NCBI GenBank assembly: GCA_005792145.1
Contig: SXSS01000016.1
Location: 1-38,455, forward strand
Reading direction: 5' to 3'
DNA from: Planctomycetia bacterium
GTDB lineage: Bacteria > Planctomycetota > Phycisphaerae > Phycisphaerales > SM1A02
DNA length: 38,455 nt
Under the pieces are notes generated by a model. It was not told the DNA's origin. It was given only the letters and a program-made list of their open reading frames with translations, and made no database searches. The position numbers were made by a program, and so were the translations under genes. How positions within the stretch are numbered: the stretch's first letter is position 1; every line of letters starts with the position of its first letter. Shown one piece after another: positions 1 to 38,455 of the stretch.

Positions 1-26
1 ATGGTCTCTCCACATGGTCTCTCCAA
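1..26. repeat. Two copies of a 13-bp tandem repeat at the window start
   Basis: Bases 1-13 and 14-26 are the same 13-mer (ATGGTCTCTCCAC, then ATGGTCTCTCCAA) with one difference in the last base. The array probably continues upstream of the window. It sits at the 5' edge of the adenine deaminase reading frame and adds a short, unconserved-looking N-terminal stretch if translation is taken from base 1. The other end of the window is also a tandem repeat, so both edges are probably assembly breaks in repeats. Confidence 0.7.
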
Positions 27-42
27 GTGCCGAGTTGATTGC

Positions 43-1797
43 ATGATCGCTCGAACAGACCCAGAATTTTTGCGCGTAGCTCGAGGCGAAGCTCCAGGCG
101 ATCTCGTCATCGTCAACGGAGAGATTGTCGATGTATTCACACGACAAATCCGCCCCGCTTCTGTGTTGATCTTCGGTGGTCGAATTGCGGCGGTCCTTCC
201 CGCTGGGGTTGATGTCGCAGCTCGCGAGCGCGTCGATGCTTCTGGAAGAGTCATCTTGCCTGGATTGATTGATGCGCACGTTCATATTGAAAGCATGATG
301 TTGCCGCCATCGGGATGTGCCGAACTTGTCGTGCCCCATGGAACGACAGGGTTGGTTGCGGATCCGCATGAAATTGCCAATGTCTGCGGCATTCCTGGTA
401 TTCGCTGGATGATGGCCGATGCGGCAAATACACCGATGCGAGTTTGGTTTACAGCATCAAGTTGTGTTCCTGCAAGTTCGATGGAAACGGCAAACGCCAC
501 ATTAGAGCGTGAAGACCTTGCGCCACTTTTCGATGATCCGCGAGTGATCGGACTTGCTGAAATGATGAACTTCCCTGGCACGATTGCTGGTGATGCGGCA
601 CTGCTTGCAAAGATTGCTTTGGGACTTGATCGACGCGGTCGTGTCGATGGACATGCGCCAGGATTACGCGGTCGATCATTGCAGGCGTATGTTGCTTCGG
701 GACCTTCGAGTGATCATGAATGTTTCACTGCTGAAGAAGCAATGGAAAAAATCTCCTCGGGGCAGCGGGTTTTTATTCGCGAAGGAAGCGCGGCGCGCAA
801 TCTTGCCGCGTTGTTGCCCGCTGTTACGCAAGCAAACGCGCATCGGTTTTGCTTGTGTACTGATGACGTACATGCGTGTGAAGTTGTAGACGACGGTCAT
901 CTCGATCGTGTCATCCGCAGAGCTGCAGCGATGGGATTCGATGGGCCAACGGCCGTCGCGATGGCATCTCTGCATGTTGCGGAACATTTTGGCCTGCATG
1001 AATATGGTGCGATTGCGGCTGGCATGGCTGCCGATTTATCGATCGCCACAATCAAGTCTGGAAAGTGGAGCGACTTGAAAATCGACGCTACTTTCGTCGG
1101 CGGTCGATTGATTTCAGAGTCTGGAAGATGCGTTCAGAGCATTGCGACAATTGACATACCTTCTTTTCTGCGGAAGACGGTTCGTCTGCCAAGTGGCTTC
1201 AGCGAAAAATCATTTGCTCTCGCAGCTCAAAAAGATGTGCCAGCACGAGTTGTTGGAATCATTCCAGGACAAATCATGACCGATTCCAAGCGTGAGATTC
1301 CGCGCGTTATTGACGGGGTCTTGCATGCAGATGTGACTCGGGACCTGTTGATTCTTGCATCGATCGAAAGACATGGGCGTGGAGGAAAAATCGGAATTGG
1401 CCTTGTCCAAGGATTTGGACTTCACAGTGGTGCGATCGCGAGCACAATTGGTCATGATGCGCATAACTTGAGCATTGCTGGTGTCGATCCACGCGATATG
1501 GTTGTTGCGGCGCAGAGACTTGCAGAAATCGGTGGTGGCCAATGTATTGCGCAAGGTGGAAAAATCCTGGCGGAACTGCCGCTGGCAATTGCGGGATTGC
1601 TTTCAGACCAAACACCAGATTCTGTTGCGCGAAGTCAGCATGCAATGCAGAAAGCGTATGAATTGCTTGGTGGAAAACTTTCTGATCCATTTATGCAATT
1701 GGCATTCTTGCCACTTTCGGTCATCCCCCACTTGAAGGTTTCTGATTGTGGAATCATTGATGTCGATGTATTTCGCATCGTTTCTCTGCAAGATTGA
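43..1797 (+). CDS. ade: Adenine deaminase
   Basis: Hydrolyses adenine to hypoxanthine and ammonia in the cytoplasm (purine salvage). It belongs to the amidohydrolase superfamily. About 584 residues from this start, in the usual range for Ade. An N-terminal composite-domain strand (DLVIVNGEIVDVF) precedes the metal-binding motif DAHVHIES and the family-typical stretch VADPHEIANVCG. The C-terminal Ade domain has GGQCIAQGGKILAELPL. The frame is open from base 1, but the first nine codons come from a tandem repeat. The ATG at 43 (MIARTDPEFLRVARGE) gives a family-like N-terminus, although no clear Shine-Dalgarno precedes it. The neighbour on the other strand, a cation antiporter, converges on it 24 bp away, so no operon partner is visible; upstream context is lost at the contig edge. 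The family is clear; the exact start is not. Confidence 0.93.
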   Translation: MIARTDPEFLRVARGEAPGDLVIVNGEIVDVFTRQIRPASVLIFGGRIAAVLPAGVDVAARERVDASGRVILPGLIDAHVHIESMMLPPSGCAELVVPHGTTGLVADPHEIANVCGIPGIRWMMADAANTPMRVWFTASSCVPASSMETANATLEREDLAPLFDDPRVIGLAEMMNFPGTIAGDAALLAKIALGLDRRGRVDGHAPGLRGRSLQAYVASGPSSDHECFTAEEAMEKISSGQRVFIREGSAARNLAALLPAVTQANAHRFCLCTDDVHACEVVDDGHLDRVIRRAAAMGFDGPTAVAMASLHVAEHFGLHEYGAIAAGMAADLSIATIKSGKWSDLKIDATFVGGRLISESGRCVQSIATIDIPSFLRKTVRLPSGFSEKSFALAAQKDVPARVVGIIPGQIMTDSKREIPRVIDGVLHADVTRDLLILASIERHGRGGKIGIGLVQGFGLHSGAIASTIGHDAHNLSIAGVDPRDMVVAAQRLAEIGGGQCIAQGGKILAELPLAIAGLLSDQTPDSVARSQHAMQKAYELLGGKLSDPFMQLAFLPLSVIPHLKVSDCGIIDVDVFRIVSLQD

Positions 1798-1821
1798 TTA
1801 CGGGAATTCCGGCAAATAATT

Positions 1822-2961
1822 TTACGAATCCAACAAGAGTGCGATCCATAGTGCGAAGAGCATCGCATGAACGATTCCCTGCATCATGTTCGTCTTACCT
1901 GCTCCAAAGTGAAGGATGGAGAGAACCATCGTTGCCGCCAAGAGGCAAATTTCAGGAGGTTCAAGTCCCAACTCAACCTTTCGGCCAAACAACATTGCAA
2001 CAAACAGAACGGCTGGAATTGTCAAGCCAATCGTGCTGAGTGCGGAACCATGCAGAATATTTATGGTGCGCTGAACATTGGAACTAAATGCAGATCGAAT
2101 TGCAGCGATCCCTTCTGGAAGAAGCACAAGGAACGCGATGACAACTCCCTGCAATGCTGGAGGCAGATCGTTTTTCACCAAGAAACCAACAAGAAGATCG
2201 CCCAATGATTCTGAGAGCAGGACGACAGAAAACAATGCAATCAGCAATAAGCAGATGGACCTCCAGAGTGGCGCGTTCGCCAAATCACCATGACCAACAT
2301 TGGTCTTCGCCTCTTCACGAGAGAGTGTAAAGAAATCTCGATGTGATGAACTTTGCAGGAAAAGAAACGAGCCATAGACCACGAATGATGCGCATGCAAC
2401 AAAGATGTTCATCTGATTGGACATATATCCGCCAGGTTCTGCGGGGGTAAAACGCGGCAACACAAGACCAAATGTGCAAATCGCTCCGGTCACACCAAGG
2501 TATGACGAACTTGATTGGGCATTGAACGGTTGCTCTCGTTTACGTAAAGCCCCTGCGATGAGAGCCAATCCAACCAATCCATTCAAGATCATCATCAATG
2601 TTGCGAACATTGTGTCGCGTGCAACAGTGTCCGAAGCATCTCCAGTCATCATCACGCCAATGACGAGGGCAACTTCGATAGACACAGCGGAGAGAGTCAA
2701 TACCAAACTCCCAAATGGATCGGGCAATTTGATTGCAACAGCTTCAGCATGTTCGGATGCACGAAGAGCGCACCACAGAATTGCAATAAAAACCATTGGA
2801 AAGACATAGAACGGTGGATTGACAACATGTTCTGTTGGCAAAGCGCCGTGTGAAGCCAAGCCAAACCACTCAGGGCGAGCCACCAACATTGCACCAAACC
2901 CCAGCCCCGCAAAAACCAGCAGGTCAGGGAGAATTTTCAGTATTGCTTTTCGCTTGGGCAT
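1822..2961 (-). CDS. chaA: ChaA-type calcium/sodium-potassium:proton antiporter
   Basis: Inner-membrane cation/proton exchanger of the CaCA superfamily, expected to extrude Na+, K+ or Ca2+ in exchange for protons. The 379 residues are close to the family length. About ten or eleven hydrophobic segments are visible. The two inverted alpha-repeat signatures match ChaA: DPFGSLVLTLSAVSIEVALV near residues 82-101, and LLPEGIAAIRSAF followed by NVQRTINILHGSALSTIGLT in the second half. The acidic residues at the centre of each repeat (E of SIEVAL, E of LPEG) are present. The start at 2961 follows a 48-bp divergent gap shared with the thioredoxin-like gene. It stands alone, converging on ade. Ion specificity cannot be told from sequence. 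Confidence 0.88.
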   Translation of the reverse strand: MPKRKAILKILPDLLVFAGLGFGAMLVARPEWFGLASHGALPTEHVVNPPFYVFPMVFIAILWCALRASEHAEAVAIKLPDPFGSLVLTLSAVSIEVALVIGVMMTGDASDTVARDTMFATLMMILNGLVGLALIAGALRKREQPFNAQSSSSYLGVTGAICTFGLVLPRFTPAEPGGYMSNQMNIFVACASFVVYGSFLFLQSSSHRDFFTLSREEAKTNVGHGDLANAPLWRSICLLLIALFSVVLLSESLGDLLVGFLVKNDLPPALQGVVIAFLVLLPEGIAAIRSAFSSNVQRTINILHGSALSTIGLTIPAVLFVAMLFGRKVELGLEPPEICLLAATMVLSILHFGAGKTNMMQGIVHAMLFALWIALLLDS

Positions 2962-3009
2962 AGGAATAATCTAGCGGATATTGCGTGCTGTCTGCTGTAC
3001 GCTTTTGGC

Positions 3010-4101
3010 ATGATCCAATTTTTACTTTTCTACGTTGCGCAGATTGCTTTGATTGCCTCATTGCAAGCGCAAACTGGGGCGGCGAGTGCTGTACGACCCC
3101 CACTCACATTCGAGTCTCCAATGCCTATTCCAGATATCGAACAGTGGCCTCGCGGTGTCGCGCCTGATTTCAAAGATCAGTCGAAAACTTTCTTGATTTC
3201 GTTCTGGTCTTCGGCTATTACCCCCGCGCGTGAGTCTTTAAAGCAACTTTCAAAATTTTCAGATGAATATCGGGATCAAGGCTTAATTGTCGTCGCAGTC
3301 ACAGAAGAACCCGCTGATGGAATCCGGCCTCTTTTAGATTCGCCAAAGTACAAAGAAGGAATCCAATTTGCGATTGGATGCGATCCAGACCGAAGCACAT
3401 ACCGACAATTTATGTCCGAGTCGTGGCAAAATACTTTACCGACTGCGTTTCTTGCACGAGCTGGCAAGATTGTTTGGATTGGAAATCCGCGTGATGCTCA
3501 GGATGTTCTCGCCGCTGTGTTTGCCGGGAAGTGGACGCCAGAAGGACGCAAGGAAATATATGAACAACGCGCAGCCGCAACCAAGCGCTTTATGGATTTT
3601 GAAAAAAAATTAGAAATTTTGATAGACCGCCGTCAATGGGATGCGGCTCTTGAAGTCATAACTGAAATGGAAAAAGATCCCAACAAATCTCTCGCGCGCG
3701 AAGGTCGACTCTTGCGGGTCAGCATATTGCAACAAGCTGGCAAGACATCTGAAGCCCTCGAACTCTGTGATGATCTCGTTGCAAAAACGAAAGATTGGGA
3801 GGTTGCATCAGAAGTCGCCAAGATGTTGGCATCGCCACTCTTTCCAAAACCAGACCTTGCACGTGCAACCATCGCGGCGCTGCGTGGGATTTCGTTGTCT
3901 AGAAAACAAGAAGCACTTGCGTATTTCGCGCTTGCAGAAGTCCAAATGCGTAGCGGACAAAAAGACCTGGCAATACTTTCCTTGGACAAATCCCTGTTAT
4001 CAGCTGATCGTGACGAGATCGACCTGATTCAAGATCGACTTGCAGAGATTCGCACTCCCCCGTCATCCACGCCTCCAACTTCCAAGCCAGAGAATCCATA
4101 G
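3010..4101 (+). CDS. Exported thioredoxin-fold protein lacking the CXXC motif, with a TPR-like tail
   Basis: The 363-residue protein begins with a hydrophobic signal sequence (residues 1-20). Residues about 45-175 have the TlpA/AhpC-like thioredoxin fold: FLISFWSSAITPAR aligns with the usual FWATWCGPCR, and LPTAFLARAGKIVW carries the expected cis-proline strand. Both redox cysteines are replaced (Ile70 and Ala73), so normal thiol-disulfide chemistry is not expected. Residues about 190-345 are helical, with TPR-like alternation (WDAALEVITEMEK, ALAYFALAEVQMRSGQKDLA), ending in a Pro/Ser/Thr tail. Planctomycetes carry many exported thioredoxin-like/TPR proteins of unknown role. It is probably a periplasmic binding or scaffold protein. 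It is divergent from chaA; the next gene downstream has its own promoter. Confidence 0.72.
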   Translation: MIQFLLFYVAQIALIASLQAQTGAASAVRPPLTFESPMPIPDIEQWPRGVAPDFKDQSKTFLISFWSSAITPARESLKQLSKFSDEYRDQGLIVVAVTEEPADGIRPLLDSPKYKEGIQFAIGCDPDRSTYRQFMSESWQNTLPTAFLARAGKIVWIGNPRDAQDVLAAVFAGKWTPEGRKEIYEQRAAATKRFMDFEKKLEILIDRRQWDAALEVITEMEKDPNKSLAREGRLLRVSILQQAGKTSEALELCDDLVAKTKDWEVASEVAKMLASPLFPKPDLARATIAALRGISLSRKQEALAYFALAEVQMRSGQKDLAILSLDKSLLSADRDEIDLIQDRLAEIRTPPSSTPPTSKPENP

Positions 4102-4110
4102 ATGAAATTA

Positions 4111-4138
4111 TTGACTTTTGATCAATTGGGGATATAAT
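4111..4138 (+). promoter_or_regulatory. Near-consensus sigma-70 promoter giving a leaderless mRNA
   Basis: TTGACT (4111-4116), a 16-bp spacer, then TATAAT (4133-4138). Only six bases separate TATAAT from the ATG at 4145, so transcription would start at or next to the A of the start codon. The spacer contains the 8-bp palindrome TTGATCAA (4118-4125), a possible operator. This is the best sigma-70-like promoter seen in the window. Confidence 0.65.
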
Positions 4139-4144
4139 TTTTCT

Positions 4145-4558
4145 ATGTTTGAATCGATCGTGACAAGAATCGTAGTGATTCTGACTCTTTTGCTTGGCAC
4201 CGCAGGCTTAAGATCGATCCATATATCCACTGCACATTGCCACGAAAATCACGCGATTTCCGCGGAATGCGATCACGATCACTCGATTTCCGCTGAATGC
4301 GACCACGACCACGATCTTGCTTCCTGTGATCATCTCGAGCCTTCAAACGAAAAAGATTCTCATACCGACACAAATGGGCAAGACGAACAAAGTTGTGAAA
4401 CATGTGTTGCACTCTTGGCTCTTGCGTTTGAAACAACTGATGCGCCTGCGCTCTTTCTGACAGCACAGATTTGTGAAACAGTGTCAGCCACTTCAGTTGT
4501 GGCTCCCGCTGATTGCTCGCTTAGCGCCAATCGCGCAAGACCTCCGCCGATCGCCTGA
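4145..4558 (+). CDS. Small exported His/Asp/Cys-rich protein
   Basis: 137 residues. The N-terminus (IVTRIVVILTLLLGTAG) is a signal peptide or single anchor. Residues about 33-66 are rich in His, Asp and Cys, with a duplicated CDHDH-containing unit. A CETC pair follows in a hydrophobic context, and the end is Pro/Arg-rich. This composition suggests binding of Zn, Cu or Ni outside the cytoplasm. The overall plan (His-rich loop, CxxC, short hydrophobic stretch, Arg-Pro tail) recalls small DUF2946-like proteins, but I cannot assign a family firmly. ATG 4145 is chosen because the strong promoter ends six bases upstream; an in-frame TTG at 4118 lies inside the promoter. It is first in a plus-strand cluster with the prepilin-like and HxH-motif proteins. 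Confidence 0.6.
   Translation: MFESIVTRIVVILTLLLGTAGLRSIHISTAHCHENHAISAECDHDHSISAECDHDHDLASCDHLEPSNEKDSHTDTNGQDEQSCETCVALLALAFETTDAPALFLTAQICETVSATSVVAPADCSLSANRARPPPIA
4254..4313 (+). repeat. 30-bp in-frame duplication encoding the metal-ligand motif
   Basis: Two adjacent 30-bp copies (4254-4283 and 4284-4313), each encoding Ile-Ser-Ala-Glu-Cys-Asp-His-Asp-His plus one residue. The few differences between copies are mostly synonymous (for example GAT CAC GAT versus GAC CAC GAC), so the repeat looks retained at protein level rather than very recent. Confidence 0.7.
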
Positions 4559-4577
4559 TTCGGCGTCTGAGGTTTCC

Positions 4578-4597
4578 AAGCAGAACTTGCTCTGCTT
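4578..4597 (+). other. Small stem-loop between the His-rich and prepilin-like genes
   Basis: AAGCAGA (4578-4584) pairs with TCTGCTT (4591-4597) around a 6-base loop. It lies 20 bases after the His-rich stop codon, with a modestly T-rich stretch downstream. It could be a weak terminator or processing site; the stem is short and the call is tentative. Confidence 0.25.
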
Positions 4598-4624
4598 TCC
4601 ATATTTCTAGGATTTATTGACATC

Positions 4625-5404
4625 ATGCTTTGCGGCTCTATTCGATCATCTTCGGTTGGTGTACGCGCGTTCACTTTGATTGAACTGCTCGTGGTCATTG
4701 GCATCATCTCACTTCTGGTTGGATTGACTTTCCCAGCGGTTGGAATGGTGCAAAGATATTCGCATATCGCCGGAGATCTTTCCAATCTTCGCGGTCTCTC
4801 GATGGCACATGCTGCATATATGAATGTGTTTAAAGATCATTTTGTTGATGCTGGGTTGCCACATGGCGGAATCGGAAATATCAAGAACTCCTTCGTTCAT
4901 ACGCTGCGCCCTTATTACGGGGGCGTCATGTCGGTGAAAAGTCCCTTGGACATTTCTCCACACTGGTCACAAGATGTTGGAGAATCTGGGACTCCAGTTG
5001 GAAGCGGCGCATCGGCTGCGTACCGCCAATCGAGCTATGGATTGAACAACTATTTGTCGCGCAATTATTCACCGATGGTGGCGCTTGGTGGATTGGGGTC
5101 TGGTGTCGATTCGATGAATGGCATTCGAGATCCAAGCAAGATCGTTTGCTTTCTGTTGATGACCGAAAAAGGTTCATTTGCCTCCGCAGATCACCCACAT
5201 ATTGAAGAGTGGTGCTCGCTTGCGGAACTTGAAGTACCAAAATTTGCTGCAACACAGGTGGCAATCAATGCAGCAGACCGCCAAACTCCCTCACGACCTT
5301 CCAAATCCAATTGGAGTTTTCTTGACGGGCATGTCGCAACAATGGAATTTGACGATGTCTATCAGGATTGCGAACACAATCGATTTGATCCAACCTTGCC
5401 ATGA
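4625..5404 (+). CDS. Prepilin-like protein with type II secretion N-terminal methylation motif
   Basis: 259 residues. After a short basic leader comes the class III prepilin signal RAFTLIELLVVIGIISLLVG with Glu at +5; the residue at -1 is Ala rather than Gly. The rest is a soluble domain ending in SNWSFLDGHVATMEFDDVY, the H-x9-DG-like ending common in the expanded planctomycetal pseudopilin families (DUF1559-like). Such proteins are numerous in Planctomycetota and are thought to be exported and membrane-anchored, but no single function is known. It lies between the His-rich gene and two secreted HxH proteins, 66 bp and 13 bp from its neighbours, so it is probably co-transcribed. It is far from the pilus locus at 24-36 kb, whose machinery could nevertheless process it. 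Confidence 0.78.
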   Translation: MLCGSIRSSSVGVRAFTLIELLVVIGIISLLVGLTFPAVGMVQRYSHIAGDLSNLRGLSMAHAAYMNVFKDHFVDAGLPHGGIGNIKNSFVHTLRPYYGGVMSVKSPLDISPHWSQDVGESGTPVGSGASAAYRQSSYGLNNYLSRNYSPMVALGGLGSGVDSMNGIRDPSKIVCFLLMTEKGSFASADHPHIEEWCSLAELEVPKFAATQVAINAADRQTPSRPSKSNWSFLDGHVATMEFDDVYQDCEHNRFDPTLP

Positions 5405-5417
5405 AAGGTCTACACAA

Positions 5418-6227
5418 ATGCACAAGTCAACAATAAATTTTATTGCTTCATTTACGCTGCTTACGACAGCCTCAGTAAACGCATCCGCCCAACACATAAG
5501 CGATGTCGGCGTGGCAAAAAACGCGGTCGGGCAATTGACAACCAATACAATTGGATCAGGCGGATTTGAAGGTGCACGGCGCGTTTTTACAGCCACCTTT
5601 GGCGACACAGGAATTGCAAACTTCACTGGGAATCCAGGCTTCGACGCGCTTCCAGGTGCGTTCAATCCTGCGTTTCGAATTGGCTTCAATATTCGTTCTT
5701 CACTTCTTGTTTGGAATGGAAATGGATTTTCGCAAACCGATTCTGGTGGGCCACTCTTGGGAGAAAAGCTCAAGATGTCCTTTCTCTCGGCGAATGTCAC
5801 GACAGCTGCGTCGGCCGTTGCAGGATTCTCGCTTGCCATCCAACCAGATGGAGGATGGCATCGGCACTTCTCATTCACAATTCTTCCAGCATTCGGATTC
5901 ACTGCCCCCGATGTGGGAATCTATTTGCTTGAACTCGAATTGTGGCCAACTGATCCATCGCTTTCAATGAGTGAACCATTCTGGATCGTGATGAACCAAG
6001 GATCCAGCGCTGCCAATCAGGAATTGGCCCAGAACTGGGTCGAAGACAATCTCGCTTCAAGCCCGTGCCCTGCAGACTTTGACCTCGACGGCATTGTCGG
6101 GGGATCTGATCTTGCAGTCCTCTTGAGCAATTGGAGTGGATCAGGAAGTGGCGACATCGACGGCAACGGAAACGTTGACGGTGTCGACCTCGCAACGCTT
6201 CTGAGCGCATGGGGATCATGCCAATGA
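5418..6227 (+). CDS. Secreted HxH-motif protein with GC-type dockerin C-terminus
   Basis: 269 residues from ATG 5418; an AAAGG lies about 10 bases upstream, and the gene starts 13 bp after the prepilin-like gene. Signal peptide: residues 1-24, ending ASAQ. Middle: a beta-rich domain with WNGNGF, GGWHRHFSFTIL and GIYLLELELW...PFWIVMNQG. C-terminus (217-269): CPADFDLDGIVGGSDLAVLL and a second repeat DIDGNGNVDGVDLATLLSAW, ending in SCQ; these are paired calcium-loop-like dockerin repeats typical of Phycisphaerae. The middle is homologous to the next gene. The HxH strand plus the PFWIVxN ending resembles, from memory, the metal-regulated all3515-type PEP-CTERM proteins of cyanobacteria. That link and a metal role are inference. 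Confidence 0.72.
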   Translation: MHKSTINFIASFTLLTTASVNASAQHISDVGVAKNAVGQLTTNTIGSGGFEGARRVFTATFGDTGIANFTGNPGFDALPGAFNPAFRIGFNIRSSLLVWNGNGFSQTDSGGPLLGEKLKMSFLSANVTTAASAVAGFSLAIQPDGGWHRHFSFTILPAFGFTAPDVGIYLLELELWPTDPSLSMSEPFWIVMNQGSSAANQELAQNWVEDNLASSPCPADFDLDGIVGGSDLAVLLSNWSGSGSGDIDGNGNVDGVDLATLLSAWGSCQ

Positions 6228-6294
6228 AATCTGCCAAACAATTTTCAAAAACTTCGTGTCGATTCAGATCTCTACCTCTTTATAAGGACTTGTT

Positions 6295-6978
6295 ATGAAT
6301 TGTATTTCTTATCGTTCAGATCACATCATCCCAATGGTCATTACTGGCATTCTTGCCTGCGCATCATTTGCATATGCGCAGGGTGAGCCACACATTGATC
6401 CGTTCATCTGGGCACAGAATGGCCAACTGCAAACTGCGAGTTGGGCAGCATCAACAGACACAATTGTGGATTCAACTGCAAGAGTCTTCGGCGCAGACTT
6501 CGGGGAAGACCCCACATTTCCATTTGCAACTGAAGATCCTGGAATTGGATCGAACCTCTTGGGTTCGACCATCAATTTCAATGTACTGACTGGACTTTCA
6601 AATTGGAATGGAAGCGAATTTGTTTCATTCACCGATGCGACTGTTACAGCGGAATTTGGTGGCGCATCTGGAAACACAACAATCGGAGGTGGGTTTTCAT
6701 TCCTCGTCGGCGAGGGATTGCATTTGCATCCGTCATACTTCATCAATGGAGTCAGCGGACTTGATCCAGCAAATGGCATCTATCTCGTTTCGCTCAACGC
6801 CACTTCCTCTCAATATGCTGCAAGCAATACTTTCTGGTTTGTCTTCAACTTGGGCGAATCCGAAGAAGATCACGATGCTGCGATTGATTGGGTCAATACC
6901 AATCTGGTTCCAGCACCTGCAGGATTGATCGTATTGCTTGGTGGTTTTCCAATTGGATTGCGCCGACGACGCCGTTGA
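6295..6978 (+). CDS. Secreted HxH-motif protein with PEP-CTERM-like sorting tail
   Basis: 227 residues, with an AAGGA ribosome-binding site at 6284-6288, six bases before the ATG. Signal peptide: residues 1-29 (ILACASFAYAQG). The body matches the preceding gene along most of its length: WNGSEF, GLHLHPSYFINGV, GIYLVSLNATS and NTFWFVFNLG align with that gene's WNGNGF, GWHRHFSFTIL, GIYLLELELW and EPFWIVMNQG. Instead of a dockerin it ends in VPAPAGLIVLLGGFPIGLRRRRR. That is a short proline motif, a hydrophobic span and an Arg cluster, the layout of a PEP-CTERM/exosortase sorting signal. The pair is therefore a tandem duplication whose copies are fixed to the cell differently. Exact function unknown. 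Confidence 0.72.
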   Translation: MNCISYRSDHIIPMVITGILACASFAYAQGEPHIDPFIWAQNGQLQTASWAASTDTIVDSTARVFGADFGEDPTFPFATEDPGIGSNLLGSTINFNVLTGLSNWNGSEFVSFTDATVTAEFGGASGNTTIGGGFSFLVGEGLHLHPSYFINGVSGLDPANGIYLVSLNATSSQYAASNTFWFVFNLGESEEDHDAAIDWVNTNLVPAPAGLIVLLGGFPIGLRRRRR

Positions 6979-6995
6979 CTTATTGAAAAAGCGAT

Positions 6996-9125
6996 TCAAC
7001 TTCCACGAATTTGGTGAGCCGGTACATACGCATTGCGTGTGTATTCGGCCACCATTCGGTGGGAATTGAAAACTGGCGGCACGGTTGACGCACTATGCAG
7101 AGCTCGCGCAATCCAACCATGCGGAATCCCCGCAGCATCTTGTTCGTAAAACTGTGGGACAACTGATTCTTCGAGCAATTGATAGAGATTCGCCGCGTCG
7201 GATGCATCCTGAAGTTTCGCGTTTGCGCGTTCTTCTATTCCGCCGATATTCCATCCATTGATTCCGTCAGAGGCTTCAGGCCACCAACCGTCGAGAATTG
7301 AAAGATTCAGTCCGCCGTGCAGAGGCGGCTTCATTCCACTCGTACCACTTGCTTCATATGGGCGTATTGGCGTATTCAGCCAAACATCACAGCCAGCGAT
7401 AAGCATTCGACCAACATGCATGTCATATTCCTCGATCAATGCGACTCGGCCACCAAATCGTGCGTCACGAGTCAGATCGAAAATTTGCTGAACAAAAACT
7501 TGTCCGGCTTCATCACGAGGATGCGCCTTGCCTGCGAAGATGATCTGCACGGGTCGATCTGCATTGGTCAGGATGCGAGCCAATCGATCCGCGTCGTGAA
7601 AGACAAGTGGCGCGCGTTTGTATGTCGCAAACCTGCGCGCGAAACCAATTGTCAGCACATCTTCATCAAGAAGCGAATATGTTTCCGCAACTGCCCCCTG
7701 CCCTTCGCCGCGCCGCTTGCACTGAATTGCCAAGCGATCTCTGACGAAATGGACCAATCGATGGCGCAGTCTGCTGCGTAACGCCCAAAACTTTGCGGGG
7801 GAAACATCTTCTGCATGTTGCCATCCAGTGGCAGTTGGTGCTTGCTTGGTCAAACGAAGCGCAATCTCGTCCTTCCAAAAACGCTCTGCATCTGGATCGA
7901 TCCACGTCTTGATATGAACGCCATTTGTGATCGAACCGATCGGGACTTTTGCCGCTGGCACGCCATAAAAATCTTTCCACATTTCGCGGCTCACTTCTCC
8001 GTGAAGTTTCGAGACTCCATTGACGCGTTCCGCCAATCGAAGCGCCAGCACAGTCATGCAAAATGTCTCTTTCGCATCGCCCGCCTTGATACGACCAAGA
8101 TCTGCGATTTGCATCGGCGTCAAACCACTGCGAGCCATCACGCCGGAAAGTTCTTGAACGACCATTTCCGGGTTGTATCGATCATGGCCTGCAGGAACTG
8201 GAGTGTGTGTTGTGAAGACAGTTGCCTTGCGTACAGCATCGAAGGATTCTTGAATAGCTCTGCCCGGCGAGTGGACATCGAGAGCGCGCTGGACGGCAGC
8301 GAATGCAGCGTGGCCTTCATTGAGATGCAAGACGCTGACGCGTTCGCCAAGCGCTTTCAATGCGAGCACGCCACCGACTCCGAGCAAAATCTGTTGACGC
8401 AATCGAAGCAGAGGTTCGCCTTTGTACAAACCCTCAGTCAATAGACGATCTTCAGGAGCGTTGGCTTTCAGATTTGTGTCCAGCAGATAAAGCGGAACTC
8501 GTCCAACCCACATGCGCCAAATGCGCGCCGTCACAAGTCGCGAGCCGATTGGACATGCAATTGTGCGGTGCGTGTCTTCGAGTCCCCATCGATTGAAGTC
8601 GTACTCTGGATAGAGCACCTGCGTCGAACCATCACGCGACAATTGCTGAATGTAATAACCGTGTCGATACGCCAAGCCTATTGCGACAAGCGGCACTCCC
8701 AAATCAGACGCGCTCTTCAGATGATCGCCTGCAAGGATGCCCAGCCCGCCCGCGTATTGTTGGATTGATTCGTGAAGGCCGTATTCACTGCAGAAATATG
8801 CAACGCGGAATCCTTCTTGGCGAGCCGCCGCGCCGCGCTGAAACCATGCGCGTTCTCCCAAATATGCGGCTCGTGCGGCAAGTCCGTCATAAACGCGCTT
8901 CACAAATATCGGATCGCAAGCCAGCACTTCGAGCCGCGCATGCGTTGTGCGTTCGAGAGTTCCAAGCGGAGAATGATTTGTCGCGCGCCATTCGATGGGA
9001 TCCAAAGTCTGATAGACCGACCACCCCTCCTCGTTCCATGCCCACCAAAGATTGGAAGCCAAGTCGCGCAAGTGGCCGACAAGATCATCGACGCCGATAG
9101 ATGGAGATCGCTTTGAACGAGACAT
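6996..9125 (-). CDS. glgP: Alpha-glucan phosphorylase (GT35, short form)
   Basis: Cytoplasmic, PLP-dependent; releases glucose-1-phosphate from maltodextrin or glycogen ends. 709 residues from ATG 9125. Family landmarks: N-terminal NLWWAWNEEGWSVY (DUF3417-like region, about 25-38), EYGLHESIQQYAGGLGILAGDH (114-134), LHLNEGHAAF (266-275), FTTHTPVPAGHDRY, and the PLP site EASGTSGMKPPLHGG with Lys599. The length and N-terminus fit the Thermotoga AgpA-like subgroup rather than the approximately 830-residue E. coli type. The open frame runs upstream to 9260, but that would overlap malQ; the start at 9125 leaves 38 bp after the malQ stop. It is third in the amylase-malQ-glgP operon. The C-terminus converges on the PEP-CTERM-like gene with a 17-bp gap. 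Confidence 0.93.
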   Translation of the reverse strand: MSRSKRSPSIGVDDLVGHLRDLASNLWWAWNEEGWSVYQTLDPIEWRATNHSPLGTLERTTHARLEVLACDPIFVKRVYDGLAARAAYLGERAWFQRGAAARQEGFRVAYFCSEYGLHESIQQYAGGLGILAGDHLKSASDLGVPLVAIGLAYRHGYYIQQLSRDGSTQVLYPEYDFNRWGLEDTHRTIACPIGSRLVTARIWRMWVGRVPLYLLDTNLKANAPEDRLLTEGLYKGEPLLRLRQQILLGVGGVLALKALGERVSVLHLNEGHAAFAAVQRALDVHSPGRAIQESFDAVRKATVFTTHTPVPAGHDRYNPEMVVQELSGVMARSGLTPMQIADLGRIKAGDAKETFCMTVLALRLAERVNGVSKLHGEVSREMWKDFYGVPAAKVPIGSITNGVHIKTWIDPDAERFWKDEIALRLTKQAPTATGWQHAEDVSPAKFWALRSRLRHRLVHFVRDRLAIQCKRRGEGQGAVAETYSLLDEDVLTIGFARRFATYKRAPLVFHDADRLARILTNADRPVQIIFAGKAHPRDEAGQVFVQQIFDLTRDARFGGRVALIEEYDMHVGRMLIAGCDVWLNTPIRPYEASGTSGMKPPLHGGLNLSILDGWWPEASDGINGWNIGGIEERANAKLQDASDAANLYQLLEESVVPQFYEQDAAGIPHGWIARALHSASTVPPVFNSHRMVAEYTRNAYVPAHQIRGS

Positions 9126-9163
9126 GAGTCGAGTATTTGTACCAAATCCACCCCGGCTTGCAG

Positions 9164-10618
9164 TCAAACGATTCGTCCAGTGAGCGCGGCAAGTGCGTGA
9201 AGATTCTTTGCGCTTGAAACACGACGCGCATGCCAATCTGTGCCCAAACGCCAGTCCCAATTTCCTTTGGGAGTTCCAGGAAGATTCATGCGCGCGGAAT
9301 GATCAAGACCAAGAACGTCTTGCAATGGAATGATTGCCAGTTGCGCTGGCGACTCGAATGCGATGCGAATCATCGCTTCATTTGGTTGGCGCGCAGCGGT
9401 CAATCCTGCAAATCGAACAAAGCGCTTTCGCGAAGGACCTGCGAGAGATTTCCACCATCCACGCGTCGTGTCATTGTCGTGCGTGGCGGGATAGACCACG
9501 CAATCACGATCATGATGATGAGGAAGTTCGCCAGAATTATCGTGGCCAAATGCGTGGTGCAATACTTTCATTCCAGGCAGTTTGAAAGATTTGCGCAGCG
9601 CAACCACTTCTGAAGTCGCCGCGCCAAGATCTTCGGCAACCAATGGAAGAGCACCCAGTGCACGACTTGCCGCCGTGAGTAATTCCTTTCCCGCTTGTGG
9701 ACGCCATTTGCCGCGCCGAGCGTTGCGCGCTCCCGCGGGGATTTCATACGCGTGATGAAACCCAACGAAGTGATCAATGCGAACTCCGTCGAATCTTCGC
9801 AGTGATGCTGCGATTCTCCGCGTCCACCAACGAAACTTCTGTGCGCGGTGCGCAGGCCAGCGATAATGCGGATGCCCCCAAAGTTGACCATCTCTCGAGA
9901 AGCAATCGGGAGGTACACCAGTAAGAACTTCGGGGCGCCCACGCCGATCAAGTCGAAAGAGTTCTGGATTTGCCATCACATCTGCGCTTTCCAAAGTCAC
10001 GAACATCGGAATATCGCCCAACAGTTTGATTCCGTTTGAAGCGCAAGTCTGACGCAAGCCTGTCCACTGTTTGTCGAATTCAAATTGCAGAAATGAGTGG
10101 AATCCATTCTTGTCGTTGGTGAATGCGCGCCAACCATTCAGCCATGCAGATTCGCGTTTTTCAAAAGTTCGAAAGGAGGCACTACGAAATCCGCCACCAA
10201 GTCTGAAGTTTTCGAATGCCAGCAAAAATGCCGGCTCTTTCGCCAATCGTGCGGCGTCATAATCAGTTTGCGAATGTGAACCAGCGCGATTACTTCTGCG
10301 CGAAAACTTGCGCGCTGCCGCGACAGATTCTCGCACATCTTTCTTGGAAAGGAGTCCGTCGTCAGCGAGGAGGTCAAGCGAAAGAAAGAGCGGCTCTCCC
10401 GCGAAGCTGGATGTGCTGGCATATGGGGAATTTCCAGGACCAATCGGACCGATTGGCAGCATTTGCCACCATAAAAATCCTGCGCGCGCACACCATGCTG
10501 CGAATTCGTGAGCTTTGGGACCAAGATCTCCGATCGCACAAGAACCATCAAGGCTGGAAAGATGAAGAAGAACTCCGCTGGAACGTTTGGCGAGAACGGG
10601 GTTGATCAATCCAGTCAT
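9164..10618 (-). CDS. malQ: 4-alpha-glucanotransferase (GH77 amylomaltase)
   Basis: Transfers alpha-1,4-glucan segments between maltodextrins and releases glucose, making chains long enough for phosphorylase. 484 residues, a compact bacterial MalQ. N-terminal signature RSSGVLLHLSSL and LPIGPIGPGNSPYASTSSFA. The catalytic nucleophile is expected at Asp282 (GVRIDHFVGF), the acid/base at Glu329 (LVAEDLG), and the third acid at Asp381 (THDNDTTRGWW). ATG 10618 is chosen because it overlaps the TGA of the upstream amylase by four bases (ATGA), suggesting translational coupling; an in-frame ATG at 10633 is the alternative. glgP follows 38 bp after its stop. No signal peptide, so cytoplasmic. Confidence 0.94.
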   Translation of the reverse strand: MTGLINPVLAKRSSGVLLHLSSLDGSCAIGDLGPKAHEFAAWCARAGFLWWQMLPIGPIGPGNSPYASTSSFAGEPLFLSLDLLADDGLLSKKDVRESVAAARKFSRRSNRAGSHSQTDYDAARLAKEPAFLLAFENFRLGGGFRSASFRTFEKRESAWLNGWRAFTNDKNGFHSFLQFEFDKQWTGLRQTCASNGIKLLGDIPMFVTLESADVMANPELFRLDRRGRPEVLTGVPPDCFSRDGQLWGHPHYRWPAHRAQKFRWWTRRIAASLRRFDGVRIDHFVGFHHAYEIPAGARNARRGKWRPQAGKELLTAASRALGALPLVAEDLGAATSEVVALRKSFKLPGMKVLHHAFGHDNSGELPHHHDRDCVVYPATHDNDTTRGWWKSLAGPSRKRFVRFAGLTAARQPNEAMIRIAFESPAQLAIIPLQDVLGLDHSARMNLPGTPKGNWDWRLGTDWHARRVSSAKNLHALAALTGRIV

Positions 10619-13086
10619 GGCTCGAGAATCCAAACACGACCTGAAAGCGCAGGAACAGAGATTCGCGGGAATTCGTCATCACTCCGCGCCGCTCCCTCGC
10701 CTCCGAAGATGGTTCGCCAGTATCCAGCACGCGTCCCAACAGAAGTATGCGAGAGATCAATCTGTATGTCGTTCGATGAAGCATTGATTGCAATCAGAAT
10801 TTTCTCTTCCGCAAGAGAGCGGAGAAAGACCCATGTGTCTTGCGCATCATCATTGAGCACCGTTTCGAACGAACCTCGACGAAGCGCTGGATGCGCCTGG
10901 CGAAGAGCGATGATGCGGCGATACCAATCGAAGTGCAGATCATCAACGAAATTTTCTTCGGGCTTTTCGTATGGCTGAAGATCTTTCCACAACATCGGCT
11001 TGCGATTGGTTGGATCATCCGCGCCCCACATGCCAACCTCGTCGCCGTAATAAACCATCGGCGCACCCACATAGACCATCTGAACGAGGGCGATCAAACG
11101 CGCTTTGCGATATTCCTCCGAGGAAGGCTTTCCCCCAAGATATGCGGGGTTTTCCTGTTCACGATTGCCCTTGTCATATTGCGAATCTGGATGCCTCATC
11201 TTGGAAACAATCCGATCAGTGTCGTGACTGTCCACAAGATTCTGAAGGACATAGGTCGACTCTGCTGGATATGCGCGGCGTAATTCCGCCAAACGCCGAT
11301 CCATTTCGCTGACAGTGATCTTCTGGTTGCGATCGCGAATCCATTGAATAATTGTCTCGGCGAATGGATAATTCATCACCGCGTCAAACGAACGACCATC
11401 AAGCCATTGATCAGCGCGCTTCCAGATTTCGCCCACGATGTAAGCGTCTGGATTGATCGATTTCACAAGCGCCCGCCACTCGAACCAAAATGGCATTGCG
11501 ACTTCATTTGGAACGTCGAGACGCCACCCATCGATTCCATCTGAAGGATCGCCGTCTCCGTTTGGATCCATCCATCTACGAGTCACATTGAAGATGTGCT
11601 GCTTGACTTCGTCACTGATAAATCCCTGATCGTTCTTGCGAAAGACCGGCAATTCCATGAAGCCTGCCCAGCCGTCATATTCGAAAGGTTCCCACGATCG
11701 AACGCTGAACCAATCTTTGTATGAGCTTTTTTCATGCTTCGCTTGCACATCGCGAAACGCAGGATGCGACGTTCCAACATGGTTGAAAACGCCATCAAGA
11801 ATGACGCGAATTCCAAGCTTTTTTGCCTCTTTGAGCACATCAAGAAACAGAAGATCGGATGGAGTCCATGTCCATGTCTTGGGGTCGAGAAGATTTTCGA
11901 CCGCTTCGGCTTTTGCATAATCACCTTGTGTTCCAAATGATTCGTCAATATGCAGAAAATTCGTCGCGTTGTATTTGTGATGACTTGGTGCTTGAAAAAT
12001 CGGATTCAGATAGATCGCATTGATTCCAAGTTCCTTCAGATATCCAAGCTTGTCTCGAAGTCCAGCGAGATCTCCTCCATAGTGACGAGAGAAGACATCC
12101 CACTTGAAAAACGTGTTCCCATTCTGCCCTTCCCACGGACTCGCGCCATACCACTCACTGCGCCAAGGTCGACAGGGCTGAGGATCATTCTTCGAATCTC
12201 CATCACGAAAACGCTCCAGCATGATCTGATACCAGACTGCGTCCTTCGCCCATTCAGGCGTGCGGAACATTGCATCGGATGATGTCGTCAGAGAATAAAT
12301 TCGTTCATCACTCAATCGGCTTACTCCATCAGAGAATAGAAATGTATATGCAATAGGACGAGATGGGGGCACGACAGCAACTTCCCACCAAGAAAACATT
12401 TCATCCGATCCAGAGTCGGTCAACCTGCCTTGTCGCCCATCCTCCGATACGAATTCGACATCCTCAACATCATCTCGCAAGGTGCGAACACGCAAGAGCA
12501 ATTTCCCATCTGGAAGTCGCTGTACAAATGATGCACGCGCTGGATCGTGGAGAATTCCACCTCCTTCGATCTTTCCATCGCCACGCCGCGTCCGCACTGC
12601 ACCAAGATTTGCTTGTGCGCCGAGTCGAAGCACGCTGTTGTTGCCACCCTGGCCATCACTGATGACTTGATCGTTGCGCGGATCCGACTGCCATTGATCG
12701 CCATCCACGACGAATTTATATTGCTGCTGGCCTACGGGCATTTGCACCGTGACCCGCCACACACCGTCATCGCCACGCGACATCGCTGTCGCCTGTGTGT
12801 TCCAGCCATTGAACTCACCAGCAAGATTGACCCGCTTCGATGGCTTTGTTGATTGAAAACTGAATTGACATTCGAATGTTCCATCTCCAAGTGGTCGCAC
12901 TTCGACAGATGGTGGCTTGGAAAATTGGTTCGCATTTACAGAACTCTTAATCTTTGCTTCACGCGGAGGCCACTGAGTGGGTGCCGTCGATTTCGACTGC
13001 TGAAGAATTGACGCAGTGCACGGACTCAAAATGAAGAGCGCACATATAACGAAAGGAAAAAAACTGCGAAAGCCAATCTGAAACAT
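10615..13086 (-). CDS. Exported GH13 alpha-amylase / cyclomaltodextrinase-like enzyme with two N-terminal beta domains
   Basis: 823 residues. Signal peptide at 1-26 (FFPFVICALFILSPCTAS). Residues about 60-157 form a CBM48/E-set domain (VNLAGEFNGWN, YKFVVDGDQWQSDP). Residues about 185-265 are a second CBM34-like beta domain. The (beta/alpha)8 barrel follows from about 280: WYQIMLERF, DGVFNHVGTSHPAF, DGWRLDVPNE (nucleophile Asp524), AYIVGEIW (acid/base Glu553) and LVDSHDTDR (Asp622). This layout fits the neopullulanase/cyclomaltodextrinase side of GH13, acting on maltodextrins or cyclodextrins in the periplasm or at the surface. The frame is open up to 13449, but that part runs antisense over the transporter gene; ATG 13086 precedes the signal peptide. 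Start is 81 bp from the divergent importer. First gene of the malQ-glgP operon. Confidence 0.88.
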   Translation of the reverse strand: MFQIGFRSFFPFVICALFILSPCTASILQQSKSTAPTQWPPREAKIKSSVNANQFSKPPSVEVRPLGDGTFECQFSFQSTKPSKRVNLAGEFNGWNTQATAMSRGDDGVWRVTVQMPVGQQQYKFVVDGDQWQSDPRNDQVISDGQGGNNSVLRLGAQANLGAVRTRRGDGKIEGGGILHDPARASFVQRLPDGKLLLRVRTLRDDVEDVEFVSEDGRQGRLTDSGSDEMFSWWEVAVVPPSRPIAYTFLFSDGVSRLSDERIYSLTTSSDAMFRTPEWAKDAVWYQIMLERFRDGDSKNDPQPCRPWRSEWYGASPWEGQNGNTFFKWDVFSRHYGGDLAGLRDKLGYLKELGINAIYLNPIFQAPSHHKYNATNFLHIDESFGTQGDYAKAEAVENLLDPKTWTWTPSDLLFLDVLKEAKKLGIRVILDGVFNHVGTSHPAFRDVQAKHEKSSYKDWFSVRSWEPFEYDGWAGFMELPVFRKNDQGFISDEVKQHIFNVTRRWMDPNGDGDPSDGIDGWRLDVPNEVAMPFWFEWRALVKSINPDAYIVGEIWKRADQWLDGRSFDAVMNYPFAETIIQWIRDRNQKITVSEMDRRLAELRRAYPAESTYVLQNLVDSHDTDRIVSKMRHPDSQYDKGNREQENPAYLGGKPSSEEYRKARLIALVQMVYVGAPMVYYGDEVGMWGADDPTNRKPMLWKDLQPYEKPEENFVDDLHFDWYRRIIALRQAHPALRRGSFETVLNDDAQDTWVFLRSLAEEKILIAINASSNDIQIDLSHTSVGTRAGYWRTIFGGEGAARSDDEFPRISVPALSGRVWILEP

Positions 13087-13167
13087 AATCGTGATGTTAT
13101 AGATCAAGAACCGAAAGACCTCTACGACGATCCCCGATTCACTCGCTGAAACTATGCTTGCCTCCGT

Positions 13168-15552
13168 ATGCTTCAAACCAGCGCCCGATTGATCCGAACA
13201 CTGCTCGCCGTGATGGCAGCACTCTTTGTGATCTGGGCATTCGTGACTGTTGCCGTGCGAGAAACCAAACGATTCTGGAAGAATGACAACCGCACTGAAA
13301 TCGTGGTGATGCATTGGTCTGGCGAAGGCGGTCAAGAAGAAGACCAAATCGTAGAGGACGCTCTTCGTCAATTCGAGCATGAAAACCCCACGCTTCGCGT
13401 TCGCAGAATCAATCCTGGCGATGCGGGCAGTTTTTATACGAAGTTGCAAACGATGATGGCGTCTGGAGATCCACCAGATGTTTTTTATGTTGGCTCGGAG
13501 CGATTGCCAGCATTTGTTTCACTTGGATTGATTGCGCCACTTGATGAGTTCCTGAAGCGTGATTCGCAGTTGAATGTGAAAGATCGAATCATTCTTGAAG
13601 ACTTCTATCCCGCGACTGTGAAGGCGTTTCAATATGACGGAATACAAAGCGGAGAAGGTGCGATCTATGGGATTCCAAAGGATTTCACCACAGTGGGTTT
13701 CTATTGGAACAAAGATCTTTTCGCTCGTGCGGGTCTTGCGCCACCATCGCAGAATTGGACTTGGGATGAATTTATCGCCGACGCTCGTGCGATCGGAAAA
13801 CTCCCCGATTGCACTGGCGCAGAATTTGTGACATGGCCTGCGATGATTCGCGCATATTTGATGACCGAAGGAGTTGATGTCAAGGGAAGTTCATTCGATG
13901 AACCAACAACATCCAATCCAGAAGTTTTCAATGCACTGGATCGACTTCGCTCGTGGCGACACGACGAGAGCCACACGCTGACAAGTGGCAAGAGCAAGAT
14001 TGCAAGTGGATCAAGCGTTTTTCTGAGTGGAAAAGTTGGACTTGCTGGACCATTCGGTCGATGGGTCGTGCCGAGTTATCGCAAGATTGCACCAAGAAAT
14101 CAAGGTGGATTTGAGTGGGACTTCGCTCCCCTGCCGCGCGGCAAAGTCGACAGCAATATTGTCCTGACTGTCTCGTGGTCAATCTCAAATCAAAGCAAGC
14201 ATCCGCAAGAAGCGTGGTCGCTTGTTCGATTTCTTTCTGGCGAACCAACCCAACGTGCGCTTGCTCGACTTGGACTTGCGATCCCAACAATTCGCGCTGC
14301 GGCGAAAAGCGAATCGTTCAACGATCCAAATCAAGAACCTGCCAATGACGCTGGCTTTCTGACTGCAGCAGATCATGCGCGCATCGTTGATTGGCCCACA
14401 AATCCGCAGTTCGAGGCGCTTTTAGGATCGCGTCTGGATCAAGGACTGAAGACGGGAGATCTTCCGCTGAACGAAGCGATTACAAACTTCGAGCGCGACT
14501 GGCGAGTGGAATCGCAAAGCCCGCTTCGCAGTGATTCTTTTCCCGCGATGCCGTGGACCGCACTCGGATTGATCGCACTGATCGCATCACTTGCAGGACT
14601 CGCTGTGTGGATTGTGATTCTGCGCCGTGGAAATCTTCCCGCGCATCAGCGATCGGAAGAACGCGCAGGATATTTTCTCGCATCACCGTGGATTGTTGGA
14701 TTTGCTCTATTTATGGCATTTCCAATTGTCATGAGCTTGGCTCTGGCATTCGCCCGCTGGAAAGGAGTCTCGCCACTCAGTTCCGCGGAATTTGCAGGCA
14801 CTGCAAATTTCCAACAACTGCTTCAATTCGACCAACGCTTTCGCACCAGTCTTGTCGTCACTGCCTATTACGCAATTCTCGCAGTTCCTGCGGGGCAAAT
14901 TCTCGCCCTCCTCGCAGCTCTGCTGATGAATGCACGTGTGCGTGGTATCCATCTCTTTCGTGCGGCGTGGTATTTGCCAAGCGTGCTCGCTGGTGTTGGC
15001 GTCGCGGTTCTTTGGCGGTGGATCTTTGATTCGGATGGCGGACTGATGAATGCGGCGTTGCAACCCCTGCTCACACCACTTGGCCTGACTGCGCCAGAGT
15101 GGTTCGGACAAGATGCGGCGATTTGGGGAGCACCGGCATTCGCATTGATGAGTCTCTGGTTTGTCGGCGGCACAATGATTGTTTTTCTCGCGGGTCTTCA
15201 GCAGATTCCAATTGAACTCTATGAAGCTGCATCAATCGATGGCTCTGGACGATTGAGACAATTTTGGTCGATCACTCTGCCGATGCTCTCGCCGATCATC
15301 CTCTTCAACGGGATTATGGCGATCATCGCAAGCTTCCAAGTTTTCACCCAAGCATTCGTGATGACTGGAGGCGAGCCCGGCGATCTCACGCGATTTTATG
15401 TTCTCTATTTGTATAACCAAGGATTCGAGTTTTATGAAATGGGATACGCCAGCGCGATGGCGTGGATTTTATTGTTGGTCGTGCTTGCACTCACCGTGAT
15501 CATCTTGCGCACGAGCAATCGATGGGTGCATACCGAAGGACAGAAGTCATGA
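13168..15552 (+). CDS. Sugar ABC importer: solute-binding protein fused to MalF-type permease
   Basis: 794 residues combining two normally separate subunits. Residues 10-30 are a membrane anchor. Residues about 45-450 are a family-1 extracellular sugar-binding protein (VVMHWSGEGGQEEDQIVEDALRQFE... SGDPPDVFYVG; YGIPKDFTTVGFYWNKDLF). A membrane segment at 463-485 leads into a MalF-like permease (500-782) with about six helices and the EAA loop YEAASIDGSGRLRQFWSITLP (685-705) that contacts the ATPase. Tethering keeps one binding domain permanently at the translocator. The downstream permease overlaps by ATGA, so the two are coupled. Divergence from the GH13-malQ-glgP operon points to maltodextrin as substrate. 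Start ATG 13168 has no obvious Shine-Dalgarno. SBP-permease fusions are known in some ABC importers; a fusion in this arrangement for sugar uptake is unusual. Confidence 0.87.
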   Translation: MLQTSARLIRTLLAVMAALFVIWAFVTVAVRETKRFWKNDNRTEIVVMHWSGEGGQEEDQIVEDALRQFEHENPTLRVRRINPGDAGSFYTKLQTMMASGDPPDVFYVGSERLPAFVSLGLIAPLDEFLKRDSQLNVKDRIILEDFYPATVKAFQYDGIQSGEGAIYGIPKDFTTVGFYWNKDLFARAGLAPPSQNWTWDEFIADARAIGKLPDCTGAEFVTWPAMIRAYLMTEGVDVKGSSFDEPTTSNPEVFNALDRLRSWRHDESHTLTSGKSKIASGSSVFLSGKVGLAGPFGRWVVPSYRKIAPRNQGGFEWDFAPLPRGKVDSNIVLTVSWSISNQSKHPQEAWSLVRFLSGEPTQRALARLGLAIPTIRAAAKSESFNDPNQEPANDAGFLTAADHARIVDWPTNPQFEALLGSRLDQGLKTGDLPLNEAITNFERDWRVESQSPLRSDSFPAMPWTALGLIALIASLAGLAVWIVILRRGNLPAHQRSEERAGYFLASPWIVGFALFMAFPIVMSLALAFARWKGVSPLSSAEFAGTANFQQLLQFDQRFRTSLVVTAYYAILAVPAGQILALLAALLMNARVRGIHLFRAAWYLPSVLAGVGVAVLWRWIFDSDGGLMNAALQPLLTPLGLTAPEWFGQDAAIWGAPAFALMSLWFVGGTMIVFLAGLQQIPIELYEAASIDGSGRLRQFWSITLPMLSPIILFNGIMAIIASFQVFTQAFVMTGGEPGDLTRFYVLYLYNQGFEFYEMGYASAMAWILLLVVLALTVIILRTSNRWVHTEGQKS

Positions 15553-16412
15553 ATCGCTCGCTCTGGAAACTCTTGCAATACGCAATCCTGCTTGCGGGCG
15601 CGGCAATCTTGCTTCTGCCGTTGTGGTGGATGTTGGTCGTGAGCCTTGAAACTCCAGAACGCGCGGGATCCGCGATCACAGGAGGGAGTGGACTGTCACT
15701 TTGGCCGCCATCGCCACAGTGGGGCAACTATCCACAAGCACTGAGCGAAATGGGATCGGTGCCATGGCAAGGTTTTCTCAACGCACTTGCGAATTCGATC
15801 GTCGTCACCGTGCTTGTTGTGGTCGGCACTGTGCTTTCAAGCAGTCTCGTCGGTTTCGCGTTCGCGCGCATTCGCTTCCGCGGCAGTCGCGGACTTTTTC
15901 TCTTGATGCTCGCAACAATGATGTTGCCTGGACAAGTGACAATCATTCCTCTCTTCCTGCTCTTTCGCAATCTTGGCTGGATTGATTCGCTTCTTCCGTT
16001 GATCGTGCCGGCATTCTTTGGCAATGCATTCTTCATTTTCATGTACCGCCAATTCATCGGGCAAATCCCCGAAAGTTTGCTGGAAGCGGCGAAGGTCGAT
16101 GGATACACATTGATCGGCATCTGGTGGAGAATCATTCTGCCACTCTGCCGTCCTGTCACTGCGATTTGCGCGGTTTTCACCTTCATCTATGTCTGGAATG
16201 ACTTTATGGGTCCGCTGATCTATCTGCACTCCGACGAGCAAGCAACGCTTGCCGTTGCGCTCAATTCATTTCGAAATCAGTATGGCGGGCTGGAGGATGT
16301 GCACCTGTTGATGGCGGCAAGTTTGGTCACAATGGTTCCATGCATTCTGCTTTTCGCAGCATCACAGCGTCACTTTATCGAAGGGCTCGCTCGCGGAGCA
16401 GTCAAGGGATAG
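15549..16412 (+). CDS. Sugar ABC importer permease (MalG type)
   Basis: 287 residues with six predicted membrane helices (12-32, 77-106, 115-139, 146-166, 203-222, 252-270). The EAA motif LLEAAKVDGYTLIGIWWRIILP (about 177-198) binds the nucleotide-binding subunit. It overlaps the fused binding-protein/permease gene by ATGA (15549-15552), which fixes the start and implies equimolar translation. It should pair with the MalF-like half to form the channel for maltodextrins or a similar oligosaccharide. No ATPase gene follows directly; the nearest, at 17882, is separated by an opposite-strand gene and carries a stop codon. Confidence 0.92.
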   Translation: MNRSLWKLLQYAILLAGAAILLLPLWWMLVVSLETPERAGSAITGGSGLSLWPPSPQWGNYPQALSEMGSVPWQGFLNALANSIVVTVLVVVGTVLSSSLVGFAFARIRFRGSRGLFLLMLATMMLPGQVTIIPLFLLFRNLGWIDSLLPLIVPAFFGNAFFIFMYRQFIGQIPESLLEAAKVDGYTLIGIWWRIILPLCRPVTAICAVFTFIYVWNDFMGPLIYLHSDEQATLAVALNSFRNQYGGLEDVHLLMAASLVTMVPCILLFAASQRHFIEGLARGAVKG

Positions 16413-16431
16413 CGCGAACAATCCCGCGCTA
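16410..16431 (+). terminator. Possible transcription-termination hairpin after the permease
   Basis: TAGCGCG (16410-16416) pairs with CGCGCTA (16425-16431) around an 8-base loop, starting on the permease stop codon. There is no U-run after it in either direction, so it is a weak candidate. It could serve the convergent gene ends here. Confidence 0.35.
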
Positions 16432-16456
16432 GGCTCGAAAGATCCCGCCAAACGAA

Positions 16457-17851
16457 TCATTGCGAGCGAACCGGCTGGTTGTAATTTGCGCGCAGCCACT
16501 GCACCGCATTCTCGGCGTTCTGTCCCTTGACGGTCAACATTCCGCTCTGAGACATCAGCGCATCAACTTCTGCTTGCAGTGCATTGACATCCGACTTGAA
16601 TTCTGGATTGGTCCTCATCAAAGGATTTGCAGCAAGTTCGTTCGCTACCCTTTTCGCACTCGAAGCCGCGTCGCTCGCCTGCCGATACAACTGCAAGACA
16701 AGATTCCATGCGTCGATGGCAGTATCAGAATTCTTCCGCCAAGAGAAGGTCCCTCCAGAACTCGACCTCCAACCACTTCTACCCCAACTGCGCGAATAGG
16801 AACCTTGAAATTGCTGTCGTCGAGGATCGGCTTCGCGTGCGATTGCTTCTGCTTCGATCATTGCGCCAGTGAGATTCATCGCAGTCTTGATCGCATTGAA
16901 TCCTCTTTTGATAGTGAAATGCAGGTTGTCAGATTCTTTTTGCTTCAAAGCCTGAATCTCTTGCAAGATTTTTTCCCCGACACCAACTTGGACCTGCCAA
17001 CTCTTCACCCCAAGCGCGGGACCAATTTGTTCAAGACCTCCAGTGACACCGAGGGCTATTCCAGCAGTCACAAGTTGCGCTCCAGTCATTCCAGTGAGTG
17101 AATCTTTTCCGCTGCTCAACTGAACAGCGTCGACTCCAGCTGGCGCACTTTCAGCAGCCTCTGGACATCCATCGCTCCCCTTCCACAAGAAGAGATCGAC
17201 CGAGGGATCGAGCAACCCCTTCAAGACATTCTTTAAATAAGGACGATCCGACGCACGCGAGGTGATTGTGGAAAGATTCGTTTGAATCTGCTGAGCAATG
17301 TTCGCATCCGAAAGATCCGATCCAGGCGCCCAGTCCATCACGATTCCATCCGCACTTGGATTCAAGACAATTAAATAATCGCAAAGCACGGGCAGAACTG
17401 CGCCAGGACCTTCCACTGAACCAAACACACCGATGACTGGCATGATCTTGCGAATCTTCAGAATTTGATCTGCAAGCACGGCAGTATCCGGCTGCGTTCC
17501 ACCCGTGACATTGAATTGAATCACGAGCGCATTCACACGGCGCGATGCGGGCGAACCTTTGATAAAGACTTCAAGCGCTTCTGTGATCGTTGCGTCACCA
17601 ATCGCTCCATTGAGTGGAAGAATTGCGTATCGCAATGTTGTCGATAGCTTGCGATCGCGTGAGCACTTTGATGTCGGCGGCACTGCGTCCATCGGACCGT
17701 CTTGCGCGCCGACTTCTGCTGGCGGCACGGTTGCGGGAGCTTGCGCGTTGGAAGTTTGCGATTGAAGGCAAAGAGCAAGGGCAAGAAGATTGAGAGTGAT
17801 TGGATAAATAATGTGGGTCAACTGTTTCATGGAAGTGATGTTGTACCTCAT
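16457..17851 (-). CDS. Exported protein with a degenerate ClpP/crotonase-like (NfeD-type) domain
   Basis: 464 residues from ATG 17851; an in-frame ATG at 17830 gives an equally good signal peptide (MKQLTHIIYPITLNLLALAL) and leaves more promoter room, so the start is uncertain. Residues about 73-175 resemble the membrane-bound NfeD-like serine protease fold (YAILPLNGAIGDATITEALEVF, ALVIQFNVTGG, MPVIGVFGSVEGPGAVLPVLCDYLIV). Where the active Ser sits in a SAG/SAA context in proteases, this protein has GSVEGPGA, so proteolysis is doubtful. A Ser/Arg/Trp-rich linker (about 345-375) and a helical, coiled-coil-prone C-terminus follow. It lies between the importer permeases and their ATPase on the opposite strand. 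Function unknown. Confidence 0.62.
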   Translation of the reverse strand: MRYNITSMKQLTHIIYPITLNLLALALCLQSQTSNAQAPATVPPAEVGAQDGPMDAVPPTSKCSRDRKLSTTLRYAILPLNGAIGDATITEALEVFIKGSPASRRVNALVIQFNVTGGTQPDTAVLADQILKIRKIMPVIGVFGSVEGPGAVLPVLCDYLIVLNPSADGIVMDWAPGSDLSDANIAQQIQTNLSTITSRASDRPYLKNVLKGLLDPSVDLFLWKGSDGCPEAAESAPAGVDAVQLSSGKDSLTGMTGAQLVTAGIALGVTGGLEQIGPALGVKSWQVQVGVGEKILQEIQALKQKESDNLHFTIKRGFNAIKTAMNLTGAMIEAEAIAREADPRRQQFQGSYSRSWGRSGWRSSSGGTFSWRKNSDTAIDAWNLVLQLYRQASDAASSAKRVANELAANPLMRTNPEFKSDVNALQAEVDALMSQSGMLTVKGQNAENAVQWLRANYNQPVRSQ

Positions 17852-17881
17852 CTCGCCTGATAGGTAACCTCATTACTTCCA

Positions 17882-19096
17882 ATGGCAACAGTTGAATTGA
17901 AAGCGGTATCGAAGATCTATGGAACAACGGTTCGAGCTGTTGATTCTGTCGATTTATCCATTGCGGATGGCGAATTTATCGTCCTAGTTGGCCCTTCGGG
18001 GTGCGGCAAGAGCACAACTTTGCGCATGATCGCCGGATTGGAGGATCCTTCTGGGGGAACTATTTCAATCGGCAACCGCATCGTGAATGATGTACCTCCT
18101 AAAGACCGAAACATTGCGATGGTCTTTCAGAACAACGCGCTCTAACCACATCTGAATGTTCGACAGAATCTTTCCTTTGGACTTGAACGCCGCCGCACTT
18201 TCAAAAGTCGCTGGCGTGGCATTTGGGATTCTGCTTACCGCACACAGCGTCACACCGAGCGCCTTGCGATCACAGCACGAGTCGATGCAGCTGCGCGCAC
18301 GCTTGGTATCGAACATTTGCTAAATCGACCGCCACGCGAACTCTCCGGCGGTCAAAGGCAGCGCGTCGCCGTTGGGCGAGCGCTCGTGCGAGATCCAGCC
18401 GTCTTTCTCTTTGATGAGCCGCTTTCAAATCTTGACGCGCTCTTGCGTGGCGAAATGCGTACCGAGCTTCGCATCCTGCACCGCAGTCTGCAAGCCACGA
18501 TGGTCTATGTCACACACGATCAAGAGGAAGCGATGAGTCTCGCAGATCGAATGGTGGTGATGAAAGATGGCATCGTCCAACAAATCGGTTCTCCGGCGGA
18601 AATCTATGAGCGCCCAGCAAATCGTTTCGTCGCTGGATTTATAGGAACTCCGCCGATGAATATGTTCGAGGGACGCTTGACGACCGACAGCACTGGCGGC
18701 TTCACTTTTCACTGGAATCAAAGCGAATTTCCGCTTTGTAAGCGATGGGTTGCTGCCGAACTTTCAGCAATTGGCCAGAACTCTCTCACGCTTGGAATTC
18801 GGCCGGATCGACTGACGATCGTGCCCATTGACGAGAAACAAGATTCGCCATGCGTGACTGGTCAGGTTGTCACTATCGAACGATATGGGCCTCTTGCAGA
18901 CATCGTCGCACTGGTCAATGGGACGCGCGTCATCTCGCGAACCGCGGCAGACGCACTCGGTGCAATTCGTGAAGGAGATGCGATCACTCTTCGACTTGAT
19001 ATGCAATTTGCGCATATGTTTCGCGCGGATGGCTCGGCGGTCACGTCCCCCGTCACGTCCCCCGTCACGTCCCCCGTCACGTCCCCCAGGAACTGA
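17882..19096 (+). pseudogene. ugpC: Sugar ABC importer ATPase (UgpC/MsmX/MalK type) with one in-frame stop codon
   Basis: One frame of 404 positions encodes a full MalK-like ATPase except for TAA at 18143-18145. Before it: Walker [10 protein letters not shown] (37-45) and the Q-loop MVFQNNAL. The family has MVFQNYALYPH here, so TAA replaces the second Tyr, and Asn (AAC) replaces the first. After it, in the same frame: [12 protein letters not shown], signature LSGGQRQR (154-161), Walker [23 protein letters not shown] with the switch His, and a regulatory OB-fold tail. Everything else looks intact, including codon usage. Possible readings: a recent nonsense mutation, a sequence error, readthrough, or reinitiation at the TTG at 18317, which would lack Walker A. 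A roughly 20-residue extra stretch ([20 protein letters not shown]) sits in the helical region. The C-terminus is a repeat-encoded (VTSP)4 tail. Confidence 0.85.
19041..19088. repeat. 12-bp tandem repeat, four copies, inside the overlapping 3' ends of two genes
   Basis: TCACGTCCCCCG occurs at 19041, 19053 and 19065, and as a last copy with one change at 19077-19088. On the plus strand it encodes Val-Thr-Ser-Pro four times at the end of the ATPase. On the minus strand the copy at 19077 supplies the TGA that ends the dockerin of the GH13 protein. The two convergent genes overlap by 20 bp here (19077-19096). There are no spacers, so this is not a CRISPR array. Confidence 0.9.
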
Positions 19097-21104
19097 GCAG
19101 ACTTGTCAGGTCGCCTCCACCGACGATTCCGTTGCCATCGATATCTGCGATCCCTCCGAGAGTTCCCCATGCGGACAACAGCACTGTCAAATCAGCTGCG
19201 TTAATCTGTCCATCTTGATTGAGATCTTGTGGTCGCAAAACATTCCCTTGAGAAAATATAACCGCTGAATATGGACCGACCGAAACAAGCGCGCTCTGTT
19301 CCAGACCATCCCATGCAACAGGTGAAGTCGATGTCGAGAGACAAAGAGTGTTGGAATAGTCAGCGCTATAACCCGTCCAATCGCTGTTGAATCTGCAATT
19401 CCACAGGCCACTACGCGGCATTCCGATGCGATAATTGGACTTTGCTGTCGCGGAAAAATTGACAACGACGATTGTGTCATCCAGATCACCACCCTCCTGC
19501 CAACGGTGAAATGCGAGCAATTTATCCGTGTTATTTAGATGAAAAACATTCGTACTGAAACCAGAAAGCCCACGCGTCGATCCCGAAGCATTCGTGCGAA
19601 GCTTGATGAGGTCCTGATAGAGCTTGAAGATTCCAGAGTATGTTGTCTTGCGGGACCAATCCAGCGCGACAGCGTCGGTAAAGAATTCATCCTCAAGAAA
19701 CTCCTGACCTTGAAAAAGCATTGGCACTCCAGGCGCAGTCATCGCGAGCACTGCGCCAAGTGTCGAACGCTTTCGCGCGAAATAGGAACCAGCGTTGCCT
19801 GGAGAAATCTCCTCTGGAACTCGCTGCTTGCCATTGGCGACTTCATCATGGCTTTCGGTATAAATGATTCTCTGCTGCATCGATCCGTTGTATGAAAAGG
19901 TAATCGCATCGCGCACGGAATACATATCACGGTCGCTGTCGTTTGGGGTGATGAGTGCGCCGCGAATCTTGGGATAGAAGCCAGCATCCCATTGGCTGTC
20001 GAAGCCAGCACCCCCTGCTCCAGTCGTCTTGGTGATGTATGGCTCGAGATCCATATCTTCAGCAACCATAAACTTTCCAGGAGCGACCGCATCGACATCG
20101 TTGTTTATCACCTGAAGAATTGACCAGCCATCTGGAATGTCCACACCATTCTGATCTGTTCTGCGGATGAACTTCGTTCCGTCAATTCGCAATCCATCCA
20201 TGCGAAACTCGTTCAGCCACATCATGGCGTTATCCCGCAGGAATGTCCGCACTTCACTGCGACCAAAGTCTGGACGCGTATCTCCCCAAGGGGTCACCGC
20301 GCGAAAATCGTTGTAGAAAAAGATGCCGCCCAAACCATTCTGCGACCAACCATCAAACTGCCACATATCCAAATCGTTTGGTCCAAGGTGGTTATACACA
20401 ACATCAGTCGTCACGCCGATTCCGCGCGCATGCGCGGCATCGACGAATTCCTTCAGATCATTCGGTGTGCCATACGCGCTTTCAACAGAATAGAGATATG
20501 AATTGTTGTATCCCCACGAACGATCTCCAGGAAACTCGCTGATCGGCATCAGCGCGATCATGTTCACGCCAAGTTCAACAAGGTGATCAAGCTTTGCAGA
20601 GCATTCGTCAAAGTTTGCGGGTGTCGCACCGCTCGCAGGGATGCCATATGTTCCGACATGCATTTCGTACAGGACAATCTTGTCCCATGTTGGCATATTG
20701 AAATTTGTCGTTTGCCATACATAAGAGTTTGCGTTATAGACAACAGAATTTCCAACCGATGAGACAAGATCGCGCGCGCGCGGATCGTTTCGCCAAAGTG
20801 TCTGCGTTGCATTTTTCACCACAAACTTGTACTGCGCTCCTGCTTGCACATTGGCAACATCGACGGACCAATATCCGTTTCCTTCTGCAAAGAGCGGCAG
20901 AGAAGTTGCATTCCAAAAGTTGAATGTTCCAGCGACTGTCACCCCAGTTGCGTTGGGTGCGAATGTTCGAAAAGTTGTTCCGATGAGGGTTCCAGACGCA
21001 TACGGAATTGCGCCGATACCGGGGCGAGTCGAAAAGGCTGCGAATGTTGTCGACGCAGCGAACAGCGCCACAACCAACGCGGGAATAACAGCGGGAATAC
21101 CCAT
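19077..21104 (-). CDS. Secreted GH13 branching-enzyme-like protein with GC-type dockerin
   Basis: 675 residues. Signal peptide 1-22 ([18 protein letters not shown]). CBM48-like domain about 35-125 ([38 protein letters not shown]). GH13 barrel with YEMHVGTYG (146-154), DVVYNHLGP (234-242), GLRIDGTKF (nucleophile Asp308), MVAEDMD (Glu349) and YTESHDEV (Asp420). These regions resemble the branching-enzyme group (GH13_8/9) more than amylases, although an exported branching enzyme is unexpected. The C-terminus (626-675) is two dockerin repeats, [13 protein letters not shown] and [13 protein letters not shown], each followed by LLSxWG. The other dockerins here end in SCQ or PCL; this one stops at WGT because the tandem repeat supplies the stop codon. 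Probably surface-attached or secreted; remodels alpha-glucan. Start uncertain by a few codons. Confidence 0.83.
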
Positions 21105-21191
21105 CGTGGTTGAAGAATATACCCAAAAGACAGTAAATGCCTATTTTGATGGCAATTTTTATGAAATTTCGAAGTCAATAATTCTCGACAC

Positions 21192-21863
21192 TCAGTGACC
21201 AGAATCGAGCTTTTTCGAAAGTTCGATCCCGCCTGGAGGCTGAGGAAACTTTCCATTGAGGATGTCCACAGGGGTCGCATCCGCCCCATACGCCGCTTGG
21301 TTGATTTTTTCTTTGACGAGGATGCCAAGACCGCCAATCGATGCGCCACCATACAGGCCCGCCGCGTGGGCATAGGACTTGACTGGAGGCCCGCTCGCTT
21401 GCTTTGTGCCAGTGGTCGTCGCGGCTGTCCCTTGAGCGCCGGCATAAAAATAGCTTCCATTTTCGATGAATTTATCGAAGGCAGTGGCGTCATTAAACAG
21501 CATCACGATGTCGAGGTGCTGCGCGCCAATGAGCGCGCCGAAATCTCCTTTGACAACGCCGATTGCAATCGGCGCGGACCAACCGCCTGGAAGTTTTTTA
21601 ACGGCAACACCATTGCCCCCCATCCAACCAAAGACAACTCCCGCTTGAAAACATTTCAGGATTGCAACTCCAACGGCCGATTTCAATTCTTCTTGAGGTA
21701 TTGGAGCGCCAGAAGTTTGCACGCTTTGAAAGGCATCAGTCCCTTCAGTGATGTGATCAAGCATTGGGCTTTGAGATTTACACCCAATCACTCCGACGAT
21801 TGCGATCAAAATGAAAAACATCCCCACCGATTTTTTGACATTCCTTGTCATATATACATGCAT
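21192..21863 (-). CDS. SYLF-domain (Ysc84/DUF500) lipoprotein
   Basis: 223 residues from ATG 21863, with GAGGAG ten bases upstream. Longer in-frame starts reach back to 22061 but overlap the upstream dockerin gene. Lipoprotein signal: KSVGMFFILIAIVGVIGC, lipidated Cys28. The body is the lipid-binding SYLF domain: AVGVAILKCFQAGVVFGWMGGNGVAVKK, followed by GWSAPIAIGVVKGDFGALIGAQHLDIVMLFND and a Gly-rich AGLYGGASIGGLGI stretch. Bacterial SYLF proteins are periplasmic and lipid-associated, with poorly known roles. It lies between two dockerin genes on the same strand with gaps of about 70-90 bp. Confidence 0.82.
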   Translation of the reverse strand: MHVYMTRNVKKSVGMFFILIAIVGVIGCKSQSPMLDHITEGTDAFQSVQTSGAPIPQEELKSAVGVAILKCFQAGVVFGWMGGNGVAVKKLPGGWSAPIAIGVVKGDFGALIGAQHLDIVMLFNDATAFDKFIENGSYFYAGAQGTAATTTGTKQASGPPVKSYAHAAGLYGGASIGGLGILVKEKINQAAYGADATPVDILNGKFPQPPGGIELSKKLDSGH

Positions 21864-21933
21864 ATAGATACATCTCCTCGTGAGTTGATCTTTCGACGCA
21901 TCCATACGTCGACCTTGAAATTCTAGCGTTATT

Positions 21934-22992
21934 TTAGAGGCAAGGACCCCATGCGCTGAGCAACGTGGTGAGATCGGAACCATCCGTCGTCTGGTCGCCG
22001 TTCGTATCTCCAGCAGCTGTTCCCCAACCGCTGAGAAGGGTGGCGAGATCAGATCCATCAATCACTTGATCACCATTGAAGTCTGGGGGACACGATGGTG
22101 GAACGACTGGGCAATCTGGTTCGTTTGTATCGACCACCAGAACCGCGTATTGATTTCCTTCAATCGTGGAGAGATTTACATTGCGAGGCTCGCCAAGATT
22201 GCCCATCGGAGCAAGAGGCGCGAGAAACTGGTTTGACAAATAATCGTGACCACCGCCATTGATCGCAGCGCAAATCTTGATGTTCTTCTGAGTCGCTGCG
22301 TCATAACCAAGCAAGGTCAGCGGGATCGACATCTCGATACCCGTGGTGACACCGGCGCCACTTGCATTGCCACCATCTCCATCGACGCCGGCGATATTTG
22401 AATTATTGATTGCGACTTTGACTCCATACTTCACATTGTCAATCGGCACTGAACCAGGAGTTCCCGTGCCGATATATGCCCCAATTCCACCGCCTGCAGT
22501 CAAAAGCTGCGCAATGTTTGCGTACATTGCAATGGGCGTCCCGCCACAAGTCGTGGTGAGATAAAAATCCGCCGAAAAGCATGTGTCGAAAGTCAATCCA
22601 TTTCCAGAACCGTCATCACCCATTCTGTTCAGAGCGTTAAAGTCGACATCTGGATTGTTTCCAGGCAGTCGGTTCTGACCACCTGATTTGCAATCAATAA
22701 ATACTTCTAGTTTATTGAAATTGCTTTCGAGATTGCCGCCGAAGAAAAGATAGAGAACTCCGCCGTTCACAACAGCGTGCAGTCCGTCAAGTTCAGATCC
22801 ATTGGCTGCATCAACAAGTCCGAGATTGGAATTGCCGAATCCTGTTGTCAGGGCTTGAATGGCAAGATCTTTCGCAGGAACATAGACAGCGTCCAGAGTC
22901 CCGTCGACAACTGGAGCCTGGCCGAAAGCCGAGGAAACAAGTGCGCAAGGAACAGCCGCCAAGGCGGCAACAATAGATATATGAGTCAGCAT
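21934..22992 (-). CDS. Secreted protein with CBM9-like/DOMON-type N-domain and GC-type dockerin
   Basis: 352 residues. A strong ribosome-binding site (AAGGAG) lies six bases before ATG 22992. Signal peptide 1-24 (ending AFGQ). Residues about 27-280 begin VVDGTLDAVY and continue GGVLYLFFGGNLES and LEVFIDCKSGGQNRL, the pattern of carbohydrate-binding family-9-like domains (VDGxxD... W/LYLF... DxDxx). Residues 301-352 are the dockerin: CPPDFNGDQVIDGSDLATLL and GDTNGDQTTDGSDLTTLLSAW, ending PCL. It is the third dockerin protein of the window and lies near the exported glucan enzyme, so a role in glycan binding at the surface is plausible but unproved. Confidence 0.72.
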   Translation of the reverse strand: MLTHISIVAALAAVPCALVSSAFGQAPVVDGTLDAVYVPAKDLAIQALTTGFGNSNLGLVDAANGSELDGLHAVVNGGVLYLFFGGNLESNFNKLEVFIDCKSGGQNRLPGNNPDVDFNALNRMGDDGSGNGLTFDTCFSADFYLTTTCGGTPIAMYANIAQLLTAGGGIGAYIGTGTPGSVPIDNVKYGVKVAINNSNIAGVDGDGGNASGAGVTTGIEMSIPLTLLGYDAATQKNIKICAAINGGGHDYLSNQFLAPLAPMGNLGEPRNVNLSTIEGNQYAVLVVDTNEPDCPVVPPSCPPDFNGDQVIDGSDLATLLSGWGTAAGDTNGDQTTDGSDLTTLLSAWGPCL

Positions 22993-22998
22993 TCGAAT

Positions 22999-23058
22999 CT
23001 CCTTACGCAGAAAGATATCCCGCTTTACTCTGGAAGCAAATGAAAATTATTTTTTTTA
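22999..23058 (-). promoter_or_regulatory. Candidate promoter and ribosome-binding site for the CBM9-like dockerin gene
   Basis: Read on the minus strand: an A-rich tract (23045-23058) resembling an UP element, then TTGCTT (23034-23039), a 16-bp spacer, TATCTT (23012-23017) and AAGGAG (22999-23004). The ordered set sits in the 68-bp gap after the TPR gene, so the dockerin gene can be transcribed on its own. Confidence 0.4.
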
Positions 23059-23060
23059 AG

Positions 23061-24248
23061 TCAGCGAGCCATACCGACCACAACAACTCCTCCAAGAGCG
23101 ATCTCAGCCGCCTCGGCACGCAGAAGGAATTCTCGTGGCAATCGCCGATTTGGCGCCAATTCCGCAGCTTTTGTCAGCAATTTGACTGCATTTACAAAGT
23201 CGCCCTGTCGCTCAAGGAGCATCCCCTTCAGCAAATATCCATCGCTCAGCTTGGGATTGCGGCCCATCAAACGTCGAGCGCACGAATCGGCGCGCTCGAT
23301 ATCGCCGACCATCCAAGCGATGTATCCCAAAGCTAAATCGTGTTCAAGCGTGATGCCCTGTTGTTTGCCCTCCGCAGAACTCTCGAAGGCAACCAACAAG
23401 TCGCGAGCTTCAAGCGCACGACCAGTCATCGCAAGACATCGCGCGCGAATGCGGAGCATGTCGTCGCGGTCCATTATCTTCGCGGACAAAGTGGCGAGAG
23501 CTGTGAGGCAACGATCCCATTCTTTTGCATGGAAAGCGACGAGTGCCAAATCTTCTTGATAAATCGATGGATTCGGCGCAAGCGTGACTGCTAATTCCAT
23601 AAAGTTAAGCGCTTGCGCAAGATCGTCTTCCGACGTTGCTATCTCGCTGCGCAGATGGGCAAGCGCGGAACTGAATTCGAAGTGACACGATGTATCGTCG
23701 ATCAGCGCTTTCGCTTCCTCTGCTCGACCGAGCACAAGCAAAGTTTCCGCTTGGGCGAGGAGATAGTGCGTGCTTGTTGGTTCGGTGGTGAGAGCGGCTG
23801 CATATTCTTTCAACGCCTCTTCGTCGCGACCCCACCGCTGAAAAACCACACCTTGGTAATACAGGCATTCAGCGCATGATGGATCAAGCTGTGCGGCATT
23901 TTTAAATTCGGTCATCGCCAATTCAAGTCTTCCCATTTCCAAAGTGATTCGACCACGCATCAGTCGTGCTTTAGGATCAGTGGGAAACGCAACGACAACG
24001 CGATCAATTTGCGCCAGCGCATCCTTGAATTGCCCAGCATCGAGTGCTTGAGCTGCTTGATCGGACGCAACCGCTCCACCGACTCGATTGAAACGATCCG
24101 TCGCCACTTTGCGTGCTTCAATTCCCGTCTTTGTTGGACCGCCGCACCCAAAAATTGTGGTTGCGAAAGCGGTCACCAAGAAAGTGCACGCCAGTTGGGA
24201 GAATCCGACGGAAGCTCGGCGATATACAAAACAAGGTGATTGGTTCAT
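23061..24248 (-). CDS. TPR lipoprotein of the pilus/secretion operon
   Basis: 395 residues. An N-terminal hydrophobic segment with a lipobox-like TTIFGC (Cys35) suggests an outer-membrane lipoprotein. At least six TPR-like helical pairs follow: AAQALDAGQFKDALAQIDRV, RGRITLEMGRLELAMTEFKN, YYQGVVFQRWGRDEEALKEY, and later LKGMLLERQGDFVNAVKLL. The gene overlaps the secretin stop by ATGA (24245-24248), so it is co-translated with the secretin. The position and fold match pilotin/PilF-like TPR lipoproteins that help secretins assemble or stabilise; that role is inference. Last gene of the minus-strand operon. Confidence 0.75.
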   Translation of the reverse strand: MNQSPCFVYRRASVGFSQLACTFLVTAFATTIFGCGGPTKTGIEARKVATDRFNRVGGAVASDQAAQALDAGQFKDALAQIDRVVVAFPTDPKARLMRGRITLEMGRLELAMTEFKNAAQLDPSCAECLYYQGVVFQRWGRDEEALKEYAAALTTEPTSTHYLLAQAETLLVLGRAEEAKALIDDTSCHFEFSSALAHLRSEIATSEDDLAQALNFMELAVTLAPNPSIYQEDLALVAFHAKEWDRCLTALATLSAKIMDRDDMLRIRARCLAMTGRALEARDLLVAFESSAEGKQQGITLEHDLALGYIAWMVGDIERADSCARRLMGRNPKLSDGYLLKGMLLERQGDFVNAVKLLTKAAELAPNRRLPREFLLRAEAAEIALGGVVVVGMAR

Positions 24249-26395
24249 GGTGTGGGCTCTGGTGTGGGCTCTGGTGCGACTGGTGCGGAAAGGGCCGGCG
24301 TACTTGGTTCAGGTGTTGCTGGCGTGGTAGTTGGTGCTGGCGATAATTTTGGTGAAGGAGTTGAAGTACTTGGCGAGAATGTTCGCTTCTCAATCAATGT
24401 CTGATCAATTTGATCTTGATAATCAGAGCCTGGCATCGAAATGACGCGTTCGCGAAGTTGCTGCATCGCCGGCGAAATCGGTTTCATTCGTAGCGCTGCA
24501 TTGGAGTAATAAAGCGCCTTGGTGAGATCGCCATTGTTGTACGCAGTAAATGCGTCTTGTTGATAATTCGCAGTGACTTGCTCGCGCGAAAATGGCAGGA
24601 GGCCAGCGCGCGCTCCGACTCGAACATTTTCAACAATTTCCAGTGAGTCTTTGCCTTCTTCGTAGAGTTTTTGATCCTCAATCACCGTCGGCGTCACCAA
24701 GAAAATAATTTCTTTGCGCTGAACACGATCGGCTTGTCCAGTGATTGCTCCACCGAAGAGTGGAATGTCGCTTAAAAATGGAACTTGTCGGCGCTGCGTC
24801 GTGATCTTGTCGCTGAACAGTCCACCAAGCACGACAGTTTGCCCGCTGCGCACACGGACATTCGTATGAAGTTCCTGAGTTGTAGAGTCTGGAACCGTCG
24901 TCGTACCACCGCCAGGCACACCGATGACGCGAAGCGTGAAATCAGAAATGCTTGGAGACATTTCCATTCGGATCATGCCGTCATCGGTAATAAATGGCCG
25001 AAAAGTCAGTTTGATTCCTGTGTCGAGATATTCCACGGTTTGCGTGGTGCTGGTCTGGTTCTGCGTAGTCGTGAGATATGCGACTCGCTCTCCGATCAGG
25101 ACAGCGGCGCGTTGGCGATTCAGACAAGTCACAGCTGGTCGAGCGAGGACAGTGATGTCAGTCACGTCATCGAGCACTGTCAGAAAGACAGAGACATCAT
25201 CGGAGACAAATCCCATCTTGATGTTCGCGGGAGGCTGATTGGGCAGCGAGACCTGATTCGTGATAGCGGCTGCTTGCGCAGAATTGGGATAGGGATTTAA
25301 TGGAACTGGTGTTGTGGCTCCGTTGTTTCCACTCTGAAGGGCATCTGGGATTCCAAGTGGCGAAATCGCCTGCGACACAAGGTTGTTGAAATTCAGATTG
25401 CCGATCGCGGCGATGTCCAAACCGTATGCATTATTTTCGTCGATATTGGCGGAGACCACAGTCGCTTCGACTCGGACCTGTTGCGGTGCGCTATCGATCT
25501 CTTTCAGAACACGAGCGACTTCTACCAAGTTCGAAGCGTAATCCGTGACCACGATTCGGGCGGTGAATGCGTAATCATCTGCACCACCATTTTCCAAAGA
25601 TGGCGTGAATCCTGCGACCACAGTTCCACGCGAAGCCATTTGCCCATCCTTGGAAAGGATCGGCTTGATGAACGACTCCGCATCGGTTGCGTTCAAAAAT
25701 TGCAGAACAAATACTTGCGTTCCAAGTTGACGCTTCGCTTTTTCGAGAGCCTCGAATTCCAATTGCGTATAAACAAATATGAACGCACCTTGCCGAGCTG
25801 AAATCAGTCCATTCACAGAGAGAATCGCTTCGAGCGCTTCGTTGAATGGAACGTCATAAAGATTGACAGAGACTTTTCCATCAACTTTGTCGCTTGCAAC
25901 GATGTTCTGCTTGCTGCGGACAGAGAGAAGTTCGAGCAGTGCATCGACTGCGACATTCTGAGCAGAGAGTGTGATAGTTCCGTGTTTGGAAACTTCAATA
26001 AACGGAGGAGGGCTGAGATCAACAGTTGCTGGAGGCGCGGATGCAGGAGTTGGCTCTGGAGTCGGCGCAGGATTTGGCGCAGGAGTCGGCGCAGGATTTG
26101 GCGCAGGAGTCGGCGCAGGCACAACGCTTGCGGGTGCTGAAGCATTTCCTTGCGGACTCGAAGTGACTGGCGCGAATCCTCCAGGAGGAACAGGTGGGAT
26201 TGCATTCTGTGCACTGGATGCGGCTGCAATTGAAGCCTGCATGAAAGCGATAGCAACAAACGCAGTGATAGCCGAGCGGTGTGATTGCGCTCGCACTCGA
26301 GTCTGATACACGGGGCTTGTTCGGTTATAAGTATCCAAAGTGCGTGAAACCGCCTGCACCAAGTAAAAGGTGCTGAGTAATACACTTCGGCTCAT
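24245..26395 (-). CDS. Secretin (PilQ/GspD family) with proline-rich arms and a TPR-like C-terminus
   Basis: 716 residues; the outer-membrane channel for the pilus or secreted proteins. ATG 26395 directly abuts the TAA of the upstream prepilin gene. The hydrophobic signal is at about 42-62, after an unusually long basic N-region; Met52 would be a shorter alternative. Residues 90-125 are a Pro/Ala/Thr linker built from 24-bp DNA repeats. Domains: STN/N0-like (about 142-210), NolW-type (about 226-302), secretin core (about 395-570) with VEYLDTGIKLTFRPFI and the terminal motif RKEIIFLVTPTVI. After the barrel comes a single TPR-like hairpin (DAFTAYNNGDLTKALYYSNAA, 614-634), then a second Pro/Thr/Ser-rich tail to the end, also encoded partly by 12-bp duplicates (24249-24272). 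It overlaps the TPR lipoprotein gene. Confidence 0.9.
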   Translation of the reverse strand: MSRSVLLSTFYLVQAVSRTLDTYNRTSPVYQTRVRAQSHRSAITAFVAIAFMQASIAAASSAQNAIPPVPPGGFAPVTSSPQGNASAPASVVPAPTPAPNPAPTPAPNPAPTPEPTPASAPPATVDLSPPPFIEVSKHGTITLSAQNVAVDALLELLSVRSKQNIVASDKVDGKVSVNLYDVPFNEALEAILSVNGLISARQGAFIFVYTQLEFEALEKAKRQLGTQVFVLQFLNATDAESFIKPILSKDGQMASRGTVVAGFTPSLENGGADDYAFTARIVVTDYASNLVEVARVLKEIDSAPQQVRVEATVVSANIDENNAYGLDIAAIGNLNFNNLVSQAISPLGIPDALQSGNNGATTPVPLNPYPNSAQAAAITNQVSLPNQPPANIKMGFVSDDVSVFLTVLDDVTDITVLARPAVTCLNRQRAAVLIGERVAYLTTTQNQTSTTQTVEYLDTGIKLTFRPFITDDGMIRMEMSPSISDFTLRVIGVPGGGTTTVPDSTTQELHTNVRVRSGQTVVLGGLFSDKITTQRRQVPFLSDIPLFGGAITGQADRVQRKEIIFLVTPTVIEDQKLYEEGKDSLEIVENVRVGARAGLLPFSREQVTANYQQDAFTAYNNGDLTKALYYSNAALRMKPISPAMQQLRERVISMPGSDYQDQIDQTLIEKRTFSPSTSTPSPKLSPAPTTTPATPEPSTPALSAPVAPEPTPEPTP
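26061..26119 (-). repeat. 24-bp tandem repeat encoding the proline-rich linker of the secretin
   Basis: Two exact 24-bp copies (26061-26084 and 26085-26108) and an 11-bp partial third copy. They encode the repeating Pro-Ala-Pro-Asn-Pro-Ala-Pro-Thr linker between the signal peptide and the first periplasmic domain. Being in-frame, copy-number changes would lengthen or shorten the linker without disrupting the gene. Confidence 0.8.
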
Positions 26396-26869
26396 TTATG
26401 GCAACCCGATAGCTTTTTCCACTCGAATTTGTCCCGATGTGGGTTGCAGAACCAGATCGATGGACTCTTGGCCAATGCCAGTCGAAAGGTGGATTCGTGG
26501 TTCTGCTGCATCGAGTCCGATATTCAACGCGCCAGAGTGATTGAACGGAATTCCATCGACTGGAACATCCGTCACACTCACAAGCACTCCTGATGCTTCA
26601 GAAAAACTATTTTTATTGAACCGTACTGTTCCTGCGTCTGGCGGTCCTTCGATTGTGTAACCGTCAGAAAGAAATTTGATCTTCGCGGGGGTTGATGGAT
26701 TAGCGATAGTCCAGGCCTGTGCATATTGAATATCCGCCCATAACCGATGTTGAGCTGCGGAGAGTCGCCCCCCGCTATGGTCCGAGAACATTGGCAATGC
26801 AAGCGAGACGATCACAGCAATTATGATTGTCGTGATGATGAGTTCGATCAGGGTAAAGGCTCGACGCAT
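26396..26869 (-). CDS. Minor pseudopilin, GspH-like
   Basis: 157 residues. Prepilin signal MRRAFTLIELIITTIIIAVIVSLALP: a very short basic leader, Ala at -1, Phe at +1 and Glu at +5. The remainder (HRLWADIQYAQAWTIANPSTPAKIKF... SGQIRVEK) resembles GspH/FimT-type beta-sandwich pseudopilins, which are recognised by the xxLxxxLxxARxxAI-like helix and a C-terminal Gly-x-Ile/Val strand. It starts 47 bp after the GspK/PilX-like gene and is directly adjacent to the secretin start. Part of the tip or priming complex of the pseudopilus. Confidence 0.82.
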   Translation of the reverse strand: MRRAFTLIELIITTIIIAVIVSLALPMFSDHSGGRLSAAQHRLWADIQYAQAWTIANPSTPAKIKFLSDGYTIEGPPDAGTVRFNKNSFSEASGVLVSVTDVPVDGIPFNHSGALNIGLDAAEPRIHLSTGIGQESIDLVLQPTSGQIRVEKAIGLP

Positions 26870-26916
26870 TATTGTCCCCTCCTTAAATTGAGAACTGTTG
26901 TTGAGAATTGTTTCAC

Positions 26917-28689
26917 TTAGAAATTGATCTGAATACGAGTTGGAATTTGTGCGGTACCACCGCGAGGAGGTGGCGCTCCCTCGGTGATTCCGGTGATGTC
27001 ATCAAGCGCGTGGTCATAGAAGAAACTTGCCTCATCGCGCAAGATGACGTGATTCGCCGCGATGCGTCCATAGATCTCCGTCTTTCCACGCAAGATCACA
27101 GGATTGGTTGGCATATATATAGATCCGACAATCGAGCTGTTATAGAAATCCCATATAAAAATCGAAGAGAGGAACGCAGGATCTGGATAGATGCGAATTC
27201 TCCATGGTTCGATGTACTTTGGCTCCTCTGGTGCAACTGGATCGCACGCTGTCGCAACCCATTGGTTGAGCCACTTCTTGCGGTGAGGATCGCCAAGCTT
27301 GTTCGTTGCGTTGGCCTCTGAAGTGCATGTGTAATCACTTCCAATCCACGATTCTGTTGTGACCAAGTCGTATGCAATGAAAAGAAGCAATTGCGAGTTT
27401 GTTTTCAACTCGATTGCGGAATTTGACATATCAAAACTTTTCGCGTCAAGATCGAACCACTGCCTAGCCTTCATCACAATCTTTACATTCCCATTGATAA
27501 TCAAACGACTATCCGTCAGCTTGAATTTGTCATCCACTCGATAGATACCGCTATTCAATGTGACGACAGAATTGTTTGTAATGTTCAGATCACCACCTGC
27601 ATAAGGAATTCCGAAGAATTCAAAGCATTTCACGCGAATTGGATTCAGCGTGACCGTGACGGCGCTATATGTTCTATTTCCTGTGTATGTCGTGCCAGGA
27701 ATGAATGATGGCTCTGACGGAGGCGTGGGCATCACGATGGATTGACCAGCGGACAATCGAACTTGTTCGACTTCTTCGGCACTGCCGCCGGTGACAGTCA
27801 CGCTTTCCGCATTCGAAGGGAAATAAAGATACGCCTGCTTTGTGGCAAATGTTTCACTTGCGATTTCCCACGATGCGGCAAGAGAAGTCTTGCCACCAAG
27901 GTAGTGATAGATCATGTCCACATTATTGATTTTTGCCCCCGCATATCCAGCACGCGAGGCGCGAATAAATTCCGTTGGCTTCGCCGCCAATGCGAGAGCG
28001 AGTGTGTCGTATGTACCTGGAATTGCGACTGCTTGATCTTCAAAGTATGCGTTGGTGCCGAAGTAAACGCCTTCGTTGCTAAACCAAGTCTTCATCGCCT
28101 GCGTTCCAACATTGATTGGATATTTCAATGTGCTTTTTGGCGCTTTCTCCCAGCGACCAACAAAGTTGTGGCCTTCCATGCGAAAGAGTTTGTTTGCAAA
28201 GATCGCATACTGACCCTTGACAAGACTTTGCAGGCTCATCTGCGCGCTCATTTGATAACTCGTCTCGCCAACGGTCACTGTGATTGTTGCTTGAAATTCA
28301 GTGGTACTGATTGTCGGAGCCGCACCGGTTGTCAAGTCAGCAACTGTGACATTGAGCGTTGCGCCGTTGATTTGATAGTTCGTCAACAAAATTCCGTCCG
28401 AAAGTTGCGCGCGCCACTGCGACGCAATGATCGCATCCGGCTGCTGGAAGATGTTTGCGAGAACTTCGCGCGAAATTGCCAGTCCTTCTGCCGCTGCCAA
28501 TCGCGCGCGCGCAGCTTCGCCCATACTGCGACCAACCATAACACTGTGGTCACGCGATTTGACAAACGATGTTCCTGCTGTTGCTGCCACGCCGAGCGCG
28601 AAGAGCGCCATCAAAAGCGCAACTCCGCGGTGGGAGCGAGTTGTCGAACGGGAACGACCTGAAAATCCAATCACTTGAAATTGTTTCAT
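26917..28689 (-). CDS. Large GspK/PilX-like minor pilin with beta-helix-like C-terminus
   Basis: 590 residues. ATG 28689 overlaps the previous stop codon (ATGA, 28686-28689). The N-terminus has RSHRGVALLMALFALGVAATAGTSF: a Gly|Val cleavage site and no Glu at +5, as in GspK, the tip pseudopilin. The middle resembles a PilX-type pilin stalk (ARLAAAEGLAISREVLAN). The C-terminal 250 residues have repeated short strands (DLNITNNSVVTLNSGIYRV, SRLIINGNVKIVMKA, SSIVGSIYMPTNPVILRG, IYGRIAANHVILRDEASFFYDHAL), like bactofilin/DUF7305-type beta-helices. It is much larger than ordinary GspK (about 320), suggesting an adhesive or substrate-binding tip module. That function is inference. Confidence 0.75.
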   Translation of the reverse strand: MKQFQVIGFSGRSRSTTRSHRGVALLMALFALGVAATAGTSFVKSRDHSVMVGRSMGEAARARLAAAEGLAISREVLANIFQQPDAIIASQWRAQLSDGILLTNYQINGATLNVTVADLTTGAAPTISTTEFQATITVTVGETSYQMSAQMSLQSLVKGQYAIFANKLFRMEGHNFVGRWEKAPKSTLKYPINVGTQAMKTWFSNEGVYFGTNAYFEDQAVAIPGTYDTLALALAAKPTEFIRASRAGYAGAKINNVDMIYHYLGGKTSLAASWEIASETFATKQAYLYFPSNAESVTVTGGSAEEVEQVRLSAGQSIVMPTPPSEPSFIPGTTYTGNRTYSAVTVTLNPIRVKCFEFFGIPYAGGDLNITNNSVVTLNSGIYRVDDKFKLTDSRLIINGNVKIVMKARQWFDLDAKSFDMSNSAIELKTNSQLLLFIAYDLVTTESWIGSDYTCTSEANATNKLGDPHRKKWLNQWVATACDPVAPEEPKYIEPWRIRIYPDPAFLSSIFIWDFYNSSIVGSIYMPTNPVILRGKTEIYGRIAANHVILRDEASFFYDHALDDITGITEGAPPPRGGTAQIPTRIQINF

Positions 28690-29393
28690 GATCCAGACTC
28701 CGAACAAATAGGGTGTCGATCAAAGAACGCAAGCGCGCTTTCGAGGCGCACATCGGCCTGCAATATTTCATTTCCATTTTCGGCGACGAATGCAAACTCC
28801 ACACCCACCGAACGATTTTGACAACAATCACTTGTTTGCCAAACGAACCGAGGCATCTTGATTATTCCTGTGGCAAGTTCTGGCGCGGCAAGACCCGAAG
28901 CAATTGGCGAGCGTCGCAATTTCCCCGCATCATTGAGTTGAACAAACAGGTCATCCCAAAATGCGCCATCGACAGTAAAGACTGCCGAATCGTTCGCTGC
29001 AACCATATCGTCTTTTACAGTCCATTCGATCAAAGTCCAAGTCGAATCTACTTCTTGGACAAACTCAAGCCAATGCAATTCATCTTCTATCAGGTCAATG
29101 CGATCAAATGCTGCGTCAGTACCGCTGCCAGAAGTTAGGAGCGTTTCCGCAGGAAGCCAAAGCAACACGCGTTGTGGACTGAGCGCCAAACACATGCGCG
29201 TCTTCAACGAAAGCAAGCCTAGATGTGACTGCACACCTGCGCTGCGCACGATCGCTTCGCTTCGCAGATCCTGAATTGTGAGAGCAGAGACAAATCCCTG
29301 AATAAGCGCGACCACAGTTCCAGCAACCATTGTCGTCACAACCGTTGCGATCATGACTTCGATGAGCGTGAATGCGCGTGGACTTTTTTTCAT
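28686..29393 (-). CDS. Minor pseudopilin, GspJ/PilW-like
   Basis: 235 residues. Signal: MKKSPRAFTLIEVMIATVVTTMVAGTVVAL, with Ala at -1 and Glu at +5. The large soluble domain of about 200 residues after the N-terminal helix, its place between an I/V-like and a K/X-like protein, and its length fit GspJ/PilW. A CC pair (SDCCQNRS) and a terminal Cys occur near the end. It overlaps both neighbours by ATGA (29390-29393 and 28686-28689). Confidence 0.8.
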   Translation of the reverse strand: MKKSPRAFTLIEVMIATVVTTMVAGTVVALIQGFVSALTIQDLRSEAIVRSAGVQSHLGLLSLKTRMCLALSPQRVLLWLPAETLLTSGSGTDAAFDRIDLIEDELHWLEFVQEVDSTWTLIEWTVKDDMVAANDSAVFTVDGAFWDDLFVQLNDAGKLRRSPIASGLAAPELATGIIKMPRFVWQTSDCCQNRSVGVEFAFVAENGNEILQADVRLESALAFFDRHPICSESGS

Positions 29394-29842
29394 GGCGATA
29401 CCGCGCCTTCTTCTTCAGTTGTCCACGGACGAAATCGCTGTAAAGAAACAAGATTGCGGGTCTGTCCCTGCCACGAATCAGAAACAGTGACATTGAATAG
29501 ATAGCCTTGCACGATGAGTCCTGGGAAATCAGGCACCGTGAGATTGGACGCAGTGACGACCGTTCGGCGTGACATCTTGTTATATGAAGGGCTGAAATTC
29601 TCGCCGCTTGGGGTTTTGATTGTTCCAGCTGGCTCGGTGATATCCGCCACCACGATCGTGGGATATGACTTTGCGAGATATTCAGCGATGCGGGATTCCG
29701 CTGCGGTTCCTGCAAGTGTCATTGAAAGGGATTCTTCCTGCGCGGCAAGTCCACCTTGAACTGCCATCACCATAATGCTTGCAGAAAGAGTGAGGATGAC
29801 TAGAGCCACCATGCATTCAATGAGAGTCATAGCGCGTCGCAT
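29390..29842 (-). CDS. Minor pseudopilin, GspI/PilV-like
   Basis: 150 residues from ATG 29842, which has GAGGG nine bases upstream; an in-frame ATG at 29869 has its purines too close to act as a ribosome-binding site. Signal: MRRAMTLIECMVALVILTLSASIMVMAV. The cleavage site is Ala|Met rather than the usual Gly|Phe, but Glu at +5 is kept. First gene of the minus-strand minor-pilin/secretin operon; it overlaps the GspJ/PilW-like gene by ATGA. Confidence 0.8.
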   Translation of the reverse strand: MRRAMTLIECMVALVILTLSASIMVMAVQGGLAAQEESLSMTLAGTAAESRIAEYLAKSYPTIVVADITEPAGTIKTPSGENFSPSYNKMSRRTVVTASNLTVPDFPGLIVQGYLFNVTVSDSWQGQTRNLVSLQRFRPWTTEEEGAVSP

Positions 29843-29883
29843 TCCAATACCCTCGGCTCGTTTCAACATCCTCTTCACATATA

Positions 29884-29912
29884 TATATTCAGATTGAAAC
29901 GCGAATTTGCAA
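29884..29912 (-). promoter_or_regulatory. Candidate promoter of the minor-pilin/secretin operon
   Basis: On the minus strand: TTGCAA (29907-29912), a 17-bp spacer and AATATA (29884-29889). This would start transcription near 29877, giving a leader of about 35 bases before ATG 29842 that contains GAGGG. It lies within the roughly 270-bp divergent region that also serves the major pilin. Confidence 0.35.
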
Positions 29913-30065
29913 GGAAAAACCGAATTCTTTGCGAAATAGCCGATAAGAATGTGAATGTCGAGGGCAAAAATCTTTAAAAAATCTTCAAGTTGATTTGATC
30001 CCCACATAGATAAATCCGACATTTCATTTGTTGGATAGCGAATGTCGCCGTCCTGCTCTACACCG

Positions 30066-30093
30066 AAGCGTGTCGTGCTTGCACGACACGCTT
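30066..30093 (+). promoter_or_regulatory. Strong 5'-UTR hairpin with CUUG tetraloop before the major pilin
   Basis: AAGCGTGTCGTGC and GCACGACACGCTT are exact inverted repeats separated by TT. As RNA this folds into a 12-bp stem (30066-30077 with 30082-30093) closed by G-C around a CUUG tetraloop, one of the known extra-stable loops. It ends 7 bases before the AGGAGG of the pilin gene. No U-run follows, so it is not a usual terminator. It could stabilise the pilin mRNA, expose the ribosome-binding site or, as DNA, be a protein-binding site. Confidence 0.8.
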
Positions 30094-30100
30094 GAACCTG

Positions 30101-30106
30101 AGGAGG
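30101..30106 (+). promoter_or_regulatory. Full-consensus ribosome-binding site of the major pilin
   Basis: AGGAGG, six bases before ATG 30113. Most genes in this window have weak or no Shine-Dalgarno, so this marks a strongly translated gene and decides the start: the longer in-frame start at 30092 would lie upstream of the site. Confidence 0.85.
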
Positions 30107-30112
30107 TTTGAA

Positions 30113-30472
30113 ATGATTGCACGTAACATTAAGCGCGGATTCACACTGATTGAAATTCTCATCGTCGTCGTAATTCTCGGAGTCCTGGCGGCACTGGTTG
30201 TGCCCTCGGTCACGAGTGCTTTGACGGATGCGAACACGGAAGCGGCCGATGCCCGCGGAAGTCAGATTCTCACCATGATCACCCGTTACAACCAGTTCTT
30301 GCCTGGTGGCGGAACCGCCATCAGCACGGCTGACGGCGCCATCGCAGCAGCAAGTTTTGCGAAACTTGTGACGGCCGGATATTGCACATCAAGTGATGTT
30401 GAGAATCAACTGGAAGCAGATCGTGCTGCAAATTGGACGTTTGCTTCTGGCAAAGTCATCCCAACCCCATAA
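30113..30472 (+). CDS. Major prepilin (PilA/GspG-like)
   Basis: 119 residues. Signal: MIARNIKRGFTLIEILIVVVILGVLAALVVP, a classic Gly|Phe class III site with Glu at +5; it is the only prepilin in the window with both Gly at -1 and Glu at +5. A short soluble domain follows (SALTDANTEAADARGSQILTMITRYNQFLPGGG... NWTFASGKVIPTP), of a size fitting a major pilin or pseudopilin. Expression signals point to an abundant product: AGGAGG, a stable 5' hairpin and a strong terminator 60 bp after the stop. It is divergent from the minor-pilin operon and upstream of the PilM-C assembly genes. Sequence alone does not say whether it forms an extended pilus or a short secretion pseudopilus. Confidence 0.88.
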   Translation: MIARNIKRGFTLIEILIVVVILGVLAALVVPSVTSALTDANTEAADARGSQILTMITRYNQFLPGGGTAISTADGAIAAASFAKLVTAGYCTSSDVENQLEADRAANWTFASGKVIPTP

Positions 30473-30530
30473 TCGGATCGTTCAGCAATCATTCGAGCCC
30501 CCAGCGGCGGGAGCTTGATCAAGTAGAGAA

Positions 30531-30574
30531 GCGCGCCGCGGATAGAAAACGTTCTGTCCGCGGCACGCTCTTTT
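30531..30574 (+). terminator. Rho-independent terminator after the major pilin
   Basis: GCCGCGGATAG (30535-30545) pairs with CTGTCCGCGGC (30554-30564) with one wobble, around an 8-base loop; three outer pairs (30531-30533 with 30566-30568) extend the stem past one mismatch. TCTTTT follows at once. It separates the pilin from pilM, so pilin mRNA should be mainly monocistronic, with readthrough or a second promoter feeding the assembly genes. Confidence 0.8.
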
Positions 30575-30627
30575 GTTGGGTGGGTTCAGTGAATCAGCCA
30601 TCACTCGAGGAAAGGCAAAGTCCCCCA

Positions 30628-31650
30628 ATGTTCAATGCGTTTAAGTCTTCGAACCAGCGGAGTTTGATTGCAGTCGAATGTGGAGCGAATGCTCTGCGTC
30701 TTCTGCAACTCGGCGGAAATGGAAGCATTCCCGTTGTCCAAGCAACCGCAATAGTGTCTGGCGCGGGGTTCGCTTCGCAACAGGCAGGCAGTGACGAAGC
30801 AACTGTCCGAAGAATCAAAGAAGCGCTGCGCTCTGGTGGATTTTCTGGAAGATCTTGCGCGCTTTCACTGCCTGCGAAATCGATCTTGACAGAATGCATC
30901 GAAATTCCTGCACTTGCAAATAATGAAATGAAAGAAAGTGTTTCATGGACTGCGGTCGATCGACTTGGTGTTGATCGTAACGATGTGATTGCGGGACATC
31001 TGCCGATTCGTGTCGGAACTCTTGGGGGTGCGAACTCTGAAGTGTTGGTGGTTGCAACTCGGCGAAATGCTGTCAATCGAACTGCAGCCTTGCTGACTGA
31101 AGCTGGACTGGAACCCCGCCGAGCTGAACTCGGCGCGCTTGCAGCAATGAGGCTTGCATGGAGTCAAATCAAGATCACGAACAATATTCCACACTTTGCA
31201 TTTCTGCATTTGGAATCTGATCAAGCCACACTTGCAATACTCAATAGCAATGGACTTACATTCCATCGATCATTCGCCTGGGAGTCGAGTTCGAACTTAG
31301 ATGTTCGAGCAATTCCCGTCGCAGGCGAAGAAGATGAATCGCAAGCGTGGCGATGGCGCCAGTTGGCAGAAGAAATTCTGCAATGCTTGCGCCATACTGA
31401 ACGACGCGCCGGTGGTTCGTGGCCAGAGTTTGTGACCCTCAGCGGAGCGCTTGCCGAAGAACCTGGGATTGCGTACGCGATTCGTACTGTTTGTGGCGCT
31501 GAAACACGCCTGATGAATATTGAGCAGACTGTGGACTGGTCAAAAGTCAAGCGACCAAGCGGACCACTTTCTGCGTGGACTTCTCTCGTATCAATCGCCC
31601 TGCCACAGATCGCCGTGGCGGCAGTCAATAAACAACGAAAGGTCGCATGA
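30628..31650 (+). CDS. pilM: PilM-like actin-fold assembly protein
   Basis: 340 residues from ATG 30628; GAGGAAAGG lies somewhat far upstream (30607-30615). An upstream open frame to 30433 crosses the terminator and is not used. Cytoplasmic actin-like ATP-binding fold: SLIAVECGANALRLLQL is the first phosphate-loop strand; CALSLPAKSILTECIEIPALANNEMKESVSW matches the PilM core; FVTLSGALAEEPGIAYAI is the later phosphate/adenosine region. PilM links the cytoplasmic ATPase side to PilN/PilO in the inner membrane. First of six co-oriented genes, overlapping pilN by ATGA. Confidence 0.87.
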   Translation: MFNAFKSSNQRSLIAVECGANALRLLQLGGNGSIPVVQATAIVSGAGFASQQAGSDEATVRRIKEALRSGGFSGRSCALSLPAKSILTECIEIPALANNEMKESVSWTAVDRLGVDRNDVIAGHLPIRVGTLGGANSEVLVVATRRNAVNRTAALLTEAGLEPRRAELGALAAMRLAWSQIKITNNIPHFAFLHLESDQATLAILNSNGLTFHRSFAWESSSNLDVRAIPVAGEEDESQAWRWRQLAEEILQCLRHTERRAGGSWPEFVTLSGALAEEPGIAYAIRTVCGAETRLMNIEQTVDWSKVKRPSGPLSAWTSLVSIALPQIAVAAVNKQRKVA

Positions 31651-32327
31651 GTGAATTCTTCGTCGATCTTCTGCCAGATGATGCACGCGCGATTTTTCGT
31701 CGGCGTGCTCAACTCAGATTGGTGAAATTAGGATCCCTGCTTGCACTCACCGTTGCAATTGGTGTAGTTGTCAATTCATTCGTCGAATTGCGCCGAGCAA
31801 AAGCCCAGCACGAAGTGATTGTTGCTCTGAGGGACAAATCAAACAAGATTGACGAACTTGTTGGACAGTCTGCCCAAGTGCGAACAATGCTTCGTAGTGA
31901 AATCGCCGCAGATGCGATGTTGCGATCACCCATCAGTACCAGCACGATCATCTCCGCCATTTCACATCTCTTGCCAAATGGAAGCTGGCTCGAATCAATG
32001 AAGGTCTCTTTAGAAGAGCAAAAGCCAGGAAAAACACCCACAGCAAATCGGCCTATTTATGTGGTCTATATGAATGGGATTGCACCCAACGCACAAGCAG
32101 TGCAAGAATTCGCCGCCGAAATTCGTAAGACTGCGCCTTTCGCAGCAGTCACAGTTCTCGAACAACGCGCCGCGCCAAAGTCCGGCGGAGGATCAGAGCA
32201 GCAATTCGTGATGCGAGCGCGCATCGATCCAACTTCAGGGGAAACAGAAGCACGAAAACAAAATCATTCTGAAAACCAAATCGCTTCGGCGCAAACTCAA
32301 GTTGCTCGCGGAGGATCGACACGATGA
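31647..32327 (+). CDS. pilN: PilN-like inner-membrane assembly protein
   Basis: 226 residues. A short cytoplasmic N-terminus (MSEFFVDLLPDD, in the place of PilN's PilM-binding INLLP motif) precedes one membrane helix at about 29-46 (LGSLLALTVAIGVVVNSF) and a coiled coil. A ferredoxin-like domain follows (LLPNGSWLESMKVS... IAPNAQAVQEFAAEIRKTAPFAAVTVLE). It overlaps pilM and the next gene by ATGA, so stoichiometric production is likely. Confidence 0.8.
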   Translation: MSEFFVDLLPDDARAIFRRRAQLRLVKLGSLLALTVAIGVVVNSFVELRRAKAQHEVIVALRDKSNKIDELVGQSAQVRTMLRSEIAADAMLRSPISTSTIISAISHLLPNGSWLESMKVSLEEQKPGKTPTANRPIYVVYMNGIAPNAQAVQEFAAEIRKTAPFAAVTVLEQRAAPKSGGGSEQQFVMRARIDPTSGETEARKQNHSENQIASAQTQVARGGSTR

Positions 32328-32875
32328 AGATCTCCTCTTTCTGGGTATGGGCGATTGTGCCGACCACCATCAGTGCGACCATCATTTGTCTATTTGCAAT
32401 TCCAAATTTTCGGGATGCAGGAGTCATGCGTGCGGACAGCAAAAATGTAACAAAGGCAACTGACGAATATCTGATGCAACGGGATGAATACGAAAGCCTT
32501 CAATTGGAAGTGAAATCTTTGCAATTACGCTGTGATGAAAATGGCCACACTATTCGAACGGATTCCAACGACAGCAAACTCGTTTCATCTATGACTCGGC
32601 CAATCGATGGCACAGAAGTCCTCGATCAATCGATTCGCATTGGGGAACGCGAAGTGCTGAGTGTGCGCCCTGCTGGCCTTGCACTCGACCGTCGCAACGT
32701 TGAAATGCAGATGACGGGATCGTTCGACGCGGTGTTCAACACGGTGCGAAAAGCAGAGCAAGAAGCTGGATTGTCACGCGTGCGCTCTATTGACATTCAC
32801 CGCGAAGGACTGCAAGTGCAGGCGACTGTCGGCATTGATGAATACTTTCACGCTTCTGAGGGCAAACCACAATGA
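32324..32875 (+). CDS. PilO/GspM-like inner-membrane protein
   Basis: 183 residues with one N-terminal membrane helix (VWAIVPTTISATIICLFAIP), a coiled coil (about 37-70) and a small alpha/beta domain (VEMQMTGSFDAVFNTVRKAEQEAGLSRVRSIDI), the PilO/GspM plan. Sequence similarity is weak, as usual for these proteins; the assignment rests mainly on the order M-N-O-P. Overlaps both neighbours by ATGA. Confidence 0.65.
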   Translation: MKISSFWVWAIVPTTISATIICLFAIPNFRDAGVMRADSKNVTKATDEYLMQRDEYESLQLEVKSLQLRCDENGHTIRTDSNDSKLVSSMTRPIDGTEVLDQSIRIGEREVLSVRPAGLALDRRNVEMQMTGSFDAVFNTVRKAEQEAGLSRVRSIDIHREGLQVQATVGIDEYFHASEGKPQ

Positions 32876-33396
32876 CATTTGCCAATCGATGGAGTGCATT
32901 CGCCGCTCGACTGGGAACTTCACCCCGTCAACTTGCGATCTTGTTGGCGTCTGCAGTGATTGCGATCGGCATCTTCGGTGGAAAGTTGTTCTTCGCACCA
33001 AAATCCGCGGCGGCTGCGATTGCTCAACCAGCGCCTGTTACAAAACTTCTAGAACCTGCCGCGGTCGTCATCCCAGAAATTTTCATGCAAGCAATACCTC
33101 ATTGGAACCTCGCTGTAATCCCAGCTCGAAGTCCATTTACTTCCCCTGCGGACCTGAAACCTCCAGTTGATGCATCTGCATCAGTTGCAAACACGCCTGC
33201 TGCAATCCAATCAACCCTTGTCTTACAAGCCACGCTGGATCGAACCTTCGCGATCGTCAATGGAAAAACTCTTCGCGTCGGGCAAACATGGAAAGACTCA
33301 AAAAATGGAAATACTTTCCAACTTCTTGAAGTTGGCGAACGTGACGCCCGATTCTCGGTTGGGAATCAGGTCATAGAACTCTCACTTGATCATTGA
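32872..33396 (+). CDS. PilP/GspC-like periplasmic connector
   Basis: 174 residues. N-terminal membrane helix at about 23-42 (LAILLASAVIAIGIFGGKLFF), an Ala/Pro-rich linker, then a small beta domain at the end: LQATLDRTFAIVNGKTLRVGQTW... FQLLEVGERDARFSVGNQVIEL. This HR-like beta-barrel with an IVNGxxxxxG strand is what PilP and GspC use to contact the secretin. The membrane anchor is GspC-like, whereas PilP is normally a lipoprotein, so the hybrid label is deliberate. Overlaps the PilO-like gene by ATGA. Confidence 0.65.
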   Translation: MTFANRWSAFAARLGTSPRQLAILLASAVIAIGIFGGKLFFAPKSAAAAIAQPAPVTKLLEPAAVVIPEIFMQAIPHWNLAVIPARSPFTSPADLKPPVDASASVANTPAAIQSTLVLQATLDRTFAIVNGKTLRVGQTWKDSKNGNTFQLLEVGERDARFSVGNQVIELSLDH

Positions 33397-33416
33397 TAAA
33401 TCCAAAGGACAATCCA

Positions 33417-35159
33417 ATGAGCAATTTCAATCATCCAGTTTCAATCTCGCTTGGTCAAGTCCTTATGGAATCTGGACTACTGACCGCAGAGCATTTGCGC
33501 GATGCGCTGCTTGCTCAGTCGGCGGATTCGCAGCGCAAGATGCTTGGAGAAATTTTGGTCGAGCGCGGATTCGTGACGCAAGACCAATTGCTTCGTGCGC
33601 TTGCGCGGGCAAAGGGCTTGGAATTCATCGAACATCCAGCCGAAGTCGCCGATCCTGGAGTTCGTGCATTGGTTCCGGAGGCAATTCGCAACGAAAATAT
33701 GGTTCTGCCACTATCGCTCACCGAAGGCGAACTGGTCGTTTGCACTGCAAATCCGGATGACTTTGTAGTCACCGAACATCTTGCCAGAATGACTGGATTT
33801 CGTATTCGTGTGACAGTCAGCACGCCAGCCGCGCTTGAAGTCGCGTTTGCAATTCCAACTCCAGAAGTGGAAGCCGCAGCCGATCGATCTGGCGAACAAT
33901 CACAGGAAATTGTCGCCGAGATTCTTGACAACCTCGATGATGTTGTCGGATCTGTCTCTGAACCACAGATGGCAGAGATGTCTGGCAGTGCAGACGAAGC
34001 ATCCAGCGGTCCCGTTGTGCGCTTGGTGAATCACATCATTGCTTGCGCCGTCGCCGAAGGCGCGTCGGATATTCATATTGAACCTGACGATGGACAATTA
34101 CGAGTGAGATTGCGCGTTGACGGCGTGCTGCATGTGCGCATCAAACCACCTCACAGAATGCACTCGGCAATAGCAAGCCGCGTGAAAATTATGGCTCGCT
34201 TGGATATTTCAGAGCGACGCGTCCCGCAAGACGGGGAAATCAGCGTGCGAGTGAATGGTCGGCCAATCGACCTGCGCGTTTCCACATTGCCTGGAAAGTT
34301 TGGTGAAAAAGTCGTCATGCGAGTGATCGATGTTGGCGGCACCCGTATCGGCTTGGACAAACTGGGCTTTCGCCCATCAACTGAAGCGACTTTTCGCAAA
34401 GTGATCGACGAACCACATGGCGTCGTGTTGGTCACTGGCCCAACCGGCAGCGGAAAATCGACAACTCTCTATTCGGTTCTTTCTGGATTCGATACTGAAA
34501 GCTTGAATGTTTCCACTGTCGAAGATCCTGTCGAAAGCAACTTACCCGGCGTGCATCAAACACAAATGAATATCAAAGCGGGACTCACATTTTCTGGCGC
34601 GCTTCGATCGCTCCTTCGACAAGATCCCGACATCATCATGGTTGGAGAAATTCGCGACGGAGAAACCGCCCAGACCGCTGTGCAGGCCGCGCTCACTGGC
34701 CATTTGGTTCTCTCGACTTTGCATACAAATGATGCTCCTAGTGCAGTCACTCGACTGACCAACCTTGGCGTAGAGCCTTTTCTGGTCGCCGCAAGCCTTC
34801 GTGGCGTGCTCGCGCAGAGATTGGTGCGTAAGACATGTTCACACTGTCGGACCACATATAACCCCGATGCGCACGAAATAGCCAGCATGGGCAAGTATTC
34901 GGATGGTGTGCAGGAATTGACCAAAGGAATTGGTTGCAGAAAGTGCCACGACCGCGGCTATTCAGGACGAATTGGCCTCTATGAATTGTTGGTTCCAAAC
35001 AACCAAATTTTGGATGCAATTTCAGCAAAACTTGATCTAAATGCAATACGTGATTTGCTTTCGAAGCAAGGATTTGAAACCTTATGGGATGACGGCATTC
35101 TCAAAGTGCTCGCTGGATCGACAACTTTGGAGGAAGTACATGGCGCATGCCGTCGCTGA
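33417..35159 (+). CDS. pilB: Assembly ATPase (PilB/GspE family)
   Basis: 580 residues. ATG 33417 has AAAGGA eight bases upstream; an in-frame TTG at 33393 is less likely. Powers pilin polymerisation from the cytoplasmic face. N-terminal MshEN/GspE-N domain (GQVLMESGLLTAEHLRDALLAQ, LGEILVERGFVTQDQLLRAL). Catalytic domain: Walker A GPTGSGKST (341-349), Asp box and STVEDPVE (366-373), Walker B DIIMVGEIRDGETA (405-418), His box STLHTND. The zinc tetracysteine is complete: C474xxC477 and C507xxC510. It ends 20 bp inside the PilC gene. No PilT-type retraction ATPase follows. Confidence 0.93.
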   Translation: MSNFNHPVSISLGQVLMESGLLTAEHLRDALLAQSADSQRKMLGEILVERGFVTQDQLLRALARAKGLEFIEHPAEVADPGVRALVPEAIRNENMVLPLSLTEGELVVCTANPDDFVVTEHLARMTGFRIRVTVSTPAALEVAFAIPTPEVEAAADRSGEQSQEIVAEILDNLDDVVGSVSEPQMAEMSGSADEASSGPVVRLVNHIIACAVAEGASDIHIEPDDGQLRVRLRVDGVLHVRIKPPHRMHSAIASRVKIMARLDISERRVPQDGEISVRVNGRPIDLRVSTLPGKFGEKVVMRVIDVGGTRIGLDKLGFRPSTEATFRKVIDEPHGVVLVTGPTGSGKSTTLYSVLSGFDTESLNVSTVEDPVESNLPGVHQTQMNIKAGLTFSGALRSLLRQDPDIIMVGEIRDGETAQTAVQAALTGHLVLSTLHTNDAPSAVTRLTNLGVEPFLVAASLRGVLAQRLVRKTCSHCRTTYNPDAHEIASMGKYSDGVQELTKGIGCRKCHDRGYSGRIGLYELLVPNNQILDAISAKLDLNAIRDLLSKQGFETLWDDGILKVLAGSTTLEEVHGACRR

Positions 35160-36399
35160 ACAAGTTCTGACCCCCCGCTTCGAATGGCGCGCTCGTCGAG
35201 CGGATGGCGCGCCAGAGCGAGGCATTATGGAAGCCGCAAATTATGCGGGAGTTGTTCGCGAACTTCACAGACAAGGCTTCGCAGTTGTTTCGATTGCGCT
35301 CACGGATATTGATGCGAAGCCGATTGCGCGCGCCAACCATAATGATCGATCGCTCAGTTCACGCTTCAGTAAAGATGAAGTTCTCTCATTGTGCACTCAA
35401 CTTTCTGTGATGATGAAGACTGGAGTTTCGCTGATTGAAGGTCTTGAAACATACGCCGCGCAAACTCCAAGCAAGGAAGCGGCATCGGTCATTCGCCGCA
35501 TTCGTGACGATGTTTGTGAAGGCGAAGATCTCTCCGCTGCGATGGCCAAATGGCCGCGGATTTTTCCGACGGTCATGATTGCCTTGCTCCAAGCAGCTGA
35601 AGCGACTGGAATGCTGGACCAAATGCTTGCGAGAATCTCGAAGGATCTTTCCAAGCAACGTAAATTCACACGACAAGTGAAAGGGGCGATGGCATATCCG
35701 GGCATCATGCTGCTCGTTGCAATTGCTGCAGTCACGATCATCATGACGTTTGTCCTGCCGAAGTTCAAGCCGCTCTTTTCCGCGCAAGGCGACAACTTGC
35801 CTGTCATCACTCGATATCTCATGGCGGTCGCCGACAGCCTGCAGAATAATGGAGTGATTTGGATCATCACCATCAGCGCGGTGATCTTTGGTTTCGTGTT
35901 CTGGGCGAAATCAACTGCTGGTCGGCTTGCGCTTGATTGGCTGCGAATGAACACGCCAATCGTCAAGAAAATGTTTCAACAGTTGTACACGGTTCGTTTC
36001 GCCAGCACGATGGGCACACTGCTCGCAGCGGGAGTCAGCTTGCTTGATGTCATCCGCATCTTGCGAACTGTCACTGGAAACACTTTGTACAACCAATTGT
36101 GGGATGAGCTGGAAGAGCGCGTGAACCGTGGGCAGGATATGTCCACTGCTTTCCTGAAGTCACCACTTGTTCCGCGTCCCGTCTCGGCGATGATCAATGC
36201 CGGCGAGCGAAGCGGGCGATTGTCTGAAACTCTTGAACATGCAGCACAATTTTCGGAAGAAGAGCTTGACTCCGCCATCAAGATGTCGACAAGCTTGATC
36301 GAGCCGATCATGATTCTTGGTATGGGTGTGGTTGTTGGTGGTATTGCAGCGGCAATGTTGTTGCCAATCTTTGGATTGAGTAAGTCACTTCATCACTAA
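35140..36399 (+). CDS. pilC: Inner-membrane platform protein (PilC/GspF family)
   Basis: 419 residues from ATG 35140, chosen because GGAGGAAG lies just upstream; it overlaps the ATPase gene by 20 bp. Two repeated T2SF domains: LCTQLSVMMKTGVSLIEGLETYA and RFASTMGTLLAAGVSLLDVIRIL, each followed by a membrane helix; the last helix is PIMILGMGVVVGGIAAAMLLPIFGL. The platform couples ATPase movement to pilin extraction. Last gene of the plus-strand operon, converging on the kinase gene 51 bp away. Confidence 0.92.
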   Translation: MAHAVAEQVLTPRFEWRARRADGAPERGIMEAANYAGVVRELHRQGFAVVSIALTDIDAKPIARANHNDRSLSSRFSKDEVLSLCTQLSVMMKTGVSLIEGLETYAAQTPSKEAASVIRRIRDDVCEGEDLSAAMAKWPRIFPTVMIALLQAAEATGMLDQMLARISKDLSKQRKFTRQVKGAMAYPGIMLLVAIAAVTIIMTFVLPKFKPLFSAQGDNLPVITRYLMAVADSLQNNGVIWIITISAVIFGFVFWAKSTAGRLALDWLRMNTPIVKKMFQQLYTVRFASTMGTLLAAGVSLLDVIRILRTVTGNTLYNQLWDELEERVNRGQDMSTAFLKSPLVPRPVSAMINAGERSGRLSETLEHAAQFSEEELDSAIKMSTSLIEPIMILGMGVVVGGIAAAMLLPIFGLSKSLHH

Positions 36400-36450
36400 G
36401 TTGTATGGGGGTCTTCGTGACTCGCCAGGACGTTCGCGTAACTGGCAAGC

Positions 36451-38040
36451 TTAGGGAACAGTGACGGTCGCGGCGGGGTCGAGGCGCACACGCATCTGAA
36501 GAGGTGCGGTGCGCCCACCCCGTGGCGCAGCGGAAATCGATTCCGTGTGCTTTTGAAAACCACTCTTGGAAATAATGATCATTGCATTCTGACTATTTTG
36601 CTTCCAAGCAATGATTGAGCGAAGAGGGGTGACTCCAACATCCAGCCCATCGATTGTTACATTCGCGCCTGATGGATCGGATTCAATCAAAATCGCCTCG
36701 GAGATAGCAGGCGATTCGTCTTGTTGTGCGGATGAAAATCCGGAAGACTTTATAATTTTACGCCACTGATCCACCAACCATTGCGGCTTGATTGTGTCTG
36801 TTGCGACAAGTGCAACGATCGCCACGAGCAATACCGAAAGCGTCGGAACAAGCCAGCCACTTGATCGTCTGATCGTGTCAGGTTCCAGACTATGCGGCTG
36901 TTTTTTCCCTTGAATTGAACGATTTTTGACTGCAGTGGCTGGCTCCTTGGAGAACTCCGCAACAGGGTTAGATATTGGTTCTCCACGCAACCAACTACGC
37001 AGTTTTATGCCAAGTTCGCGCGCATCTGCAAATCGCTCGCTGCGCTCCCGGCGCAGGCACTTGGCGACGATTCCCGAAAGTTCTTCATCGACCTCGGATA
37101 ACGTTGATCGAATATCTGGCGCATCAATATCACACACGATGCGCGCAGCTTCGTGAACGGAAAGTGCTCGAACGTCATGCGGATATGTTCCGGAAATCAA
37201 TTCGAAGAGAACGACGCCAAGCGCATAGACATCCGCTCGCTGATCAATCTTGCGTGGATCGCCGGCGAATTGTTCTGGACTCATGTACTGCATCGTTCCG
37301 ACGAGTTGGCCAGTTTGCGTTTGTATTGCTGTCATCTCAGAATCATTTCCAAGACATCGCGCAACACCAAAGTCAATGACCTTTGGAGATCCATCCACCG
37401 CAACCAAAATATTCGCAGGCTTCAAGTCGCGGTGAACGATTCCCATTCGGTGAGCATGACCAATCGCATCGCTGATCTGCGCAACAATGCCGAGCCTTTC
37501 GCGCAGATCGAGGTGCTTGGCGTCGCACCACATGACAAGTTCCTTTGCATTTGCGATGTATTCCATCGCAAACCACGGAACAGCTCCCTCGCCATCGTCA
37601 TACATCCCGCTTGCATAAAAAGATGCGATTGCAGGATGATGGAGTTTCTTCATCACTTCTGCTTCACGAGCGAATCGTTGGATCGCGATCTGACTCGTCA
37701 CTGCTCGACCAAGGACTTTCATTGCGACTTCGCGAGTTGCGTCCGTTGTGCTGCGTGCGAAATAAACCCGCCCCATACCCCCACTGCCAATCAATTTTTC
37801 GATGCGGTACTCACCCAGAATTTGATTCAAGAGCCCATCAGCAAGACGACTTGGAGTTTCTGCCGGCAGATGTTCTGCGTGCGTCAGATGTGCGCTGTGC
37901 TCAGTGAGCAAGCGCTTGACTTCCGCGAGGACTTGCTCATCAATAGTTTGCGTAGCGACCCATGAGGCGGGATCGGGTGTTCCGCCACGAATAGCTTCTT
38001 CGAAGAGTCGCTGCGCTTGAGCACGCTGCGCGGGATTCAT
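36451..38040 (-). CDS. Transmembrane Ser/Thr protein kinase with C-terminal PEGA domain
   Basis: 529 residues. An N-terminal 60-residue helical region (RAQAQRLFEEAIRGG... EVKRLLTEHSAH) is typical of planctomycetal kinases. Kinase domain about 77-350: glycine loop GSGGMGRVY (85-93), VAMKVL (Lys108), HRDLKPAN (Asp205), DFGVA (223-227), GTMQYMSPEQF, and DVYALGVVLFELISG. All catalytic residues are present, so it should be active. Membrane helix about 396-413, then an external PEGA domain (AILIESDPSGANVTIDGLDVGVTPL) that may bind wall or surface polymers. Convergent with the pilus operon; substrates unknown. Confidence 0.92.
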   Translation of the reverse strand: MNPAQRAQAQRLFEEAIRGGTPDPASWVATQTIDEQVLAEVKRLLTEHSAHLTHAEHLPAETPSRLADGLLNQILGEYRIEKLIGSGGMGRVYFARSTTDATREVAMKVLGRAVTSQIAIQRFAREAEVMKKLHHPAIASFYASGMYDDGEGAVPWFAMEYIANAKELVMWCDAKHLDLRERLGIVAQISDAIGHAHRMGIVHRDLKPANILVAVDGSPKVIDFGVARCLGNDSEMTAIQTQTGQLVGTMQYMSPEQFAGDPRKIDQRADVYALGVVLFELISGTYPHDVRALSVHEAARIVCDIDAPDIRSTLSEVDEELSGIVAKCLRRERSERFADARELGIKLRSWLRGEPISNPVAEFSKEPATAVKNRSIQGKKQPHSLEPDTIRRSSGWLVPTLSVLLVAIVALVATDTIKPQWLVDQWRKIIKSSGFSSAQQDESPAISEAILIESDPSGANVTIDGLDVGVTPLRSIIAWKQNSQNAMIIISKSGFQKHTESISAAPRGGRTAPLQMRVRLDPAATVTVP

Positions 38041-38058
38041 AGGTGCAAGAATAGCCCA

Positions 38059-38382
38059 ATGTGTATTCTGTGCAGCGTGAAAGTCTTATTGATCATCGTG
38101 GGTGCGATGGGCGCCCTCCTCTTCGCACGAGCAGCCAAGTTTGGTCCGATGGAGAGCGAACCGCTCAGTGTGATCATTGCATGGGCGATTTCGATCGCTG
38201 CACTCATCAGCGCAGTCTGGCTGGCAAAGCTGAAGTTTGCTGCGTGGGCAGCGATTTTCGGCGCGATGGCGGTTGTTATGAATGTGATCGCACCAATTCA
38301 CTTGCAGCCAAATTGGATCGTGCCGATGAACATCGCGTGCGGAGTTTTGTGCGCAGCGTGCGTGGTGCGGAACTGGGAGTAA
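38059..38382 (+). CDS. Small four-helix membrane protein (DUF6804-like)
   Basis: 107 residues from ATG 38059, or about 101 from the GTG at 38077, which would give the cleaner N-terminus VKVLLIIVG. Four hydrophobic segments are visible (LLIIVGAMGALLFA, LSVIIAWAISIAALISAVWLA, FAAWAAIFGAMAVVMNVI, IVPMNIACGVLCAACVV). The stretch AVVMNVIAPIHLQPNWIVPMNI resembles the N-P-I-x-P-I-x-L-x-x-x-x-W motif of DUF6804 proteins, from memory. Function unknown. Divergent from the kinase with an 18-bp gap. The stop codon TAA (38380-38382) lies in the first copy of the terminal tandem repeat. Confidence 0.55.
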   Translation: MCILCSVKVLLIIVGAMGALLFARAAKFGPMESEPLSVIIAWAISIAALISAVWLAKLKFAAWAAIFGAMAVVMNVIAPIHLQPNWIVPMNIACGVLCAACVVRNWE

Positions 38383-38455
38383 CAGTCCAAGACTGGGAGT
38401 AACAGTCCAAGACTGGGAGTAACAGTCCAAGACTGGGAGTAACAGTCCAAGACTG
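38371..38455. repeat. 20-bp tandem repeat at the window end, four copies plus a partial
   Basis: The unit GACTGGGAGTAACAGTCCAA is repeated from 38371 (first copy starts with A), 38391, 38411 and 38431, with five more bases at 38451. Each unit holds the inverted pair GACTG/CAGTC, and CAGTC also pairs with the next unit's GACTG, so the array can fold in two registers. The first copy provides the stop codon of the small membrane protein. The array runs off the window. Confidence 0.95.

Follow-up and report, generated by a model that had tools for sequence, protein, structure and literature searches.

An in-frame TAA in a planctomycete MalK/UgpC-type importer ATPase gene: recent nonsense lesion or consensus error

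In the draft genome of a Planctomycetia bacterium, the gene for the ATPase of a predicted sugar importer is interrupted by one in-frame TAA. Has the strain recently lost the motor of its importer, does it drive or decode its way around the stop, or is the gene intact in the living strain and miscalled in the assembly? An initial annotation, made from the letters of the locus, had left four options standing (an ATPase borrowed from elsewhere, a freshly dead gene, a stop that is read through, or a wrong base) and had suggested aligning related homologues and searching the genome for a second UgpC/MsmX. Here, ‘the window’ is the whole stretch of DNA analysed, 38,455 nucleotides long; it corresponds to contig C62 of a 2.5 Mb genome that is assembled in 152 contigs and is 90% complete.

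The interrupted gene and its importer

The ATPase gene (17882..19096, plus strand; 404 codons including the TAA, plus the final stop) opens with ATG at 17882, meets the TAA at 18143–18145 and continues unbroken to its natural stop at 19094–19096; when the TAA is read as X, the result is a 404-residue frame with X as residue 88. The 87-aa 5′ open part (17882..18142, plus strand) carries Walker A together with the first part of the Q-loop and matches positions 2–69 of the 137 positions of PF00005, and the 316-aa 3′ open part (18146..19093, plus strand) carries LSGGQ, Walker B, the switch His and the OB/TOBE tail, matching PF00005 positions 79–136, PF08402 and PF17912. We take Walker A to lie at codons 37–45, LSGGQ at 154–158, Walker B at 174–179 and the switch His at 212. 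The ABC_tran domain, in two pieces, and the MalK OB/TOBE tail are thus both found, with PF08402 scoring above its cut-off (26 versus 21) and PF17912 just under it (26.2 versus 27). The initial annotation had described a single TAA splitting an otherwise intact sugar-importer ATPase, with the same frame on both sides, all later motifs preserved and no further ATPase in the window; this description stands, and the profile search of the genome’s contigs returned no other ABC-model match on the contig of the window.

Both open parts score highest with UgpC and next with MalK, and the whole frame, with its one TAA, is the genome’s top match to the UgpC model NF008653 at 412 bits, a score that was computed for the stop-containing frame and that does not reach the curated cut-off of 432 bits. 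The gene resembles UgpC/MalK-type ATPases (NF008653/NF008233) in motif order, in its OB/TOBE tail, in its place beside sugar permeases and in its top family score; it differs from them in being cut at codon 88, in a Tyr-to-Asn change at codon 85 and in the score below the cut-off. In its present form, the gene does not encode a complete family member.

The partner genes lie upstream on the same strand. A solute-binding protein fused to a MalF/UgpA-type permease (13168..15552, plus strand; 794 aa, with PF01547 and PF00528 in one frame) is intact and 90.7–97.5% identical to its counterparts in five congeners, and a MalG/UgpE-type permease (15462..16412, plus strand), recognised by family matches, is likewise intact and conserved in congeners. 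Around the importer genes are a phosphorylase-family protein, a 4-alpha-glucanotransferase and two alpha-amylase-family proteins; these neighbouring gene families, the sole basis for naming a substrate, suggest that the importer is likely to take up an alpha-glucan, probably maltodextrin. A fusion of binding protein and permease may be widespread, since the frame at 13168–15552 also gave a single-piece tblastn match over 96% of its length, at 29.7% identity, on a Sinorhizobium plasmid. Between the permease and ATPase genes, on the opposite strand (16457–17851) and 30 bases from the ATPase start, lies the gene for a 464-aa protein that has no Pfam match and is 75–84% identical in five congeners.

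Codons 85 and 88 in relatives and the constraint on the rest of the gene

We searched 41 genomes, the window’s own and 40 relatives, and obtained matches in all of them. The site was examined in 21 homologues, from all 18 same-genus genomes and three of the six other genomes of the family; eight order-level loci were fetched but left out. In all 21, including every one of the 18 congeners, the frame is open across codon 88 (in G007 and G011 a contig end truncates the homologue further upstream, leaving this codon within the open frame). Codon 85 (18134..18136, plus strand), which lies in the Q-loop/coupling-helix region and reads Asn in the window, is Tyr in every one of the 21; at codon 88 (18143..18145, plus strand), 20 have Tyr and one has Asp. 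The alignment thus bears out the earlier reading that the stop replaces the second Tyr of the family motif and that the first Tyr has become Asn, and finds the stop absent from the examined relatives. A ‘1 TGA’ (G004) and a ‘1 TAG’ (G023) reported inside homologue matches sit a few codons at most from where the match ends.

A wider sample comprised the best 80 of more than 590 matching stretches in a species-level collection. The motif was readable in 77 of these 80 loci; the remaining three comprise a partly masked locus, a locus in which the motif ends in a variant form and a locus that begins further on. Among the 77, column 85 is Tyr in 71, His in 2, Phe in 2, Leu in 1 and Ile in 1, and column 88 is Tyr in 71 and Phe in 6, with neither Asn at 85 nor a stop at 88 in any of these readable loci. 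A degenerate motif pattern that required TAA or TAG as codon 88 occurred in one of 392 genomes of the phylum, the window’s own; this search had no sense-codon control, and its count does not give the share of the 392 that hold the motif at all. With this proviso on the phylum-wide count, the stop is private to the lineage of the window. One exact search for the same species in viral contigs gave 0 matches.

The coding sequence on either side of the stop is under constraint. Measured against G012, the nearest relative, dN/dS comes to 0.092 for codons 1–87 (four nonsynonymous changes, codon 85 included), 0.035 for codons 89–245, where pairs of intact relatives give 0.03–0.06, and 0.243 for the tail, where such pairs give 0.13–0.51. 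On the branch leading to the window genome, 25 synonymous and 5 nonsynonymous changes were assigned to codons 89–390 (17 changes remained unassigned) against a neutral expectation of about 65 nonsynonymous changes; G012, in which the gene is intact, has 16 nonsynonymous changes in the same codons, more than the window genome. No relaxation of constraint after the lesion is seen, the unconstrained part of the branch being at most 16% for codons 89–390 (95% upper bound) and at most 19% for codons 1–245 with the stop and the Asn included. There is no sign of decay in this gene besides the two neighbouring codons, as far as substitution patterns tell, and since constraint has been kept on the rest of the gene, the lesion would have to be young, or not real.

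Consensus quality and the paired change

How far can the consensus be trusted at these two codons? The 31 frames of the window were compared with contigs of five congeners, and each aligns in at least one; stops in the relatives’ versions of the frames fall where a 5′ end is too long or where frames overlap, as judged by position rather than one by one. Across 24 genes, the window genome deviates at 147 of 7371 codons that are invariant in the other genomes; the corresponding counts are 124 of 7183 for G012 and 87 of 7308 for G013. The consensus is thus not strikingly noisy: its count of odd codons is the highest of the three, yet near that of G012.

A larger comparison, of a 590-kb sample of the window genome together with the window versus 837 kb of G012, yielded 146 comparable loci and 54,345 codons. 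The stop in the ATPase gene is the only clear interruption of a gene body among these loci, with 95% identity on both sides. For the window genome, 15 rows with stops were listed in ten places, and only the ATPase row shows high identity on both sides: seven other places fall in columns 19–45 of stop-to-stop frames, which by position puts them close to or ahead of the probable start, that in L198 lies, on inspection, just before the apparent start, and that of L157 versus L210 (three rows) has the appearance of a shadow frame. Neither the window genes nor the 146 loci support genome-wide decay or a generally bad consensus. The ‘stops inside’ reported by the profile search for L007, L008 and L013 are natural gene ends.

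A single transversion accounts for the change in each of codons 85 and 88, and the two changes are 11 bases apart. By our own arithmetic, from a rate of 1.4–2% deviating invariant codons, an odd codon has about an 8–11% chance of another lying no more than three codons from it, and over 28,371 aligned sites there are eight same-direction A/T-transversion pairs within 12 bases, the present pair included. The pairing speaks mildly for a single event, whether a clustered mutation or a local miscall. A clustered mutational event is possible, since the genome has two above-cut-off matches to PF00817, which we take to be the IMS family of error-prone polymerases. Templated copying of the changed stretch was rejected: its 15-mer occurs once in the genome at up to one mismatch and its 12-mer once in the window at up to two, with no second copy in either case. 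In MalK, the F81–Y87 region accommodates the coupling helix of MalF/MalG, according to PMC7658222; with numbering matched by motif, both changed codons would lie in or beside this permease contact.

Readings of the interruption

The reading that we prefer, at a probability of roughly 0.57, is that a nonsense lesion has very recently arisen in the one CUT1-type ATPase identified for the strain’s alpha-glucan, probably maltodextrin, importer, because the site is intact in all 18 congeners and both the rest of the gene and its partners are constrained. Translation would stop after 87 residues, which would be the only product expected, and the half with Walker A and the half with the signature and Walker B would therefore never be joined in one chain. 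The view in the initial annotation that neither part would function by itself agrees with the placement of the motifs. Left with permeases and a binding protein and no motor, the importer would be off in cells that carry the allele, which is perhaps in a minority or transient in its population. The neighbouring Tyr-to-Asn change would most simply belong to the same clustered mutational event as the stop. Recent nonsense pseudogenes and null alleles of bacterial genomes are, we assume, the proper kind of comparison: the window gene is like them in its one stop, intact frame, constrained flanks and restriction to one lineage, and unlike them in the second unusual substitution 11 bases away and in that the allele is known here from the consensus alone. 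What speaks against such a lesion is that a gene kept in 18 of 18 congeners is not an obvious candidate for loss, that the window genome has the highest odd-codon count of those compared, that the close pair of changes is not rare in itself, and that two odd changes at this spacing suit a local miscall just as they suit clustered mutation. Such a miscall is the main rival, possible if clearly the less probable of the two: the gene would be intact in the living strain, and both odd codons would be local errors of the draft assembly. The fragmented and incomplete state of the genome fits this rival, as does the finding of two otherwise invariant codons that are odd within four codons of each other, in a gene constrained everywhere else and with neither change common to any examined relative. 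The absence of any other clear body interruption from the compared window genes and the 146 loci, the odd-codon rate close to that of G012, and the only mild improbability of a close pair by chance count against it.

Could the importer run without a repaired gene? The genome holds 46 matches to the UgpC model, of which the second best, on contig C47 (C47:15391–16452), scores 335.6 bits and the remainder 174 bits or less. This C47 ATPase is intact, 364 aa long and 40% identical to that of the window, and scores highest with PhnT2 (361.5 bits), followed by PotA and then UgpC. Its gene is arranged tail to tail with one that resembles an MFS gene, and close by on C47 are two putative alpha-L-fucosidase genes (L126:3450–7538 and L126:7965–10471), as named from their reading frames. 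The search for a second UgpC/MsmX thus turned up this PhnT2/PotA-type protein as the only other high-scoring MalK-like ATPase, and the assembly, 90% complete, yielded no second ATPase of the CUT1 type. That a real allele is compensated by this stand-alone ATPase, in the manner of MsmX, we regard as improbable, and a little more so the version in which the stop is fixed, alpha-glucans still enter by way of a cross-subfamily PhnT2/PotA-type ATPase from another contig and the dedicated gene is starting to decay. No permease was recognised beside the C47 ATPase (names taken from reading frames), and PMC7658222 describes shared ATPases among CUT1 sugar importers, the interchangeability of E. coli UgpC and MalK, and a 51% identical Synechocystis ATPase that substitutes for MsmX. 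The same paper reports ATPase exchange within the CUT1 subfamily only, and E. coli MalK and YcjV as unable to substitute for MsmX; as compared to the multitask ATPases MsmX and MsmK described there, the case is alike in that the window’s permeases would lack a working ATPase of their own, and unlike in that their ATPase gene is still present, as it is in all 18 congeners, and that the candidate helper is PhnT2/PotA-like. A likelier client of the C47 ATPase may be a two-domain 607-aa permease on contig C80; the sole ABC ATPase observed in the neighbourhood of this permease, at a distance of about 5 kb, scores 84.5 bits. Nothing in the data calls for a shared ATPase.

Readthrough of the stop, by suppression or recoding, would yield a full-length ATPase; we consider it very unlikely, for all that the frame downstream of the TAA is unbroken and under constraint, since this constraint is inherited from intact ancestors and the conservation of the stop expected for programmed readthrough is absent in 21 of 21 examined homologues. 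TAA terminates eight of the 30 window genes; reading past it would lengthen seven of them by 6–51 codons and carry the eighth on for 716 codons, into the gene that follows, which makes general TAA recoding implausible. The base after the ATPase TAA is C, which PMC5289835 links to more readthrough in yeast, but the same paper gives UAA as the least readthrough-prone stop in bacteria; the Asn at codon 85 would, moreover, persist in the product. Least credible of all is a split ATPase that works from two halves made separately by re-initiation: each half retains its motifs, but the 57 codons past the stop contain no in-frame ATG, GTG or TTG, the first such codon, TTG at 18317, is only eight codons before LSGGQ, and all 21 homologues examined run unsplit through the site. 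Of the four options in the initial annotation, then, the freshly dead gene survives on the strength of a gene that shows no decay besides two codons, and the wrong base survives even though nothing indicates general assembly error; borrowing and readthrough are unlikely, weakened by the family and identity of the sole other high-scoring ATPase and by the lack of the stop in examined relatives, respectively.

This is an ordinary broken or mis-called gene with no new mechanism, and either reading leaves the knowledge of ABC importers and of decoding unchanged. If real, the lesion is a snapshot of a genus-wide importer switched off by one event, ahead of any decay; if wrong, it is a warning that a draft consensus can mimic gene loss.

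The 3′ end of the ATPase gene contains a 12-bp repeat (19040..19087, plus strand) of 4.0 perfect copies, which keeps the frame and encodes VTSP four times; the G012 and G010 proteins end with a single TSP unit, and the array extends into the 3′ end of the convergent gene at 19077–21104.
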